The position numbers and the translations under genes are program-made. Source: Salinibacterium sp. UTAS2018 (GTDB lineage: Bacteria; Actinomycetota; Actinomycetes; Actinomycetales; Microbacteriaceae). From it: a stretch of 64,000 nt of DNA. Shown piece by piece: positions 1 to 64,000 of this stretch. The stretch is from the NCBI RefSeq assembly GCF_004118935.1, contig NZ_CP035375.1, forward strand, positions 806,001-870,000, in the 5' to 3' direction. The notes beneath the pieces are model-generated. The model ran no database searches, was not told the origin of the DNA, and worked only from the letters and a program-made list of their open reading frames with translations. Every line of letters starts with the position of its first letter. Positions within the stretch are counted from its first letter, which is position 1.

Positions 1-891
1 CAACCATGCGGTGGCGATGTCGTCAGAGGACATCTTGTCAACGGTGCTTTCCACGTTGAGAGCAACAAGGCCCTCCGGGGTGAGCTTGGCGCTGACCGCG
101 TTGATAACGTCGGCGATCGAGTCAGCAATATCGGCGTTTACCAGCGGAACGACGTTCGACGCCAAGAACAGGCCTTCGGGGTCGGTCAACGACACGAGGT
201 TCTCGGTCTGGATGCGCGGGTCAGCGCTGTACACGTTGGCGATGTTGATGGTGCCAGCGACGAGAGCGTCAACGGTGGTGTCACCCGTGGCGGTGAAGCC
301 AACGGTCGCGCCGTAGACGTCCTCGAGCCCTGCGGGACCGTAGGGGCGTTCTTCGAGCTCTGCGTTTCCGCCGAGCTGAAGGTCAGCAACGCCGGCGAGG
401 TCGGCGAGGCTCGTCAACGAGTTGGCTGCAGCGAAGTCAGCAGTCACGTTGTAGGAGTCTTGGTCGGTAGCCGTTGCCTGGTCGAGAACGGTGAGGCCCT
501 CGGGCAGTGCTCCAGCAAGCTCAGCGTAGACATCCTCGGATGCCGTCGCGGTTGTGTCTTCGCTGTAGAACTGGAGAAGGTTTCCCGTGTATTCGGGAAT
601 GATGTCTACTTCGCCGCTTTCGAGGGCTGGGAGGTAGGCGTCGCGCTGGCCGATCTGGAACTGACGCTCAACGTCGAAGCCTGCGTTTTCCAATGCCTGC
701 GAGTAGATCTCGGCAATGATTTCGTTCGAGTAGTAAGCCTGCGAGCCGACAACGATGGTCTCGCTATTGGCGTTCTCGTCACTCGATCCGGAGTCCAAAG
801 GATCACCAGTTGCACACCCTGACAGGGCAATTGCAACCCCGACCGCGGCGGCGCCAAGCGCGAGCCGGCCTTTGTTCTTAGCTGTGAACAT
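1..891 (-). CDS. Osmoprotectant ABC transporter substrate-binding lipoprotein (partial, C-terminus beyond window)
   Basis: Solute-binding protein of the glycine betaine/choline (OpuBC/OsmF/ProX-II) family. Reading leftwards from ATG at 891 gives 297 codons with no stop, so the C-terminus lies outside the window. The N-terminus is a lipoprotein signal with lipobox LSGC near residue 25. It is followed by the family-typical stretch IVVGSQAYYSNEIIAEIY and then DIIPEYTGNLLQFYSED, the region that normally carries ligand-cage residues. It sits 2 nt after the stop of the upstream permease and has a good Shine-Dalgarno (AAGAGGA). It is the last gene visible of a four-gene importer operon (ATPase, two permeases, binding protein). 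Ligand choice (betaine, choline, carnitine, proline betaine) cannot be read from sequence. Confidence 0.9.
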   Translation of the reverse strand, partial: MFTAKNKGRLALGAAAVGVAIALSGCATGDPLDSGSSDENANSETIVVGSQAYYSNEIIAEIYSQALENAGFDVERQFQIGQRDAYLPALESGEVDIIPEYTGNLLQFYSEDTTATASEDVYAELAGALPEGLTVLDQATATDQDSYNVTADFAAANSLTSLADLAGVADLQLGGNAELEERPYGPAGLEDVYGATVGFTATGDTTVDALVAGTINIANVYSADPRIQTENLVSLTDPEGLFLASNVVPLVNADIADSIADVINAVSAKLTPEGLVALNVESTVDKMSSDDIATAWL

Positions 892-893
892 TT

Positions 894-1646
894 CTATCCT
901 CTTCTTTCTTGGGCAGGTTTTACTGCCACCGCGCGTCGTCGAGTTGACGACGTGCGGACATCTTTAGCACGCCCAGCCGAAACTCCGCGGGGAACCGCGA
1001 ATTGTTGAATGAGCGCAAATATTCCATCGAGAAGCAAGGCGAGCGCAGCGATAAGAAGCGCACTACCCAGCATCTCGTCGTAGCGCTGCAACGGCAGCCC
1101 CCGGAAAATATAGATTCCGAGGCCGCCGAGACCGACATAGGCCGCCAGCGTTGCGGTGGCAACAACCTGCAGTGTCGCAGCGCGCAGGCCTCCAATCAGT
1201 AACGGGAGGCCCAGCGGAACTTCGACTTTCCACAGGATTTGCCACTCCGTCATGCCGACGGCGCGTGCGGAATCTATAACCCGACGGTCTACTGCCTCTA
1301 TTCCCGCATACGCGCCCGCCAGAATCGACGGGATGGCAAGCAAGACAAACGCGGTGATAGCTGCCAGCTGCAGCTGTACCTGGGTCACGCCGATCAACAG
1401 CACGAGGAGCAGGATCAAACCGAACGACGGCAGAGCCCGGGCAGCGCCGGACAGCCCCACCGCAAAATCGCGTCCTTTGCCGGTGTGCCCAATGTAGAAC
1501 CCCAGCGGCACAGCGATGAGCGCTGCGACTATCACCGACAAAAACGTGTAAAAAAGGTGCTCTTCTAGACGCAACGCAATCGGGTTGCTGCCCACGAGGC
1601 GATCGGCGGAGAAGAGCCACTGCACCGCTTCGGCGAGGAGATTCAT
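894..1646 (-). CDS. Osmoprotectant ABC transporter permease (OpuCD/YehY-like)
   Basis: Inner-membrane permease of 250 aa with about six hydrophobic segments. The EAA-loop region is around IDSARAVGMTEWQILWKVEVPLGLPLLIGGLRAATLQ. It matches the binding-protein-dependent transport permeases that serve quaternary-amine importers. Its ATG overlaps the stop of the preceding permease gene by 4 nt, implying translational coupling. The C-terminal 30 residues are basic and look cytoplasmic. It would pair with the other permease to form the translocation pore. Substrate specificity rests on the neighbouring binding protein, not on this gene. Confidence 0.9.
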   Translation of the reverse strand: MNLLAEAVQWLFSADRLVGSNPIALRLEEHLFYTFLSVIVAALIAVPLGFYIGHTGKGRDFAVGLSGAARALPSFGLILLLVLLIGVTQVQLQLAAITAFVLLAIPSILAGAYAGIEAVDRRVIDSARAVGMTEWQILWKVEVPLGLPLLIGGLRAATLQVVATATLAAYVGLGGLGIYIFRGLPLQRYDEMLGSALLIAALALLLDGIFALIQQFAVPRGVSAGRAKDVRTSSTRRRAVAVKPAQERRG

Positions 1647-2320
1647 GCGGTCGCTCCTTCCAACGCGGGAGCCGGAGTCTTTTTCTTAGCGACGGTCGCC
1701 CACGGCATCAACATACGGCCGAGGAGGACGAGCGCACGGTCGATCAGGAGCGCCACGATGACAGTCATGACGACGCCCGCAAAGATCTCTTCCAAAATGC
1801 GACGCTGAAATCCGTTGGTGAACAGGTAGCCGAGGCTTTCCACGCCGATAAGAATTCCGACGGTCACAAGACTCACCGTCGATACGGCGGCGACGCGGAG
1901 ACCCGCGAGCACTACCGGGCCGGCAAGCGGAAAGTCGACGGTCCAGAAACGGCGCCAACCGCCGAATCCCACCGCGGTAGCCGATTGACGGATAGCGGGA
2001 TCAACGGAAGCCAGAGCATCCGCCACCGAACGAGCCATGATGGCCACGGCATAGAGCGTCAGCGCGATCGTGATGTTCAGTTCGCTGAGGAAGCTGATTC
2101 CCAACAGCGGCGGCAGGATCACGAACAGCGCAAGCGACGGGATTGTGTACAGCAGACCGGCAAGGGTTAACAGAATTCCGCGAGTGAGCTTGAAGCGGTA
2201 TGCCAGCCAACCGAGCGGTATGGAGATGAGGAAACCCAGAACGATCGGCAGGATACTCAGTCGAACGTGTTCGAGAGTGAGGCCCCAGATCAAATCAAGA
2301 TTATTGATGATCCAGGTCAC
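1643..2320 (-). CDS. Osmoprotectant ABC transporter permease (OpuCB-like)
   Basis: Second membrane subunit of the importer, 225 aa, beginning MTWIINNLDLIWGLTLEHVRLSI. The hydrophobic pattern and the stretch ALASVDPAIRQSATAVGFGGWRRFWTVDFPLAGPVVLAGLRVAAVSTVSLVTVGILIG are typical of OpuCB-type permeases. It overlaps the ATPase gene upstream and the other permease downstream by 4 nt each, so the transporter genes are translated as a coupled unit. No unusual features were seen. Confidence 0.9.
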   Translation of the reverse strand: MTWIINNLDLIWGLTLEHVRLSILPIVLGFLISIPLGWLAYRFKLTRGILLTLAGLLYTIPSLALFVILPPLLGISFLSELNITIALTLYAVAIMARSVADALASVDPAIRQSATAVGFGGWRRFWTVDFPLAGPVVLAGLRVAAVSTVSLVTVGILIGVESLGYLFTNGFQRRILEEIFAGVVMTVIVALLIDRALVLLGRMLMPWATVAKKKTPAPALEGATA

Positions 2321-3144
2321 GCCTGCTCCGACCCTCCGACAAGAACGCCGGCGCCACGGCCTTCACTATCCACGAGAATGGTTCCGTTCGCGGTCTTCTT
2401 GAGGGTGAGCGCCCGCTTGCCGCGATCTGTGCCGATGAAGTTGGCCACAAAGTCGCTGGCCGGCGCCGCCATGATTTCATTCGGGCTGCCGACCTGAGCG
2501 ATCTTGGCACCCTTCTCAAGAATGACGACCTGGTCACCGAGCAGGAATGCTTCATCAATGTCGTGGGTGACGAAAACGATCGTCTTGTCGAGCTCGTGCT
2601 GCAAACGGATGGTCTCCTGCTGCAGCTCCGCACGCACAATGGGATCGACCGCGCCGAATGGTTCATCCATCAAGAGGATGTTGGGGTTGGCCGCCAATCC
2701 CCGTGCCACGCCGACGCGTTGCTGTTGCCCGCCCGAGAGTTGGCTCGGATAGCGATCCGCTAATTCGCGGCTCAAGCCCACGGTGTCGAGCAGCTCGAGA
2801 GCTTGCTGACGCGCCTGTTTCTTAGGTACGCCATTGAGCATGGGAACTGTCGTGACGTTGTCGATCACCTTGAAGTGCGGAAGAAGCCCGGAGTTCTGCA
2901 TGACGTAGCCAATGCTGCGCCGCAGAGCGACCGGCTCTTTGCCCATGATGCTGTCGCCATCGATCTCGATGTCGCCATCAGTCGGGTCGACCATCCGGTT
3001 GATCATCCTGAGCAGCGTGGTTTTACCGCTGCCCGATGACCCGACGAAGACCGTAATCTTTCGTGACGGAATCACGAGATTAAAGTCTTCGACGGCCACG
3101 GTCCCATCCGGGAAACGCTTGGTTACTGCACGAAATTCAATCAT
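2317..3144 (-). CDS. Osmoprotectant ABC transporter ATP-binding protein (OpuCA-like)
   Basis: Cytoplasmic ATPase, 275 aa. Walker A is GSSGSGKTT near residue 36, the signature is LSGGQQQRVGVARGLA, Walker B is ILLMDEPFGAVDP, and the switch His lies in FVTHDIDEAF. The body matches proline/betaine ATPases of the ProV/OpuCA group. The C-terminal tail after about residue 240 is short, so there is no full CBS-domain pair like the one that senses ionic strength in OpuA/ProV; osmotic control, if any, must act elsewhere. It is the first gene of the operon. I see no convincing SD or leaderless -10 for the ATG at 3144. Confidence 0.9.
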   Translation of the reverse strand: MIEFRAVTKRFPDGTVAVEDFNLVIPSRKITVFVGSSGSGKTTLLRMINRMVDPTDGDIEIDGDSIMGKEPVALRRSIGYVMQNSGLLPHFKVIDNVTTVPMLNGVPKKQARQQALELLDTVGLSRELADRYPSQLSGGQQQRVGVARGLAANPNILLMDEPFGAVDPIVRAELQQETIRLQHELDKTIVFVTHDIDEAFLLGDQVVILEKGAKIAQVGSPNEIMAAPASDFVANFIGTDRGKRALTLKKTANGTILVDSEGRGAGVLVGGSEQA

Positions 3145-3273
3145 AATTTCGGCTCATTCCTCGCGCCTCTACGCGGATCGACACTTGCCAGCACTAATAG
3201 CTAAACAGTATTCGACGCCGCTGTCATTCCCGATTGGGTATAACTCAGGCAAATTCGCAGAGAGCGAACTTCA

Positions 3274-3924
3274 CTACCAGCCGATGTTCTCCGCGATGAA
3301 GCCACGCACGTACGAAGTGCTCACTGCGATGAACTCGTCGTCGCCCTGCGGGTTGCTCAAGAAGGCGCGAGCGACAAGTGCATCGCTCATCTCAAGACCT
3401 GCCTCGAGGGTGAAGCGTGACGCTGCAGAATTCTCCACGCCAAAGCGTGCAGCGAGGGCCTCAACGATTCGCTCGGCGACCAACGACTTGTGCGTGCGGC
3501 CGTTGGGCAGCGGGCGCAAATCGAGCTGGTCTCCGACACGAAGTCCGCGGAAGCCGGGCTCGGTGCGGTACGTGTCGATGACCGAAGAAAACGCGACAGC
3601 TAATGCCGAGCGCCAGTCTGCATGCGCCGGGTCATTGATTGCCTCGGTGATACGAGCCATTACGCGCTCGAAGTTGCGTGATCCCAAAGCCTGCAGCAAA
3701 ACGATGCGGTCGGGGAAGTAGCGATATACGGTGCCGATCGACGCTCCCGCGCGCTCGGCGACCATAGCGGTGGTGAGTCGCTCAATGCCGACCTCGTCGA
3801 CGATGGATGCTGCTGCATCAAGTAGTGCGGTTAGACGAGCTGTGCTGCGTGCTTGCACGGGCTCGTTGCGAAGCGAGACTGCTGGTTCAGTCGCGATTTC
3901 AATGGTTGTTGTTTGTGCGGACAC
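3274..3924 (-). CDS. TetR/AcrR family transcriptional regulator
   Basis: Predicted repressor of 216 aa. The N-terminal helix-turn-helix is recognisable at about residues 45-75 (TTAMVAERAGASIGTVYRYFPDRIVLLQAL), and the rest is the variable ligand-binding and dimerisation part. The start is GTG at 3924, preceded by a purine-rich AAGGGGG Shine-Dalgarno. It lies upstream of and in the same direction as the osmoprotectant importer, with a 129-bp gap. Whether it controls that operon or only itself is unknown; I found no clear inverted repeat in the gap. Confidence 0.88.
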   Translation of the reverse strand: MSAQTTTIEIATEPAVSLRNEPVQARSTARLTALLDAAASIVDEVGIERLTTAMVAERAGASIGTVYRYFPDRIVLLQALGSRNFERVMARITEAINDPAHADWRSALAVAFSSVIDTYRTEPGFRGLRVGDQLDLRPLPNGRTHKSLVAERIVEALAARFGVENSAASRFTLEAGLEMSDALVARAFLSNPQGDDEFIAVSTSYVRGFIAENIGW

Positions 3925-4015
3925 AATGGCCCCCTTCTCGATGTCTGACCAATCCTAACCTTTAGAACGCTTGTTCTACGCTGGGTAGAAGCTCACTTTT
4001 TCTGGATGTAACCCG

Positions 4016-4021
4016 TAAAGT
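4016..4021 (+). promoter_or_regulatory. -10 element of a likely leaderless promoter for the SRAP gene
   Basis: TAAAGT lies 6 nt before ATG 4028, so transcription should start at or next to the start codon. No Shine-Dalgarno is present. Confidence 0.5.
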
Positions 4022-4027
4022 TGCTAT

Positions 4028-4711
4028 ATGTGCGGTCGATTTGCGATGGACGACACGGTGAATCAGATGATCACCGAGTTTGTGACGGCTACCGGCCGCC
4101 CGCCAGAGGAGTGGCAAGCAGACTGGCTCGCGACGCCAGTGGTTCGCCCCACTGATCCCGTCCCCATCCTTCTCACCACGTTGGCCGACCGCGACGATCC
4201 GAGCTCAGAGCTGGTGCCACGCGCAGCTTTGGCACAGTGGTGGCTCACTCCCCCGTTCTCGCCCGTCTTGCGCGGCAAGTACCCCACGTTCAACGCACGC
4301 AGTGAAACCGTTACTGAGAAGCCAACGTTTCGATCCGCGATCGTCAATCAGCGCGCCGTGCTGCCTGCCATTGGATACTTCGAGACTCAGAAATCTGGGC
4401 CCACTCCCGTGCCGTACTACATCACCCCGCCGAGCGGGCTCTTGTTCTTTGCCGGCCTCTACTCGTGGTGGAAAGATCCCGCCGCTGACGCCGACGATCC
4501 AGCGCGATGGCACCTCACCACCACGATGCTGACCCAGCAGGCTACCGGCGCGCTTGCTGACATCCATGACCGGATGCCGGTCATTCTTGATCGCGATTCG
4601 ATCGATACCTGGATCGATCCCCGCACACGCGGCGACCGCTTGCTCGTCGAGGCTACGGTGGCCGCCTCGGCAACATTAAGTGAACAGTTGCACGCCGAAC
4701 CGCAGCGCTAA
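4028..4711 (+). CDS. SOS response-associated (SRAP/YedK/HMCES) family protein
   Basis: SRAP proteins crosslink to abasic sites in single-stranded DNA through the amino group and thiol of an N-terminal cysteine exposed after Met removal. The 227-aa product starts MCGRFA, giving the required Cys2. It also contains NARSET (about residue 95), the conserved Glu in GYFETQ (family usually GxYEW) and the late motif DIHDRMPVIL with the catalytic His. Length fits the family. A likely leaderless promoter precedes it. It stands alone, not in an obvious repair operon. The W-to-T change after YFE is a minor deviation. Confidence 0.92.
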   Translation: MCGRFAMDDTVNQMITEFVTATGRPPEEWQADWLATPVVRPTDPVPILLTTLADRDDPSSELVPRAALAQWWLTPPFSPVLRGKYPTFNARSETVTEKPTFRSAIVNQRAVLPAIGYFETQKSGPTPVPYYITPPSGLLFFAGLYSWWKDPAADADDPARWHLTTTMLTQQATGALADIHDRMPVILDRDSIDTWIDPRTRGDRLLVEATVAASATLSEQLHAEPQR

Positions 4712-4758
4712 GCGGGAGGCCGGAGACCCCGTGAATACGCGCGGGGCCCGCGGGAGCC

Positions 4759-4764
4759 TAGGCT
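4759..4764 (+). promoter_or_regulatory. -10 element of a likely leaderless promoter (App1-like gene)
   Basis: TAGGCT lies exactly 6 nt upstream of ATG 4771. The intervening GGAGTA could alternatively serve as a very close Shine-Dalgarno. Confidence 0.5.
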
Positions 4765-4770
4765 GGAGTA

Positions 4771-5823
4771 ATGGCTCGAACCGGCAAGTCCACCTCCCCC
4801 GGCCAAGCAGCGGGTGAGATTCTTCATCGAGCCGCCCGCATCGAGGATGCGTTTCACCGGTGGCGTGAACGTCGCGGTCGTAAGCGTGGGCTGACCACCA
4901 CGATCATCCCGTACAGCAGCTACGCCGCCGAGGGATGGGCTCGCATACTCTGCCGCGTAGTGCTCACTCGAGGAACAGAAGCCTCAAAAAAGCGCGCAGA
5001 AAGCGTGCGCGGCTGGCGCAGCTTCTTCAGCATTCCCGTCAACTCTGAAATCGTCACAGTGACGATCGGAAATACTGAGGTCCAATTAACGCCCGGGCGC
5101 GGCGGAGTGATCGATGAACAGATCAATGTGGAGATGACTCCCGGTTGGCAAACCGCCACTCTGGACTCCGCGGGTGCCGATGCCACAACCGCCTACATCT
5201 TTGTCGTCGACCCCACCGCAGACTTCGGTGTCATCTCCGATGTCGATGACACGGTCATGGTGACAGCGCTTCCCCGCCCGCTTCTTGCCGCCTGGAACAC
5301 TTTCGTGCTCGATGAGCACGCACGTCGCCCGGTGGCTGGCATGGCGGTGCTGTACGACCGCCTCACGCGGGCTAACCCCAACGCTCCCGTGGTCTATCTT
5401 TCGACCGGCGCCTGGAACGTTGCACCAACGCTCACTCGGTTCCTCCGTCGCAATCTGTATCCGCGCGGCGCCATGCTGCTCACCGACTGGGGCCCGACGC
5501 ACGATCGCTGGTTCCGCAGCGGCGCCGAGCACAAACGGGCCAATCTCAGACGCCTTGCCGCCGAATTCCCGCACGTGAAGTGGCTACTCATCGGCGATGA
5601 CGGGCAACACGACGAAGAGATCTACGGCGAGTTCGTCGCGAGCCATCCCGAGAACGTCGCCGCGGTCGCCATTCGACAACTCTCAAACGGAGAAGCGGTG
5701 CTCGCCGGTGGCCGCAGCAAGATTGCCGAACGCGAGAGCGAGTCATCCGTTCCTTGGCGGTATGCCCCCGACGGTGCCCGTCTAGCGATCGAATTGCGCG
5801 AGCTGGGCCTCATCAACGAATAA
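4771..5823 (+). CDS. App1-like phosphatase domain protein (DUF2183)
   Basis: Protein of 350 aa whose C-terminal half carries the HAD-like motif DFGVISDVDDTVMVT (about residues 151-165), the DxDxT-type signature of the App1 phosphatidate phosphatase family, followed by VVYLSTGAWNVAPTLTRFL and WLLIGDDGQHDEEIY, matching HAD motifs II and IV. The N-terminal 150 residues are basic and form a beta-rich region typical of bacterial DUF2183 proteins. There is no signal peptide or membrane helix, so it is probably cytosolic or peripheral. The physiological substrate in actinobacteria is not established. Monocistronic by spacing. Confidence 0.85.
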   Translation: MARTGKSTSPGQAAGEILHRAARIEDAFHRWRERRGRKRGLTTTIIPYSSYAAEGWARILCRVVLTRGTEASKKRAESVRGWRSFFSIPVNSEIVTVTIGNTEVQLTPGRGGVIDEQINVEMTPGWQTATLDSAGADATTAYIFVVDPTADFGVISDVDDTVMVTALPRPLLAAWNTFVLDEHARRPVAGMAVLYDRLTRANPNAPVVYLSTGAWNVAPTLTRFLRRNLYPRGAMLLTDWGPTHDRWFRSGAEHKRANLRRLAAEFPHVKWLLIGDDGQHDEEIYGEFVASHPENVAAVAIRQLSNGEAVLAGGRSKIAERESESSVPWRYAPDGARLAIELRELGLINE

Positions 5824-5968
5824 GCCGTTCAGGTCGGCACTCACCTACGGGTAGATAGCGCCTCAGCTGGTCTGGTCAGGGCCGGGTGCAAAAAATGGTT
5901 TGTTAAATTTGACGCACGAAAGCGGCGAAGTGCAGGAAGTCCACGCGCGACGCTGCAATGATTGGCCA

Positions 5969-7765
5969 ATGGCGTTACCTATCGAAGACTATGCCCTCAT
6001 CGGCGATTGTCAGACTGCTGCCCTTATCGGAAAAGACGGGAGCATCGACTGGCTCTGCTTCCCGCGTTTCGACTCCGCCTCGATGTTCGGAGCGCTGCTC
6101 GGTAACGAAGACCATGGCCGCTGGCTTGTGGCGCCGCGAGCGAGTGTGGATGCCCCGAGCACGGTCACAGTCACGCGCAAGTACCAGCCCAACACTTTCA
6201 TCCTCGTCACCAACTGGGTGACCGAAACTGGCGAAGTCGAAGTTACCGACTTCATGCCCCACGGCAACCGTCGGGCCGATGTTATTCGTCGAGTCCGCGG
6301 CATCAGTGGCACGGTAGAGATGTACGCCGAAATGCTGATCCGGTTTGGCTATGCGACGGCTTTGCCGTGGCTGCATCAGGCGCCCGAATCCGGTGGCCAC
6401 GCCATTATCGGCGTCGCCGGCCCCGATGCGATCGTCGCTCGCGGCGTTGAGATGCATGCCTCCGAGCACACTCACCGCGGCGAGTTTTCTGTCAGCGCGG
6501 GCGAAGTGCGCGACTTGACTATGACGTGGTATCCCGCGCACCGCAATCCCCCGGCCGAGGTCGACGTGGATGCTGTGCTCGAGACCACGCGCCAGTGGTG
6601 GCTTAACTGGTCGGCACACTGCGAACCAACCGAGCAGTATCGTGAAATTGTTAAGCGCTCGCTCCTCGTACTTCGCGTGCTCACTCATGAAGACACTGGC
6701 GGAATTGTTGCCGCCGCAACGACAAGCCTGCCCGAATGGTTTGGCGGCACCCGCAACTGGGATTACCGCTATGTATGGTTGCGCGACGCAGCACTAACCC
6801 TCCACGTTCTGATTGACCACGGCTATGTTGCCGAGGCCGAAGCATGGCGCCGCTGGCTTTTGCGCGCTATTGCCGGAGACCCGGCTGATGTTCAAATCAT
6901 GTACGGCCTTTCGGGCGAGCGTTGGCTCGAAGAGCGTGAACTCACCTCGTTGCCCGGCTACGAAGGGGCATCGCCCGTTCGTGTGGGCAACGGTGCCTTC
7001 GACCAGTTTCAGGGCGATGTATTCGGCGAGGTCATGATCGCGCTTCAGGCAGCACGTCGTTCCGGCGTTCACGAAAACGACTTCTCGTGGCCGCTTCAGC
7101 GCGCTCTGATGTCTCACGTCGAAGCCAACTGGAATCGTCCCGACAACGGCATCTGGGAGATCCGGGGGCCCGAGCGCCACTTCACGCACTCCCGCGTGAT
7201 GCTGTGGGCTGCAATGGACTGCGCAATCACGGCCGTAGAAGAGTTCGGTCTCGACGGTCCCGTCGACACCTGGATCAGCATCCGTGAAGAGATCCGTCAA
7301 GAGATCGAACGTGACGGCTGGGATGCCGAACGCGGAACCTACACGCAGTATTACGGCGGCACCGGCGTCGACGCGTCACTGCTGCAGCTGCCTCAGGTCG
7401 GCTATCTCAAGGCCGACGATCCTCGGATGCTCGGCACCGTCGCCGCAATCGAAGATGAGCTGCTGCACGACGGCCTCGTGCTGCGCTATCGCACCGAAAG
7501 CGGCGTGGATGGCTTGCCCGATGGCGAGAACCCATTCTTGACGTGCTCGTTCTGGTTGGTAGAGCAATACGCCTCCTCGGGGCGCGTTGACGACGCAACG
7601 GTTCTCATGGATCGCCTCGTGGGCTTTGCCAACGATGTCGGACTCCTCAGCGAGGAATACGACACCGCCAATGATCGCCAGGCCGGCAATACCCCTCAAG
7701 CGCTCAGCCATCTGGCCCTCGTGCGCGCGGCCGACGCAATCTCGGAAGCAAAGACTCCCCAGTGA
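5969..7765 (+). CDS. Glycoside hydrolase family 15 protein (glucoamylase/trehalase-like)
   Basis: 598 aa beginning MALPIEDYALIGDCQTAALIGKDGSIDWLCFPRFDS, the hallmark N-terminus of actinobacterial GH15 proteins, which include trehalases and glucan hydrolases. The (alpha/alpha)6 domain contains GGTRNWDYRYVWLRDAALTLHVLIDHGY with substrate-binding Arg/Asp residues, and late acidic residues around LLSEEYD. The reading frame is open to a TTG at 5900, but similarity to the family begins at ATG 5969, which I take as the start. No signal peptide, so intracellular; trehalose or a short maltooligosaccharide is a plausible substrate. The FUSC gene starts on its stop codon (GTGA overlap). Confidence 0.9.
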   Translation: MALPIEDYALIGDCQTAALIGKDGSIDWLCFPRFDSASMFGALLGNEDHGRWLVAPRASVDAPSTVTVTRKYQPNTFILVTNWVTETGEVEVTDFMPHGNRRADVIRRVRGISGTVEMYAEMLIRFGYATALPWLHQAPESGGHAIIGVAGPDAIVARGVEMHASEHTHRGEFSVSAGEVRDLTMTWYPAHRNPPAEVDVDAVLETTRQWWLNWSAHCEPTEQYREIVKRSLLVLRVLTHEDTGGIVAAATTSLPEWFGGTRNWDYRYVWLRDAALTLHVLIDHGYVAEAEAWRRWLLRAIAGDPADVQIMYGLSGERWLEERELTSLPGYEGASPVRVGNGAFDQFQGDVFGEVMIALQAARRSGVHENDFSWPLQRALMSHVEANWNRPDNGIWEIRGPERHFTHSRVMLWAAMDCAITAVEEFGLDGPVDTWISIREEIRQEIERDGWDAERGTYTQYYGGTGVDASLLQLPQVGYLKADDPRMLGTVAAIEDELLHDGLVLRYRTESGVDGLPDGENPFLTCSFWLVEQYASSGRVDDATVLMDRLVGFANDVGLLSEEYDTANDRQAGNTPQALSHLALVRAADAISEAKTPQ

Positions 7766-8805
7766 AATTCGTAACGACGCTGGTGATTGCGCGTCGTTCA
7801 CCGTTGCTTCAGGTGCTCAAAACATCGGTCGCAGCGGTCATTGCGTGGCTCGTCGCCGGCTTCGTAGTGCAGCAACCGCTGCCAATTTTCGCCGCGATCG
7901 CAGCCCTGCTTGTTGTGCAACCAAGCGTTACGCAGTCAATCGAGAAAGGCCTCGAGCGCAGCATCGGTGTCGTCGCGGGTGTGGTGATAGCGCTCGGCGC
8001 CGGGCAAATTTTCGGCACCGCAACGTGGGTCATCTTGATGGTGATCGTTCTGGCAGTTCTGGTGGCGTGGCTGCTGAAGCTCAGCGCGGGATCCGCCAAC
8101 CAGATCCCCATCAGCGCGATGCTCGTGATTGCGCTCGGTGGACAGAATGCCGAATACGCCGTTGATCGAATCATCGAGACGATCATCGGAGCCATGATCG
8201 GCCTTATCGTGAATCTTGCGATCGTTGCCCCGGTCATCGTGAGCCCCGCGCACACCGCAGTGTCGTTGCTGACCAAACACACGGCTGCTGCCCTTGAGTC
8301 ACTCGCTTCCGCACTGCGTGTGCCCAAAACGGATGCCGAGCTCAAAGTACTGCTCGCCGACTCGCGCCATCTCAAAGAACTCCGCGATGCCGCCGCCGCC
8401 GCCCTGCGCAAGGGCACAGACAGCCTGACGCTCAACCCGCGGCGTAGCAAACACCATCGCCAACTGCACCGCGACCGCGAACTTTTCGCGATGCTCACGG
8501 TGCTCGTCACCCGCACGCTCGGCATGGCACGGGCCATCCATGATCGCTACGACGACGACCTTGCGGCCGACCCCGTCGCGCTGTCTATCGCGGGCGAACT
8601 CGAGCGCGCCGCGCATGATCTGCGGCTGCGTGGCCGTTCCCCAAGCGAGCGAGAAGCCGCACCACCGACGCGCGAACTCTTGACCCTGACCGCGCCCTTG
8701 ACGGTGCTGACGCCGCATCCGCAGCACTGGATCTTGATCGGTTCGCTGCTGGAAGATGTGCGCCGAGTTCACGAAGAAATCGTGGGCGACGGTGGAAAAC
8801 CGTAG
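7762..8805 (+). CDS. FUSC-family (aromatic acid exporter-like) membrane protein
   Basis: 347 aa. The first 165 residues contain about five to six tightly packed transmembrane segments (LLQVLKTSVAAVIAWLVAGFVVQQPLPIFAAIAALLVVQPSVTQSIEKGLER and on) characteristic of the FUSC/AaeB-like fold; the C-terminal half is a charged, helical cytoplasmic domain. The start is GTG overlapping the stop of the GH15 gene by 4 nt. Related proteins are proposed efflux or envelope proteins; substrate unknown. Its stop codon directly abuts the stop codon of the convergent NagZ gene with no intergenic base. Confidence 0.82.
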   Translation: MKFVTTLVIARRSPLLQVLKTSVAAVIAWLVAGFVVQQPLPIFAAIAALLVVQPSVTQSIEKGLERSIGVVAGVVIALGAGQIFGTATWVILMVIVLAVLVAWLLKLSAGSANQIPISAMLVIALGGQNAEYAVDRIIETIIGAMIGLIVNLAIVAPVIVSPAHTAVSLLTKHTAAALESLASALRVPKTDAELKVLLADSRHLKELRDAAAAALRKGTDSLTLNPRRSKHHRQLHRDRELFAMLTVLVTRTLGMARAIHDRYDDDLAADPVALSIAGELERAAHDLRLRGRSPSEREAAPPTRELLTLTAPLTVLTPHPQHWILIGSLLEDVRRVHEEIVGDGGKP

Positions 8806-9996
8806 TTAGTTGGCCAGCGCCGAGCATTCCGCGAGGCAGCGAACAAATCGACCGGTCTGCCCTGAAAGCTCACGTCGCAGTTCGAGCAGCCGCAACGCAG
8901 CATCGTCGATAACAGCTTCATCGAGCTCACCGTCGGCTACAGCGCGAGCGACCGCGGCGACGATTCCTTCGGTATCAACGGCACCAACGTAGAGCAGCAT
9001 CGTGTTGCCGGCTTCGATCGCCCGCACCGCGTTGGCAACCTGGTCGGAGTATTCAGCGACGCCTGACCGCTCAAGCATGCCCATGTCATCCGTGATGGCA
9101 ATGCCATCGAACCCCAAATCATCACGCAAGATCTCGTGCCAACGGGTCGAGAAGGTGGCAGGCTCGGCATCAACCGCCGTGAAAGCTAAGTGCCCGAACA
9201 TCACCAGTGGCGCCCCCGCGGCAATGCCATTGTCGAAGGGAACCGCGTGAGTTCTTTCCCACTCGTCGAACGCCAACGATGTTGTCGGGATGCTCGAGTG
9301 CGAATCCCCGGGCGCTGCTCCGTGACCCGGAAAATGCTTGAGAGTGGAGAGCACCATCGACTCGCCCAGCACCGCTTCAGCAACGCGAGCCCCGGCATCC
9401 GCTCCGGTTGCCCCAAAGGATCTCTCGTAGATGAAGCTGGACGTGTCGCTCGCGATATCGGCAACAATCCCGAAGTTCACCGAGACCCCAACAGACTGCA
9501 AGAGGGCACCGCGCTCCGCGAATGCGTCGAAGGTTGCCTCAGGAGCTTCAGACCGCAGCTCGGATGCCGAAGCCGCGTCATCCGTGGGCACGCGGCGAAC
9601 GATGCCGCCCTCTTGATCGGTTGCGACGAGCACGGGCAAGTCGGCTTCTGAGCTCAGCGCCGCGGTGTCAGCCTTGAGTTCACCCAGGCTGTTCGGGATG
9701 TTATCCCCCATCAGAATGTACCCGCCGACCTCGAGGAGGTCGCCATCGATCCGATCGCTGGGAGACTCGCCCGGGACGTGCACCATCAGAAGGCTTAACA
9801 CCTTCTGGCGCAGCGACATCGTCGAAAGACGATCTCTCGCGTACTGTGCAACCGGATCGACCTGCACTGCTGCGACGCGTGGGGCGAACGTGGGGCTGGG
9901 CACAATGCCAGAAGGCGATGCTGCTGTGCAACCACCAAGCACCGCTGGCAGAGCGAGCATCACGACGAGCTGATGAATTCGTTGCAGCGTCGTCAT
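8806..9996 (-). CDS. Beta-N-acetylglucosaminidase-like glycoside hydrolase family 3 lipoprotein (NagZ type)
   Basis: 396-aa GH3 enzyme with an N-terminal lipoprotein signal (lipobox LGGC near residue 23), so predicted to act at the outer face of the membrane. The NagZ-type catalytic loop KHFPGHGAAPGDSHSSIP is present, giving the Asp/His acid-base dyad, and the nucleophile Asp is in GIAITDDMGM. The C-terminal Ig-like domain of larger GH3 enzymes is absent, as in NagZ. Expected role: removal of GlcNAc from peptidoglycan fragments during wall recycling. A TACCAT hexamer 6 nt upstream of the ATG suggests a leaderless transcript. Confidence 0.9.
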   Translation of the reverse strand: MTTLQRIHQLVVMLALPAVLGGCTAASPSGIVPSPTFAPRVAAVQVDPVAQYARDRLSTMSLRQKVLSLLMVHVPGESPSDRIDGDLLEVGGYILMGDNIPNSLGELKADTAALSSEADLPVLVATDQEGGIVRRVPTDDAASASELRSEAPEATFDAFAERGALLQSVGVSVNFGIVADIASDTSSFIYERSFGATGADAGARVAEAVLGESMVLSTLKHFPGHGAAPGDSHSSIPTTSLAFDEWERTHAVPFDNGIAAGAPLVMFGHLAFTAVDAEPATFSTRWHEILRDDLGFDGIAITDDMGMLERSGVAEYSDQVANAVRAIEAGNTMLLYVGAVDTEGIVAAVARAVADGELDEAVIDDAALRLLELRRELSGQTGRFVRCLAECSALAN

Positions 9997-10002
9997 GCAG
10001 CG

Positions 10003-10008
10003 ATGGTA
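10003..10008 (-). promoter_or_regulatory. -10 element of a likely leaderless promoter for the GH3 gene
   Basis: On the minus strand TACCAT precedes the ATG at 9996 by exactly 6 nt. Confidence 0.5.
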
Positions 10009-10029
10009 CCCGGGATCAGCGCAGCAGGC

Positions 10030-10518
10030 TTAGGACAGCCACGTGAGGGTGGCGAAGTCTTCCGCGGTCAAGCCGTACTGATCCGTCGCATGGGCGACAG
10101 TTGAGCGCACAGCCGGGTTTCCCCGGTCTTTACGCGTGAGGATGTCGATACCCGCAGGAGTTAAGCGTGAACGGGAGAACCGCAGCACGATCGTATTGAA
10201 AGCCTCGTCTGCGCCCACAACCTGCCAGCGGCTCGTCAGAATTCGCTTCCAGCCGAGACCTCGCCACACGAACTCATCGCCCTGAAGCTGGTCGATACCG
10301 AGAATGGTGTGCGTCTCCCCATCCCGCGTCGTAAAGCTAACGGTGTCGTCGAGAGTGAGCCCCTCGCCCGCTACCAGCTCGTAAGTGAACTCCGGGTTTT
10401 GCCGAGTTCCATCGATCCACATCGGAAAATTGGTCGCCACGACACTCCACGTGCCTGGCAGCTTGGCGGCTAGCGCCGAAGCATCAAAAACTTCACTCAC
10501 GAGTTCAACATAGAACAC
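10030..10518 (-). CDS. Hypothetical protein, possible calycin-like fold
   Basis: 162 aa from GTG 10518, beginning MFYVELVSEVFDASALAAKLPGTWSVV. I do not recognise the family. The sequence is rich in alternating hydrophobic and charged residues consistent with beta-strands (GTWSVVATNFPMWIDGTRQNPEFTYELVAGEG), and the GxW near the start recalls lipocalin/calycin-type barrels, but this is only an impression. No signal peptide, membrane segment or cysteine cluster. It is divergent from the UbiA gene, with 50 bp between starts. The codon pattern looks like its neighbours, supporting a real gene. Confidence 0.6.
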   Translation of the reverse strand: MFYVELVSEVFDASALAAKLPGTWSVVATNFPMWIDGTRQNPEFTYELVAGEGLTLDDTVSFTTRDGETHTILGIDQLQGDEFVWRGLGWKRILTSRWQVVGADEAFNTIVLRFSRSRLTPAGIDILTRKDRGNPAVRSTVAHATDQYGLTAEDFATLTWLS

Positions 10519-10556
10519 GACGGCTGAGAGTCCGCATCGCGACGCGAGCCTCGGGC

Positions 10557-10562
10557 TACTCT
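10557..10562 (+). promoter_or_regulatory. -10 element of a likely leaderless promoter for the UbiA gene
   Basis: TACTCT lies exactly 6 nt upstream of ATG 10569. Confidence 0.55.
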
Positions 10563-10568
10563 TGGCCC

Positions 10569-11390
10569 ATGATGCGTGCGCTTGCCCGGTCGTCTCACCC
10601 CGGCCCCACCGCTGCGGTGACGACCATTGTGCTCGCTTTGGCTTGGGGCTATGGCCTCGAAGGCTGGAGAATCGCCGTCGTGACCGTGATGATTCTCTCC
10701 AACCAGCTGTCGGTCGGTCTCTCTAACGATTGGCTTGACGCTGAACGCGACCGTTCCTCGGGTCGCACCGATAAGCCCGTAGTAGCCGGTGAAGTGTCGA
10801 CCGGACAGGTGGCGAGTGTCGCGATCGGATTGGCCGCGACATCCGTCGTTCTATCAGTACTGCTCGGCCCCTTGGCCGCCGTTGCCCACGCAATTTTTCT
10901 CGCCAGCGGCTGGCTTTATAACGTGGGCCTCAAGTCGACGGTGTTTTCCGTGGCGCCGTACATCGCGGGTTTCGGGGCACTACCCGCCATCGTCACGCTC
11001 GCAGGCCCGACGCCCCAGCTCGCTGCACCATGGGCAATCACTGCCGGAGCGCTCTTGGGCATTGCCGCCCATTTCACCAATGTGCTGCCCGATTTAGAAG
11101 ACGACTCAAGCACTGGAGTTCGGGGGCTACCGCACGTTCTGGGAGCGCGGCTTTCTGCCGCCGTGATTGCCGCGGGACTCATCGGTGCCGGGGTTGCCGT
11201 GGTCTTCGGTCCGGGCGTTCCTCCGAATGCGCTCGCACTGATCGGCTTCGGCGCCACGGTCGCGATCGCGGCAGTGTGCGTTGTGCTGATCGCTCGCGGA
11301 ACGCTTCAGCGCCTGCTCTTTCGCTTAACAATCGCCGCCGCCGCCATCACGGCAGCGCTGCTCGTGCTCTCTGCACCACAACTGAGCTGA
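10569..11390 (+). CDS. UbiA-family prenyltransferase
   Basis: Integral membrane protein of 273 aa with about nine hydrophobic helices. The first Asp-rich motif is NDWLDAERDRSSGRTDKP (about residues 57-74), the NDxxDxxxD prenyl-diphosphate/Mg site, and the second is DLEDDSSTGVRGLP (about residues 178-191). It transfers a prenyl chain to an acceptor such as an aromatic ring or a lipid. The acceptor is not visible; the gene is not beside menaquinone genes, so a MenA role is possible but unproven. A 15-bp direct repeat (11383-11397, 11398-11412) spans the stop codon. Confidence 0.88.
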   Translation: MMRALARSSHPGPTAAVTTIVLALAWGYGLEGWRIAVVTVMILSNQLSVGLSNDWLDAERDRSSGRTDKPVVAGEVSTGQVASVAIGLAATSVVLSVLLGPLAAVAHAIFLASGWLYNVGLKSTVFSVAPYIAGFGALPAIVTLAGPTPQLAAPWAITAGALLGIAAHFTNVLPDLEDDSSTGVRGLPHVLGARLSAAVIAAGLIGAGVAVVFGPGVPPNALALIGFGATVAIAAVCVVLIARGTLQRLLFRLTIAAAAITAALLVLSAPQLS

Positions 11391-11471
11391 CGCTGCCTGA
11401 GCTGACGCTGCCTGGGCCGACCGCGGCCACGGTGACACGTGCCAGCACACCGTTCGCAAGGCCGCGGCTCT

Positions 11472-12857
11472 CTAGGCCAGCGGCGGCGCCACCTCGCTTG
11501 GATCATCATCGAGAGCAGCAGAATTGCGGATGCCCAAGAACGAGGTGAGAGCTCCGGCGAACAACAACGCCGCCGTCACGATCACGACGCGGTGAAAGTT
11601 CGCGGGCGACAGCGAGCCGACCGCGATCACGCCGATGAGCGCCACCGTCACGAGGCCGGCAATGCGCGACACCGCATTGTTGACCGCTGAGCCGATCCCC
11701 GCTTGCTCGGCCGAAATCGCGCCCAAGATCGCCGAAGTGAGCGGAGCGACCGTCATCGACATCCCCACCGAGAACAGGAGCACTCCGGGCAGAACTTGAG
11801 TGACGTAGTTAACTGACTCCCCCATGCTCAAGAACGTGACGTAACCGACGCCAGCTAAGAATGGGCCGAGCGTCATAAACAAGCGCGGCCCGTAGGTACC
11901 GCTCAATCGCCCGAAGAATGAAGAGAGCAGAATGATGGCGAGGGATGAGGGCAGGAACGCGAATCCGGCGAAGGTCGCCGAATAGCCGGCCACTTCTTGC
12001 AAGTAGACGACCATGATGAAGCCGCCAAGGGCCAGCGCTCCGTAGATGAAGAACGTCGCGATGTTTCCGAGGCTGAAGTTGCGGTGACGAAACAGTTCAA
12101 GGGGCAGCATTGGTTGGGCCGCGCGACGTTGCCACACGATGAAGGCAATGAAACTCAGGATGCCGACCACGAGCGGTATGACCACGGCTGGGCTGTTCCA
12201 ACCCAAATTTCCTTGCTCGATGAGAGCGAATACCGGACCGCCGAGCCCGACGATGCCGAGCGCTGCCCCCAGAAAGTCGATGCGCGTGTTCGCTTTACGC
12301 TCATCGCGATGCCCGAGCTTCACGAGCAGCCAGAGCGTGATCGCGATCGGGATGACATTGATGGCGAAAACGAGTCGCCAGCTGAGCAGGTCGACGAACG
12401 CTCCACCGAGTACGGGGCCCACGATGAAGGCGGCACTCGTCCACGCTGTCCACTGCCCGATGGCATGAGCCTGCGCGGTTCCCCGAAAGGTCGACATGAT
12501 CAGCGCGAGCGAACTCGGCACGAGAAGCGCACCGGCGATGCCCTGAACGCCGCGCAAGAGGATGAGCATTTCGGCGCTCGGCGCGATGGCGATAAATACC
12601 GAGGCGAGACCAAAGCCGATGAGGCCGATTCGCAGGATTACCAGACGGCCAAAAACATCGGAGAGCGACCCCGCCAACAGAATGAGCGATCCCAGCGTGA
12701 TGAGATATGCGTCGACAACCCACTGCTGGGTACTCAGCCCACCACCGAGCTCTGAGCTAATGGCGGGCAGCGCAACGTTGATCACTGACCCGTCGAGAAA
12801 CGCAACGAACGACGCGAGAATCGCGATCGTCAGCACAAATCGTTGATCGCGGGTCAT
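11472..12857 (-). CDS. MFS transporter, DHA2 (EmrB/QacA) family
   Basis: 461 aa with about 14 predicted helices, the layout of DHA2 drug:H+ antiporters. It starts MTRDQRFVLTIAILASFVAFLDGSVINVALPAI, containing the family motif LDxTVVNVALP in the form LDGSVINVALP. Motif A-like LAGSLSDVFGRLVILRIGL and motif C-like GVQGIAGALLVPSSLALI are visible. The frame is open further upstream, but similarity starts at ATG 12857. Likely exports a hydrophobic toxicant or metabolite; substrate unknown. Convergent with the UbiA gene. Confidence 0.88.
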   Translation of the reverse strand: MTRDQRFVLTIAILASFVAFLDGSVINVALPAISSELGGGLSTQQWVVDAYLITLGSLILLAGSLSDVFGRLVILRIGLIGFGLASVFIAIAPSAEMLILLRGVQGIAGALLVPSSLALIMSTFRGTAQAHAIGQWTAWTSAAFIVGPVLGGAFVDLLSWRLVFAINVIPIAITLWLLVKLGHRDERKANTRIDFLGAALGIVGLGGPVFALIEQGNLGWNSPAVVIPLVVGILSFIAFIVWQRRAAQPMLPLELFRHRNFSLGNIATFFIYGALALGGFIMVVYLQEVAGYSATFAGFAFLPSSLAIILLSSFFGRLSGTYGPRLFMTLGPFLAGVGYVTFLSMGESVNYVTQVLPGVLLFSVGMSMTVAPLTSAILGAISAEQAGIGSAVNNAVSRIAGLVTVALIGVIAVGSLSPANFHRVVIVTAALLFAGALTSFLGIRNSAALDDDPSEVAPPLA

Positions 12858-12971
12858 AGTGCTATTCAACACCCGTGCGCGGCGCGTTATGCCCGTTCGC
12901 CGCAGCGAACGCTCTCCACTGAGCTCGAAGGTCACCGAATGGGGCAACCGCCGGGCCCATCGCAGCAGACG

Positions 12972-15521
12972 CTAGTCGAGGCGGCTGAAGCCTGTCACGC
13001 GCACGACAGCGATGCCTTCGGCGGCAGACTCGGCGAGATCGACGGTCGCGTTAATCGACCAGTCGTGGTTGCCCTCCGGGTCTTCAATGATTTGCCGCAC
13101 GTGCCACTGGCCGGGCTCCTCGGTGATCGTGATCATTGCGGGACCGCGCGCGTCACCCGCCGTGGAGAGGGTGTCGTGCTCCTCGAAGTAGCGGTCGAGC
13201 GCCTCGCCCCATGCTTCTTCGTCGTAGCCGGCTGCGGCATCCAACTCACCGAGAGCGACCGCGTCGTCGCGGGCCGCCAACTGAACGCGACGGAACATTT
13301 CGTTGCGCACGAGAACACGGAAAGCACGGGCGTTCGTGACGACGGATGCTGGAGCGGGCGGCAACACCGGCTCGCCACTGGTAGCGGAGTCGACCCCGTT
13401 CGTCATAGCCTCCCACTCGTCGATGAGGCTCGAGTCGACCTGGCGGACCAGTTCGCCGAGCCACTCGATGAGGTCGAGCAGTTCGTCGGTCTTGGCGTCA
13501 TCCGGAATCGTTTGGCGCGTGGCACGGTAGGCATCGGAGAGGTAGCGCAGCACGAGGCCCTCACTGCGGGCAAGACCGTAGAATCCCACGAAGTCGGCAA
13601 AGGTCATGGCGCGTTCGTAGAGGTCGCGCACGACGCTCTTGGGGCTCAGGGCGTAGTCGCCGATCCACGGCTGGCTCGCACGGTACATGTCGAAGGCGGC
13701 ATCCAGCAGCTCTTCGAGGGGTTTGGGCCACGTCACGTCGTCGAGCAGTTCCATGCGCTGGTCGTACTCGATGCCCTCGGCCTTCATCGCCGCGACAGCC
13801 TCGCCGCGGGCCATGAACTGTTGCTGCGAGAGGATCGGGCGCGGGTCATCCAGTGTCGCTTCGAGCACGGAGATCATGTCGAGGGCGTAGGTCGGCGACT
13901 CTCGATCGAGCAGGTCGAATGACGCCACTGCGAATGGTGAGAGCGGTTGGTTGAGCGCAAAGTTCGCTTGCAGATCGACCGTGAGGCGAATCTCAATGCG
14001 TTCGTCGAAGCTCTCCACCTCTTCGCCATCCACGATCATGGTGTCGGCAACGCGGTGTTCTTCGACGATTTCGGCGGTGCGCAACGTGCGGTAGATCGCG
14101 AGCGCCTGCTTCGCTAGTTCGCGCTGCTTGTGACGGGGTTCGTGGTTGTCTTCGACGAGAGTGCGCACGTTCGAGAACACGTCGCCGCCGCGAGCGATCA
14201 CGTTCAGGATCATGGCGTGGTTCATGCGCATGTTGCTCGTGAGCTGTTCCGGCTCGGCCGCAATCATCCGCTCAAAGCTGTTTTCGGTCCAGGTAACGAA
14301 ACCCTCGGGTGGCTTCTTGCGCACGATCTTGCGCAGCTTTTTGGTGTCGTCGCCGGCTTTGGCAACGAGCTTGGCGTTTTCGGATTCGTGCTCGGGCGCT
14401 TGAGCGATGACAGTGCCCGCCGTGTCGAAACCAGCGCGGCCGGCCCGCCCGGCGATCTGGTGAAACTCACGGGCGGTCAGTTGACGCATCCGGGTGCCGT
14501 CGTACTTTGTGAGCTGAGTCAGCAGAACGGTACGGATGGGCACGTTGATGCCGACGCCGAGAGTATCGGTTCCGCAGATCACGCGCAGCAACCCGCGCTG
14601 AGCGAGTTGCTCAACCAGACGACGGTATTTGGGCAGCATGCCCGCGTGGTGCACGCCAATACCCGAACGAATGAGGCGCGAGAGCGTCTTTCCAAATACG
14701 GTCGTGAAACGGAAGTCACCGATCGCGTCGGCGATCTGGTCGCGCTGTTCGCGAGATACGACTTTGATGCTGGTCATCGCTTGAGCACGCTCGAGAGCAG
14801 CGGCCTGCGAGAAGTGCACGATGTAAATCGGTGCTTGCCCGGTGGAGAGTAGATCTTCCACGGTCTCGTGGATCGGCGTGATGGCCCACGAGTAGTGCAG
14901 GGGCACGGGACGTTCGACGCCGGTGATGAGGCTTGTCTCGCGGCCGGTGCGACGGCTCAGGTCATCCGCCAACGGCTGCATGTCTCCGAGCGTTGCCGAC
15001 ATGAGTACGAACTGAACCTTCGGGAGGATCAGCAGCGGCACCTGCCAGGCCCAGCCACGATCGGGATCGGCGTAAAAGTGGAACTCGTCCATCACGACTT
15101 GGTCAACGCGCGCATCGGCTCCCTCGCGCAGTGCCAGATTCGCCAGAATTTCAGCGGTGCAGCAGATGATGGGCGCATCGGCGTTCACGGAGGAATCTCC
15201 CGTGACCATCCCCACGTTCTCTGCACCGAACACCTCGACGAGAGCGAAGAACTTCTCGCTCACGAGCGCTTTGATGGGCGCGGTATAGAAGGTGCGCTGG
15301 CCCTGCGCGAGCGCAATGGCGTGCGCGGCAATCGCGACGAGCGACTTTCCCGTGCCCGTAGGCGTCGAGAGGATGACGTTGGCTCCCGAGACAAGCTCGA
15401 TGACCGCTTCGTCCTGAGCGGGGTAAAGCTCGAGGCCGCGGCCGGATGCCCACCCGACGAAAGCGTCATAGGTTGCGTCTGCGTCAAAGGGCGTCGGAAG
15501 CGCATCCAGAAGTGAGGGCAT
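12972..15521 (-). CDS. DEAD/DEAH-box RNA helicase with DUF3516 C-terminal domain (Ski2-like)
   Basis: 849-aa superfamily-2 helicase. Motif I STPTGTGKS (about residue 53), Ia APIKALVSEKF, motif II MDEFHFY (a DEFH variant of DExH), motif III LMSATLGD, and motif VI QIAGRAGRAGFD are all present. The C-terminal 400 residues match the actinobacterial DUF3516 extension. By analogy with Ski2/Mtr4 helicases it should unwind structured RNA, possibly for decay or ribosome assembly, but its role is not established. Predicted leaderless transcript. Downstream MFS gene is convergent in function but on the same strand with its own start. Confidence 0.9.
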   Translation of the reverse strand: MPSLLDALPTPFDADATYDAFVGWASGRGLELYPAQDEAVIELVSGANVILSTPTGTGKSLVAIAAHAIALAQGQRTFYTAPIKALVSEKFFALVEVFGAENVGMVTGDSSVNADAPIICCTAEILANLALREGADARVDQVVMDEFHFYADPDRGWAWQVPLLILPKVQFVLMSATLGDMQPLADDLSRRTGRETSLITGVERPVPLHYSWAITPIHETVEDLLSTGQAPIYIVHFSQAAALERAQAMTSIKVVSREQRDQIADAIGDFRFTTVFGKTLSRLIRSGIGVHHAGMLPKYRRLVEQLAQRGLLRVICGTDTLGVGINVPIRTVLLTQLTKYDGTRMRQLTAREFHQIAGRAGRAGFDTAGTVIAQAPEHESENAKLVAKAGDDTKKLRKIVRKKPPEGFVTWTENSFERMIAAEPEQLTSNMRMNHAMILNVIARGGDVFSNVRTLVEDNHEPRHKQRELAKQALAIYRTLRTAEIVEEHRVADTMIVDGEEVESFDERIEIRLTVDLQANFALNQPLSPFAVASFDLLDRESPTYALDMISVLEATLDDPRPILSQQQFMARGEAVAAMKAEGIEYDQRMELLDDVTWPKPLEELLDAAFDMYRASQPWIGDYALSPKSVVRDLYERAMTFADFVGFYGLARSEGLVLRYLSDAYRATRQTIPDDAKTDELLDLIEWLGELVRQVDSSLIDEWEAMTNGVDSATSGEPVLPPAPASVVTNARAFRVLVRNEMFRRVQLAARDDAVALGELDAAAGYDEEAWGEALDRYFEEHDTLSTAGDARGPAMITITEEPGQWHVRQIIEDPEGNHDWSINATVDLAESAAEGIAVVRVTGFSRLD

Positions 15522-15527
15522 TGTTCC

Positions 15528-15533
15528 ACCGTA
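15528..15533 (-). promoter_or_regulatory. -10 element of a likely leaderless promoter for the helicase gene
   Basis: On the minus strand TACGGT lies exactly 6 nt before the ATG at 15521. Confidence 0.5.
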
Positions 15534-15582
15534 GCCGGGTCACCGGACATCGAAGCGCGACGGGCGCGCTACTAGCGGGCGA

Positions 15583-16476
15583 CTAGCTCAGCGCGAGCAT
15601 CACCGAGGCAGTGAGCGCGAGTGCCATTCCGAGCAATTGCACCCGGCTGACCTTCTCGTGCAGTGTGAAGCGCGCCAACACGATCGTTGCTAGCGGATAC
15701 AGGCTCACGAGTACCGAAACGACGGCCAAGCTCCCGGCTTGCAGTGCGAACAAGATGAAGGCGTTGGATGCTGCCACGAGAACACCACCTGCGGCCGCGA
15801 GCATCCGAGACTGGCTCACACTCACGACGGGGCCGCCCTCGGGCTGGTGATCGAACTGGGCGAAGAAGCGGCGAATGGGACCGCTGAGGCGAGTGAGCGC
15901 GAGTAAGAGCAGCATCGCGACGAGGCCGACCACGATCTCGACGACGGCGGTGGCAAGGCCCGCAGATGCCGGGGCTTGGTCGAGCGCAATGAGAGCAGTA
16001 CCAAGGCCGACACCCGAGACAACGCCGACCACGACGGTTCTCGGGCGAACGCGCGCAGCGGCATCCGAACGGGTGAGCGAGACGAGAAGAGCGCTCATAA
16101 TGGCCAGCACAATGGCGACCCACGCGAGCACGGGCAAGCGCTCGCCTGAGACCGCAGCGAATCCGACCGGCACGACGGCCCCCACCACGGCGATGAGCGG
16201 GGCGACGAGACTCATCGGCCCGTCGGCGAGCGCCGCGTAGAAGGTAAGCAACCCGACGATGGCTGCTACTCCCGCAATGCCTCCCCACAGGATGGCGCCG
16301 GGCTCGAAACTGACGGTGACGAACAGCATCGCGATGAGCAGCGAAACAGCGGCGAAGACATGGATGATCGTGGTCGCCGGCACCACCTGCAAGCGTCGTG
16401 TACTCAAGCCGCCAAAGAAGTCGGAGACGCCGTAAAACACGGCGCCGGCGAGGGCGAGCACAACGCTGAGGATCAT
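15583..16476 (-). CDS. EamA/DMT-family transporter
   Basis: 297 aa with about ten transmembrane helices arranged as two EamA repeats. The second repeat ends SLYPLATIVLARFTLHEKVSRVQLLGMALALTASVMLALS, the usual EamA signature region. The N-terminus contains VFYGVSDFFGGLSTRRLQ. DMT transporters export amino acids, nucleosides or other metabolites; the substrate cannot be assigned here. The ATG lies 6 nt after TATGCT, suggesting leaderless expression, and the gene is divergent from the SDR gene with 69 bp between starts. Confidence 0.88.
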   Translation of the reverse strand: MILSVVLALAGAVFYGVSDFFGGLSTRRLQVVPATTIIHVFAAVSLLIAMLFVTVSFEPGAILWGGIAGVAAIVGLLTFYAALADGPMSLVAPLIAVVGAVVPVGFAAVSGERLPVLAWVAIVLAIMSALLVSLTRSDAAARVRPRTVVVGVVSGVGLGTALIALDQAPASAGLATAVVEIVVGLVAMLLLLALTRLSGPIRRFFAQFDHQPEGGPVVSVSQSRMLAAAGGVLVAASNAFILFALQAGSLAVVSVLVSLYPLATIVLARFTLHEKVSRVQLLGMALALTASVMLALS

Positions 16477-16482
16477 CTCGTC

Positions 16483-16488
16483 AGCATA
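16483..16488 (-). promoter_or_regulatory. -10 element of a likely leaderless promoter for the EamA gene
   Basis: On the minus strand TATGCT precedes the ATG at 16476 by exactly 6 nt. Confidence 0.5.
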
Positions 16489-16534
16489 GAGCCAGCGATG
16501 ACCGCGAAGAGCACGTGAGTGCCGGTGGCGCGGG

Positions 16535-16540
16535 TAGAAT
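16535..16540 (+). promoter_or_regulatory. -10 element of a likely leaderless promoter for the SDR gene
   Basis: TAGAAT lies 5 nt before GTG 16546. This spacing is the reason for preferring that GTG over the GTG at 16519, which lies upstream of the -10. Confidence 0.55.
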
Positions 16541-16545
16541 TGGGT

Positions 16546-18024
16546 GTGCCTAATTCTTCACCCACCCCCGCCCACGGCCCGAGCGAACTCGACCCCGCCG
16601 AGCTTGAGGTTGCCCTCAAAGTGCTGAACCAGATGGTGGGCATGGATGAAGAGCACCCTGACTTTGTCACCGTGCGTCGGGCGACCGCCGCCATGTTCAA
16701 GGCTGTCAAGAAAGAGCGCCGCCTCGAGAAGCGCGCCGCCATCGCTGACGCCGACCGCGAAGTGATTGCTGCAACCGCTACCGGCGCCGCTGACCGCATC
16801 GATGACGAGACTCGCGGCATCCCCATTTCGACGACCACGACCACGCCAACCGCCGGCGAGCTGATCAAGGCTCGCCCCTGTTATGTCTGCAAGCAGCCGT
16901 ACACGACCGTTGATTCGTTCTACCATCAGCTCTGCCCGAGCTGTGCGGCGTTCAATCACGCCAAGCGTGATGCCCGCACTGACCTCACCGGCAAGCGAGC
17001 GCTCCTCACCGGTGGCCGCGCGAAGATCGGCATGTATATCGCGCTGCGTCTGCTGCGGGATGGCGCGCACACCACCATCACGACGCGCTTTCCGCGGGAT
17101 GCCGTTCGCCGCTTCTCGAGCCTGCCCGACTCCGCAGACTGGCTGCACCGCCTTCGCGTGGTCGGAATCGACCTCCGCGACCCCGCTCAGGTCATTGGGC
17201 TCGCCGACTCTGTCGCAGCTCAGGGCCCGCTCGACATCCTCATCAATAATGCGACGCAGACCGTGCGTCGCTCCCCTGGTGCTTACCAGCCTCTCGTCGA
17301 TGGTGAGCTTGCTCCCCTGCCCGACGGCCCGCTGCCCGAGCTCGTGACCTTCGGGCACACAAACGACCCGCACCCGCAGGCCCTCGCGCAGTCGGTGTCG
17401 GCGCATCCAATCTTGGCCGCCGCTGCGACGCGTGCCGAAGAACTGACCGAGCAAGCGATGACGGCAGGCTCGAGTTCACTCGAGCGCCTCGCTGCCGGCA
17501 CCGCGATTGACGCCGGTGGCCTCGTACCCGACCTCGACTCCATCAACTCGTGGACCCAGCACGTCGACCAGGTCGACCCACTGGAGATGCTCGAAGTTCA
17601 GCTCGCGAACACGACGGCGCCTTTCGTGCTGATCTCCAAACTGCGTCCTTCAATGGCGGCGTCAGAGTCGCGCCGCAAGTACATCGTCAATGTGTCGGCG
17701 ATGGAGGGCGTGTTCGGTCGCGGCTACAAGGGCCCCGGGCATCCGCACACCAACATGGCCAAAGCCGCCGTGAACATGCTCACCCGCACGAGTGCCCGCG
17801 AGATGTTTGAGAGCGACGGCATTCTGATGACGAGTGTCGACACCGGCTGGATCACGGATGAGCGCCCACACCCCACCAAGGTGCGGCTGGCAGAAGAGGG
17901 TTTTCATGCGCCGCTCGACCTCGTCGATGGTGCGGCCCGCGTCTATGACCCCATCGTGCGCGGCGAGGACGGCGAAGATCTGTTCGGCATCTTCCTCAAG
18001 GACTACGACAAGAGCTCGTGGTGA
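16546..18024 (+). CDS. Atypical short-chain dehydrogenase/reductase with N-terminal Cys4 motif
   Basis: 492 aa. The first 110 residues are helical and charged, then a Cys4 site reads CYVCKQPY...LCPSC (about residues 111-134), likely zinc-binding. A Rossmann SDR domain follows: cofactor loop LLTGGRAKIGMYIAL (near residue 155) and NNATQT. The expected catalytic Tyr of YxxxK is not seen: the region reads NVSAMEG (Ser present) and then HTNMAKAAVNM, placing Thr where Tyr should be while Lys is kept. An insertion of about 90 residues separates NNA from the Ser region. Substrate unknown. The GTG start fits the adjacent -10. The next gene overlaps by 4 nt. Confidence 0.82.
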   Translation: MPNSSPTPAHGPSELDPAELEVALKVLNQMVGMDEEHPDFVTVRRATAAMFKAVKKERRLEKRAAIADADREVIAATATGAADRIDDETRGIPISTTTTTPTAGELIKARPCYVCKQPYTTVDSFYHQLCPSCAAFNHAKRDARTDLTGKRALLTGGRAKIGMYIALRLLRDGAHTTITTRFPRDAVRRFSSLPDSADWLHRLRVVGIDLRDPAQVIGLADSVAAQGPLDILINNATQTVRRSPGAYQPLVDGELAPLPDGPLPELVTFGHTNDPHPQALAQSVSAHPILAAAATRAEELTEQAMTAGSSSLERLAAGTAIDAGGLVPDLDSINSWTQHVDQVDPLEMLEVQLANTTAPFVLISKLRPSMAASESRRKYIVNVSAMEGVFGRGYKGPGHPHTNMAKAAVNMLTRTSAREMFESDGILMTSVDTGWITDERPHPTKVRLAEEGFHAPLDLVDGAARVYDPIVRGEDGEDLFGIFLKDYDKSSW

Positions 18025-18281
18025 CCGCGATGGCTACCCCCGCAGAGTTTTTGAAAGCCACCACGAGCGGCACCCGTGTTGTAGTGCGTCACCTCATCGA
18101 AGATGGGCGCGCCACCGACTCCCTCGGCTACTTTCACCTCGCTGACGAGACGCACTGTGTTGTCGCCACCCAGCGTGGTCTCGAGACGATCGAACTCGCG
18201 AAGGTGATTGCCGCCAAAGAGATACCGCCGCCGCCAGCGCCACGGCCCCGAGCCGGGTCAGCGCCAGGGTCACCCGAATAG
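18021..18281 (+). CDS. Stand-alone Rv0428c-like SH3-type domain protein
   Basis: 86 aa from a GTG overlapping the SDR stop (GTGA); ATG 18030 is an alternative. The core GTRVVVRHLIEDGRATDSLGYFHLADETHCVVATQRGLETIELAKVIAAKEIPPPP resembles the small N-terminal beta-barrel domain found ahead of the GNAT domain in actinobacterial Rv0428c-like acetyltransferases. Here the acetyltransferase part is absent: the frame stops after a proline-rich tail. It could be a truncated acetyltransferase or a genuinely separate domain. Translational coupling to the SDR gene suggests a functional link. Recognition is from memory of the family. Confidence 0.65.
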   Translation: MTAMATPAEFLKATTSGTRVVVRHLIEDGRATDSLGYFHLADETHCVVATQRGLETIELAKVIAAKEIPPPPAPRPRAGSAPGSPE

Positions 18282-18342
18282 TAGGGGATGCGCCCGAACA
18301 GGCGTAGGCTGCTCGCTGGACTATTGGCCACTAGTGAATTGG

Positions 18343-18348
18343 TAAGTT
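18343..18348 (+). promoter_or_regulatory. -10 element of a likely leaderless promoter for the KhtT/KhtU-like operon
   Basis: TAAGTT lies exactly 6 nt upstream of GTG 18355. Confidence 0.5.
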
Positions 18349-18354
18349 GGAACC

Positions 18355-18849
18355 GTGGGCGTAAGAATCGAACGAATTGACCTTCCCGGGTTTGGCGTAC
18401 GCAACGACGTCATCACGAACTCAGGATGCCGCGTCAGCGTGGTCTCGCTGCGGTCAGGAGAACGCGATCTCGCTTTCTTCAATGCGGATGACCCCGACTC
18501 CAACGCTGCGTCAATTTCGCTGACCGATGACGAAGCATCCGCCATCGCCGAAGTTCTCGGTTCGTCGCTCACGCTCAGTCGCCTCTCTGCTCTCGGCGAG
18601 AAGGCCGAAGGCCTCTTCAACGAAGAGATTTCGCTGCCCAATGGCTCCGGCTTTGTCGGCCACCCCATGGGCTCAATGAAAGCGCGCACCCTCACGAGTG
18701 CCTCCATCGTGGCCATCGTGCGCGGTAATGACGTTGTCGCATCCCCCGGCCCCGAAGTTGTTTTTGAGTCCGGCGACGTCATCGTTGCTGTCGGCACCCG
18801 CCAGGGCCTCGACGCCCTCGGCAAGCTCATCAATAACGGTCCCAGCTAA
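18355..18849 (+). CDS. KhtT-like regulatory subunit with TrkA-C (RCK_C) domain
   Basis: 164 aa. The C-terminal half (about residues 85-160; SLPNGSGFVGHPMGSMKARTLTSASIVAIVRGNDVVASPGPEVVFESGDVIVAVGTRQGLDAL) is a TrkA-C domain that binds nucleotide or ions in K+ transport systems. The N-terminal half starts with a short beta-rich segment similar to KhtT of Bacillus. It is soluble and precedes a CPA2 antiporter by 9 nt, so together they form a K+/H+ antiporter with its cytoplasmic regulatory subunit. GTG start supported by the leaderless-type promoter. Confidence 0.88.
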   Translation: MGVRIERIDLPGFGVRNDVITNSGCRVSVVSLRSGERDLAFFNADDPDSNAASISLTDDEASAIAEVLGSSLTLSRLSALGEKAEGLFNEEISLPNGSGFVGHPMGSMKARTLTSASIVAIVRGNDVVASPGPEVVFESGDVIVAVGTRQGLDALGKLINNGPS

Positions 18850-18858
18850 GAGCCGCGT

Positions 18859-20058
18859 ATGCATGAGACGACGCAGCTACTCATCGAGGTTGGCGCTCTC
18901 CTGCTTGTTCTGAGTGTGCTCGGCAGGGTTGCCGCACGCTTCGGGTTCTCCGCGATCCCGCTCTACCTTCTCGCCGGTCTTGCCGTGGGCGAAGGCGGAC
19001 TGCTGCCGCTTCAGGCCAGTGAAGAGTTCTTCGAGGTCGGCTCGCAGATCGGCGTGATCTTGTTGCTCGCGATGCTGGGGCTCGAGTACTCCGCTGACGA
19101 GCTCATGGCGAACCTCAAGACATCGCGGATGTCCGGGATTCTGGATGGCGTGTTCAATGCGCTTCCCGGCGCGCTGTTTGCCATTCTGCTCGGCTGGGAA
19201 CCCGCCGCGGTCGTCGCTCTTGCCGGAGTGACCTGGGTCTCATCATCCGGAGTCATCGCCAAGGTTATTCGAGACCTCGGGCGACTCGGTAACCGTGAGA
19301 CGCCAGTGATTCTTTCGATCCTGGTGATGGAAGACCTCGCCATGGCGTTCTATCTGCCGGTTCTGTCGGCGCTCGTGATCGGTGCCGGACTGCTGCAAGG
19401 GTCGATCACTGTTGCTATCGCCGTTGCTGTCGTCGTCACCATTCTTTACGTGGCACTGCGCCATGGTCGTGTCCTGTCGCGCTTGCTCCCCCAAAAGAAC
19501 GCTGAAGCCTTGCTGCTCGGAGTAGTCGGGCTCACGATGCTCGTCGCGGGCCTCGCTGAGGCTGTGAACGTCTCGGCGGCCGTTGGCGCATTCCTCGTCG
19601 GCATCGCCATCTCGGGGCCTGTAGCGCACCAGTCAGCACAGCTCATCACTCCCCTGCGCGACCTCTTCGCCGCCGTCTTCTTTGTCTTCTTCGGGATCTC
19701 GACCTCGCCCGCCGACATCATTCCGGTGCTGCTGCCCGCGTTCGCCCTCGCTGTGCTCACGATCGGCACCAAAACGTACTCCGGGTACCGCGCTGCCAAA
19801 CGTGCCGGCATTGCGGCGCCAGGTCGTTGGCGCACCGGGTTGGCTCTGACCCCGCGTGGAGAGTTCTCCATCGTCATCGCAGGCCTCGCCGTCGGCGCCG
19901 GCATCGAGCCCATGCTCGCGCCGCTCGCCACCGCCTACGTGCTCATGACGATCATCGCCGGCCCGCTGCTGGCTCGTGTGCCCGACACTGCCTGGTTCAA
20001 GGCGCGCGTGCGCAAGCCCGTCGCAGCACCGCCGACGACGCCCGTCGCTACCCGTTAG
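18859..20058 (+). CDS. CPA2-family cation:proton antiporter (KhtU/KefB-like membrane subunit)
   Basis: 399 aa with about 11-12 helices. The Na+/H+ exchanger core is seen in ARFGFSAIPLYLLAGLAVGEGGLLPLQASEEFFEVGSQIGVILLLAMLGLEYSADEL, with later AVGAFLVGIAISGPVAHQ and TPRGEFSIVIAGLA. No RCK/TrkA-N domain is fused to the C-terminus, consistent with the separate KhtT-like protein encoded just upstream. Predicted to export K+ in exchange for H+ under alkaline or electrophile stress; direction and ion are inferred from the family. Confidence 0.88.
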   Translation: MHETTQLLIEVGALLLVLSVLGRVAARFGFSAIPLYLLAGLAVGEGGLLPLQASEEFFEVGSQIGVILLLAMLGLEYSADELMANLKTSRMSGILDGVFNALPGALFAILLGWEPAAVVALAGVTWVSSSGVIAKVIRDLGRLGNRETPVILSILVMEDLAMAFYLPVLSALVIGAGLLQGSITVAIAVAVVVTILYVALRHGRVLSRLLPQKNAEALLLGVVGLTMLVAGLAEAVNVSAAVGAFLVGIAISGPVAHQSAQLITPLRDLFAAVFFVFFGISTSPADIIPVLLPAFALAVLTIGTKTYSGYRAAKRAGIAAPGRWRTGLALTPRGEFSIVIAGLAVGAGIEPMLAPLATAYVLMTIIAGPLLARVPDTAWFKARVRKPVAAPPTTPVATR

Positions 20059-20128
20059 CCGTTAGCCGCTAGCAGCACGTCCGCGGTGGCGATGCGCAGT
20101 GGCGTTCGCGTCTCGCCACGAACCCTGC

Positions 20129-20521
20129 CTAGCGAACGAGAGTCTTTGCGTTGTAGGCGCGAACGTAGCTGGGGATCAGGAAAAGATCGACGATCAGCCA
20201 GACGTACGCGGCCACGATAAGCGGGATACCAATGAAAATGGCTGCCGTGGCGATGCCTATCCACCACAATGCAAGGAATCCGATCGCGCTGCCGATCCGC
20301 CCCAGGTAGAAGTAGTGGGCTGCGAAGCCGGTCAAAAAGATCGCCAGCAGATAGGTGATCGCGACGTCTTTGCGGGAAACCACCGCGACAACCTGAATGG
20401 GCGCCACGGCAGCAGGGGCATAGTGTTCGGTCCATGATGAGCCGCTCCACCATCTACTCAGGGTCGGGTCGTGCGGGTCGGCGTACCAGCCAGCAGGTGG
20501 GGCCACAGCGTCATCGGTCAC
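20129..20521 (-). CDS. DUF2510-TM2 domain membrane protein
   Basis: 130 aa. Residues 9-33 (AGWYADPHDPTLSRWWSGSSWTEHY) are a DUF2510 motif common in actinobacterial envelope proteins. The C-terminal part is a TM2 domain with two helices, including FLTGFAAHYFYLGRIGSAIGFLALWWIGI and the polar loop typical of the fold. GTG start with Shine-Dalgarno AAGGAG five bases upstream. Function unknown. It lies alone between the antiporter and the DUF2130 gene. Confidence 0.85.
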   Translation of the reverse strand: MTDDAVAPPAGWYADPHDPTLSRWWSGSSWTEHYAPAAVAPIQVVAVVSRKDVAITYLLAIFLTGFAAHYFYLGRIGSAIGFLALWWIGIATAAIFIGIPLIVAAYVWLIVDLFLIPSYVRAYNAKTLVR

Positions 20522-20607
20522 AGAATCTCCTTCGTAGAACTGAGCCTATCTCTCCACCTACTCTGGGGTGTGCCTGCTTCAACAGGGAGCGAGCGCGCTG
20601 CCGAACG

Positions 20608-22005
20608 CTACTCGTCGCCCTTGTTCAGGTCGGAAAATTTCTCGGCCATGGTCGGGTTGCCGCGCGTGAGTTTCTTGATTGTCACGTCTTGGGCCTTGTC
20701 GTTGGCGAGGCGCAGGTTGCGGTTGGTGCCGAGCAGAGCATCCTTGGTCTTCTGCAGGTGATCGATCGACTTGTCGATCTCGTCAATCGCCGTTTGGAAT
20801 TTGCGGGATGCCAGATCGAAGTTGCGCGCGAAGCCTGATTTGAACGAGTCGAGTTCCTCTTCAAAGTTTGTCACGTCAATGCTCTGCGCCTTCACGAGCG
20901 CGAGCTCGTTCTTATAGGTGAGCGAGTTGAGCGCCGCATTGCGGAGCACCGTGATGATGGGGATGAAGAACTGGGGGCGCACGACGTACATCTTCGGATA
21001 CCGGTGAGAGACATCCACGATTCCGGAGTTGTAGAGCTCGCTATCGGGCTCGAGCAACGACACGAGCACCGCGTATTCGCAGCCTTTCTCGCTGCGGTCT
21101 TTGTCGAGTTCTTTCAAGAAGTCTTCGTTGCGCTTCTTGGTGGCTGTGGTGTCGGCTTCGTTCTTCATTTCGAACATGATCGAGACGATCTCGGTGCCGG
21201 ACTCATCCGCCTCTTTGAAGATGTAGTCGCCCTTGCTACCGCTTCGAGCGTCATTGTCTTTCTCGAAATACGCCTTCGGAAACGCGGTAGCCCGAATTTG
21301 GTTGAACGTCGTTTCGCAGTGAATCTCGAGCGTCTCACCGATCATCTTGGTGGAGAGCCGTGCCTTCATGTCGCGCAGTCGCTCGATCGCGTCGTCGCGG
21401 TCCTTGAGCTGAGTCTCGTACTTGTCCTTCATCGAGGTTTCAGCGAGTTTCTTCTCCAGCTCGACCCGCTCAAGAGTGCCCTTGAGGCCATCGCGCTCTT
21501 TCTCGACGGCGCCGACCGCTGCTGAGAGCGCCAACTGCTGTTCTGAGCCTGCAGCCTGAAGCTTCGACTTCAGCGCCTGGATCTCGGCTTCTTTCTCTGC
21601 GGTGGCGGCTTGGAGCTCGCTCACACGCTTCGCTTCAGCCAGCTCGGCGGCAGACTCCCTCTCCCGCTTGGCTTTCTCGAGTTCGTTCGCCAGGGCATCA
21701 CGCTCGGTTTGCACAGCGCTCAGAGCCTCGGACACTGCCAGCTTCTGAGCAACAGCGCCGGAGTCCAGCTGCGCCTTCAGCTCCTGTATGGCGGCATCCT
21801 TCTTCGATGCTTCGGCCTGCAGCTCCCGCGCGACCGTCGCTTCGGCAAGCGCGATCTCCGCCTTCTTGGTGGCCTCGGCCGACTCGAGGCGCTCGTGAAG
21901 CTCACTCTCGAACTCGCGGTCACGAATCTGCTTCACGATATCGGCATACCCCGCCTCATCGATCGTGAACGCTTTGCCACAGTGAGGGCAGGTAACTTCG
22001 TGCAT
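20608..22005 (-). CDS. DUF2130 coiled-coil protein
   Basis: 465 aa from ATG 22005 (an in-frame ATG at 22020 is the alternative; GGAAG precedes the former). The N-terminus has a single CPHCGK pair. Residues about 40-220 are a long charged coiled coil ([40 protein letters not shown]). The C-terminal domain ([44 protein letters not shown] and later SIMFEMKNE) is DUF2130, which has acidic/Lys residues resembling the PD-(D/E)xK nuclease core. DUF2130 is found near restriction and defence genes in some genomes, but nothing of that kind adjoins it here. Confidence 0.85.
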
Positions 22006-22020
22006 CGGCGCGTCTTCCAT

Positions 22021-22262
22021 TCAGCTCTGCGGGAGATGGATGCACGCCCGCTGCAGTTACTTCGCGCGGCGCACCCCAGTTCGTTCTCGCTCAGGCTAGT
22101 GGCTGCGGCGCTCGTGAGGCAGTTGCCGCACGGTTACTCGCGCCGGATGAGTACTTACGCCGTCTACCGTCGACTGATCGCAATCGCCGACATCGAAGGC
22201 TCGGATGCGCCTCTCGTATCGGGTTCCGCGCCGAGGCCGTCGATCCCCGCGGTATTTGGCAA
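22021..22262. other. Intergenic stretch with no recognised gene
   Basis: About 240 bp between the DUF2130 gene and the 3' end of the zinc dehydrogenase. It marks the boundary between conserved-looking genes and the sugar operon. I see no tRNA, no repeat of the tRNA-Ala sequence, and no clear terminator. Confidence 0.5.
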
Positions 22263-23294
22263 CTAGGGCGTGATGAGTGCTTTGAGGGTGTTTGGATCAC
22301 GCGTCGCTTCGAACGCCTCTTCGACGCGATCGAGTGAGAAGGTACTAGTTACGAGTGACTCTAGGTCGACAGCTCCCGAAGCCACGAGCTCAATGGCTAA
22401 CGGCCAGGTATTCGCGTAACGGAAGACGCCAGTAACAAGCAACTCGCGACCTTGAATTCGTGAAACGGGCAATGAAACATCGTCTGCGCCCATGCCGACG
22501 AGCACGGCGATTCCCGCGGGGGCGAGAGCCAAGATACCCGCGCGAATGGCGGAGGGAGCACCCGACGCATCGATGAACGCGTCGACCTCCGGGACCTCGT
22601 CAGCAGATACCACGGTCGGGTCGATCACTGATGTAGCGCCGAATTCAAGCGCTCGATCACGTCTGGCTGCGGCCAGATCAGAGACAATAACCTCGGTAGC
22701 GCCATACGCCCGCGCGACCTGAGCTAGCAGGATCCCTACCGGCCCTGCACCCGCGATCAACACCCGCGATCCTGGCTGAGTCAACGCTTTTTTATGCGCC
22801 CAAATCGCCACCGATAGCGGTTCGAATAACGAGGCCGCTTCCAACGATACGGAGTCTGGAATAGCGAAAGCGTAGTCAGCCTGAATCACAGCGAATTCGG
22901 CGAACGCCCCGTGAATCGGTGGGGTCGCGTAGAACTCGATGGACGGGCACAGGTTGTAGCGCCCGCGCTTACACTGTGTGCAGATGCGGCAAGCCCGCTG
23001 CGGCTCGATCGAGACGCGCTCGCCAATTCGGTCCGCCGAGACTTCTGTTCCTACGGCGACGATCGTGCCGGATGCTTCGTGGCCGAGAATAAGTGGAGCG
23101 TCGACAACGAAGTCGCCGATTCGACCTTCATGGAAATAGTGAACATCGGAACCACAGACACCGACGGCGGCAATTCGCACCAATACCTGGTCCGAAGCCA
23201 GAACAGGGGTATCAACCTCGCGAACAACGAGGTGGTGTGCACTCTCAAGCACGCTTGCACGCATGCGGGAAGGGACTTCTTGCAAGGAGCTCAT
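22263..23294 (-). CDS. Zinc-dependent alcohol dehydrogenase, sorbitol/xylitol dehydrogenase type
   Basis: 343-aa medium-chain dehydrogenase. Catalytic zinc ligands are in GVCGSDVHYF and LILGHEASG; the four structural-zinc cysteines are intact in CRICTQCKRGRYNLC; the Rossmann motif is GAGPVG followed by the Asp-bearing VIVSDLA, suggesting NAD. The GxCGSDVHYFxxGRIGDFVV block is characteristic of polyol dehydrogenases that interconvert sugar alcohols and ketoses. It is the last gene of the sugar operon, 41 nt after the GMC gene. Inferred role: oxidation or reduction of a sugar or keto-sugar derived from the GH42 product. Confidence 0.87.
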   Translation of the reverse strand: MSSLQEVPSRMRASVLESAHHLVVREVDTPVLASDQVLVRIAAVGVCGSDVHYFHEGRIGDFVVDAPLILGHEASGTIVAVGTEVSADRIGERVSIEPQRACRICTQCKRGRYNLCPSIEFYATPPIHGAFAEFAVIQADYAFAIPDSVSLEAASLFEPLSVAIWAHKKALTQPGSRVLIAGAGPVGILLAQVARAYGATEVIVSDLAAARRDRALEFGATSVIDPTVVSADEVPEVDAFIDASGAPSAIRAGILALAPAGIAVLVGMGADDVSLPVSRIQGRELLVTGVFRYANTWPLAIELVASGAVDLESLVTSTFSLDRVEEAFEATRDPNTLKALITP

Positions 23295-23335
23295 TCTTCT
23301 GACCCTATTTCTCTAAAGTTCGGCAGGCGGGTTGG

Positions 23336-25429
23336 TTAGTGCAAAGCGTCGGCGATATGTCCTGCGACGCGAAGGGCGTTCGCGAAGATGGTTAGTGTGG
23401 GGTTCACGCTCCCGTTAGTGGGATGCAGCGAACTATCACACGCGTAGACCCGCCGTGTTCCCCACACACGACCGGTGGGAGCAGTGGCTGAAACTGCCGA
23501 GGAGCTGCCCATGCGCATGGTGCCACAGGAATGTTCCCCCGCAGCGGCGACGATCGCCGGTCCGGCCAGACGTTTCACGTCGTTCGCCCCGGCTTCGCGC
23601 AGCCACGCCGCAGCTGCGGTTGACATGAAGTCCTGAACTTCGCGGGTGCTCGAGTGCACTTCCTTGCGCAGTCGAGCGACAGGCTGCCCCCATCGGTCTG
23701 CGGCCAGAGACGAAACCTCAACCCGGGACGAGGCCATCGGAATCTCCTGACCGATCCCAAATGCACCAAACATGTGCTGTCTGCCCTCCCGCATCCACTC
23801 TTTGTGTTCGGAGCCCCATGCCGGATGCCCGAGGGCACCAGCCATACCAGCCGAGGTCACGGGCAGCATCTGGTTGAGGTCAAAAATTACCCCGCCTCCC
23901 CACGGTGACTGAGAGCTGTGCACGTGGTCGAGAGTCGCGATCGAGTGTCCCGGTCCCCGGAAGCTCTTCACCCCCGGGGAGATGTTGCCGAGGACCATCA
24001 CGAAACTGTGATCATGGAGGTGGCGACCCACCTGGTCATTGCCAAGGCCGCTCGCCGCGATAAGACGCGGGGTCTCCACAGCGCCAGCCGCAACGACGAC
24101 TACCGACGCCGTTACGTCAACCGTTTGAGGAGTCGTGCTCGCGTCAGCGACAATCTGCACTCGCGCGCCGCTGACGCCGTCTTCGATGTGAATCGCTTGG
24201 GCATCAACCATGAAGTCGCAACTCCCGGTGTTGATGGCGCGCGGGAGCAACGTGTTGTGCGCGCCACTCTTCGCATTCACCGGGCAAGCGTGGCCGACGC
24301 ACTGCGCACATTTCACGCACGCGGGACGTCCATCGTGCGGAATTGAATTCAGCGCGAGGGGCACCGGGCCCCACCTCCAGCCGAGACGATCGGCTGCCGC
24401 GCCGAGCACCTCGCGCGCTGGCTCGCTTTCCATGGCAGGCAGAGGGTAGGGTCGCGAGCGCGGGGTGCGCGAGGTGAGACCGCCTTCCTCACCGGCGACG
24501 CCCAACTCGTCTTCCGCACGACCGTAATAAGGTTCCATTTCGGCGTAATCGACTGGCCAGTCCGCGAGACTGGTCCCCTCCGGCACGCCATACGTGGTGG
24601 CCATCGCAAAGTCCTCTGGCATGAACCGCCACGCCATACCCTGCCAAAGACGGGTCCCACCGCCGACAGTCATAGCGTTGAGGCCATAGGGGCCAGCGCT
24701 ACCGTCGCCCTGAACCACAACCTCGTCGCCATCGGCGTTTTCAATAACACGCGGATGCCCTGCGCCAGGGCCAACAACTGAGTTGTAGAGGCCTGTGCGC
24801 TTGCCGTGTAGATGATCATCGCGGAGGGCGGCCTGGCTGAGCTGTAGAGCCCGCTCCACGATCAACACATTCTTTCCGCGCTCGGTGAGCACGCGGGCCG
24901 CTGATGCGCCGCCCGGCCCACTACCGATAATGACAGCGTCGTAACTACCACGGAGCTGATCGACGGTAATCGTCGGCAATAGCTCTGGTTCGACAGGCTC
25001 GACACCCTCCGGTAGTGACCTAAAACCGACCATTCCTGGCCCGGCAGGGTCTCGTCCCTCCGAAGGTGCGTAGAAGCCTTCCCAACTAATGCGCAGCAAA
25101 GTCGCGAGTTCGTCGGCGGCCTCAGCGAGTTGTCCAAGCTCGCTGAGAACCCGATCTTGTTCAGCTGCTGGAGCTCGCGAGAAGCTGGCTAGCCCGCCGC
25201 CCACGGCATCGTCTAGTCGATCCCCGAGAGAGCATAGGGCAGCGAGCGCCCAGTCCAGCTCAGGATTGATTGCAGCGTCAGCCAGTCCGCTGTCCGCGCC
25301 AGGAACGAGGTGATCTGCTACCCCTCCCTCCCAGCCGGCGGGGAAGTTGTCGGCGGGAATGATGCGATTGACGGCGGCGCGCAGCGTAGCGAGGCTGACG
25401 AGCTGACGCACAGTGCCATGAACGGTCAT
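23336..25429 (-). CDS. GMC-family flavoprotein oxidoreductase with fused N-terminal subunit-3-like domain
   Basis: 697 aa from ATG 25429 (SD-like AAGGA about 10 nt upstream; the frame stays open to 25492, overlapping the upstream gene). Residues about 10-160 (LRAAVNRIIPADNFPAGWEGGVADHL ... LATLLRISWEGFYAP) resemble the small subunit of gluconate 2-dehydrogenase/glucoside 3-dehydrogenase. From about residue 165 the FAD-binding domain begins (YDAVIIGSGPGGASAARVLTERGKNVLIVE). The C-terminus has HSCGTMRMG and NGSVNPTLTIFANALRVAGHI, the GMC active-site and FAD regions. A cysteine group (CVKCAQCVGHAC) lies mid-protein. No Tat or Sec signal is seen, so it is predicted cytosolic. Probably oxidises a sugar or glycoside; substrate unknown. 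Confidence 0.82.
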   Translation of the reverse strand: MTVHGTVRQLVSLATLRAAVNRIIPADNFPAGWEGGVADHLVPGADSGLADAAINPELDWALAALCSLGDRLDDAVGGGLASFSRAPAAEQDRVLSELGQLAEAADELATLLRISWEGFYAPSEGRDPAGPGMVGFRSLPEGVEPVEPELLPTITVDQLRGSYDAVIIGSGPGGASAARVLTERGKNVLIVERALQLSQAALRDDHLHGKRTGLYNSVVGPGAGHPRVIENADGDEVVVQGDGSAGPYGLNAMTVGGGTRLWQGMAWRFMPEDFAMATTYGVPEGTSLADWPVDYAEMEPYYGRAEDELGVAGEEGGLTSRTPRSRPYPLPAMESEPAREVLGAAADRLGWRWGPVPLALNSIPHDGRPACVKCAQCVGHACPVNAKSGAHNTLLPRAINTGSCDFMVDAQAIHIEDGVSGARVQIVADASTTPQTVDVTASVVVVAAGAVETPRLIAASGLGNDQVGRHLHDHSFVMVLGNISPGVKSFRGPGHSIATLDHVHSSQSPWGGGVIFDLNQMLPVTSAGMAGALGHPAWGSEHKEWMREGRQHMFGAFGIGQEIPMASSRVEVSSLAADRWGQPVARLRKEVHSSTREVQDFMSTAAAAWLREAGANDVKRLAGPAIVAAAGEHSCGTMRMGSSSAVSATAPTGRVWGTRRVYACDSSLHPTNGSVNPTLTIFANALRVAGHIADALH

Positions 25430-25476
25430 GAGAAGTGAGGTCCTTAGATCTGGCGGGTTTAGTGGTGATTTCAGAC

Positions 25477-26430
25477 TTAGTCGTTCAGCCACTCATCCCG
25501 GCTTGGTGTGAGCGAACGCAGCTCTGCGAATACATCAGCCGGAATCGGTGTGTCGGCGAGCGCAAGTGTCGAAGCAGCCCGTCCCGGTGTAGACATGCCG
25601 ACAACTGTGCAGTGGATGCGAAGGTCATCGAGAGAAAGCTGCAGCGCAGCCGCTGCTAGCGAAATCCCGTGTGCTGCGGCTACCTCACGCATCTTTTGCG
25701 AGGCTGCGATTGTCGCCGAGGACGCGTCTCTGTAGCTGTAGCGGGTGGTTCCGCGGGGCGCATCGGAGAGCATGCCGCCGCCGTAGGGCGCCGCATTGAT
25801 GATTCCCATGCCGCGCGATGCAGCTGCATCAAGCAGCTCATCTGCAGTGCGGTCCAGGAGAGTGAAACGATTGTGTGTCTGGAGTACTTCGAACTCCCCT
25901 GTCTCCACATAGCGCTTCATCAAGGAGGCAGGACCTCCCGCCACTCCTATGTGTTGAGCAATGCCCTGATCGCGGAGAGAACGCAATGCCGCGACCGGTC
26001 CCCCGGGCGCCATGGCATCGTCGAAGTCCATCGTCTCAGGGTCGTGGAGGTGCAGTAAAGGAACGCTATCGACGCCGAGACGTTCCAAGCTCTCCTCCGC
26101 CGAACGCAACACTTGGTCACCGCCGAAGTAACCGGTGGTCATGTCACGATCGACTTTGGTGGCGATCACCAACCCCGCCGGTGAGACCCGAGCTATCGAG
26201 GCGGCAAGGCGTTGCTCACTCCGACCAGCGCCGTAATTAGCGCCAGTGTCGACAAAGTTGAAGGAACCAGACAGGGCGTCGTCGAGCGCTGCCGCGGCGC
26301 GTTCCTCGTCAACGGAGTAGCCGTGTGCACCGGGCATATCGCCGATAGCCGAGGTGCCAATGCCGACTGCGGTCACCATTATTCCTGTGGCGCCCAGTTC
26401 GCGCCCGCGCCAGGGAGTTACAGCGGCCAT
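25477..26430 (-). CDS. Aldo/keto reductase, D-threo-aldose/L-fucose dehydrogenase-like
   Basis: 317 aa from ATG 26430, whose first base is shared with the TAA of the upstream permease (TAATG), deciding the start although the frame is open further. TIM-barrel AKR motifs: FNFVDTGANYGAGRSEQRLA with catalytic Asp/Tyr, IATKVDRD with Lys, and LLHLHDPE. The overall pattern (MxxRELGATGIMVTAVGIGTSAIG; IINAAPYGGGML) fits the group of aldose 1-dehydrogenases acting on L-fucose, D-arabinose or galactose. Expected reaction: aldose to aldonolactone with NAD(P). Its coupling to the sugar importer supports action on an imported or released monosaccharide. Confidence 0.85.
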   Translation of the reverse strand: MAAVTPWRGRELGATGIMVTAVGIGTSAIGDMPGAHGYSVDEERAAAALDDALSGSFNFVDTGANYGAGRSEQRLAASIARVSPAGLVIATKVDRDMTTGYFGGDQVLRSAEESLERLGVDSVPLLHLHDPETMDFDDAMAPGGPVAALRSLRDQGIAQHIGVAGGPASLMKRYVETGEFEVLQTHNRFTLLDRTADELLDAAASRGMGIINAAPYGGGMLSDAPRGTTRYSYRDASSATIAASQKMREVAAAHGISLAAAALQLSLDDLRIHCTVVGMSTPGRAASTLALADTPIPADVFAELRSLTPSRDEWLND

Positions 26431-27311
26431 TAGCCCTTCACCCCTCCGGCCGAGAGACCACTTTGCCAGAAGCGCTGCAAGTACAGGAACGCAATCACCA
26501 ACGGGATAATTGAGACGAACGAGCCGGTGATAACGATGGAGAAGAGCGCTAGAGCGCCACCGCCCGAAGCGCCCGCCTCTTGCCACTGTGCCAGCCCTAC
26601 TGTGAGCGGGTAGAGCTTTGCGTCAGTAAGCATGATGAGCGGAAGGAAGTAGTTATTCCATGTCGCCACCAGTGCAAAAAGAAAGACGGTCACGATTCCC
26701 GGTGCCATTAGCTTCAACGAGACCTGCCAGAAAATTCGAAATTCGCTTGCTCCATCAATTCTGGCCGCCTCAATCAGACTGTCAGGAATCGCATCAGCCG
26801 CATAAACGCGCATCAGAAAAACACCGAACGGACTCACGATAGAGGGCAAGATCACCGCGAGCGGAGTATTAGTTAAGCCAACCGAAGCAAAGAGCAGATA
26901 GCTGGGGATTGCCAGTGCAGTAGCAGGAATCATGACTGCCCCGAGAACACTGCTGAAGATGACCTTCTGCCCCGGGAACCGGTACTTAGCAAAACCATAG
27001 CCAGCGGCGGTCGCGAGCAACGCTGCGCCGACGGCGCTCACTCCCGCATAGAGAGCTGTGTTGTATCCCCAGAGCAGGAATATCCCACCGTCGTAGGTAA
27101 AGACGTTTCCTATGTTCTTGAACAGCTCAATTGAGTTTCCAAACCACAGCCCGAAAGTGGAGAACAAGTCGCCGTTGCTCTTTGTGGAAGCAATAACCAA
27201 CCAGAACAGCGGGAAGAGAAAGTAAGCCACACACGCCCACATGGCAACGGTAAGGATCGTGCTCCGACGCTGAGACGGGTCGAGAGATTTCTTCTTAGTT
27301 TTAGTGCTCAC
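26430..27311 (-). CDS. Sugar ABC transporter permease (MalG/COG0395 type)
   Basis: 293 aa with six transmembrane segments and the EAA loop SLIEAARIDGASEFRIFWQVSLKLMAPGIVTVFLFALVATWNNYFLPLIML typical of carbohydrate uptake CUT1 permeases. Overlaps the partner permease by 4 nt upstream and the AKR start by 1 nt downstream. Works with the MalF-like permease and the binding protein. No ATPase gene is in the operon, so an MsiK-like shared ATPase elsewhere in the genome is inferred, as is common in actinobacteria. Confidence 0.9.
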   Translation of the reverse strand: MSTKTKKKSLDPSQRRSTILTVAMWACVAYFLFPLFWLVIASTKSNGDLFSTFGLWFGNSIELFKNIGNVFTYDGGIFLLWGYNTALYAGVSAVGAALLATAAGYGFAKYRFPGQKVIFSSVLGAVMIPATALAIPSYLLFASVGLTNTPLAVILPSIVSPFGVFLMRVYAADAIPDSLIEAARIDGASEFRIFWQVSLKLMAPGIVTVFLFALVATWNNYFLPLIMLTDAKLYPLTVGLAQWQEAGASGGGALALFSIVITGSFVSIIPLVIAFLYLQRFWQSGLSAGGVKG

Positions 27312-28258
27312 GATGATGCCCCTTCACGGCGCTGGGCCGACAACTGAACGACGTACGACACGATCATGATCACGATTCCTAAGAGGAATGCGAGCGCCGC
27401 CGCGTAGTTCACGTTCTGGTTGATGAATGCGACGTTGTACGCGTACAAGTTCGGAGAGAAGGCCGTACCGATAGCGTTGGGAGCGATCTTGTACAGCAGG
27501 TTGGGCTCATTAAAGAGTTGGAAGCTGCCGATTACCGAGAAGATCACCGTGAGCATGATTGCGGGCCGGATAGCAGGAATCTTGATACTCCAGGCGATGC
27601 GCAGCTGTCCGGCTCCGTCCACCTGGGCGGCTTCGTAGAGCTCTGCCGGCACGCTGCGCAGCGCAGCGAACATAATGATCATGTTGTACCCGACAAACTG
27701 CCAAATCACGATGTTCATTATCGAAGGGATTACGGTCTCCGAGGAGAGAAAGTCAAGAGTTCCGAGGCCCAAGCCACGAGAAACCTGGCTGATCGGCCCG
27801 AAGTCTTTACCGTACAAATAACCCCACATGAGCGCGGCCACTACGCCGGGCACTGCGTACGGCACGAACACGGCGAGACGTACGAAACGACTTCCGCGCA
27901 CGCGTCCGCTGTCGAGAGCAAGCGCAATAATGAGCGAGAGCAACAGCATGATCGGCACTTGGATGAGCAGGAAAAGCCCCATACGTCCGATGCTTGCGAG
28001 GAAAGCGGGGTCCGCGACTGCCTGCACGTAGTTGTCGAACGCGACGAAGACCGTGCCGCCGATGAGTTGGGTCTTGAAGAGGCTCAAGTAGCCGGAATAG
28101 ACAAGAGGGACAACAAACAAGCTGAGGAATGCCAGAACAAAAGGTCCGACAAAGAAGTACGCTGCAATATTTTTGGAGCGCTGGCTGGGACTGACCCGTT
28201 TACGGGATGTCGATTTCTGCCCCGTAGCGCTGGTGCGCCGGGTGGTGGTCATGCTCAC
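27308..28258 (-). CDS. Sugar ABC transporter permease (MalF/COG1175 type)
   Basis: 316 aa. An N-terminal cytoplasmic basic stretch (RRTSATGQKSTSRKRVSPSQRSK) precedes six transmembrane helices. The EAA loop is VPAELYEAAQVDGAGQLRIAWSIKIPAIRPAIML. First of the two permeases, separated from the binding-protein gene by 71 nt containing a strong hairpin. Typical CUT1 organisation: binding protein, MalF-like, MalG-like. Confidence 0.9.
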   Translation of the reverse strand: MSMTTTRRTSATGQKSTSRKRVSPSQRSKNIAAYFFVGPFVLAFLSLFVVPLVYSGYLSLFKTQLIGGTVFVAFDNYVQAVADPAFLASIGRMGLFLLIQVPIMLLLSLIIALALDSGRVRGSRFVRLAVFVPYAVPGVVAALMWGYLYGKDFGPISQVSRGLGLGTLDFLSSETVIPSIMNIVIWQFVGYNMIIMFAALRSVPAELYEAAQVDGAGQLRIAWSIKIPAIRPAIMLTVIFSVIGSFQLFNEPNLLYKIAPNAIGTAFSPNLYAYNVAFINQNVNYAAALAFLLGIVIMIVSYVVQLSAQRREGASS

Positions 28259-28287
28259 GGCTTCTCCTTTGGATCCAGTGAGGTGCC

Positions 28288-28317
28288 GTGGCGGCCCGGC
28301 CTGAACCGAGCCGCCAC
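28288..28317 (-). terminator. Intercistronic hairpin between binding-protein and permease genes
   Basis: GTGGCGGC and GCCGCCAC form a perfect 8-bp stem around a 14-nt loop. There is no U-tract, so it is more likely a 3'-end stabiliser that lets the binding protein be made in excess of the permeases than a full terminator. Confidence 0.55.
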
Positions 28318-28329
28318 AGCAATGGGGCG

Positions 28330-29673
28330 TTACTTAACAGTGAAGCCCTGATCGGTGCCGAACGTGACGACCGCGTCCTGCCAGGCGTCGAGTCCTGCAG
28401 TGAGGTCTCCGCGATCGGCGATGGCCGATCCCAGCGTCTCGTTAAAGCTGGAGTACACGAAGTCCATATACGGCAGCCACTGGAAGTCCGGGTCAACGGT
28501 CGGTGCGATTTCCGCAAAGAGCTTATTGACCTGCTGGCCGCTATAGAATTCAGGCGCCTGGTCGGAGAAATCAGCCGACTCGAGAGTTGAAATCAACGGC
28601 GGGAACAATGACTGCTCTAACGCGAGCAGGCGTGACGATTCCTCGTCGTGGTTGATGAACTCAGCCAGCTTGTACGCTGCAATCGGGTTCTTGCTCTCGG
28701 CCATGACAGCGTCAGATGCTCCACCCCAGAATCCAGATGCGGGATTCTCTGTGTCGTACTGCGGCAGCTCGGATACGCCCCAGTTACCTGAGGTATTGGC
28801 GATTGCGCCCTCGAGGAACGTCGGACCCCATGCTGCACCCAGCCAGCTCGCGTACTTGCCCTTGGCGAGACTCTGGAACCAGTTGTCGGTGAAGTCGGGC
28901 TCGACGGAGACTAGGTCCTCGTCGATGAGCTCCTGCCAGTAGGCCATGACCTCTTTCGCTTCAGCACTGTTCAAGTCGACGCCGACTGTCTCGTCGCCGT
29001 CATAGCTAAACGGCTTAGCGCCTGCCTGCCACAAAAGCCCTACCAATTGACCCGGGTTGTTACCGGGGAAGTTGGTGATGTAGGAGCCCGTCTTGTCCTT
29101 GATAGTGCGCGCAGCGACCGCATACTCATCCCACGTCGCGGGTGGTGTTACGCCTGCCTCGGCATAGATGTCCGTGCGATAGAGGTTTCCCATGGGACCG
29201 AAATCCTGTGGGATGCCGTAGACCGCGCCCTCGGAGGAAACTTGGCCCCACACTGACGAAACATAGTCGTCTGCGATGGCATCTGCTCCATAGGGTGCCA
29301 GATCCAGCAAGTCATTCTGGAACGAAGAAATGTACTGATATTCCATCTGTACGACGTCGGGTACCTCACCGGACTTTACGGCGGTACGGAGCTTTGTGTA
29401 ATGGGAGAGACCCTGGCCGACGTTCGAAAGCTCCACCTTGATGTTGGGGTATGCCTCTTCAAACAAGTCGATCTCGGCCTGAATTTCGGGAACCCAAGAC
29501 CACATAGTGAGTGTGGTCGGTGTGTTCATCGCTTCGTCAATTTGAGCCTGCGTGATCGGCTCGGTCAGGGCATCAGGTGCTGACCCCTCGGCCGAGCAGC
29601 CAGTGAGCAGCAGAGCTGCTGCCGCGGCACCCGCCACCAGTTTCGTCGCTGCGTTGAGACGGAACATTCTCAT
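28330..29673 (-). CDS. Sugar ABC transporter substrate-binding lipoprotein (COG1653)
   Basis: 447 aa from ATG 29673 (SD AAGGA 4 nt upstream; ATG 29667 is nearly as good). The signal peptide ends in lipobox LLLTGCSAEG, so it is a membrane-anchored extracellular protein. The body (TLTMWSWVPEIQAEIDLFEEAYPNIKVELSNVGQG; VYGIPQDFGPMGNLYRTDIYAEAGVTPPATWDEYA) matches family-1 carbohydrate-binding proteins. It follows the GH42 gene by 35 nt. The ligand is presumably a galactose-containing oligosaccharide, inferred from that neighbour only. Confidence 0.9.
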   Translation of the reverse strand: MRMFRLNAATKLVAGAAAAALLLTGCSAEGSAPDALTEPITQAQIDEAMNTPTTLTMWSWVPEIQAEIDLFEEAYPNIKVELSNVGQGLSHYTKLRTAVKSGEVPDVVQMEYQYISSFQNDLLDLAPYGADAIADDYVSSVWGQVSSEGAVYGIPQDFGPMGNLYRTDIYAEAGVTPPATWDEYAVAARTIKDKTGSYITNFPGNNPGQLVGLLWQAGAKPFSYDGDETVGVDLNSAEAKEVMAYWQELIDEDLVSVEPDFTDNWFQSLAKGKYASWLGAAWGPTFLEGAIANTSGNWGVSELPQYDTENPASGFWGGASDAVMAESKNPIAAYKLAEFINHDEESSRLLALEQSLFPPLISTLESADFSDQAPEFYSGQQVNKLFAEIAPTVDPDFQWLPYMDFVYSSFNETLGSAIADRGDLTAGLDAWQDAVVTFGTDQGFTVK

Positions 29674-29708
29674 TTTTTCCTTTCCTTGGGCAACCGGGAT
29701 CGGTTGCG

Positions 29709-31841
29709 CTAAGCTCCCGCATTCCCGACCAGTATCCGTACGGACCATGGCTCGAGAATGAGGACAGATGATTCGGCGATCGAGTCTCCACCGATAAGGT
29801 CGCGCAGAGGCCCGTCAGCCGGTGTGGTGGCATTCGCGACCTCCGGCGTCCAGTTGTGCACGAACCACACTCGCTCCCCGGCGTCATTGATACCCGAGGA
29901 GACATTCACGCCAACACCTAAGTCACTCCAGACTGAGGAAATCGGCGTTGGTGAAAACCAACGGCCGAGGTCTTTGCCGAGAACCGCGTTGGGCACCGTG
30001 CCTACGACGGTTACACGACCGGCACCGCTTTGTGCGCTCGTCATCGCGGCGAAACGGCCGAAACTGTGGTGCACATAGCCGAGCATTACGTCTGCTCCGT
30101 TCGGAGTGAGACCTTCGATCCATCGAGTGGCTTCGGCGCCCGGCGACAGCAAAAAACTAGGCGCGGTGACGTCGACAGTTTTTACTGCGATACTCGCATC
30201 GATATTGGAGAATTCATCGTAGGACGCGCCCGCTACGTCAGCGAGCATCGGCGGGGCTACGGCCATTCGTGCACGTGCCTCTTCATCGCCGTACGCCGTT
30301 CGAGGCCCAATGACAAGGTGCCCTCCACTCTCGGTGTAAGCGAGCAGTCGCTCGAGAGCATCGTCGCTGGCAGCGTACAAACCAGGAACAACGAGCACCG
30401 GGAAACGCTTGACGAACGTGTCGATGTCGCAGTCTAAGAATTGCGACACATTGACAATTCGTGCTTGCGCACCCGATTCGATAACGCCGCGATAGAACGC
30501 ATTAAAGATTGTTGGGTACGATCCGCGATCGGGCTTATGATCTTCCGTCGCTAGCGGCGGGAAGAATTCGAGGGCCCACTTACTCTCAGTCGAGTACAGA
30601 AAAGCGACATCCGCGTCAGGCGTGTAACCGCTCATCGCCGGCCCGATCGCACGGAGTTTAGCGCCAAGCTCGGCGATCTCGTTGTACACGCGACCTGGCT
30701 TTTGGCTGTGAGGCAAAATGCCAACCCAGTAAGTTTCGGTCCCAAAGTGCAAAGTGTGCCAGTGCCAGTATTCGATCATGCTGGCCCCACGCGCAACTAG
30801 AGCGAGAGCGGCCTGGGCGAGCTGACCCGGGTAGGGTGGATAATTTTGTTCGGATCCGCCGATGGCACCTGCGTTAGTCTCGGTGACGAGAAAGCGCTCT
30901 TGGCGCGATGCGAACATACGGTCGGCTTGATTAGTAAGACCCCATACGCTGTTGCTCGCCCACGATTGGCGCGGTTCAATGATGCTCGTGGCATCAAGGC
31001 CATCCTGCATTTCGTAATAAGGGTTGCCCGCCGTAATGTCGAGCACCTTGGTGAGCTCTTCATCGTTCACCGCGGGGCGAGGGTACGCGATGCAGGTGGT
31101 GACGAACTGAGCGTCGTCGGCATACTCGCGCACAATGTCAGCTTGCCAACCGATGAAGTTTGTCGTGAGCTCCGCTTGGTAGGTTCGCCATGCAAGATCG
31201 TATTGCGGCAACGTATTACCGTCGGGAACCCAGAGCTGATTCCACTCGCTGATGCGGTGTGACCAGTAGACGAGGCCCCACTCGTGGTTGAGGGTGTCGG
31301 TGTCGCCGTAGCGTGCTTTTAGCCACTGCACGAAGCCCGCGAAGGTACCGGGGTTGTGAAAGAGCTCGAGGCCGGGCTCGTTGTCGACCTGATAGCCGAT
31401 CACGGCAGGGTGGCTCGAGTAACGACCAACAACCGCACGAATGATGCGTTCTGCGTATGTTCGGAACAGCGGGCTCGAGTAGTCAACTTCCTGACGACCG
31501 CCCCAGCTCAGAGGGGTTCCCGTTGCGGAATGAGCCAGGAGCTCTGGATGCTTCGTCTGAAGCCACGGAGGCAGCGCGTAAGTCGGGGTGCCGAGGATGA
31601 CGTGAATTCCACGCGCGTGCGCACCGTCAAGAATTGGCTCAAGCCACTCAAGGTTGAAGGTGTTGTCTTCGGGTTCCCACGTGGACCACACTGACTCTCC
31701 AACACGGATGACGCTGAAGTTCGCCTGCTGCATGAGATCAAGATCGAGGTCAAGCCGCTCGATCGTTTGGTACTCGTTGTAGTACGCAGCGCCGAAAAGA
31801 ATGAGGTCTTTGTCGACATTGCGGGCGTCATTGCGTGTCAC
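29709..31841 (-). CDS. Glycoside hydrolase family 42 beta-galactosidase
   Basis: 710 aa from GTG 31841 (GGAG 9 nt upstream). The TIM-barrel domain starts LILFGAAYYNEYQTIERLDLDLDLMQQANFSVIRVGESVWSTWEPEDNTF. The acid/base Glu is E155 in GYQVDNEPG and the nucleophile is E321 in FLVTETNAG. The trimerisation/Rossmann-like domain and a C-terminal beta domain follow. No signal peptide: a cytoplasmic enzyme that cleaves imported oligosaccharides. GH42 enzymes act on beta-galactosides, and some on alpha-L-arabinopyranosides, so the released sugar is galactose or arabinose. First structural gene of the operon, directly after the operators. Confidence 0.92.
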   Translation of the reverse strand: MTRNDARNVDKDLILFGAAYYNEYQTIERLDLDLDLMQQANFSVIRVGESVWSTWEPEDNTFNLEWLEPILDGAHARGIHVILGTPTYALPPWLQTKHPELLAHSATGTPLSWGGRQEVDYSSPLFRTYAERIIRAVVGRYSSHPAVIGYQVDNEPGLELFHNPGTFAGFVQWLKARYGDTDTLNHEWGLVYWSHRISEWNQLWVPDGNTLPQYDLAWRTYQAELTTNFIGWQADIVREYADDAQFVTTCIAYPRPAVNDEELTKVLDITAGNPYYEMQDGLDATSIIEPRQSWASNSVWGLTNQADRMFASRQERFLVTETNAGAIGGSEQNYPPYPGQLAQAALALVARGASMIEYWHWHTLHFGTETYWVGILPHSQKPGRVYNEIAELGAKLRAIGPAMSGYTPDADVAFLYSTESKWALEFFPPLATEDHKPDRGSYPTIFNAFYRGVIESGAQARIVNVSQFLDCDIDTFVKRFPVLVVPGLYAASDDALERLLAYTESGGHLVIGPRTAYGDEEARARMAVAPPMLADVAGASYDEFSNIDASIAVKTVDVTAPSFLLSPGAEATRWIEGLTPNGADVMLGYVHHSFGRFAAMTSAQSGAGRVTVVGTVPNAVLGKDLGRWFSPTPISSVWSDLGVGVNVSSGINDAGERVWFVHNWTPEVANATTPADGPLRDLIGGDSIAESSVLILEPWSVRILVGNAGA

Positions 31842-31876
31842 TGAGAATACTCCATTGTTGTTCGCGATCCCCGGTT

Positions 31877-31890
31877 TGTTACCGGAAACA
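31877..31890. promoter_or_regulatory. LacI-type operator O1
   Basis: TGTTACCGGAAACA, a palindrome around a central CG except for one base pair, as expected for LacI-family operators. An identical copy lies 42 bp away. It overlaps the likely -10 of the GH42 operon. Confidence 0.75.
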
Positions 31891-31916
31891 TTGGCACAAC
31901 GACGAAGCTACAGCAA
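31888..31916 (-). promoter_or_regulatory. Candidate promoter of the sugar operon
   Basis: On the minus strand -35 TTGCTG (31916-31911) and -10 CAATGT (31893-31888) are separated by 17 nt. It lies between the two operators, with the -10 entering O1. The -10 is a weak match. Confidence 0.4.
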
Positions 31917-31918
31917 AA

Positions 31919-31932
31919 TGTTACCGGAAACA
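31919..31932. promoter_or_regulatory. LacI-type operator O2
   Basis: Second identical TGTTACCGGAAACA. Centre-to-centre distance to O1 is 42 bp, about four helical turns, suited to cooperative or looped repressor binding. Confidence 0.75.
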
Positions 31933-32029
31933 AGCATGGTTTCAGAGTCGGGAAAAAGTCACGCCTAAACACATGCCGCGACGCCCCTCTGACACCGGAA
32001 CCGGGCGCGTCGTTAGCTGTAAAGCGAAG

Positions 32030-33079
32030 CTAGGCGACGGGGGCGCGAGCTGTTGACGAGCGCAGAACAAGGTCGGCCGACACGTAATCTTCGCGAACGG
32101 GCGCCTCAGAATTATGAATCATCGAGAGCAGCATGTCGATGCTGTACTTGCCTTGCATATCGAAATGCGTCTGAACCGTCGTGAGGGGGGGTAGAAAAAA
32201 TTCTGACTCCGGAATGTCGTCAAAACCGACGACGCTCATGTCATCCGGCACCGCGACACCTCGCTCAATGAGCGCACGCACAACCCCAAGGGCGACCTGA
32301 TCATTGGTCGCTACAATCGCGGTGACCCCTCGGTCAAGAGGCATCTGTCGCGCAAGCTTGTAGCCAGAGGCGGCCGACCAATCCGTGTGAAGTGAGTCGA
32401 GCGGTTCGAGACCTCGGTGCAGCATCGCTCGGCGATAAGCATTCACACGATTAAGCGACGCGATCCAACTTGGCGGCCCGGCAATATTCAGGATCGTCGT
32501 GTGGCCCTGATCCACAAGATGGTCTACTAACTTTCGCGTGCCAACCGCGTTCAAACTCTCGTGCTCGGCACCAAGTTCATCTTCACGCTCAGTCTCAATG
32601 TAGAGAGGCACACCGAAATCCGCAGCTTCCAGCGCCTCACGCACGCGGTCGGTCGGAGCGCTTGCGATCACCCCCGCCAAGTTCTGTTGATACATCTCGT
32701 TGATTGCGTTCTGGGTCGCCTCGTCATCAGAGGGGAAAAGCGTGACAAGATCCAGCATGTAGCCGGCGTCACGTGCACGGCGGCTCGCTCCCTGCATGAT
32801 CTGGCTTGGCCCGACCTCTAGCATTTCGTAAGCGAAAGCGCCGATACGGAGGGAGCGGTTGGTCGCAAGAGTTCGCGCAGCTTGGTTGGGGCGGTAGTTC
32901 AGCTCCGCGAGAGCCAGTTCAACGCGCTCGCGAGTTTCGGGTCGAATTCCCGGATACTTGCGAAGGTACCGCGACACCGTCTGGTGGGAGACCTTTGCTC
33001 GCGCAGCGACGTCATAAATAGTGGCTGCGCGCGACAGCTTTGAGGTACCGTCCTCGTCCGTTGCAACTCGCGTAGACAT
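32030..33079 (-). CDS. LacI-family transcriptional regulator
   Basis: 349 aa from ATG 33079, chosen because GAGGAG lies 4-5 nt upstream; the frame is open to 33136. The helix-turn-helix and hinge read ATIYDVAARAKVSHQTVSRYLRKYPGIRPETRERVELALAELNYRPNQAARTLAT. The periplasmic-binding-like effector domain follows (VVGFDDIPESEFFLPPLTTVQTHFDMQGKYSIDMLLSMI). It lies upstream of and co-oriented with the GH42 operon, with a 188-bp gap containing two identical operators. Expected to repress the operon until a sugar ligand binds. Confidence 0.9.
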   Translation of the reverse strand: MSTRVATDEDGTSKLSRAATIYDVAARAKVSHQTVSRYLRKYPGIRPETRERVELALAELNYRPNQAARTLATNRSLRIGAFAYEMLEVGPSQIMQGASRRARDAGYMLDLVTLFPSDDEATQNAINEMYQQNLAGVIASAPTDRVREALEAADFGVPLYIETEREDELGAEHESLNAVGTRKLVDHLVDQGHTTILNIAGPPSWIASLNRVNAYRRAMLHRGLEPLDSLHTDWSAASGYKLARQMPLDRGVTAIVATNDQVALGVVRALIERGVAVPDDMSVVGFDDIPESEFFLPPLTTVQTHFDMQGKYSIDMLLSMIHNSEAPVREDYVSADLVLRSSTARAPVA

Positions 33080-33495
33080 ACTGCTCCTCACTTCGGGATC
33101 TGCAGAACCCGCTAGGGGCGCAGTTACACCAACCATAGAACTTTCCGGGGAAATATTTGCCGTAACTGCTCAAATCCTCGTGCCACCGCCGTCTCCGACA
33201 CAGCGCCCAGCGCATCACATAAGCGCATTTCACAGTAGGACTCGCCACGAAACGCGTGCACCTCATCGGCATCGCGTGGTGGTGCCCTCTCGCCACAGCA
33301 GAACTATCGCTTGCCTATCCACCACATTTTTCGGAGTCGAACACCGACGCCGTTCCTCAGATCGAGAGATCGCCGGACAGCCGCGACACGCTCGGGCATG
33401 ATGAAGTTAAGAGCCTACGATCTCTCTGGATCCTTCGTCGCCGTGCGTTGTATGCACCCCGACGAACGGCACTCTAGAAAGCACGTAGACACAAC
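33080..33495. other. Region upstream of lacI without a recognised gene
   Basis: About 415 bp between the lacI start and the tRNA terminator. It holds a 12-bp inverted repeat, TTTCCGGGGAAA, near 33141-33152, which loosely resembles the LacI operators (CCGG core) and may serve lacI itself. Short open frames here have no recognisable similarity. Confidence 0.4.
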
Positions 33496-33529
33496 GAAAA
33501 AGCCCCGCAATCTTTACGATTGCGGGGCT
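33496..33529 (-). terminator. Rho-independent terminator of tRNA-Ala
   Basis: 12-bp perfect stem (33501-33512 with 33518-33529, five-base loop) followed on the minus strand by a run of T. It sits directly after the tRNA 3' end. Confidence 0.9.
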
Positions 33530-33532
33530 AAA

Positions 33533-33609
33533 TGGTGGATCCAAGGGGATTCGAACCCCTGACCCCCTGCATGCCATGCAGGTGCGCTACCGGGCTGCGC
33601 CATGGACCC
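33533..33609 (-). tRNA. tRNA-Ala (GGC anticodon), CCA encoded
   Basis: Full cloverleaf on the minus strand: acceptor GGGTCCA/TGGATCC including the G3-U70 wobble that identifies alanine tRNAs; D arm GCGC...GCGC; anticodon stem CCTGC/GCAGG with loop ATGGCAT (anticodon GGC); T arm AGGGG TTCGAAT CCCCT; discriminator A and encoded CCA at 33533-33535. Its 3' end faces the sugar operon. Confidence 0.95.
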
Positions 33610-33716
33610 ATTGTTTTGTTTCCGTGTAGAAAACGCAACTTGACAAGATTACTACACGCTCGGCGTATCCAAAACCATCTGAGCGAATACCGACCGAAAG
33701 TGCGCGAAATATTGGG

Positions 33717-33765
33717 GAAAAGCCGAAGGGCGGCCAGCATCCGTGAGGATGGTGACCGCCCTTCG
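33717..33765 (-). terminator. Terminator after metQ
   Basis: 10-bp stem 33724-33733/33756-33765 with an inner CATCC/GGATG stem, followed on the minus strand by TTTT. It closes the MetNIQ operon before the tRNA gene. Confidence 0.75.
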
Positions 33766-33816
33766 TTCGCCTGAGCGAACGGTGGTGTTGCCCGCGTCGC
33801 TTAGCCGCGTCGTCGC

Positions 33817-34644
33817 TTAGGAAACGGGGATGACGAGTCCGTTGTAGAAGTCGTTGATGTACGCCTTCGTCTCGTCAGAGGTCAACAGCTCATAAAGCTC
33901 GGTGACGCGCGGGTCGCTCTTGAGCTCGTCGCGCGTGGCGAGGATGTTGTAGTACTCGCTGGAGGTGCCCTCGGTGACCAACTGCAGGTCACCCGAGAGG
34001 CCAGCAGCGCCGGCGTAGTTGAAGTTCACGATCGCCGCATCCTGGTCATCAAGAGCGGACGGCAGGCTTGCTGCGTCGATCTCGATGAAGTTGTAATCGT
34101 TGGGGTTGGCGGTGATGTCCGACACGGTTGACGGGGCATCCGTGGTTTCGATGAGTCCGGCATCCGCGAGCAGCAGCAGCGCGCGGCCCTCGTTGCTGGC
34201 ATCGTTCGGCAGAGCGATCTTGGCGCCATCCGGCAGGTCAGCGAGCTCGTCAACGGTCTTCGAGTACAGCGCCAGCGGCGGGAGGTACACCTGACCGACA
34301 ACGGCGAGAGTGTCACCGGTGTTCTCGTTGTAGAGATCGAGGAACGGCGCGTGCTGGAATAGGTTGACGTCGATGCTGCCCTCGCTCAGCGCGGGGTTCG
34401 GCGTCGTGTAGTCGGTGAACTCCACGATGTCGAGTTCGAGGCCTGCAGCCTCAGCCTGGCCACTGTCGACGACGAACTGAACGATCTCGCCGGCGGGCGT
34501 TGCCGTAGCGCCGACGGTCAGCGAACCGAGCGTGCCATCAGTCGGTGCAGCTTCCTCAGCGGGAGCCGAGCATCCGGCCAAGGTCAGAGCGAGCACACCA
34601 GCGGCGGCAACAGTAGAGAGCGAGAAGAACTTAGAGCGTGACAT
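33817..34644 (-). CDS. metQ: MetQ/NlpA-family methionine-binding lipoprotein
   Basis: 275 aa with lipobox LTLAGCSAPA near residue 25. Core motifs of the NlpA family are present: LTVGATATPAGEIVQFV, YTTPNPALSEGSIDVNLFQHAPFLD, KIALPNDASNEGRALLLLADAGLI, and NFNYAGAAGL. It binds D/L-methionine outside the membrane for the MetNI transporter encoded just upstream in the operon. Good Shine-Dalgarno (AAAGGA). Last gene of the operon, followed by a terminator hairpin. Confidence 0.9.
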   Translation of the reverse strand: MSRSKFFSLSTVAAAGVLALTLAGCSAPAEEAAPTDGTLGSLTVGATATPAGEIVQFVVDSGQAEAAGLELDIVEFTDYTTPNPALSEGSIDVNLFQHAPFLDLYNENTGDTLAVVGQVYLPPLALYSKTVDELADLPDGAKIALPNDASNEGRALLLLADAGLIETTDAPSTVSDITANPNDYNFIEIDAASLPSALDDQDAAIVNFNYAGAAGLSGDLQLVTEGTSSEYYNILATRDELKSDPRVTELYELLTSDETKAYINDFYNGLVIPVS

Positions 34645-34716
34645 AACGAATCCTTTGGTGAAGGGTGAAACAACTGAGATGAGTGAGAACTACGTGGGGG
34701 TCAGCCGCCGACTGCG

Positions 34717-35418
34717 TCAGCGGTGAGACATTCGGTTGGCCAGGCGCGCGCCGACCACTTGAACGATCTGCACAATCGCCACCAACACGATGATTACCGC
34801 GACAATGTGGATGACGCTGTAGCGCTGGTGCCCGTAGCGAATAGCAACATCGCCCAGACCTCCACCACCAATCGCGCCCACAATGGCGGAGTAGTTCACA
34901 ATCGACACCACTGTCGTTGTAAAGCCACGGATGAGGCCCGGTACTGCCTCAGGAATAATTACTTTCGACACTAACTGCCACCGCGTCGCGCCGAGCGAGT
35001 GACCCGCTTCAACGAGCCCCTCGTTCACTTCGCGCAATGAGATCTCGACGATGCGAGCGTAAAACGGGATGGCCGCAACGGTGAGCGGCACGATGGCGGC
35101 GGTGACTCCGAACGCCGAGCCCAGAAGCAGCCGTGTGAACGGGATCAGCGCAATCATCAGGATGATGAACGGGATGGAACGCCCGAGGTTGACGACGGTC
35201 TGCGTAACCGCGTTGATGATGCGGCCGGCGACCAGACTGCCGAAGGGTCGTTCCAGGATTCCGCCGCGGTCAGTAACGACCAACAGCGTGCCTAGAGCGA
35301 GCCCCAGCACGAGCGTGATGAGCATCGTGACGCCTACTTGGTACAGGGTCTCCCCCGTTGCCTTCAGGAGCGTCTCGAAGAGCTGTGGCCAGAACTCCGG
35401 AGCAGTGGAATCAATCAT
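34717..35418 (-). CDS. metI: Methionine ABC transporter permease
   Basis: 233 aa with about five transmembrane helices. MetI-type signatures are visible: GRSIPFIILMIALIPFTRLLLGSAFGVTAAIVPLTVAAIPFYARIVE and the coupling helix region EVNEGLVEAGHSLGATRWQLVSKVIIPEAVPGLIRG. Overlaps the metN stop by 4 nt. It forms the membrane channel of the MetNIQ importer. Confidence 0.92.
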   Translation of the reverse strand: MIDSTAPEFWPQLFETLLKATGETLYQVGVTMLITLVLGLALGTLLVVTDRGGILERPFGSLVAGRIINAVTQTVVNLGRSIPFIILMIALIPFTRLLLGSAFGVTAAIVPLTVAAIPFYARIVEISLREVNEGLVEAGHSLGATRWQLVSKVIIPEAVPGLIRGFTTTVVSIVNYSAIVGAIGGGGLGDVAIRYGHQRYSVIHIVAVIIVLVAIVQIVQVVGARLANRMSHR

Positions 35419-36404
35419 CGTCCGCTCCTTACGATCTCTACGACGAGCCCTTGGGCCCGCAAGTCATTGATCGCTGCCGCGTTGGCGTCAGCGGTCCCCG
35501 GCAATTCAAGTCGTGTGCGACCAGATTGGGCGCCGCCAATCGTCTCGATGGCCGCTCCGACGAGTCCGACATCGATCTGGTGAGTACGCGCCAGTTGCGA
35601 CACCACCGGGCGGCCCGACGACAGCCCAACAAAAGTGACATCGATGACGGTGGAGTTACCCTCGGGCAACTCCCCCAGCGGGAACAACCCACGAGCAAGC
35701 TGCGAGCCCGGCTGCGTAAGCAGATCGGTCAGACGCCCCTGCTCGAGAATGCGGCCACCACTCATGAGCGCTGCGGAATCGCAGATGCTCTTCACAACAT
35801 CCATCTCATGGGTGATCAGCAAGATCGTGAGACCAAGTTCTCTGTTGATGCTGCGGAGCAATTGCAGTATCGAGTCGGTCGTCTCGGGGTCGAGCGCACT
35901 GGTCGCTTCATCGCTCAACAGAACACGCGGGCGTGATGCAAGAGCGCGAGCGATGCCCACGCGCTGCTTCTGCCCGCCCGAGAGCTGAGCAGGGTACTGC
36001 TGAGCTTTGTGCTCGAGCCCGACCAGTTCGAGAATCTCGTTAGTGCGTGCAGTCCGCTCGCGGCGGGCGACACCGACAACTTCGAGGGCAAGTTCAACGT
36101 TTCCGCGAACCGTTCGGCTATCGAGCAGATTGAACTGCTGAAAGACCATGCCGATTTCGCGACGCGCCTGAAGCAGCTCGCGATCATTCAGCGCGGTGAG
36201 CTCCCGGTCGCCGACCGTAACCGTGCCGGCATCCGGTCGTTCAAGCAGGTTGACAGTGCGGATGAGCGTGCTCTTGCCCGCTCCGCTCTGGCCGATGACG
36301 CCAAAGATCTCTCCGCTGGCGACCGACAGACTCACGTTGTCGAGGGCACGAACCGGGTTCGCGGCATCACCAAACGTCTTGGTGACGGAATTGAGCGTAA
36401 TCAT
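35415..36404 (-). CDS. metN: Methionine ABC transporter ATP-binding protein
   Basis: 329 aa. Walker A GQSGAGKST, signature LSGGQKQRVGIARALA, Walker B VLLSDEATSALDPET and LITHEMDVV are present. After about residue 250 a C-terminal ACT-like NIL domain follows (VIDVTFVGLSSGRPVVSQLARTHQIDVGLVGAAIETIGGAQSGRTRLELPG), which in the family binds methionine and inhibits transport. First gene of metNIQ. Its upstream region has a 21-bp dyad but no SAM riboswitch that I can recognise. Confidence 0.93.
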   Translation of the reverse strand: MITLNSVTKTFGDAANPVRALDNVSLSVASGEIFGVIGQSGAGKSTLIRTVNLLERPDAGTVTVGDRELTALNDRELLQARREIGMVFQQFNLLDSRTVRGNVELALEVVGVARRERTARTNEILELVGLEHKAQQYPAQLSGGQKQRVGIARALASRPRVLLSDEATSALDPETTDSILQLLRSINRELGLTILLITHEMDVVKSICDSAALMSGGRILEQGRLTDLLTQPGSQLARGLFPLGELPEGNSTVIDVTFVGLSSGRPVVSQLARTHQIDVGLVGAAIETIGGAQSGRTRLELPGTADANAAAINDLRAQGLVVEIVRSGR

Positions 36405-36422
36405 GAAACCCCAGTGTGAGAA

Positions 36423-36443
36423 GGTAACTCGATGCGAGTAACC
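36423..36443. promoter_or_regulatory. Dyad upstream of metN, possible operator
   Basis: GGTAACTCG, three bases, then CGAGTAACC: two 9-bp arms with one mismatch, about 19 bp before the metN start. It could be a repressor site for sulfur-amino-acid control or an RNA hairpin. The cognate regulator is not in the window. Confidence 0.45.
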
Positions 36444-36524
36444 CCGGGGTCTAACTGCCCGGATACCTCAAGCACACCAGTACAACGGCACCCGACAAAA
36501 TTGAGTTACGTTGTGTGAAGTTTG

Positions 36525-36920
36525 TTACGAGGCGTCGCTATCGGCGTCGTCGCGTACCGGCTGCTCGATCGTGATCGGGATCACGGGGCAGTCGCTCCAC
36601 AGGCGCTCAAGCGAGTAGTAGAGACGGTCTTCTTCGTGGAAGATGTGCGCGACAACGTGACCGAAGTCAAGAAGAATCCAGCGACCTTCAGCTCGCCCTT
36701 CGCGGCGCAGCGGCTTGGCGCCAGCAGCGATCATCTTTTCTTCGATCTCGGACGCGATCGACTGAACGTTACGTTCGTTGCGACCGGTAGCGAGGAAGAA
36801 GATATCGGCGTAAGGCATGGGCCCGGTGACGTCCAGAGCAACCATGTCGGTCGCCTGCTTGGCGTCAGCGGCGTGCGCGACGATGGAAAGTAGCTCGTTG
36901 GCACGAGGAGAAGCAGTCAC
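36525..36920 (-). CDS. rsfS: Ribosome silencing factor RsfS
   Basis: 131 aa. Family motifs: DMVALDVTGPMPYADIFFLATGRNERNVQSIASEIEEKM and EGRWILLDFGHVVAHIFHEEDRLYYSLERLWSD. RsfS binds ribosomal protein uL14 and blocks subunit joining when nutrients are short. GTG start with AAGGA upstream. It follows the Pro/Ala-rich gene and nadD, the usual nadD-rsfS neighbourhood with one inserted gene. Confidence 0.94.
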   Translation of the reverse strand: MTASPRANELLSIVAHAADAKQATDMVALDVTGPMPYADIFFLATGRNERNVQSIASEIEEKMIAAGAKPLRREGRAEGRWILLDFGHVVAHIFHEEDRLYYSLERLWSDCPVIPITIEQPVRDDADSDAS

Positions 36921-36962
36921 AGGATCCTTAATCGGAAATTAGCTGATGGCAAAGAGTTAAAG

Positions 36963-38843
36963 CTACAACATGTTGAAGGCAAACGCTGCCACGAGAAGAC
37001 CCGCGACCACGACCGCCATCGACGCTGCCGAAATAAGCAAGACCGTGAGAGCACGGGTACCCTTCGGCTTTTGCGTCTGCGTAACTGATTGGTTGGAGAA
37101 GGTGCTGACCGCTTTGACCGCACGCACGGGTGCAGAATCCGTTGACACCATGTCGCTGTCGTTGAGATCCAGGAGCGAATCGATGTCGCCCTTGTCGAAG
37201 CGGTCAGATACACCGCTCACCGAGAGTGTGCTCGGCAAATCGATCGATCCGGTGAGCATTGCCTCACCGCTGGAGGTGAGCGGCCCACGGATGTCTGTTG
37301 CGAACGGAATCGCTGGCAACACTAAGGCGTTGGTCGCGCTGCTGCCGCTGCCGATAGTGCGCGCAACGACGGCGTCGCCTGAATCGTCAGTTTCGGTAGC
37401 TTGCTTGGACCAGTGCCCCGCCGAGAGTCCCGATGCTGATGTGCCCGCGGGCGATTGCGCCGGGGCTGCTGTGGGAGCAGAAGCCTGAGCAGAAGCCGCC
37501 GGGGCGACCTGTGTTGTCGATGCAGCCGGCGAAGAAGCAGTGACATCTCCATCGAGACGCTTGCGAGCGAGTTCATCAAACTCGGCGCGCGCGTTACTCA
37601 GCGTTGTTTGGGTGGGACCTGCAGGAGCGGGAGCTGTCGAAGCAACCGATGCCACGGGTGGCTGAGCAGGCGCAGCCGCGGCCTTCGAGACATCGGCCGC
37701 CGGTGCGAGGCCCAACAGGCCTTCGATAGCAGGGCGCTCAGAACGAGTAGGGGCCGAGGTCGCCGATGGAGCAGGCAGGTTGGCGGCGTAAGACGGCGCT
37801 GTCGAACTCGGCGCTGGCAAATCTGCGAGGGGGGAACGCGGTGTGGACGACGCGGGAGGCGAAGTAGTGGAGCCATCAGGGGTCGCCAGTAGCGATTCAA
37901 AGGCGCTCAGCGCATCGCTCGGAGGGGTCGCGGATGCAGCTTCTGGCGCCACCGCGAGCGGGTCGACGAGCGCAGGCGGCTCAACGAAGAGTTGAGCGTC
38001 GGGCGCGAACGAGAGTTCGTCAACCGACTTTGCAGGCTTCGAAGGGGCCGTCACTGATGCTGAAGCTGCCGCCGCTAAATCGGCGAGGCTTGGTCGCGCC
38101 GCTGGTGCTGGCGACTGTGGGGGAACGATAGGAGCGGATGCTGCTGGCAACCCGGCGGACGACGCAGGACCCGATGCGGACGGAGTCGAGGCCGTGCGCG
38201 CCACGGGAACGACCGGAGGAGCGTGGACAGGTGCCGCCTGAGTCGGAGCTGCTGGCGCCGCGGCAGGCTGAGCTGGCGCGATCTGGCTTGGCGCGGCCTG
38301 GCGTGGGGCCGATTGGCTCGGCACCACCGGCGCGGTCGGTGCCTGCGCGGTCGGTGCTTGCGCGGTCGGTGCTTGCGCGGTCGGTGCTTGCGCGGTCGGT
38401 GCTTGCGCAGTCGAGGGGGAAGGAGGCGCAGCCTGAGTGGGCGCAGCCGAGGCGCCCGGCGCCGGTTGGTTCGCCGCTTCTTCGCGAGCCCGTAGTTCAC
38501 GGAGTTCGCGACGCGTCAACGTCTTTTCATGGGGCACCGCTCCAGCGGCGCTCGGCGCGGGGGCTGCAGGTGCGGCTGCCGCTGCCGAAGCAGGGGGAAC
38601 CTGCTGCGAAACGGGTTCGGCTGGGGCCGCGAAAGATGGGGCTGGCGGAGTCGCTTGCTCTGCTGCGGGCGCGGTGAAAGCGGAAGGCTGCGGATTATGG
38701 GCGGCCGAAGGCTGGTCGTTGTGCTCCTGCCCGGGGAAGGTGGTGAATCCTTCAGCCGCGGGCTGCTCGTCTGTCGTGTGCTCGCGCTCACTCTGACGCG
38801 CCGCACGGCGCGACTGCGGCAGCGGATCGTGAAAAGTGGTCAT
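36963..38843 (-). CDS. Proline/alanine-rich tail-anchored membrane protein
   Basis: 626 aa from ATG 38843, which shares one base with the nadD stop (TAATG); the frame stays open further but this overlap decides the start. It opens with basic [20 protein letters not shown], then about 450 residues of low-complexity Pro/Ala/Ser/Gln sequence including five tandem APTAQ repeats. The last 25 residues form the only transmembrane helix (LTVLLISAASMAVVVAGLLVAAFAFNML). A mid-C-terminal part (VVARTIGSGSSATNALVLPAIPFATDIRGPLTSSGEAMLTGSIDLP) looks folded. Cytoplasmic with a C-terminal anchor by prediction. Function unknown. Confidence 0.75.
   Translation of the reverse strand: MTTFHDPLPQSRRAARQSEREHTTDEQPAAEGFTTFPGQEHNDQPSAAHNPQPSAFTAPAAEQATPPAPSFAAPAEPVSQQVPPASAAAAAPAAPAPSAAGAVPHEKTLTRRELRELRAREEAANQPAPGASAAPTQAAPPSPSTAQAPTAQAPTAQAPTAQAPTAQAPTAPVVPSQSAPRQAAPSQIAPAQPAAAPAAPTQAAPVHAPPVVPVARTASTPSASGPASSAGLPAASAPIVPPQSPAPAARPSLADLAAAASASVTAPSKPAKSVDELSFAPDAQLFVEPPALVDPLAVAPEAASATPPSDALSAFESLLATPDGSTTSPPASSTPRSPLADLPAPSSTAPSYAANLPAPSATSAPTRSERPAIEGLLGLAPAADVSKAAAAPAQPPVASVASTAPAPAGPTQTTLSNARAEFDELARKRLDGDVTASSPAASTTQVAPAASAQASAPTAAPAQSPAGTSASGLSAGHWSKQATETDDSGDAVVARTIGSGSSATNALVLPAIPFATDIRGPLTSSGEAMLTGSIDLPSTLSVSGVSDRFDKGDIDSLLDLNDSDMVSTDSAPVRAVKAVSTFSNQSVTQTQKPKGTRALTVLLISAASMAVVVAGLLVAAFAFNML
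38330..38415. repeat. Tandem 15-bp repeat inside the Pro/Ala-rich gene
   Basis: About five near-identical copies of GGTGCTTGCGCGGTC (coding for APTAQ on the minus strand). In-frame, so copy number can change protein length without a frameshift. Confidence 0.9.
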
Positions 38844-39445
38844 TAAGAACTCCGATACAAATGGTGCTTGGCGATGTACTGCACGACACCATCCGGAACC
38901 AGATACCAGACGGGATAACCCCGACTGACCCTGTTTCGGCAATCGGTGGATGAGATCGCAAGCGCCGGCACTTCAAGCGAGCTTACGCCTTGCTCTGGCA
39001 ATCCGCTAATAGTTAAGGCGTGTCCTGGCCGTGAAACTGCTATGAAATGGGCGAGAGTCCAGACCTCTGCGACGTCCTTCCATTCCATGATCTGCGCAAC
39101 GGCATCCGCGCCGGTGATGAAGAACAGGTCGGCATTTGGATAAGCCCGACGCATATCACGCAGGGTGTCAATCGTGTAGGTCGCACCCTCGCGTTCGAGG
39201 TCGACACGACTCACGTTGAAGCCGGGGTTCGCGGCGGTTGCGATTACCGTCATGAGGTAGCGGTGCTCCCCCGGCGTGACGGTGTCTTTCATCCATGGCT
39301 TGCCCGTAGGGACAAAGACAACCTCATCGAGGTTGAACTGGATCTGAGCTTCGCTGGCCGCAACAAGGTGGCCGTTATGGATGGGGTCGAACGTGCCACC
39401 CATTATGCCGATGCGTGCGCGCCGCGGCGCCGTGTCGGCGGTCAT
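38843..39445 (-). CDS. nadD: Nicotinate-nucleotide adenylyltransferase
   Basis: 200 aa. Nucleotidyltransferase motifs [20 protein letters not shown] (residues 13-32, with HxGH) and [10 protein letters not shown] near residue 165 are intact. Transfers AMP from ATP to nicotinate mononucleotide in NAD synthesis. Its stop overlaps the next start by one base. AAGG lies about 6 nt before the ATG. Confidence 0.95.
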
Positions 39446-39453
39446 GACAAGCC

Positions 39454-39648
39454 TTAGTGGCCTGTGCCGTGGGCGTCGCCAGCTTTCGAGGGCACACGCT
39501 CTTGACGGTTAGCGACGTCGCGGAAGCTCCACGTCACGAAAGCCAGCGTCGTGAAGACAACAGCCGCGATAAGCGGGAAAACGGGCGCAGGCAGCACGAG
39601 AGGTGCAAGCTCTTCGCTCGACGCAAGAACGTTCAGAAAAATCGACAT
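39454..39648 (-). CDS. Small single-pass membrane protein
   Basis: 64 aa: [57 protein letters not shown]. One transmembrane helix (about residues 20-42) and a basic cytoplasmic tail. It lies in the proA-nadD gap with close spacing on both sides (8 and 30 nt), so is probably part of the operon. Similar short proteins occur at this place in related actinobacteria as far as I recall. No function known. Confidence 0.7.
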
Positions 39649-39678
39649 TAGATCTCCATTCGCAAAACCGATAACAGT

Positions 39679-40947
39679 CTACCCGCGCACCTGACCGCTG
39701 CCGCGCACAACCCACTTGGTACTCGTAAGTTCCGGCAGGCCCATGGGGCCGCGAGCATGGAGCTTCTGAGTGGAGATGCCAACTTCGGCGCCGAATCCAA
39801 ACTCTGCTCCATCGGTAAAGCGCGTGGATGCATTGACCATGACCACCGCCGAATCGACTTCAGAGAGGAACCGGTCCGCATTCGCGAGGTCGTTGGTGAT
39901 GATCGACTCGGTGTGTTTGGTGGAGTAGGTATCGATGTGTTCGATGGCGGCATCGAGGTCAGCAACCACCCGTACCGCAACATCCAGGCTCAAATTCTCG
40001 GTGGACCACGACTCGTCGGTGGCTACTTCAGCGGCGGGGAAAAGCTCTCGCGTGCGCTCATCGGCATGGATCGTGACACCGGAGGCGGCGAGGCGAGACA
40101 GCACAGCAGGGAGGAGACGCTCGGCAGCGCTCTCGTGAACGAGCAGAGTTTCTAGGGCGTTGCACACACTCGGCCGTTGCACCTTGGCGTTGTGAACGAT
40201 TTCGACTGCGGTCGTTTCGTCAGCAGATGCGTCCAAGAAAATGTGAACGATACCCGCGCCGGTTTCGATCACCGGAACCGTCGACTCGTTCACGACCGCC
40301 TGGATGAGCTGCGCGCTGCCCCGGGGAATGAGCACATCAACGAAACCGCGCGCCTGCATGAGCGCCTTCGCTCCATCGCGGCCGAACTCATCGACAGTCT
40401 GCACGGAAGCGGGGTCGATGCCCACACTGCCCAGTGCCGTCTGGATGACATCAACGAGAACCCGATTGGAGTCTTCCGCTGCTGAGCCACCGCGCAGCAT
40501 CACCGCGTTACCGCTCTTGAGCGCCAATGCCGCGATATCGATCGTGACGTTCGGACGTGCTTCGTAGATAGCCCCGATCACGCCGAAAGGAACACGGGTT
40601 TGCGCTACCGACAACCCATTGGGCAGCACCGAGCCGCGCACGACTGTGCCCACGGGATCAGCGAGCTCAACGATCTCGAGCACAGCGGCAGAGAGTTGGT
40701 CGATTCGTTCGCCAGTGAGACGTAAACGGTCTTGGAGTCCGACCGTCATGCCGTTCTCACGGCCACGCTGCAGATCGAGCGCATTTGCCTCAACGATGCG
40801 ATCGGCGTTGGCCACCACACCGGCAGCGATTGCTTCAAGCGCCGCATTCTTCTGCACGGTAGTGGCGGTAGCTAAGCTGCGCGAGGCGGCGCGAGCAGCA
40901 CGAAGTTTGTCGTCAATAGAGAGCGCAGTAACTGCCTGATCAACCAT
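39679..40947 (-). CDS. proA: Gamma-glutamyl phosphate reductase
   Basis: 422 aa from ATG 40947. ALDH-like fold with VPFGVIGAIYEARPNVTIDIAALALKSGNAVMLRGGSAA and the catalytic Cys region KVQRPSVCNALETLLVH. Reduces gamma-glutamyl phosphate to the semialdehyde in proline synthesis. proB lies upstream of it, with a 39-bp gap, and is transcribed in the same direction. A TACACT hexamer 6 nt before the ATG suggests an additional leaderless promoter for proA. Confidence 0.95.
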   Translation of the reverse strand: MVDQAVTALSIDDKLRAARAASRSLATATTVQKNAALEAIAAGVVANADRIVEANALDLQRGRENGMTVGLQDRLRLTGERIDQLSAAVLEIVELADPVGTVVRGSVLPNGLSVAQTRVPFGVIGAIYEARPNVTIDIAALALKSGNAVMLRGGSAAEDSNRVLVDVIQTALGSVGIDPASVQTVDEFGRDGAKALMQARGFVDVLIPRGSAQLIQAVVNESTVPVIETGAGIVHIFLDASADETTAVEIVHNAKVQRPSVCNALETLLVHESAAERLLPAVLSRLAASGVTIHADERTRELFPAAEVATDESWSTENLSLDVAVRVVADLDAAIEHIDTYSTKHTESIITNDLANADRFLSEVDSAVVMVNASTRFTDGAEFGFGAEVGISTQKLHARGPMGLPELTSTKWVVRGSGQVRG

Positions 40948-40953
40948 AGTCAG

Positions 40954-40959
40954 AGTGTA
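40954..40959 (-). promoter_or_regulatory. -10 element of a likely leaderless promoter for proA
   Basis: On the minus strand TACACT precedes ATG 40947 by exactly 6 nt; a weak -35 (CTTCGG) lies 17 nt further upstream. Confidence 0.5.
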
Positions 40960-40986
40960 GCGGCGCAAAGGCGAAGCCGAAGCACC

Positions 40987-41784
40987 TTAGAGGGCGAGAG
41001 TATCCGCCTCGAACCAGGTGCCGATTTCTTCGCCAGCGAGAGCCGCAGCGACACTTCCCGTTTCGGCCAGCAACACAGGAATACCAGCGGCGGCGGCGTG
41101 CTTGGCTGCGGCCACTTTGGTGCCCGCTCCCCCGGTGCCTACTCCAGCAGCCCCGACGTCGCCGAAGGTAACGTCGCTGAGGTCATTGCTGAATGCAACG
41201 AAACTGATTCGTTCCGCTTCTGGGTCGGATGGAGGTTTCGTGTAAAGCGCGTCAATGTCGGAAAGCAACACGAGAACATCCGCTCGCACTAAAACAGACA
41301 CCAACGCCGCGAGGCGGTCGTTGTCTCCGAATCGGATTTCGTGGGTTGCCACCGTGTCGTTCTCGTTCACGATCGGCAAGATTTTGAGCCCTAACAGCCG
41401 TTCGAGCGCACGCTGAGCGTTGCTGTGGTGGGTGGGGTTTTCCATGTCGCCCGCCGTGAGCAGAATCTGCGCGGCAACGACCCCGTAGCGATCGAAGCTC
41501 TCTTGATAGCGGTAGATGAGCACGTTTTGGCCCACTGCTGCTGCTGCCTGCTGGGTCGCAAGATCCGTCGGACGGCCATCGAGCTTGAGAAACGGAATAC
41601 CGGTTGCGATAGCGCCGGATGAAACGAGAATGACTTCAGACCCGGCTGCGTGAGCTGACACGAGAGCATCAACTAGAGCACCGATCTGCCCCACGTTGGC
41701 ACCGCTCACCGACGACGAGCCGACTTTGACGACGATGCGGCGCGCACGAGGGATCTCGGCGCGCACCGTGGGCTTGTTAGTCAC
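40987..41784 (-). CDS. proB: Glutamate 5-kinase (kinase domain only, no PUA domain)
   Basis: 265 aa from GTG 41784. Amino-acid-kinase motifs: [13 protein letters not shown] at the start, [29 protein letters not shown], and the late [26 protein letters not shown]. First step of proline synthesis. The sequence ends [14 protein letters not shown] straight after the kinase domain, so the C-terminal PUA domain of about 100 residues found in many ProB proteins is absent. The start overlaps the obg stop by 8 nt. The longer open frame upstream runs inside obg and is not used. Confidence 0.93.
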
Positions 41785-43321
41785 GATCCTCTGTCTCATC
41801 GTCGTGCTGAATAGCGAATCCTTCATCATCGCGCCAGATGCCTGCTTCGCGCTCTGCTTCGAGCTCGGCACGCGCTTCAGCTTTAGCGTCCATGCGATCG
41901 AGGTAGTTGCGGCGGCGGCTGCGGTTGGTTTCACGGGGGTTGTCGTCAAGTCGCGGGTCAGTACCACGCGGCGCAACAATCAACTCGGCAGCGGATGACA
42001 GCGTGGGCTCCCAGTCGAAGACAACACCGCCGCCGGCACCGATGATGACGGTAGAGCCGGGAACAGCACCCGACTTGAAGAGCTGGTCTTCGACACCAAG
42101 GCGCGCAAGACGGTCAGCTAGGTAGCCAACGGCTTCTTCGTTGACGAAGTCAGTTTGGGCTACCCAACGCTCGGGCTTCTCGCCCACAACGCGGTACACG
42201 TTGCCGTACGTTCCGCCCTCGACCTTGACCACAAAATCCTTGGCGTTGACAGCACGCGGGCGAAGAACAATGCGTTCCTTGACCGGCTCAGAGTTGCGAG
42301 CTTCGCGCTCAGCGACAACGAGGGCGGCAAGGGCGAAGGAAAGTTCACGAAGACCGTGGCGCGAGACCGCGGAGACTTCGAAGACGCGGTAACCGCGCTC
42401 TTCGAGCTCGGCCTTTACGAGGTTGGCGAGGTCGTTTCCGTCGGGAACGTCGACCTTGTTGAGAGCAATGATTTGCTCGCGCTCGAGAAGCGGCTTCTGG
42501 CCCTCAGGCACAGGATACGCCGCGAGCTCGGCGAGAATAATGTCGAGGTCGCTAATCGGATCGCGACCAGGCTCGAGGGTCGCACAGTCGAGAACGTGCA
42601 GCAGAGCGGTGCAGCGCTCGACGTGACGCAAGAATTCGAGGCCGAGCCCCTTGCCTTCGCTCGCGCCCTCAATGAGGCCAGGAACGTCAGCAATCGTGTA
42701 GCGGATCTCGCCGGACTCAACCACACCGAGATTGGGGTGCAGGGTCGTGAACGGGTAGTCAGCAATTTTCGGCTTGGCCGCGCTCATCGCAGCAATGAGG
42801 CTGGACTTGCCCGCAGACGGGTAACCGACCAACGCGACATCAGCAACTGTCTTGAGTTCGAGGTGAATATCGCCTTCGAAACCCGGGGTACCGAGCAGCG
42901 CAAAACCGGGGGCCTTGCGTTTCGTGGATGACAGAGCAGCGTTACCGAGGCCACCTTGACCGCCGGGAGCGACAACGAGCCGCATTCCCGGAGAATCCAT
43001 ATCGATGAGCACTTCGCCGTCGCCGTCACGCACAACGGTGCCAACAGGAACAGGAAGAATCATCTCAGCGCCAGCAGTACCCGCTTTATGGTCGCCCTGA
43101 CCGGGCTGCCCGTGCGGAGACTTGCGGTGTGGCGAGCGGTGGTAATTAAGAAGTGTCGTTACCTGCGGGTCACTGACGAGAACGATGTCACCACCGTCAC
43201 CGCCCTTGCCGCCGTCGGGACCGGCGAGAGGCTTGAACTTCTCGCGTTTAACGGACACACAACCGCTACCACCGTGGCCTGCCACGAGGTGAAGAGTTAC
43301 CTGATCGACGAACGATGCCAC
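41777..43321 (-). CDS. obg: GTPase Obg (CgtA)
   Basis: 514 aa. N-terminal glycine-rich Obg fold ([46 protein letters not shown]), G1 [14 protein letters not shown] near residue 168, G3 [10 protein letters not shown]4 NKVD, and a C-terminal OCT domain ([26 protein letters not shown]) before an acidic-basic tail of 60 residues. Ribosome-assembly and stress GTPase. Follows rplU-rpmA as is usual; 156 bp separate it from rpmA. Confidence 0.96.
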
Positions 43322-43400
43322 GATGGTTCCTCCTGTTCTCGTGAGCTACTGAAAATATGCTGCTGTCATTTTAGACGGCCGAATCCTGCCGTCTTAAATG

Positions 43401-43429
43401 GCGAGAGCGAGCCGAAGCTCGCTCTTCGC
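43401..43429. other. Hairpin in the rpmA-obg gap
   Basis: GCGAGAGCGAGC and GCTCGCTCTTCGC pair around a CGAA loop (CTTCGG-type tetraloop on the minus strand). No U-tract follows on the minus strand, so it may be a processing site or weak attenuator rather than a terminator. Confidence 0.5.
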
Positions 43430-43477
43430 TTTTACGCCACCTGCATGCAGACGACGCGGAGTTTATGCCGCGGAAAG

Positions 43478-43729
43478 TTACGCGGAAACGATGTTGACGA
43501 CCTTGCGGCCGCCCTTTGCACCGAACTGAACCGCGCCCGCTGCGAGAGCGAACAGGGTGTCGTCGCCGCCACGGCCGACGTTGACGCCGGGGTGGAAGTG
43601 GGTGCCACGCTGGCGAACGATGATTTCGCCGGCGAGAACCTCTTGGCCGCCGAAGCGCTTTACGCCGAGGCGCTGCGCGTTGGAGTCACGACCGTTACGG
43701 GTGGAGCTTGCGCCCTTTTTATGTGCCAT
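43478..43729 (-). CDS. rpmA: 50S ribosomal protein bL27
   Basis: 83 aa: [69 protein letters not shown], the full conserved bL27 sequence. The N-terminus begins directly with AHKKG, so the Firmicutes-type cleavable extension is absent. Located 31 nt after rplU. Confidence 0.97.
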
Positions 43730-43760
43730 CTGTCTAGAAGTCCTTTACGTCCGTCAGCAG

Positions 43761-44069
43761 TTACTTGATGCTGGTGATCTTGATGCGGGTGAGTTCTTGA
43801 CGGTGACCCTGGCGAACTTTGTAGCCGGTCTTGTTCTTGAACTTCTGGATAACGATCTTGGGACCGCGCTCGTCGTTCAATACCTCGGCAACGACCTTGA
43901 TCTTCTCGAGCGCCGAAGCGTCGTGAGTGATCTTGTCGCCGTCAACGAACAGAACTGGAGCGAGCTCAACATTGCCGTTCTTGTCGGCTGCGATGCGGTC
44001 GAGAACGACAATCGTGCCGACCTCTACCTTCTCCTGCCGCCCACCGGCGCGCACAACTGCGTAAACCAC
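43761..44069 (-). CDS. rplU: 50S ribosomal protein bL21
   Basis: 102 aa: [47 protein letters not shown], ending [19 protein letters not shown], the typical bL21 sequence with the conserved C-terminal GHRQ motif. First gene of the rplU-rpmA-obg-proB cluster. Confidence 0.97.
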
Positions 44070-44383
44070 TTTTGACCCTTACTTAACGATTGAATAGCTA
44101 GAACTACTGAAGCTTGTGGCGATCTCTGCGGGCTTTGCCCAGCACACGCCAAGGATCAACGATACTCGACGTGGGCACTCCCGGTCAAACGACACGCTGC
44201 GGTAGCTTTCGACTGAATCAATCAAACCTTGACTCGACGAAAACGAGAACGTGTACACCAACATTGGTCACGATCTCGGAGATCGGAACCACAACTCGGG
44301 TGCAGCGGGTTCAATAGTACGCCGCGAACGGCCACTGGGTCAAAACCTCCGCCTGCGGGTTGGCCGTCAATTAGGCTCAAGCC
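44070..44383. other. rplU upstream region and divergent start of the DUF4031 gene
   Basis: About 310 bp with no convincing gene. It must hold the rplU promoter and a leader of up to about 200 nt on the minus strand. I could not match the leader to a known L21 leader or fold it reliably. On the plus strand it ends with the DUF4031 promoter. Confidence 0.5.
44372..44377 (+). promoter_or_regulatory. -10 element of a likely leaderless promoter for the DUF4031 gene
   Basis: TAGGCT precedes the ATG at 44384 by 6 nt. Confidence 0.5.
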
Positions 44384-44656
44384 ATGACCGTGTTGATTGA
44401 CCAGCCCATTTGGCCAGCCCACGATACGGTCTGGGCACACATCGTGAGTGACACTTCTCTCGCCGAACTGCACGCGTTCGCGGAACGCGCCGGCATCCCC
44501 CGCCGAGGGTTCGATCTCGACCACTACGACGTGCCTGCCCGCCTGTGGAGCGACCTCGTGGCGCTCGGCGCCGAACCCGTAGGGGTGCGAGAGTTCGTGC
44601 TCAGGCTGCAGGCCAGCGGCCTACGTGTAGCGCAGAAAGATCGTCCTCAGTCCTAG
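44384..44656 (+). CDS. DUF4031 domain protein
   Basis: 90 aa: MTVLIDQPIWPAHDTVWAHIVSDTSLAELHAFAERAGIPRRGFDLDHYDVPARLWSDLVALGAEPVGVREFVLRLQASGLR. This is the whole DUF4031 domain, with conserved DxPxWPxHxxxWxHLVSD and FDxDHYDVP, suggestive of a small metal- or nucleotide-binding enzyme. Function is unknown in the family. It overlaps the end of the convergent membrane-anchored gene by 4 nt. Confidence 0.88.
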   Translation: MTVLIDQPIWPAHDTVWAHIVSDTSLAELHAFAERAGIPRRGFDLDHYDVPARLWSDLVALGAEPVGVREFVLRLQASGLRVAQKDRPQS

Positions 44657-46008
44657 CGCCAGATAGCGCTAAACCCCTCTACACTGCGCGTCACTGCCCC
44701 AGTAGCGATGTCGACAACATAGGTCGTCACGCTCCGTGGGCTGGGGCTCATCACATAGCCATCGGTGTCAAGCGTGGAGACGTTCGGCTGAACCTCCACC
44801 GCCACAAACTGATTGTTGGGCGACACGCGAAAATCAAGGATGGCACCTTTGTCGTCAACCGTCTTATACAGAATGCGGGACTCGTCGCCATCGTCGAACG
44901 CGAGCACGCTGCTGAACGAAGCACCCGACTCCCCCACCAGGACCATCTTTGCCACGAGGTCTCCCGCCGCATTGGCGTCGGTCTGCCCGATGAATGGTTG
45001 CTCGTCACCAATGGGTGACGGCTGCAGACGCACGTCCGTGCCGTCGGAGAGGGTCACGGCAGCGCTGCCCGTGGTGTCGCTGACAATCGCAGTAGATCCG
45101 TCTGCGGACACACGATCGAAGTTGAAGTAGCCGCCAAGGGGAACAATGAGGCCGGTGACGGTGTCAACCCTGACAAGAGTGCTTTCCGTCGTGACAGCCA
45201 CGATCGCGGTTGTTCCAGGAACGAACTGCCACCCCGTGACCCGCATGGGCTCACCGTCCAAGTCGAGAACGGGCACAACATCGCGGCCTCGATCGAGGTC
45301 GACCGTATACAGCGTGTGCGAGATCGTAGGGATGGGCCCGGGGTCTGTACTTGAGATAGTGAACCCCAAGAGCGAGCCTGAGCGTGTGGAGTCTAAATCA
45401 GCCACCTCACCGATTTCAGGCAACAACACTTGCTCAGTAATCCCCGTATCGGGGTTCGCCAGCGTGAGAGTGCCCGTGCGATCGGCCGCCGCGGTTGTAA
45501 ACGCAACGACATCGCCCACCGGAACAAATTCTTGGATACCCGCGCCAGCGAACACCACAGTGCGATCTTGAGACGTGAGGCCCGTGCGAATAATCTCGTC
45601 GTTCGGCTCGCCCCGATCGAGATAATAAAGGTCGGGCTCCCCGGTGGTGAAGGAGTAGTTGAAGGTGGATTCCGGGCCGCCCGATGCCGTGGTGACCCCT
45701 TCGACGCTCACGGTGTATTCGGTGTTGTAGTCGAGCGCCTGAGCGAACTGCACCGAAATGAGGTCACCCTCGCTCGATGCCGTGGCGTCGACGGCAGGCG
45801 CAACAGTGACAGCATCCGGATCGATTTCAGCGATTGCCTGATTCGCGAACAGACGCAAGGTTTGATCTGACGACTCGACGACGGCATCCCCGTCGACCTG
45901 GGCACTGGACAATTTGGGCCCCTGAAGGTAACCCAAAGCCAGAAAGATCGCGGAGAGCACTACGAGGGCGGCTACCGTCCACGCGAACGTGCGACGGAAC
46001 GAACGCAT
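44653..46008 (-). CDS. Membrane-anchored extracellular protein with Ig-like and beta-propeller-like regions
   Basis: 451 aa from ATG 46008 (GGAGG 11 nt upstream; GTG 46056 is the alternative). An N-terminal helix (FAWTVAALVVLSAIFLALGYL) acts as anchor. Residues about 35-140 look like an Ig-like Big domain (VDGDAVVESSDQTLRLFANQAIAEIDPDAVTVAPAV ... YTVSVEGVTTASGG). The rest is repetitive beta structure with blades of the kind DLYYLDRG, RTVVFAGAG, VVAFTTAA, suggesting a propeller. No catalytic motif recognised. It follows the TIGR03943/permease pair with near overlap and is likely co-transcribed with it. Confidence 0.7.
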   Translation of the reverse strand: MRSFRRTFAWTVAALVVLSAIFLALGYLQGPKLSSAQVDGDAVVESSDQTLRLFANQAIAEIDPDAVTVAPAVDATASSEGDLISVQFAQALDYNTEYTVSVEGVTTASGGPESTFNYSFTTGEPDLYYLDRGEPNDEIIRTGLTSQDRTVVFAGAGIQEFVPVGDVVAFTTAAADRTGTLTLANPDTGITEQVLLPEIGEVADLDSTRSGSLLGFTISSTDPGPIPTISHTLYTVDLDRGRDVVPVLDLDGEPMRVTGWQFVPGTTAIVAVTTESTLVRVDTVTGLIVPLGGYFNFDRVSADGSTAIVSDTTGSAAVTLSDGTDVRLQPSPIGDEQPFIGQTDANAAGDLVAKMVLVGESGASFSSVLAFDDGDESRILYKTVDDKGAILDFRVSPNNQFVAVEVQPNVSTLDTDGYVMSPSPRSVTTYVVDIATGAVTRSVEGFSAIWR

Positions 46009-46036
46009 GCTGTTCGCTGCCTCCGGTGGCGGCGCG

Positions 46037-46786
46037 CTAATAGAGATATGGCTCACTGGGCCGCTCCACTGCACTCATTTTCTCGGGAACTAAAACAAGC
46101 GGGAGATCGCTTCGCGAACTCGGGTTGATCTCGAACGAACCCACGACCTCTATCCACGCATCGACTTCGAAATCATTCTGCCAATCGGGGGCGTACACCG
46201 CCACACCAGCCGGCTGCGCATCTACGGCACAACACGTCACGGTGAACCGGGAGACGTAGAAAATATTGGACGGGTCATCTTCGCTTGGCGTGATGAAACC
46301 GACAACATCGGCCTTCTTGTTGGCGTAAAAGCTGGGGTCACTCGTTTGACGAAGCAACGAAGCCCAATCGACAACAGTAAAACTCGCGATCAGTTCGTCG
46401 TCGGCGTTCTCGACCTCATCCGCATTCTGGCTGTCGCTTCCCACCGTGGAGCCCACGATGTCGCGCTGGCTGGCCGTAGCACTCGACAGGGTCGTCGGAG
46501 GAAGGAGAACGAGAGTGAGCGCCATGGCGCCGGAAAGCACGAGCGCCAGCGCGCCAACAACACGGGACCACCCTCGACGCGGCGCCGTGCCCTCGGTGTC
46601 CGCCGGGCGTACCGCCACGCTGAGAACACCAATGACAAGCGCAATGACCGCCATGATCACTGTGAAAACCACATAGCGGGGGTGGATGTAGAGAACGAGC
46701 TGTTGAGTTGCAGCGAGCCAGACTGTGGCACAGACCGCCACCAGAATCAGGATGACGCCCCACCAGCGCCGAAGACTAGGCAACAT
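46037..46786 (-). CDS. TIGR03943 family protein (YcgQ-like)
   Basis: 249 aa. Two N-terminal transmembrane helices (WWGVILILVAVCATVWLAATQQLVLYIHPRYVVFTVIMAVIALVIGVLSVAV), a third near residue 90, then an extracellular domain with the family motif IFYVSRFTVTCCAVDAQPAGVAVYAPDWQNDFEVDAWIEVVGSFE. Always found with a YcgR-type permease; the pair is proposed to move an unknown ion or small molecule. In Bacillus the homologous pair belongs to the Zur (zinc) regulon. Overlaps the permease gene by 11 nt. Confidence 0.85.
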   Translation of the reverse strand: MLPSLRRWWGVILILVAVCATVWLAATQQLVLYIHPRYVVFTVIMAVIALVIGVLSVAVRPADTEGTAPRRGWSRVVGALALVLSGAMALTLVLLPPTTLSSATASQRDIVGSTVGSDSQNADEVENADDELIASFTVVDWASLLRQTSDPSFYANKKADVVGFITPSEDDPSNIFYVSRFTVTCCAVDAQPAGVAVYAPDWQNDFEVDAWIEVVGSFEINPSSRSDLPLVLVPEKMSAVERPSEPYLY

Positions 46787-47822
46787 AGTTGATCACCAAT
46801 CCAATCAACGCACTCATGAGCGCGACCACGAGGGATAGTTGCAGAAGCACCTTCGCGGTGAATGTTGTACGCATGATCGCCAGCATCTTAATATCGATGA
46901 TCGGACCAAATACGAGGAACGTGACGATAGAGCCGGGCATGAAAGTACTCGCAAACGGCAAGATAAAGAATGCATCCACGCTGGAACACACGGAGATCAC
47001 GAACGCTAACAGCATCATCGCCAGGATCGACCACAGCGGATTGCTACCGAGCGAGACTAAGACGTCCCGAGGAACCGCAACTTGAATGGCGCCAGCGATG
47101 AGCGAACCGATGAAGACTGCCGGCATCAAGACGCTCGACTCGCGCATGAAGATGTCGAGACTCTTCTCGTACCGCGACTGGCTGTGGCCGTGAGAGCCTG
47201 CAGCACACTGAGCCGCAAAGCGCCCCTCTAGTAAGGAGTTGGGTTGCGGGTGAAGGCTGAAGAGCCAGCCGACGATATTGGCAATCGCCAACCCGCCCAA
47301 GATGCGGCCGACAAGAATGCCGTCATCGAATCCGAAGGCCTGATGGGTGGTGAGGATAGTGATCGGGTTGATGATCGGGGCTGCCAACAAAAACGTCATT
47401 GACTCGGGGACAGAGAACCCCTTCATCACGAGTCCTCTGGCGAGCGGAACGTTGCCGCACTCGCACACCGGCAACGCAATGCCGAACAGCGAGATCACCG
47501 CACGACGGAGCACCGGAGTGTTCGGCAAATACCGCATGAGCAAGTCATCCGGAAGCCAGGCTTGCACCACGATCGACAAAACAACGCCGAGCACGACAAA
47601 GGGCAATGACTCAATAATGACGCTCGTGGCGAGCGTGACGAGGTCAGCAGTTAGCCCCGGAACCCCAATGGAATCCTGCCCACCGGTGAAAGCCCGAAGC
47701 CCGAGAATTGCGGCGACGCCCAACGTGCCGATTGCGAGCCACAACCAGCGTTTTCGAGAGCGGCGAGGTCGATGATCGTGATGGTGATGATCATCGACAC
47801 TCGCTGGCAAAGTTGTTGTCAC
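46776..47822 (-). CDS. Permease of the YraQ/YcgR (UPF0718) family
   Basis: 348 aa with about eight to ten helices. Starts with a histidine-rich tail (DDHHHHDHRPRRSRKR), suggestive of metal binding. Contains the family hallmark LPVCECGNVPLARGLVMKGFSVPESMTFLLAAPIINPITILTTHQAF and a second conserved block FVISVCSSVDAFFILPFASTFMPGSIVTFLVFGPIIDIKML. Pairs with the TIGR03943 protein. Substrate unknown; zinc-related transport is a guess from the Bacillus homologues and the His-rich N-terminus. Confidence 0.85.
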   Translation of the reverse strand: MTTTLPASVDDHHHHDHRPRRSRKRWLWLAIGTLGVAAILGLRAFTGGQDSIGVPGLTADLVTLATSVIIESLPFVVLGVVLSIVVQAWLPDDLLMRYLPNTPVLRRAVISLFGIALPVCECGNVPLARGLVMKGFSVPESMTFLLAAPIINPITILTTHQAFGFDDGILVGRILGGLAIANIVGWLFSLHPQPNSLLEGRFAAQCAAGSHGHSQSRYEKSLDIFMRESSVLMPAVFIGSLIAGAIQVAVPRDVLVSLGSNPLWSILAMMLLAFVISVCSSVDAFFILPFASTFMPGSIVTFLVFGPIIDIKMLAIMRTTFTAKVLLQLSLVVALMSALIGLVINYVA

Positions 47823-47871
47823 GAAATAACCTTACAAACTCGAAGCTCCACAGGTGCCGAGCCGTTGAGAA

Positions 47872-50769
47872 CTACTTATCGTCGCTGGGAGTTGCGTTGA
47901 CGGTTTTGCCTTGGCTGCTGGCACGACGCGACCCGCGAGCACGACCGTGGCCGGGTTGCTTGGGCTCGGGAAGAGCCTCAAGAACGGAGCCCAGAATCTG
48001 CTCCGCATCCTGCGTGCTGATCGTGGGAGCTGCCTTCTCAGACTTCGTGATCGGGATGTCAAGAATTGCTACCGCAGGCTCGTCAGCGGCGGGTGCAGCG
48101 ACTGCTGGCTCCGCTACTTCCTGTGACGGCGACGATGACTTATTCGACTGCCGCCCGCCTTTGCTGCGACGAGACTTCTTGGGCTCAGGAGCCGCTGTAG
48201 ACGTGGCGTCTGCGGCGGCAGTTGCGGTGTTCGCAGCAGTGTCGACAGCCGGAGCATCCGAGCCGTTCTCCACTACGGGAACAACGGTGCTGGCTGCGAC
48301 GCGAGCGAGGGCGTTACGAACGTCTTCGGTGATCGCGTGCGTACCGTTGCTGGCACCCGCTGCCGGAGCTGTCGCTGCCTTAGCGGAACCGTTGGACTGT
48401 TGAGCGTTCGATCCACCGTTGCCGTTGCCGTTGCCGTTGCCGTTACCGTTACCGCCACCGTTGGAGCCGGAGTTGCCGGAGCCGTTGCTGTTGGATCCAC
48501 CGGAGTTGTTGTTTCCGCCGCGGTTGCGACCGCGACGACCGCCACCGGACTGCTCGTTCTGCGTCGGCTGCGAACGGTGCTTCGATACGGGGTCGTGATG
48601 AACGACGACACCGCGACCGGCACACACTTCACAGTTCTCGCTGAACGTTTCGAGCAGGCCGAGGCCGAGCTTCTTACGCGTCATTTGCACGAGGCCGAGC
48701 GAGGTAACTTCTGCAACCTGGTGCTTCGTGCGGTCTCGACTCAAGCATTCGACGAGGCGACGCAACACGAGGTCACGGTTCGACTCCAACACCATGTCGA
48801 TGAAGTCGACGACGATGATTCCACCAATATCGCGCAAACGCAGCTGGCGAACGATCTCTTCAGCCGCTTCGACGTTGTTCTTCGTGACGGTCTCTTCAAG
48901 GTTTCCGCCCGAGCCGACAAACTTGCCGGTGTTCACGTCGACCACGGTCATAGCTTCGGTGCGGTCGATCACGAGCGAACCGCCCGAGGGCAGCCAGACC
49001 TTGCGGTCAAGAGCCTTCTCGATCTGTTCTGAAACTCGGTACTCCTCGAAGGAGTCAACTGTGCTCTCGTGAGACTGAAGACGGTCGAGCAGGTCAGGTG
49101 CTACCGAACGCACATAGCCCTCGATGGTCTTACGAGCATCGTCGCCCTCGATAACGAGCTTGTGGAAGTCTTCGTTGAAAACGTCACGGATGATCTTGAT
49201 CAAAAGATCGGGCTCGGAGTGCAGTAGCGCCGGGCCCTGGTTCTGAGTGTTGTCGACCTGTGCGCTGATGTCAGCCCACTGGTTGGTCAAACGGTTCACA
49301 TCGAGCGTGAGCTGTTCTTCAGTCGCGCCCTCAGCGGCGGTGCGCACGATTACGCCGACGTTATCTGGCAGAACACCCTTGAGGATCTTCTTGAGACGCG
49401 AACGCTCGGTGTCGGGCAGCTTGCGACTGATGCCGCTCATCGAGCCATTGGGAACGTAAACGAGGTAGCGCCCTGGCAAGGAAACCTGGCTCGTGAGTCG
49501 AGCTCCCTTGTGACCGACCGGGTCTTTCGTGACCTGAACGAGCACGCGGTCGCCGGGCTTGAGCGCGAGCTCGATACGACGGGCCTGCGGCTTGCCGTCG
49601 GCAGAGTTCTCGGCAGCAGCATCCCAGTCAACTTCTCCGGAGTACAGCACAGCGTTGCGGCCACGCCCGATGTCGACGAAGGCAGCTTCCATGCTGGGAA
49701 GAACGTTCTGAACGCGACCGAGGTAGACGTTGCCGATGAGGCTCGCATCTTGGGCCTTCGCCACGTAGTGCTCGACCAAGACGCCGTCTTCGAGAACACC
49801 GATCTGGATGCGGTCAAACTTCGAGCGGACCACCATGACGCGGTCAACGCTTTCACGGCGCGCGAGGAACTCGCTTTCGGTGACGACGGGACGACGACGA
49901 CCAGCATCGCGGCCATCACGGCGGCGCTGCTTCTTGGCCTCGAGGCGCGTTGACCCCTTGACGCGTGTCGGCTCGTTGCTCGGCTCAGCCTGCTTGCGCG
50001 GCTGGCGCACACGAACGACCGTGTTCGGGGACTCGTCACCGGGGCGAGCGTCTTCGCCAGAACGACGACGTGAGCGACGACGAACGTTACCTGCTTCGTC
50101 GCCGTTGCCGTTGTCGTTGTCGCGGTCGTCACGGCCATCACGGCTGTCCCGGTTGTCGCGGTTGTCCCGGTTGTCGCGGTTGTCCCGGTTGTCGCGGTTG
50201 TCGCGGTTGTCGCGGTTGCGATCGTCGCCATTGTCGTTGCGCGAACGAGGTGCGCGCTCCGGAAGATCGGGAAGGTCGGGAGCTTGAAAGAGCAGCGACG
50301 TTGTCGATGTGGGAGTCAACGCAGCGGTAGGCGCCTTGACGGCCTGGGAAGCGTCCGCTGTTTTCTTGGGCGTCGTGCTTTTGCGCGTACGCGAACGAGC
50401 AGGCGCTTGAGAGTCAGACTTATTGTCGTCCGTGGCTGCGGGGCCGGCTGACGAGTCGGCTGCCGCAGCATCCGCCTTCATGCCGGTAACGGCATCCGGA
50501 ACTTCGAGACCCAAGTGCTGGCTAGCAGTCTTCGCGGCGGGACGCTGCGTTGACTTGGCTACACGAGGCTCGCGCGTTACGGCAGGAGCTTCAGGCTCGA
50601 CCTTCGGCGGCGTCGCGGCGGCAGGTGCCTCCGCGGCGGGGGCAGGCGCTTCAACCTGAGGCGTCTGCGCCACAGGCTTTGATGCCGCTGCCTTCGATGA
50701 AGGAAGAATACGGCCGAACAGGCCCTTCTTCTTCGGAACTTCTTTGGACTTATCGCTTTCATTCACCAT
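47872..50769 (-). CDS. rne: Ribonuclease E/G family protein
   Basis: 965 aa. The catalytic core lies around residues 300-720: S1 domain (IGNVYLGRVQNVLPSMEAAFVDIGRGRNAVLY), catalytic Asp region VIDRTEAMTVVDVNTGKFVG and IGGIIVVDFIDM, and the zinc-link CEVCAGRGV. Both flanks are disordered: a 290-residue N-terminal part with Ala/Pro/Lys and about seven NRD repeats, and a C-terminal part with (GN)n repeats and basic patches. Initiates mRNA decay and rRNA processing; the flanks probably bind RNA or degradosome partners. Preceded by a leader of about 270 nt. Confidence 0.94.
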   Translation of the reverse strand: MVNESDKSKEVPKKKGLFGRILPSSKAAASKPVAQTPQVEAPAPAAEAPAAATPPKVEPEAPAVTREPRVAKSTQRPAAKTASQHLGLEVPDAVTGMKADAAAADSSAGPAATDDNKSDSQAPARSRTRKSTTPKKTADASQAVKAPTAALTPTSTTSLLFQAPDLPDLPERAPRSRNDNGDDRNRDNRDNRDNRDNRDNRDNRDNRDSRDGRDDRDNDNGNGDEAGNVRRRSRRRSGEDARPGDESPNTVVRVRQPRKQAEPSNEPTRVKGSTRLEAKKQRRRDGRDAGRRRPVVTESEFLARRESVDRVMVVRSKFDRIQIGVLEDGVLVEHYVAKAQDASLIGNVYLGRVQNVLPSMEAAFVDIGRGRNAVLYSGEVDWDAAAENSADGKPQARRIELALKPGDRVLVQVTKDPVGHKGARLTSQVSLPGRYLVYVPNGSMSGISRKLPDTERSRLKKILKGVLPDNVGVIVRTAAEGATEEQLTLDVNRLTNQWADISAQVDNTQNQGPALLHSEPDLLIKIIRDVFNEDFHKLVIEGDDARKTIEGYVRSVAPDLLDRLQSHESTVDSFEEYRVSEQIEKALDRKVWLPSGGSLVIDRTEAMTVVDVNTGKFVGSGGNLEETVTKNNVEAAEEIVRQLRLRDIGGIIVVDFIDMVLESNRDLVLRRLVECLSRDRTKHQVAEVTSLGLVQMTRKKLGLGLLETFSENCEVCAGRGVVVHHDPVSKHRSQPTQNEQSGGGRRGRNRGGNNNSGGSNSNGSGNSGSNGGGNGNGNGNGNGNGGSNAQQSNGSAKAATAPAAGASNGTHAITEDVRNALARVAASTVVPVVENGSDAPAVDTAANTATAAADATSTAAPEPKKSRRSKGGRQSNKSSSPSQEVAEPAVAAPAADEPAVAILDIPITKSEKAAPTISTQDAEQILGSVLEALPEPKQPGHGRARGSRRASSQGKTVNATPSDDK
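50140..50221. repeat. 9-bp tandem repeats encoding NRD in the RNase E N-terminus
   Basis: Repeated GGTTGTCGC/GGTTGTCCC units in frame. On the minus strand they code Asp-Asn-Arg triplets. A second simple repeat (GTTGCC)n at about 48418-48456 codes the C-terminal Gly-Asn run. Confidence 0.9.
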
Positions 50770-51044
50770 TGCTGGTGTACTCCTAGCCCTGCGTAGGCGA
50801 CCGCGCCACCTACCGGGTACTCTCTCGTGCGCTATTCCCCCGCCAAACCTATGGCTCAGAAACCGCTACTAATTCTTCAGGTCCTGCAACGGGCCCGTGG
50901 CTCGCGTTGCAGTTGTGCTCTCTCACAGCACTTCGAAACTGGCTATTCGACTCACGTAACTAGCGTTACGCAACTGGTCCGGTTGCTATGCCCGGGAAGA
51001 CTTCTTGGTGTTACTTCGAGCGCGGCTCGGAATAACTACGTTTC
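50770..51044 (-). other. Long 5' leader of rne
   Basis: If transcription starts from GATAAT at 51050-51045, the rne leader is about 270 nt. No gene is seen in it on either strand. RNase E autoregulation through a long 5' UTR is known in E. coli; here it is only inferred. Confidence 0.45.
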
Positions 51045-51092
51045 ATTATCGCACGCATTCTCAGAAAGTGAGCCGGGCGCGCGTGCGATAAT
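51045..51092. promoter_or_regulatory. Symmetric divergent promoters of rne and the VKOR gene
   Basis: A perfect 12-bp inverted repeat (ATTATCGCACGC at 51045-51056, GCGTGCGATAAT at 51081-51092) places a GATAAT -10 at each end, facing outwards. On the plus strand GATAAT is 6 nt before ATG 51099 (leaderless); on the minus strand it heads the rne leader. Confidence 0.65.
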
Positions 51093-51098
51093 CGCCCC

Positions 51099-51698
51099 AT
51101 GACTGCTTCCGGGGTTCGCAACAGACCCATCGCCCTCGCCATTTTCATGATTTTTGCTGGCGTGATTGGTCTCTGGGCATCGTTCGAACTGATGATCGAG
51201 AAGATCCAAGCCATAGAGAATCCTGGAGTCGATCTCAGCTGCGATTTCAGCATCGTCGTGCAGTGCGCGGCCAATCTGGGGTCGGAACAGGGCGCCGTGC
51301 TCGGTTTCCCTAACCCCATTATCGGGCTCATCGCGTTCATGGCACCCGTCGTCGTCGGGGCCGCGATTCTGGCCGGGGCGCGCTTCAACCGCTGGTTCTG
51401 GATCGCTTTCAATGTAGGGATCGCCGGTGCCTTCGGGTTTATTCTCTGGCTGGCATATCAAAGTATTTTCAACCTCGGCACGCTCTGCATCTGGTGCATG
51501 ACCGTCTGGTCAGTCGTGATTCCGCTGTTCTGGGCAGTAACCCTGCGCAACCTCAAAGACGGAGCGATCCCTGCCCCCAAGGGCCTGCGCAAAGCGGCGA
51601 AGGCCTCCTACAGCTGGGTACCAGTGATCGCGATCGTTGGGTACATCATCATTGCGGCCGTCGCTCAGGTACGACTCGACGTACTGGCGTATCTGTAA
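51099..51698 (+). CDS. Vitamin K epoxide reductase (VKOR) family protein
   Basis: 199 aa with four to five helices. The redox motif CIWC sits in GTLCIWCMTVW (about residue 130), and the shuttle cysteine pair is in CDFSIVVQCAANLGS (about residues 47-56). There is no fused thioredoxin domain, so it needs a separate DsbA-like partner. In actinobacteria VKOR re-oxidises extracytoplasmic DsbA using menaquinone, supporting disulfide formation in secreted proteins. No dsbA gene is adjacent. Confidence 0.9.
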   Translation: MTASGVRNRPIALAIFMIFAGVIGLWASFELMIEKIQAIENPGVDLSCDFSIVVQCAANLGSEQGAVLGFPNPIIGLIAFMAPVVVGAAILAGARFNRWFWIAFNVGIAGAFGFILWLAYQSIFNLGTLCIWCMTVWSVVIPLFWAVTLRNLKDGAIPAPKGLRKAAKASYSWVPVIAIVGYIIIAAVAQVRLDVLAYL

Positions 51699-51731
51699 GG
51701 CACTCCCTTACGGGCGGCGCTCGTTAACGCG

Positions 51732-51773
51732 ACAACGGCGAGAGCCTGACCTGGGTCAGACTCTCGCCGTTGT
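51732..51773. terminator. Bidirectional terminator hairpin between VKOR and ndk
   Basis: 13-bp stem ACAACGGCGAGAG / CTCTCGCCGTTGT plus an inner CTGAC/GTCAG stem, placed between convergent genes. No strong U-tract on either side. Confidence 0.7.
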
Positions 51774-51813
51774 GATGCGCGGAGCGGTCTATTCGCTCTC
51801 GCGCATGATCGCT

Positions 51814-52230
51814 TTAGGCGAACCAGAGAGCAAGTTCGCGCGCTGCCGACTCGGGCGAGTCGCTACCGTGAACGAGGTTCTGCTGGACAGCGAGGCCCCA
51901 GTCGCGGCCGAGGTCGCCACGGATGGTTCCGGGCGCTGCCGTGGTGGGATCGGTGGTACCGGCGAGCGAACGGAATCCCTCGATCGCACGGTTGCCCGCG
52001 ATGCGCAGCGCGACCGTCGGGCCCGACTGCATAAAGTCGAGCAGCGGCTCGTAGAACGGCTTGCCTTCGTGCTCGGCGTAATGCTGCGACAGCAGGTCGA
52101 CATCCGCCTGCACGAGACGCACGTCAACGAGCTGATAGCCCTTCGCCTCGATGCGGCGAAGGATTTCGCCGGTCAGGTTGCGAGCAACGCCGTCAGGCTT
52201 GATCAGTACAAGGGTCTCTTCGATGTTCAT
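51814..52230 (-). CDS. ndk: Nucleoside diphosphate kinase
   Basis: 138 aa. Motifs [23 protein letters not shown] near the N-terminus and the active-site region [20 protein letters not shown], with the phosphorylated His, at residues about 117-136. Balances NTP pools by transferring gamma-phosphate. Overlaps the DUF4233 gene by 4 nt; part of ileS-folC-DUF4233-ndk. Confidence 0.97.
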
Positions 52231-52628
52231 TGTGTCTCCTCAGAAGGGGTGGTCATGGACTGGGTACTAAGAATTTCGGCTTTTGCGCGATCGATTTGCT
52301 GCCCCTTGACGAAGCAGAAAACCCAGATCGCTGCGAAGCCGGCTCCCACAACAAACATGGGAGTGAGGATGAAGCCAAGCGCGACGAGTCCCGCCTGCAG
52401 CACCCAGCCGACCGCCATCGCGCCGGGGCGGTGCAGCATGCGGCCGAGAGCCACGAATATGACAATCGCGATCGCTCCGCCGATAAACGCCGGGGCCGGC
52501 CCTAGCGCCTTCAGCCCGAATGCGGTGAGAGCGACAAAGAAAATTAACGTCGCGTCGAGCACCAGCACGATGCTCAGGAGCAGTTCGGTTACTGAGCGCT
52601 TGCGGCGAACTTTGGGCTGCGCGCTCAC
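52227..52628 (-). CDS. DUF4233 membrane protein
   Basis: 133 aa with four transmembrane segments after a basic N-terminus ([95 protein letters not shown]). This gene is a fixed member of the actinobacterial folC-ndk interval. Overlaps folC and ndk by 4 nt each. Function unknown. Confidence 0.88.
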
Positions 52629-54157
52629 GGCTTCCAGCCTTCCGCCTTCGCCATCGCCAGTGCTTCGCCAACGAGGGTGATCGAGCCCGTCACCACGACC
52701 GCACGACGTTCGTTCTCTGCGGCCCAGCTGCGGGCAAGCTCCATAGCTTCGGCGAAAGTGTCGAAGTCGGTAGTCTCGTCGGTGAACGTTCGCACGACCT
52801 CGACGAGTTCCTCAGGGTTGATGGCTCGCTCGGACTCTGACGTTGTGACGTAGAAGCGGTTGGCGATCGGCGCAAGGGCTCCGACGATTCCGGCGGCATC
52901 CTTATCGTCGAGCACGGCGATCACGAAGGCGATGTCTTCGAAAGTGAAGTACTCCTTGAGCGCAGCGGCCAGCGCGGCAGCACCGTGAGGGTTGTGCGCG
53001 GCATCCACGATGACCGTCGGCTCGGCGCCAATCACCTGAAGACGACCGGGGGACGTTACCGTCGCGAGGCCTTCCGCAAGAACGTCGTGCACGAGCGCTT
53101 GCGAGCCCGCGCCCAAGAACGACTCGACGGCGGCAATGGCGAGAGCCGCGTTGTGACCCTGGAACTCGCCAAACAGCGGCATGAAGAGATCGGAGTACGT
53201 GCCTGCGATGCCGCGAACGGTAATCAACTGGCCGCCGACAGCAACGTCACTGCTCACGAGCTCGAAGGCATCGCCTTCTACGCTCATCGTGGACTCGGTG
53301 AGATCGGCAGCACGCTCAAGTTCGATTTGAGCATCCGCAGTCTGAATCGCCGAGACGATCGCGGCAGCAGGCTTGATGATTCCCGCCTTCGTGCGAGCGA
53401 TCTCAGAAATTGTGGAACCCAAACGGTGAGTGTGGTCGAGCGCGATCGGGCTGAACACCGCAACCTGGCCGTCGGCGACATTCGTGGAATCCCACTCGCC
53501 GCCCATCCCAACCTCAAGAATGGCGACATCAACAGGGGCCTCGGCGAAGCTCGCGAAAGCGAGCACCGTGAGCGCCTCGAAGTAGGTCAGAGCCTCTTCA
53601 CCTTTGGCAAGCAACTCGGCATCGACCATCAGCAGGAACGGGCGGATGTCGGCCCAGTTCTCGGCCAACGCGCGGTTAGAAATGGGGCGGCCGTCGATCA
53701 CAATGCGCTCGTTGACGCGCACCAGGTGCGGACTCGTCATGAGCCCGGTGCGCAGCCCGTAAGCGCGCAAAATGCTCTCGGTAATGCGGCTCGTGCTCGT
53801 CTTGCCGTTCGTACCCGTGATGTGAATCACGGGGTAGGTGCGCTGCGGGTCTCCGATGAGCTCCACGGCACGACGAGTGGCTTCGAGCCGCGGCTGAGGC
53901 GCCTGCTCCCCCACACGGGCAAGCAATTCTTCGAAGACGTTCTCGGCATCCGTCTGGTATTCGGAGTCTTCGAGCTCGAAATCGGAGTCGTCGTCGATGT
54001 TGGTGCCTTCGAACCCGTCGGCGAAGGGGCTCAGGTCGGCGAGAGGATGCTCCGGGCCAAGCTCAGCGCGCTCTTCGTCGGTCAGCTCCACCTCAATGGG
54101 GTCGCCATTTTCATCGAATTGGCCGTCGTTGCCGAGTTCGTCATCGCGGTCAGACAT
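52625..54157 (-). CDS. folC: Folylpolyglutamate synthase / dihydrofolate synthase
   Basis: 510 aa. P-loop [19 protein letters not shown] near residue 113, the omega-loop and metal-binding region [13 protein letters not shown], and C-terminal [12 protein letters not shown] are intact. Adds glutamate to folates and pteroate. The N-terminal 70 residues are very acidic ([30 protein letters not shown]) and lie outside the enzyme fold; the start could be internal, but the present ATG overlaps the ileS stop by 8 nt, as in coupled operons. Confidence 0.93.
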
Positions 54158-57100
54158 TGGTCGTTCCCATCTTGGTGATATCGATCACCAGCGCGCCGAT
54201 GTTGGCGTATTTTCCTGCCGCCAGTTGCGTGCGGTGCACCTCTAGTGTGCCCTCTTCGAGTTCGTTCGCGAAGGCCTGAACAACGGATTCCGCTGCAAGC
54301 GTTTCTGCCGCGATCATCGCGCTGTGGAACCCAATCGCTTCGTGATCTGCGGCGTCGAGCGCACCAATCGTGAGGGCGATGCGGTCGCTGACATCGAAGC
54401 CGGCGGCCTTGCGGGCATCCTGAATGGCGCGGATGACGTCGCGAGCGAGTCCTTCGGCCGACAGCTCCGGAGTGAGCTGGGTATCGATGATGACGAAGCC
54501 ACCATCGGAGAGGAACGCGATGGCGCTGGATTCGTCGGCGGCTTCCATCTGAAGTTCGTACTCGCCGACTTCGAGCGGCATGCCATTAACGGAGACGCCC
54601 TCGGCGGTGGTTTCCCAGTTGCCGGCCTTGGCCTCCTTGATGACTTGCTGCACTTGCTTGCCGACGCGCGGGCCGAGGGCACGAGCGTTGACCGTGAGCT
54701 TTTTGGTGATGCCGAAGCTGTCGAGTGATCCTTCTTCGAGGAGTTCGAACTTGACGGCCTTAACGTTGAGTTCGTCGCGCAGGATGTCGCTGAACGGAGC
54801 GAGAGCCGACGGCACGGCGCTAACGACGGTGAGCGAGGCCAGCGGCAGGCGCACGCGCAGGCTGCGAGCCTTGCGCAGAGCAAGCCCGCTGGACGCGATT
54901 TCGCGAACGCGGTCCATCGACGCGACCAAGTCGTGGTCGGCGGGGAAGGCTGCGGCGTCGGGCCAGTCAGTGAGGTGCACGCTGCGGCCGTTGGTGAGCC
55001 CGCGCCACATCTCTTCGGCGACGAGTGGGAGCAGCGGGGCAGCAACGCGGGCGACCGTCTCGAGCACCGTGAAGAGCGTGTCGAAGGCATCCGTGTCATC
55101 GCCGCTCCAGAAGCGGTCGCGGCTGCGACGCACATACCAGTTGGTCAGCACGTCGGCGAAGTCGCGGAGCTTGGCCGCGGCCATCGGGCTATCGAGAGCC
55201 TCGAGCTCAGCCGTGACATCCTCAATCAGCTCGCGCGTTTTGGCGAGCAAGTACCGGTCAAGAACGTTCTTGGAGTCGGTGCGCCACTTCGCTTCGTAGT
55301 TATCGGCCGCATTGGCATACAGGGTGAAGAAGTAATACGTGCTCCACAGCGGGAGCAGCATCTGCCGAACACCATCGCGGATGCCCTCTTCGGTGACCAT
55401 GAGGTTGCCGCCGCGGATGACCGAGCTCGACATGAGGAACCAGCGCATCGCGTCGGCACCATCGCGCTCGAAGACCTCGGAGACATCCGGGTAGTTGCGC
55501 AGGCTCTTCGACATCTTTTGGCCATCGTTACCGAGCACAATGCCGTGACTGATGACGTTCGAGAACGCCGGGCGGTCAAACAGCGCCGTCGAGAGCGTGT
55601 GGAGGGTGTAGAACCAACCGCGAGTCTGACCGATGTACTCCACGATGAAGTCAGCCGGGCTGTGGCTATCGAACCACTCCTGGTTCTCGAACGGGTAGTG
55701 AACCTGCGCGAACGGCATCGAGCCCGAATCGAACCAGACGTCAAGAACATCTTCGATGCGGCGCATCGTGGACTGACCACTCGGGTCGTCGGGGTTCGGG
55801 CGCGTCAGCTCATCGATGAACGGGCGGTGCAGGTCGGGCTCGCCATCGTGATTGAGGGGCAAACGGCCAAAGTCAGCTTGGATCTCGGCCAGCGAGCCGT
55901 AGACATCCACACGCGGGAAATCGGGGTTGTCGCTCTTCCAGATCGGGATGGGCGAACCCCAGTAGCGGTTGCGGCTGATCGACCAGTCGCGGGCATTGCC
56001 CACCCACTTGCCGAACTGGCCTTCCTTGACGTTTTCGGGAACCCAGTTGATTTCCTGGTTGAGCTCGCTCATGCGGTCGCGGAACTCGGGAACCTTCACG
56101 AACCAGCTTGAGACAGCCTTGTAGATCAGCGGATTGCGGCAGCGCCAGCAGTGCGGGTAGGAGTGCTCGTAGCTGGCGACCTTGAGCAGGCGGCCTTCTT
56201 CGCGCAGCAGCTTCGTGAGCGGCTTGTTGGCATCGAACACCTGCATGCCTTCAACGGGCGGCACCGAGGGCAAGAACTTGCCGCCGTCGTCGACCGAGAT
56301 CACGACAGGGATGCCCGCAGCGGCACAGACGTTCTGGTCATCTTCACCGTAGGCGGGCGCCTGGTGCACGATGCCGGTACCTTCGCCGGTAGCGACGTAG
56401 TCGGCAACCAAGAACTGCCACGCGTTTTCGGTGCCGTACGTTTCGGCATCCGCATAAAAGTCCCAGAGGCGGTCGTAACGAACACCGTCGAGTTCGGCGC
56501 CCTTGATGGTGCGCGTCACCGCAGCGAGCGCTTCTTCTGCGGTCTCGTACCCGAGTTCCTTCGCATAGGCGGCAACAGTGTCGCCAGCGAGCATGAACTG
56601 CGCCGCGCCCTCTTCAGAGCCATCGCCGGCACCGAGCGGGCCCGACGGCAGCACCGCGTAATCGATGTCGGGACCGACAGCGAGCGCGAGGTTGGTGGGA
56701 AGCGTCCATGGAGTGGTCGTCCAGGCGAGAGCCTTTACGCCGGTGAGGCCGAGGCTCTCGGCCTTCACGCCGTCAAGCGGGAAGGTCACCGTAACGGTCT
56801 GGTCTTGACGCATCTTGTAGACGTCGTCATCCATGCGAAGTTCGTGATTAGAGAGCGGAGTCTCATCGTTCCAGCAGTAGGGCAGAACGCGGAAACCTTC
56901 GTACGCGAGGTTCTTCTCGTGCAGTTGCTTGAACGCCCAGATGACGCTCTCCATGAAGTTGACGTCAAGTGTCTTGTAGTCGTTCTCGAAGTCAACCCAG
57001 CGCGCCATACGCGTGACGTACTCCTGCCACTCACCGGTGTACTTGAGGACCGATTCGCGAGCGGCAGCATTGAACTTGTCGATGCCCATCTCTTCGATCT

Positions 57101-57440
57101 GGCTCTTCTCGGTGATGCCGAGCTGGCGCATCGCCTCAAGCTCAGCGGGCAAGCCGTGAGTGTCCCAGCCGAAGCGGCGGTGCACTTGCTTGCCGCGCAT
57201 GGTTTGGAAGCGCGGGAAGAGATCTTTCGCGTACCCGGTCAGCAGGTGACCGTAGTGCGGGAGGCCGTTGGCAAAGGGAGGGCCGTCGTAGAAGACCCAC
57301 TCGTCGGCGCCTTCACGCTGGTCGATGGATGCCTGAAAAGTGTCGTCGGACTTCCAGTACGAGAGCACTTGCTCTTCGATCGCCGGAAACTTCGGTGACG
57401 GCGCGACGGAATCGTCTGAGCTGTGGCGGGGATACGACAT
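54150..57440 (-). CDS. ileS: Isoleucyl-tRNA synthetase, type 2 (eukaryote-like)
   Basis: 1096 aa from ATG 57440; the open frame upstream runs through the T-box leader. HIGH-type motif GLPHYGH (about residue 60), editing-domain stretch [25 protein letters not shown] motif [16 protein letters not shown], and an anticodon-binding domain with a long C-terminal extension. Sequence style ([51 protein letters not shown]) is the type 2 group also found in eukaryotes. Those enzymes are often less sensitive to mupirocin; sensitivity here cannot be read from sequence. Confidence 0.96.
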
Positions 57441-57652
57441 GAGGCTCCAGTGGTACGTAGGTGCGAATAATCTGCACGAGGACGACCTCTCAGCCGCGGT
57501 ACCACCCCGCTTATGCGCCCGGAAGCACACCACTCAAATCGCTGTAACGGGCTTACCCGTTCGGTTCTACCGCCGCCCGCTCCCCTGCCAAGGCAAGGAT
57601 TGAGACGATTTCTTCCGAACGCTCCCCGGTGATAGCCGGTTCATAGCGTGTA
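57441..57652 (-). promoter_or_regulatory. ileS T-box riboswitch (actinobacterial translational type)
   Basis: On the minus strand the T-box core GGGGTGGTACCGCGG lies at about 57508-57494; its UGGU pairs with the ACCA end of tRNA-Ile. The specifier region GGCTATCACCGGGGAGC carries codon AUC at 57633-57631, followed by CGGAAGAA, the arrangement of actinobacterial ileS T-boxes with a short stem I. There is no terminator before ileS, so control is probably at translation initiation. A -10-like TATCAT is at 57664-57659. Confidence 0.92.
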
Positions 57653-57688
57653 GCAGCAATGATACGCGAGTTAGCTGACCGCTGAGCG

Positions 57689-58693
57689 CTATTTTTTGGC
57701 GACGGTAGCGAGCGCTTCCGCGGCACGTTGAGCATCGTGCATGGTGACGATGAACTGCTTGCCGTTCGTTCGTGTCACCTCGAGGGCTTCGCCCGCGGCG
57801 AGCACGATTCCGCTGCGACCGCCCGGAGCCCACCGCCACCCGTAGCCGCCGAACTCCCCAATCGGATTCACCTCGACAACGCCGACGGAGGCGATCTGGT
57901 CAGGAGCGATAGATGCGCGGGGAAAGCCGAAGGCGGAACGAACCCGAAGCCCGCGGTGATCAATGGTGACGCGCCACGAGAGTGTGCTGACGGCGAGCGC
58001 CATCACGACGAGGCCGATGACTGCTGGCAGCAGCAGTTCAGCGGGATTGCTGACCGCTTGCACTCCGAGGGCGACTCCGAGGGCCACAAGCGCGACTGTG
58101 ACGATCACGACGACTCCAGCCCCGACCCGCGTGCCGCTGGAGAAGTGAACGCGCTGCGTAGTAGCGCCTTCGAGCGGCTTGGCGGTGACCGACGTCGACG
58201 TGATCTGCTCCGACGGCGGCAGCATGAGCCAGGCCAAGCCCGCGACAACCAAGGCGATCGGGAAGGCGGCGAGCGCGATCCCGCCAATGTCCGGAGCGTT
58301 CTCGGCATTGTCGAGCCCGCGCTGAACGGCGAGAGAACCTGCCGCGATGATGCTGAGCGAAAGGGACATGAATACAGAGGTCGCCACCATGATCTTGTGC
58401 ACCCAGAGCATGCCGCCCTGAGGCCCGCCCTTCCAACTCGCGAAGGCGGCGAGCGCAGCGAAGACGAGTGTCAACAGCAGCGGAAGCGCGATAACGCTCC
58501 CGACGGTGGAGTAGCCATCGGGCCCGGAAGTTCCCCAGTGCGAGGCGACGGGGTTCGGCAGCTCGGGGACCCACAGCGCCATCACAAAAGCCGCGGCCAT
58601 CGTGATCAATAGCGGGAAGACGACTCCGATCACGATGATGAGGCGGCGGTTGCGCGTGAGTTGGGGCGCAACGTTCTCGGCAGGAAGGGTCAT
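57689..58693 (-). CDS. DUF1648 domain membrane protein
   Basis: 334 aa. The N-terminal region (RLIIVIGVVFPLLITMAAAFVMALWVPELPNPVASHWGTSGPDGYSTVGSVIALPLLLT) is a DUF1648 domain, followed by several more helices and a C-terminal PH-like region (VTIDHRGLRVRSAFGFPRASIAPDQIASVGVVEVNPIGEFGGYGWRW). Overlaps the GntR regulator gene by 4 nt. Proteins of this architecture accompany YtrA-type regulators; function unknown. The ileS promoter appears to lie near its 3' end. Confidence 0.85.
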   Translation of the reverse strand: MTLPAENVAPQLTRNRRLIIVIGVVFPLLITMAAAFVMALWVPELPNPVASHWGTSGPDGYSTVGSVIALPLLLTLVFAALAAFASWKGGPQGGMLWVHKIMVATSVFMSLSLSIIAAGSLAVQRGLDNAENAPDIGGIALAAFPIALVVAGLAWLMLPPSEQITSTSVTAKPLEGATTQRVHFSSGTRVGAGVVVIVTVALVALGVALGVQAVSNPAELLLPAVIGLVVMALAVSTLSWRVTIDHRGLRVRSAFGFPRASIAPDQIASVGVVEVNPIGEFGGYGWRWAPGGRSGIVLAAGEALEVTRTNGKQFIVTMHDAQRAAEALATVAKK

Positions 58694-59040
58694 TTGTATT
58701 CCACTCGGATGAGGGCGGTCAGTGCAGCTACGGAAATGTTCTGGGTGCGGGCTTCGGCCACGATCGCGGCGATGCCGACGGCCAGGGAGTCGTAACTGTG
58801 AGCGGTGGCCGCGACGATCGCGCCGCGACCTCGACGGAGTTCGATGAAGCCTTCGTCGCGCAGCTCTTGGTACGCCCGCAGCACGGTGTGCATGTTGACG
58901 CCGAGCGAGCCGGCTAGTTCACGAGCACTGGGGAGCCTCTCCCCCGCCGTGACCGACTTTTCGATGACTGATTGGCGGATGCTCGCCGCGAGTTGCTCGA
59001 AGAGCGGCGTCTCTGACGCGGGATCGACTCGAACTAACAT
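58690..59040 (-). CDS. GntR-family regulator, YtrA subfamily
   Basis: 116 aa: MLVRVDPASETPLFEQLAASIRQSVIEKSVTAGERLPSARELAGSLGVNMHTVLRAYQELRDEGFIELRRGRGAIVAA, the winged helix of the YtrA subgroup with only a short C-terminal helical tail. Such regulators repress their own operon with adjacent membrane genes. It is leaderless by prediction, and a perfect palindrome lies 19-31 bp upstream of the start. Confidence 0.92.
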   Translation of the reverse strand: MLVRVDPASETPLFEQLAASIRQSVIEKSVTAGERLPSARELAGSLGVNMHTVLRAYQELRDEGFIELRRGRGAIVAATAHSYDSLAVGIAAIVAEARTQNISVAALTALIRVEYK

Positions 59041-59046
59041 GATCCC

Positions 59047-59052
59047 ACCATA
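59047..59052 (-). promoter_or_regulatory. -10 element of a likely leaderless promoter for the GntR operon
   Basis: On the minus strand TATGGT precedes ATG 59040 by exactly 6 nt. Confidence 0.6.
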
Positions 59053-59058
59053 GTTGTT

Positions 59059-59071
59059 CTAGTTGGACTAG
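59059..59071. promoter_or_regulatory. Palindromic operator candidate for the GntR regulator
   Basis: CTAGTTGGACTAG: perfect 5-bp arms around TGG, between the -10 and the expected -35. The adjacent TAGTTG repeats the half-site. Position fits autorepression. Confidence 0.65.
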
Positions 59072-59104
59072 CACAAGTGGGCTTTAGCGTGTCTTCGCAC
59101 CGCA

Positions 59105-60358
59105 TCAGAAGCGGCGACGGGCGGGCATTTCTTGCACGTGCTTCAGTTCGGGGGCGGATGCTGGAGCCGAACTGAGACGGCGTGCCAATCGAGCAGTCCA
59201 CGGGCTTGCCGTGGCCCCATGAGCGAAGACGCTGACGAGGATCGTCCACACCGCAACAGAGAACACGGTGTCAGCGACAGAACCACTCAGTTCATCGAAC
59301 ACCAAGAGAGCGAACAGAATAGAGGCAAGCCCGCGCGGCCCGAACCAGCCGATGAAAAGCCGGGTCTCGAAGCGGGTTCCCGACCACGCCATCGCCAGAA
59401 GAACCGGCACCATGCGCACCACCGTCAACGAGAGCACCACGTAGAGGGCGATCTGCCACGTGAGCGAGGTGAGGATGGGCGCTGCGAGCACTGCGCCGAA
59501 CACGAGGAACGTGATCGAGCTCAGCAGCTCGCCCTCGTCTTCCGTGAAGTCCTGAACATCCTCGCAGTGGTCGCGAGCAACCTCGCTGAAGGCAAGACCC
59601 GCCACAAAGGCCGCGATGAAACCATTGCCGCCGAGCGCCCCCGCACTCGCATAGGCTGCGACCGCGATAGCGATGGTGGCCAACTGGCGGTAAATACCGT
59701 CCACGAATCCCGCGCTCGACGCGCGACTCAGCAGCCACCCGCCCAGTAGGCCGACGAGCGCGCCGAAGATTATTCCGAAGCCAATTTGCTGTGCAGCGAA
59801 GAGCCCCCAGCTCTGCCCCGCTGCCGCTCCCGTTTCGGTCGCCGCAATTGCTAGAAAAACCGTAACGACCGGAACCATGATTCCGTCGTTGAGTCCGCTC
59901 TCTACGTTGAGGGCCTGCCGAATGCGCACCGGCAACCGTTTGTCGCTGACGACCGCTTGACCGAGGGCCGCATCCGTCGGAGCCAGAATCGCGGCAATGA
60001 GGGCAGCCTCGATAAAAGTCAGCTCACCGAACAGGGCCCAGGCGGCGACTGCTCCGAGCGCGATGGTGAGCGGAAGCCCGATACCTAACAAGCGCAGGGG
60101 AAGAAAGATCTGCTTGCGCAACGCTCGAAGGTCGATGCGCACAGCATCCGTAAAGAGCACCAACACAAGGGTGGCCTCCACGAGGATCGAGACGACCTCG
60201 CTTTTGAGGTCGAGCTGAAACCACTGAGCCCCGACGACGCCCAACAGGATGCCCGCTGTCGTAAAGACCATCGGCGCGGTCACGGGAGACAGCGCCAATT
60301 TGCGCGACACCATCGCGAAGGCGAACACCACGAGGGCAACGATCACGAGTTCGGTCAT
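59105..60358 (-). CDS. NhaP-type Na+(K+)/H+ antiporter (CPA1)
   Basis: 417 aa from ATG 60358, chosen for the strong GGAGGAA just upstream; the open frame begins earlier at 60472. About 12 helices: VIVALVVFAFAMVSRKLALSPVTAPMVFTTAGILLGVVG, then IEAALIAAILAPTDAALGQAVVSDKRLPVRIRQALNVESGLNDGIMVPVVTVFLA, with the conserved ND pair in ESGLNDG that carries ions in CPA1 proteins. Predicted plasma-membrane ion exchange for pH and salt balance. Divergent from the TDT transporter gene. Confidence 0.9.
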   Translation of the reverse strand: MTELVIVALVVFAFAMVSRKLALSPVTAPMVFTTAGILLGVVGAQWFQLDLKSEVVSILVEATLVLVLFTDAVRIDLRALRKQIFLPLRLLGIGLPLTIALGAVAAWALFGELTFIEAALIAAILAPTDAALGQAVVSDKRLPVRIRQALNVESGLNDGIMVPVVTVFLAIAATETGAAAGQSWGLFAAQQIGFGIIFGALVGLLGGWLLSRASSAGFVDGIYRQLATIAIAVAAYASAGALGGNGFIAAFVAGLAFSEVARDHCEDVQDFTEDEGELLSSITFLVFGAVLAAPILTSLTWQIALYVVLSLTVVRMVPVLLAMAWSGTRFETRLFIGWFGPRGLASILFALLVFDELSGSVADTVFSVAVWTILVSVFAHGATASPWTARLARRLSSAPASAPELKHVQEMPARRRF

Positions 60359-60516
60359 GGTTCCTCCACTGCAGAACGAGGCGCGGCATGCCCCGTAGCC
60401 GTGCACTACTGCCGCGCAGCACCGGGGTGGCTCAAGGTTACGGGAATGCGGCACGAATACCCGCGGTTGCACCGGTGGGCCGAACCCGTCGCGCCTCCGA
60501 CTTTTAGAAACGACTC

Positions 60517-61704
60517 ATGAGCAGCCAGACCCCTCGCCGCCGCCTCCTTGTGCGCGACCTCAGCAGCCCCCGCCTCGTCATCTCAAACATCAGCCCGAAC
60601 TGGTTCGCCTCTGTGATGGGCACGGGCATCGTCGCGAATGCGGCGGCGGCCCTTCCGCTCATCGCTCCGCAACTGCACGTGTTTGCGACTACCGTGTGGG
60701 TGATCGCGACCGTATTGCTCTTCGGGTTGATCGCCGCGAGCGCAGCGCACTGGATCGCCCACCGTGAGGTCGCACTTTCGTACCACCGGCATCCGGCAAT
60801 GGTGCATTTCTACGGTGCTCCACCGCTGGCGATTCTCACTATCGGGGCGGGTGCGTTGCTGTTCGGCCCTGACATCATGGGGGCGGATGCTGCGCTCACC
60901 GTCGCGCTTGTGCTGTGGTCGATCGGCACTGTGCTGGGTCTCGCCACCGCCGTGATTGTTCCGTTCTTGACCTTCACGTCGTCGTCGGTCACCGACCAGT
61001 CGGCATTCGGAGGCTGGATCATGCCCGTCGTTCCCCCGCTGGTTTCGGCAGCCGCCGGTGCACCGTTGATCCCGTTCTTACCCGCGGGCGAGGCGCGCTT
61101 AACGATGCTGCTCGCCTGTTACGCAATGTTCGGGCTCAGCATGATGGCCACCGCGGTGATTCTGCCATTGATTTGGGGACGACTGGCTCGCCACAACATC
61201 GGCAACGCCGCAGCGGTACCGACCCTGTGGATTGTGCTCGGCCCGCTCGGGCAGTCAATCACCGCAGTCATCGTGCTGGGAGCAGTTGCTCCGTTCGCCG
61301 TGGCGGCAGAACTCGCCGAAGCGCTCCGCATATTCGGGTTCATCTACGGCGTTCCGATGCTCGGATTCGCGTTGCTCTGGACAGCTCTTGCGCTCACTAT
61401 GACCATTCATACTGCCCGCCGCGGTTTACCGTTCAGCCTCACGTGGTGGTCATTCACCTTCCCGGTGGGCAACATGGTGGTCGCGTTGAGTGCGCTCGCC
61501 GCGGCGACCGGGTCCGTTGTGCTGACAGCGATGGCTCTTGTCAGCTTCGTGGCGTTGGTCGGGGCGTGGATGCTCGTTGCATTGCGCACCTTTGCCGGAA
61601 GCGTCATCCGCGGCACCCTGTTCTTGGCGCCGCCCGCAGTGAGCGATGGGAACGCCGTGGTCGAGCCAGCCGTGCCCGCAACACCAGTCGCTCCCGGCGT
61701 GTGA
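60517..61704 (+). CDS. TDT family transporter (TehA/Mae1/SLAC1-like)
   Basis: 395 aa with about ten helices. The N-terminal motif ISPNWFASVMGTGIVANAAAALP is the family signature near the first helix. Further conserved: HPAMVHFYGAPPLAILTIGAG and LTWWSFTFPVGNMVVALSALAAATGS. Members transport C4-dicarboxylates, sulfite or chloride, or confer tellurite tolerance; the substrate here is open. TAGAAA sits 6 nt before the ATG, a weaker version of the leaderless arrangement. Confidence 0.88.
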   Translation: MSSQTPRRRLLVRDLSSPRLVISNISPNWFASVMGTGIVANAAAALPLIAPQLHVFATTVWVIATVLLFGLIAASAAHWIAHREVALSYHRHPAMVHFYGAPPLAILTIGAGALLFGPDIMGADAALTVALVLWSIGTVLGLATAVIVPFLTFTSSSVTDQSAFGGWIMPVVPPLVSAAAGAPLIPFLPAGEARLTMLLACYAMFGLSMMATAVILPLIWGRLARHNIGNAAAVPTLWIVLGPLGQSITAVIVLGAVAPFAVAAELAEALRIFGFIYGVPMLGFALLWTALALTMTIHTARRGLPFSLTWWSFTFPVGNMVVALSALAAATGSVVLTAMALVSFVALVGAWMLVALRTFAGSVIRGTLFLAPPAVSDGNAVVEPAVPATPVAPGV

Positions 61705-61856
61705 GAACTGCGATTGTTGCGCATCCCACAAATCTGAGCGCGTTTATTAGCACGAGGCGCACACAGCTCGCCGCGAACTATGACTAGGGTTATTCAGGCA
61801 CCCGCCTATTCAGGCAGGGCTCTTCACAGTTCGCAGACAAAGGAAAGGAGCGTCGC
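61705..61856. other. bioY upstream region with direct repeat
   Basis: Contains TATTCAGGCA twice, 16 bp apart (61791-61800 and 61807-61816), about 40-65 bp before the bioY start. Could be a regulator binding site. It does not match the BioQ or BirA boxes I know. Confidence 0.4.
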
Positions 61857-62456
61857 GTGTCGACTCTCACTTTGACCCTCGGCCGGCCCACGCTCGCCGA
61901 CACCGTCTTTTCTCGTAGCCTCGCCACTGACATCACGCTCGTTGCCGCCGGCGCCGCTTTGACTGCTGTGATGGCCCAAGTTGTTGTGCCGCTGTACCCC
62001 GTACCGATCACGGGCCAGACGCTTGCTGTGCTCCTTGTCGGTGCTTCGCTCGGTGCCACGCGTGGTGCGATCTCGATGGCGCTGTACGCACTGCTCGGCC
62101 TGGTGGGGCTCCCCGTCTTCAGCGAAGCATCCTCTGGGCTTAACGTTCTCGCGGGCACCACCGGTGGCTACATCGTCGGTTTCATCTTCGCCGCTGCCTT
62201 CACCGGCTGGCTCGCTCAGCGCGACTGGGACAAGAAGTTCCTCGGCGCTGCGCTCTCGTTCGTCGGCGGCACCGTCGTCACCTTCGCATTCGGCCTCACG
62301 TGGCTCGCCCTCGTGACCGGCGGAACCCTCGAGCAGGTTCTGGCCTGGGGCCTCTACCCCTTCATCATCGGTGGACTCATCAAGGCCGGCATCGCCGCAG
62401 CCGTGATCCCCACCACGTGGAAGATCGCCACCAAGTTCTCACGCAAGCAGGACTAG
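61857..62456 (+). CDS. bioY: BioY biotin transporter S component
   Basis: 199 aa with six helices: DITLVAAGAALTAVMAQVVVPLYPVPITGQTLAVLLVGASLGATRGAISMALYALLGLVGLPVFSEASSGLNVLAGTTGGYIVGFIFAAAFTGWLAQR. The PVPITGQTLAVLLVGA and GGYIVGF motifs identify BioY, the biotin-binding S component of ECF importers. No ECF A/T genes are adjacent, so it either uses a shared module elsewhere or works alone. GTG start with GGAG 6 nt upstream. Followed by a strong terminator. Confidence 0.94.
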   Translation: MSTLTLTLGRPTLADTVFSRSLATDITLVAAGAALTAVMAQVVVPLYPVPITGQTLAVLLVGASLGATRGAISMALYALLGLVGLPVFSEASSGLNVLAGTTGGYIVGFIFAAAFTGWLAQRDWDKKFLGAALSFVGGTVVTFAFGLTWLALVTGGTLEQVLAWGLYPFIIGGLIKAGIAAAVIPTTWKIATKFSRKQD

Positions 62457-62487
62457 GGCGCGCTCTCAGCGTCTTGTAGCTTCACTC

Positions 62488-62527
62488 ACCGGGTCGGTTG
62501 TGCTTAGGCACACCGGCCCGGTTTTTT
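62488..62527 (+). terminator. Rho-independent terminator after bioY
   Basis: ACCGGGTCGGTTGTGC pairs with GCACACCGGCCCGGT (one bulge, one wobble) around TTAG and is followed by TTTTT. Confidence 0.92.
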
Positions 62528-62646
62528 GTCATGTTAGAGTTTATGTACTGAGTTCAACAAAGAAGCAATTGCCTCCTCCGAGCATCCCCCTCGCCGCGCT
62601 CAGCTCCCCTTCCGGCCACAAGCCATCCCCACACAAAGGACACTCG

Positions 62647-64000
62647 TTGAGCGTGCGTCGCCTTCTCCTGCTTCCCCTCGTTGTTACCGCAAGCGCCGCC
62701 CTGCTTGCCGGCTGCACGGCAACCGCCGAACCGGCTGCCGATCCCGTCAACGGCGGCACTCTCGTGTATGCCACCGGTGACGCGGAGCCCGACTGCCTCG
62801 ATCCGCACGTTGGGGGAAACTACCCGCAGGGACTCATCAGCACTCAGTATCTTGAATCGCTCGTCTCGAAGAATAGCGACGGCGAGATCATCCCGTGGCT
62901 CGCCACCGACTGGACCGAAAGCGCCGACGGTCTCACGTGGGACTTCACCCTGCGCGATGACGTGAGCTTCACCGACGGCACTCCGTTTGATGCTGACGCC
63001 GTGAAGGCAAACATCGAACACTTAAAGGATCCCGACACCGCTTCCTCAACCGGCTACCTCGCTGTGGGCAAGATCGACGGCATCGAAGCCGTCGCCGCCG
63101 ACCAGGTACGTTTCACCCTGTCGACCCCCGACAGCGCTCTGCTCGAGTCGTTTTCGCAACCATGGGTGAGCATCCAATCCCCCACCGCCCTCGAGCGCGA
63201 CCAAGCAGCCAACTGCGAGAGCCCCGTGGGCACCGGCCCGTTCGTCGTCACCGAGTGGGTCAAGCAGCAATCGATCTCTCTTGAGCGCAACGACGCCTAC
63301 AACTCGGCACCGGCTGACGCCGAGCACAGCGGTGCGGCCCGTCTCGACGCCATCGAGTGGCGCTTCATTCCGGATGCCGCCACTCGCTACGCGGCTCTCC
63401 AGTCGGGCGATGTCGACGTGATCGACAACGCGCAGCCCAACAACATCTCGTCCGCCGCCGACGTGGCCACCATCGAAGAACTCGATGCACCGCGGCCCGG
63501 CGCCGCCAACCGCATCGAGCTGAACTCGGGCAAGGAGCCGTTTGACGATGTCCGCGTTCGTGAAGCCTTCATCCGGTCGGTGGATGTGAACCCCGGTATC
63601 GACAGCCTCTTCTTCGGTACAGCCGAACGTTCGTACTCTGTGCTCTCGAGCGTCGAGCCTGCGGGCATCTCGACCCCCGACGTGTTCTCCACTGACCCGG
63701 AGGCGGCCAAGACGCTGCTCGACGACGCCGGCTGGAACACGATCGACGCCGACGGCTACCGCACGAAAGACGGCGAGCGCCTGAGCCTCACCTTCCCCAT
63801 CAGCACGAACCAGTCAATCCCGGCCGAGCAGTCACTCTTTGAGCAGATTCAGGCTTCCGCGAAAGACGCGGGCTTCGAGGTCATCCTGCAGCCGACAGAT
63901 TTGTCGTCCTGGTATGGCGCTCTGTTTACGAACGAGTACAACCTCGTGAGCGCTCCGTATACGAAGGTCGGCGCTGACGTGCTGCGTATCCTGTACCACT
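62647..64000 (+). CDS. ABC transporter substrate-binding lipoprotein, family 5 (peptide/nickel type), partial
   Basis: 451 codons visible, open at the right edge. TTG 62647 is taken as the start because AAAGGA lies 5-6 nt upstream; GTG 62653 is an alternative. Signal peptide with lipobox LLAGCTAT. The family-5 signature is present: LVSKNSDGEIIPWLATDWTESADGLTWDFTLRDDVSFTDGTPFDADAVKANIEHL. Later features typical of DppA/OppA-like proteins: NCESPVGTGPFVVTEW, DDVRVREAFIRSVDVNPGI, and PEAAKTLLDDAGW. Probably the first gene of a peptide-type importer whose permeases lie beyond the window. Substrate not assignable. Confidence 0.92.
   Translation, partial: MSVRRLLLLPLVVTASAALLAGCTATAEPAADPVNGGTLVYATGDAEPDCLDPHVGGNYPQGLISTQYLESLVSKNSDGEIIPWLATDWTESADGLTWDFTLRDDVSFTDGTPFDADAVKANIEHLKDPDTASSTGYLAVGKIDGIEAVAADQVRFTLSTPDSALLESFSQPWVSIQSPTALERDQAANCESPVGTGPFVVTEWVKQQSISLERNDAYNSAPADAEHSGAARLDAIEWRFIPDAATRYAALQSGDVDVIDNAQPNNISSAADVATIEELDAPRPGAANRIELNSGKEPFDDVRVREAFIRSVDVNPGIDSLFFGTAERSYSVLSSVEPAGISTPDVFSTDPEAAKTLLDDAGWNTIDADGYRTKDGERLSLTFPISTNQSIPAEQSLFEQIQASAKDAGFEVILQPTDLSSWYGALFTNEYNLVSAPYTKVGADVLRILYH

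Follow-up and report, generated by a model that had tools for sequence, protein, structure and literature searches.

A putatively LacI-controlled GH42 glycosidase operon of Salinibacterium sp. UTAS2018 that includes three oxidoreductase genes, one of them encoding a fused GMC flavoprotein

Described systems related to the operon

The closest solved relatives of the GH42 glycosidase and the sugar-binding protein (SBP) encoded by the operon described here are BlArap42B (5xb7) and Bal6GBP (6h0h) of Bifidobacterium animalis subsp. lactis. The closest PDB entry of the glycosidase, 5xb7, is a distant match (303 bits), and the closest entries of the SBP are 6h0h and 6q5g. According to the accessible text of PMC8106489, BlArap42B is an alpha-L-arabinopyranosidase in which Trp358 blocks the C6-OH of galactose, while Bal6GBP binds beta-1,6-galactobiose. 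In the beta-1,6-galactobiose locus of this bifidobacterium, as far as it is described in the available text, an ABC importer and a GH42 enzyme are encoded together, as they are here, and BlArap42B has the same Trp in the -1 subsite as the glycosidase studied. Compared with that locus, the operon in the window (the whole stretch of 64,000 nt that was analysed, to which all coordinates refer) has additional predicted LacI operators and three additional oxidoreductase genes.

The best structural matches of the GMC flavoprotein, one of these oxidoreductases, are DET-type sugar dehydrogenases, namely Gluconobacter fructose dehydrogenase and the FAD glucose dehydrogenase of B. cepacia (BcGDH; 6a2u/8grj), with which it shares the fold, the His/Asn pair and the cysteine cluster. 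In contrast to both enzymes, it is a single chain with one extra invariant Cys and without a detected secretion signal, and a Pfam scan found no cytochrome gene, including cytochrome c, in the operon. Of the DET-type traits, the hitchhiker subunit is present as a fused domain, while TAT export and the multiheme cytochrome c subunit were not found. A second related system is the 3-dehydrogenase GlycDH/FAD-GO of Rhizobium GIN611 and Agrobacterium, which the accessible text of two sources describes as a GMC-family flavin enzyme with a TAT-type partner protein (PMC10628242, PMC4650693). Judged by this description, relatives of the GMC protein share Gfo/Idh and isomerase/epimerase-type partners with the GlycDH pathway, whereas in the window the partner domain is fused, and Gfo, eliminase and hydratase genes are absent beside the GMC gene. 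Also in contrast to GlycDH, none of 60 GMC sequences carries an RRxFL-like TAT motif within its N-terminal 40 residues.

Actinobacterial pyranose oxidase/C-glycoside 3-oxidase (POx/CGOx), for which C3 oxidation of glycosides is known according to the available part of the source, belongs to the same GMC superfamily; the assignment of the GMC protein to POx/CGOx itself was rejected on the basis of a weaker sequence and fold match than to the glucose/fructose dehydrogenases. A literature search for the combination of GH42, GMC, AKR, ABC transporter and LacI, with most subscription journals outside its range, yielded just a Vibrio genomics paper. A search of the same range for GMC and 3-keto-glycoside enzymes yielded no description of a fused cytosolic enzyme.

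Gene layout, operators and the GH42 core

The eight genes all lie on the minus strand and encode a LacI-family repressor, the GH42 glycosidase, the SBP, the ABC permeases PermF and PermG, an AKR, the GMC flavoprotein and a zinc MDR dehydrogenase. Pfam models and open reading frames (ORFs) verified all families named in the initial annotation. The lacI gene (32030..33136, start perhaps 33079; Pfam LacI and Peripla_BP_3) is separated from the GH42 gene (29709..31841) by a gap of 188 bp, which contains two copies of a 14-bp operator, TGTTTCCGGTAACA, at 31919..31932 and, 42 bp from the first copy, at 31877..31890. After 35 bp the SBP gene follows (28330..29673, likely start 29673; a lipoprotein with Pfam SBP_bac_1), and after 71 bp permF (27308..28258), which overlaps permG (26430..27311) by 4 bp; both permeases were assigned by Pfam. 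The ORF calls of the script are crude, due to the high G+C content. The longest AKR ORF starts within the permease gene; translation more likely begins with the ATG at 26430, which yields 317 aa (25477..26430) and a 1-base overlap with the permease stop. The longest GMC ORF (718 aa) starts at 25492, and the ATG at 25429, with AAGGA in front of it, is the probable initiation codon; the resulting 697 aa (23336..25429) equal the length of database record P0001 of the same protein. With this start the AKR and GMC genes do not overlap; they are separated by 47 bp. The MDR gene (22263..23294) follows after 41 bp.

Two proposals concerning the origin of the module were rejected. For a genomic island at the tRNA-Ala gene (33533-33609), a search for direct repeats derived from the tRNA gave none; the one repeat of at least 18 bp (seed 12), a two-copy 27-mer, looks like chance. 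For a plasmid origin, the best plasmid matches had only 42% (GMC) and 47% (AKR) identity, and there was no shared neighbourhood in 5 of ten matches examined, one without annotation.

The LacI-type operator pattern has four matches in the window, which are the two sites counted on both strands, versus 0.18 expected by chance. A search of the 2.995-Mb genome with up to one mismatch found no site beyond the two before GH42. All 24 orthologous regions that were inspected have similar palindromes before GH42, and LacI relatives (39-55% identity) adjoin the same GH42 operon in other genomes, a few of them on the opposite strand. Because both operators are in the LacI-GH42 gap, the operated unit probably extends from GH42 to MDR (31841-22263), with lacI upstream of it in the same orientation. 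Between GH42 and MDR only weak terminator-like sites occur, and their number does not exceed what chance would give (14 in the stretch scanned, 11.3 expected). The sequence indicates dedicated LacI regulation and co-transcription from GH42 to MDR, and the earlier proposal of one LacI-controlled unit is backed by an operator pair that is unique in the genome.

The glycosidase has the catalytic, trimerisation and C-terminal domains (Pfam GH42, GH42M and GH42C), the last exactly at the cut-off of 21 bits. Trp372 (codon 30726..30728) aligns with Trp358 of 5xb7 and replaces the His that binds O6 of galactose. This position is Trp in 29 of 29 fetched relatives and, with the copy in the window included, in all 30 GH42 proteins of at least 48% identity, while it is His in 17 of 18 distant GH42 proteins. 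The enzyme may be of the BlArap42B arabinopyranosidase type, perhaps not a plain beta-galactosidase, and the sugar released would probably be L-arabinose. The "galactoside-type" substrate of the initial annotation is thus doubtful, since the enzyme carries the marker Trp of BlArap42B. Some GH42 enzymes hydrolyse both galactosides and arabinopyranosides according to the accessible text of one source (PMC10673005), which counts against our main reading.

The LacI-GH42-SBP-permease core is ordinary and widespread in the family. The genes for GH42, SBP, PermF and PermG are contiguous on one strand in 22 of the 28 loci laid out. The six exceptions are a contig end (L188), a rearrangement (L192), a lone GH42 (L195), two loci with another importer (L238, L259) and one with a different gene order (L260); a 25-locus tally omitted the last three, which the 28-locus layout includes. 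The 3' slot of the core operon in relatives contains a second GH42 or Gfo/Idh-like genes. The second, distant GH42 follows the core in 14 of the 22 loci and has His at the marker position in 13 of 13 readable copies.

The fused GMC flavoprotein and its genomic context

The GMC flavoprotein was confirmed, and further specified, as a fusion of a hitchhiker domain to a glucose-dehydrogenase-type catalytic domain. The N-terminal, Gluconate_2-dh3-like domain matches the split hitchhiker subunit of Microvirga with an hhalign probability of 98% and a Bacteroidales subunit with 64%; Pfam PF13618 is below the cut-off in this protein (E 0.008) and above it in the relative P0002. In an alignment whose rows cover mainly residues 177-718 (numbering of the 718-aa ORF), C392, C395, C398, H654 and N697 are kept in 60 of 60 sequences and C403 in 59. 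H654 and N697 correspond to the catalytic pair His476/Asn519 of BcGDH, and C392, C398 and C403 to its 3Fe-4S ligands Cys212/218/222, with one inserted residue. The cysteine cluster (codons 24284..24319) is predicted to be of the Fe-S type.

Gene-by-gene annotation was performed for 22 loci of GMC orthologues and did not include the distant loci L054 and L056-L064 (38-49% identity). A PermG-like gene of another importer is directly upstream in all 22. At least 13 loci carry Gfo/Idh and ThuA genes, at least 9 AP_endonuc_2 and at least 6 GH3, all lower bounds because several loci are cut by contig ends; nine are without Gfo/Idh and ThuA in the stretch examined, and five of these nine span about 20 kb. 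In Deinococcus aetherius (GMC 42% identical) genes for GH3, GMC, two sugar phosphate isomerases/epimerases and Gfo/Idh are consecutive behind an ABC importer, a gene set like that of the C3-oxidation/elimination pathway described in the accessible text of PMC10628242, while no such partner genes adjoin a GMC relative from Paenibacillus (39%). Relative to 20 orthologues, which resemble one another at 66-94%, the protein from the window forms an outgroup (61-65%), and therefore its substrate may differ from theirs. No relatives of the GMC-linked Gfo/Idh, ThuA and AP_endonuc_2 genes were found within the 64 kb, and thus the finishing partners of a 3-keto-glycoside pathway are missing beside GMC; one ThuA gene is located near araBDA in the same genome.

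Possible roles of the oxidoreductases

Gene neighbourhoods were compared in 299 genomes of the family, own genome included, and 26 congeners. Three GMC, three GH42, five SBP, seven AKR and seven MDR candidates were scored per genome, and copies can be missed with so few candidates. GH42 and SBP are encoded within 15 kb of each other in 37 of 40 genomes having both, GH42 and AKR in 4 of 36, GH42 and GMC in 0 of 16, and GH42 and MDR in 0 of 12. These counts omit the own genome, two extra MDR rows of G129 and the second half of a broken GMC gene of G009, and of the SBP rows they include the 46 with at least about 49% identity. The association of AKR with GH42 is rare, yet above the about 0.58 pairs expected by chance for uniform positions over 3.5 Mb. 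The neighbourhoods mostly oppose a single conserved pathway. The initial annotation itself had named a merely rare association of the oxidoreductases with GH42 as refuting its proposal, and this is what the counts show for GMC and MDR, which were found within 15 kb of GH42 in none of these genomes.

The reading we prefer, and to which we give an even chance, is that a widespread LacI-repressed operon for arabinopyranosides, perhaps galactosides, gained a lineage-specific glycoside-oxidation tail, AKR-GMC-MDR, in its 3' slot. The reactions of GH42, GMC, AKR and MDR are predictions. The SBP and the two permeases, together with an ATPase encoded elsewhere, would take up a disaccharide or glycoside with a 1,6 linkage, and the 6h0h-type SBP suggests that it would end in alpha-L-Arap (vicianose-like) or beta-Gal. 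GH42 would cleave the terminal sugar, in view of Trp372 probably L-arabinose, which would be passed to AraA, AraB and AraD; the respective models were above cut-off for genes outside the operon. The GMC protein, probably cytosolic, would oxidise a ring hydroxyl, likeliest at C3, of the glycoside that remains or comes in, as the neighbours of its relatives suggest, and electrons would move via FAD and the Fe-S-type cysteine cluster to an acceptor. AKR and MDR would use NAD(P) to convert the released aldose or keto-sugar.

The closest structures to the AKR are those of L-galactose dehydrogenase, and many relatives are labelled D-threo-aldose 1-dehydrogenase in the source database. Its Asp-Tyr-Lys-His tetrad (D61, Y66, K92, H129) is kept in 50 of 50 alignment rows, and no NCBIfam model reached its cut-off. 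A D-threo-aldose/L-galactose dehydrogenase type is thus supported, in agreement with the aldose-dehydrogenase-like AKR of the initial annotation. Both the structures and the names are in favour of the oxidative route proposed there, in which GH42 would free galactose or L-arabinose, AKR would oxidise it at C1 to the lactone, the aldonate would be dehydrated and cleaved elsewhere, and GMC and MDR would make keto-acids. The number of AKR-GH42 pairs also favours this route, as does a galactonate dehydratase model found outside the operon (574 bits, cut-off 311). The same is true for a neighbouring AKR clade, picked from the tree post hoc, in which 7 of 9 genome members have GH42 or GH2 within 15 kb (the exceptions L219 and L207 were scanned over 7 and 3 ORFs); however, the node that joins the AKR of the window to this galactosidase-linked clade has a support of just 0.386. 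D-threo-aldose enzymes act on a C2/C3 configuration opposite to that of galactose and L-arabinose, which is a further argument against the route. According to Pfam and ORF scans the operon encodes neither a lactonase or dehydratase nor a kinase or aldolase, AraBDA is present, and the genome encodes a single ILVD_EDD protein, and thus no IlvD-type arabonate dehydratase beside the probable housekeeping IlvD. The earlier argument that a missing kinase and aldolase point to oxidation is unsupported: as araB, araD, araA and galactonate dehydratase are encoded elsewhere, both routes are open, and the gene list of the operon decides nothing. Taken together, we regard the oxidative route as unlikely.

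It also seems rather improbable that AKR, GMC and MDR are passengers, inserted behind the GH42 operon and co-transcribed with it while acting on unrelated substrates. In no other genome of the family among those searched was GH42 found within 15 kb of a GMC or MDR relative at the thresholds used, and the best GMC among the 26 congeners has at most 47% identity. The three genes also have different usual contexts, for GMC another importer, for MDR an FGGY kinase gene, which a 70% identical relative overlaps in the one locus examined, and for AKR SDR epimerases or galactosidases. In contrast, the close spacing, the unique operator pair and the intactness of those AKR and GMC catalytic residues that were inspected argue against passengers, as do the second GH42 or Gfo/Idh-like genes in the 3' slot of relatives and the similar place of AKR in G262 and G101, where relatives (42 and 46% identity) follow a related importer and a galactosidase of GH42 and GH2, respectively.

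The structures matching MDR are sorbitol, L-arabinitol 4- and xylitol dehydrogenases, which, together with the family, bears out its annotation as polyol-type (sorbitol/polyol dehydrogenase) enzyme. This likeness, the kinase-linked relative and L-arabinose as the probable product of GH42 would fit a fungal-like reductive route, with AKR reducing L-arabinose to arabinitol, MDR forming the ketose and GMC having a separate role, but this is very unlikely, because AKR is of the aldose-1-dehydrogenase type, not a known aldose reductase, and the detour is unnecessary with AraBDA present.

The preferred reading, an oxidation tail gained by a widespread operon, can be elaborated in a speculative direction. 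The GMC protein might be a glycoside 3-dehydrogenase of the Fe-S type, made up of one chain, located in the cytosol and no longer dependent on export or a cytochrome, and the operon would couple it to an arabinopyranosidase, a proposal we put forward only tentatively. If true, GH42 would uncap plant glycosides of the vicianose type, the remaining glucoside would be opened by oxidation and not by a second hydrolase, and AKR and MDR would stand in for the Gfo/Idh step. The fused GMC family joins features of DET-type sugar dehydrogenases and of 3-keto-glycoside pathways in one chain, and it raises the question of the electron acceptor. A regulator with just two genomic sites makes the operon easily accessible to genetic tests. 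The conservation of the Trp in all 29 GH42 relatives suggests that "beta-galactosidase" operons of this actinobacterial family may serve the utilization of arabinose-capped plant glycosides.

Operon structure and regulation

The eight-gene set described in the initial annotation was confirmed. All genes lie on the minus strand and follow each other, in transcription order, as the LacI regulator gene (32030-33136), the GH42 glycosidase gene (29709-31841), the sugar-binding lipoprotein gene SBP (28330-29673), the ABC permease genes PermF (27308-28258) and PermG (26430-27311), and the genes for an aldo-keto reductase, AKR (25477-26430), a fused GMC flavoprotein (23336-25429), and a zinc dehydrogenase, MDR (22263-23294). 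The starts of AKR, GMC, and SBP were revised in view of overlap, of an AAGGA resembling a ribosome-binding site, and of the lengths of homologues. The flanking genes, a DUF2130 gene downstream and a MetQ-type lipoprotein gene and tRNA-Ala upstream, look unrelated to the operon.

The gap between lacI and GH42 contains two identical near-palindromes, TGTTTCCGGTAACA, and similar ones, e.g., TGTTACCGGTAACA or TGTTGTCGACAACA, are found within 300 bp before GH42 in all 24 orthologous loci examined. The operator pattern has four matches in the window (two sites, both strands) versus 0.18 expected, and none of 100 shuffles yielded four. With at most one mismatch, the two sites before GH42 are the only ones in the whole genome (2.995 Mb). 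The enrichment of this operator pair over chance and its uniqueness argue well for a single dedicated LacI and a single regulated transcript with a predicted start before GH42. Terminator-like sites from GH42 to MDR are weak, and their frequency is not above chance.

A common core and its uncommon tail

GH42 proteins at E 1e-100 or better are encoded in 59 of the 299 family genomes (own genome included), and of 28 loci compared gene by gene, 22 have a contiguous GH42-SBP-PermF-PermG and six are exceptions. This core is ordinary in the family. Behind it, a second, distant GH42 follows in 14 of the 22 contiguous loci, a Gfo/Idh-like gene follows PermG in two (L187, L257), and AKR-GMC-MDR follows in none. 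Among the 26 congeners, two contain a GH42 of >50% identity, arranged otherwise, and none a GMC of >47% identity. The own genome has a second operon (L261:6006-12445, about 1.622-1.628 Mb), in which an H-type GH42 comes with a separate SBP and separate permeases; its LacI gene lies on the opposite strand. Another pairing of an arabinopyranosidase-type GH42 with an oxidoreductase occurs in another genome (L238:3706-8323) and in a congener (L259:8251-11474), with Gfo/Idh/MocA genes directly behind GH42.

Co-occurrence was measured as genomes with a pair at most 15 kb apart per genomes with both genes. It was 37/40 for GH42-SBP, 4/28 for SBP-AKR, 0/14 for SBP-GMC, 0/9 for SBP-MDR, 1/28 for AKR-GMC, 1/19 for AKR-MDR, and 1/11 for GMC-MDR. 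The single oxidative pathway proposed initially is partly supported at most: GH42-AKR reaches 4/36 (about 0.6 pairs expected), but GH42-GMC 0/16 and GH42-MDR 0/12. Therefore, the three oxidoreductases are not a conserved module, and among them AKR alone is linked to galactosidases, modestly. One main rival explanation, that they are passenger genes, is considered unlikely.

Substrate and fate of the released sugar

The nearest structures to SBP are 6h0h and 6q5g, the former a beta-1,6-galactobiose binder (PMC8106489). The closest solved structure to the GH42 is 5xb7, according to the same review the alpha-L-arabinopyranosidase BlArap42B, in which Trp358, in place of His, fills the space of the galactose C6-OH (PMC8106489). 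Trp372 of the window GH42 aligns with it (residue count in the HMMER alignment). Trp occupies this position in all 30 family GH42 places of at least 48% identity in the fetched loci (one being the window), while the distant GH42 proteins have His (17/18) or Leu (1/18); by this pattern, where family operons carry a pair of GH42 genes, one is predicted to be of the arabinopyranosidase type and the other of the galactosidase type. Vicianose, a 1,6-linked Arap-glucose, would fit both GH42 and SBP. Some GH42 enzymes hydrolyse arabinopyranosides as well as galactosides (PMC10673005).

It had been argued that an operon devoid of a kinase suggests an oxidative route. This does not hold, since araB, araD, and araA lie in a row elsewhere in the own genome, AraB and AraA scoring above equivalog cut-offs and AraD above a subfamily cut-off, and since one of the four model-scanned MR_MLE proteins (five matches in total) exceeds the galactonate dehydratase cut-off; both routes are thus possible. 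Another exceeds the o-succinylbenzoate synthase cut-off, one ILVD_EDD protein is present, and within the genus 11 of 27 genomes score above the AraA cut-off. A heliorhodopsin gene (Pfam) lies directly behind araB-araD-araA (L270:10841-11644, about 2458840-2459643), and a ThuA-family gene (L270:3713-4411), 59% identical to ThuA of GMC-linked clusters, upstream of LacI and araBDA.

The structures closest to AKR are L-galactose dehydrogenase, and its tetrad D61-Y66-K92-H129 is kept in 50/50 rows. An aldonate route, the other main rival, is judged unlikely. The nearest AKR relatives among the matches listed (P0122-P0140, 57-62% identity) come from short contigs. Further cases of AKR behind a related importer are the orders LacI-SBP-PermF-PermG-GH42-AKR (G262) and SBP-PermF-PermG-GH2-AKR (G101). 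MDR relatives (67-70% identity) occur in 13 other family genomes; in the single locus opened, the gene overlaps an FGGY kinase gene.

GMC relatives and glycoside oxidation

GMC orthologues of at least 56% identity were found in 22 loci, two on named contigs (Desertihabitans aurantiacus, Auraticoccus cholistanensis). In all 22, GMC is closely preceded by a PermG-like gene belonging to another importer; Gfo/Idh and ThuA genes are present in 13, a second Gfo/Idh in 11, AP_endonuc_2 in nine, and GH3 in six; the other nine lack Gfo/Idh and ThuA in the stretch covered, about 20 kb in five of them. On a Deinococcus plasmid (GMC 42% identical) the row is GH3, GMC, a sugar phosphate isomerase/epimerase, Gfo/Idh, and another isomerase/epimerase; neighbours of this kind are absent beside a relative on a Paenibacillus plasmid (39%). 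The Agrobacterium operon of GlycDH, which oxidizes glycosides at C3, is described as encoding a Gfo oxidoreductase and two sugar phosphate isomerase/epimerase-type enzymes, with elimination shown for one and hydration proposed for the other (PMC10628242). It thus shares Gfo/Idh and isomerase/epimerase-type partners with the GMC relatives and, because of this resemblance, the GMC family of the window probably makes 3-keto-glycosides. For the FAD-GO subfamily, a TAT-type partner protein and activity on ginsenosides are described (PMC4650693). Twenty orthologues have the window GMC as their outgroup, and relatives of the GMC-linked partner genes are absent from the window. One orthologue (G009, L055:8948-10950) is broken, reading in two frames and containing an internal TGA. 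At L216:7767-10360, two LacI genes flank an AKR (47%) and, directly behind it, a GMC that lacks the fused domain (31%).

Taken as a whole, the reading ranked most likely, to which we give about an even chance, is that a lineage-specific glycoside-oxidation tail has been added to a common arabinopyranoside/galactoside operon.
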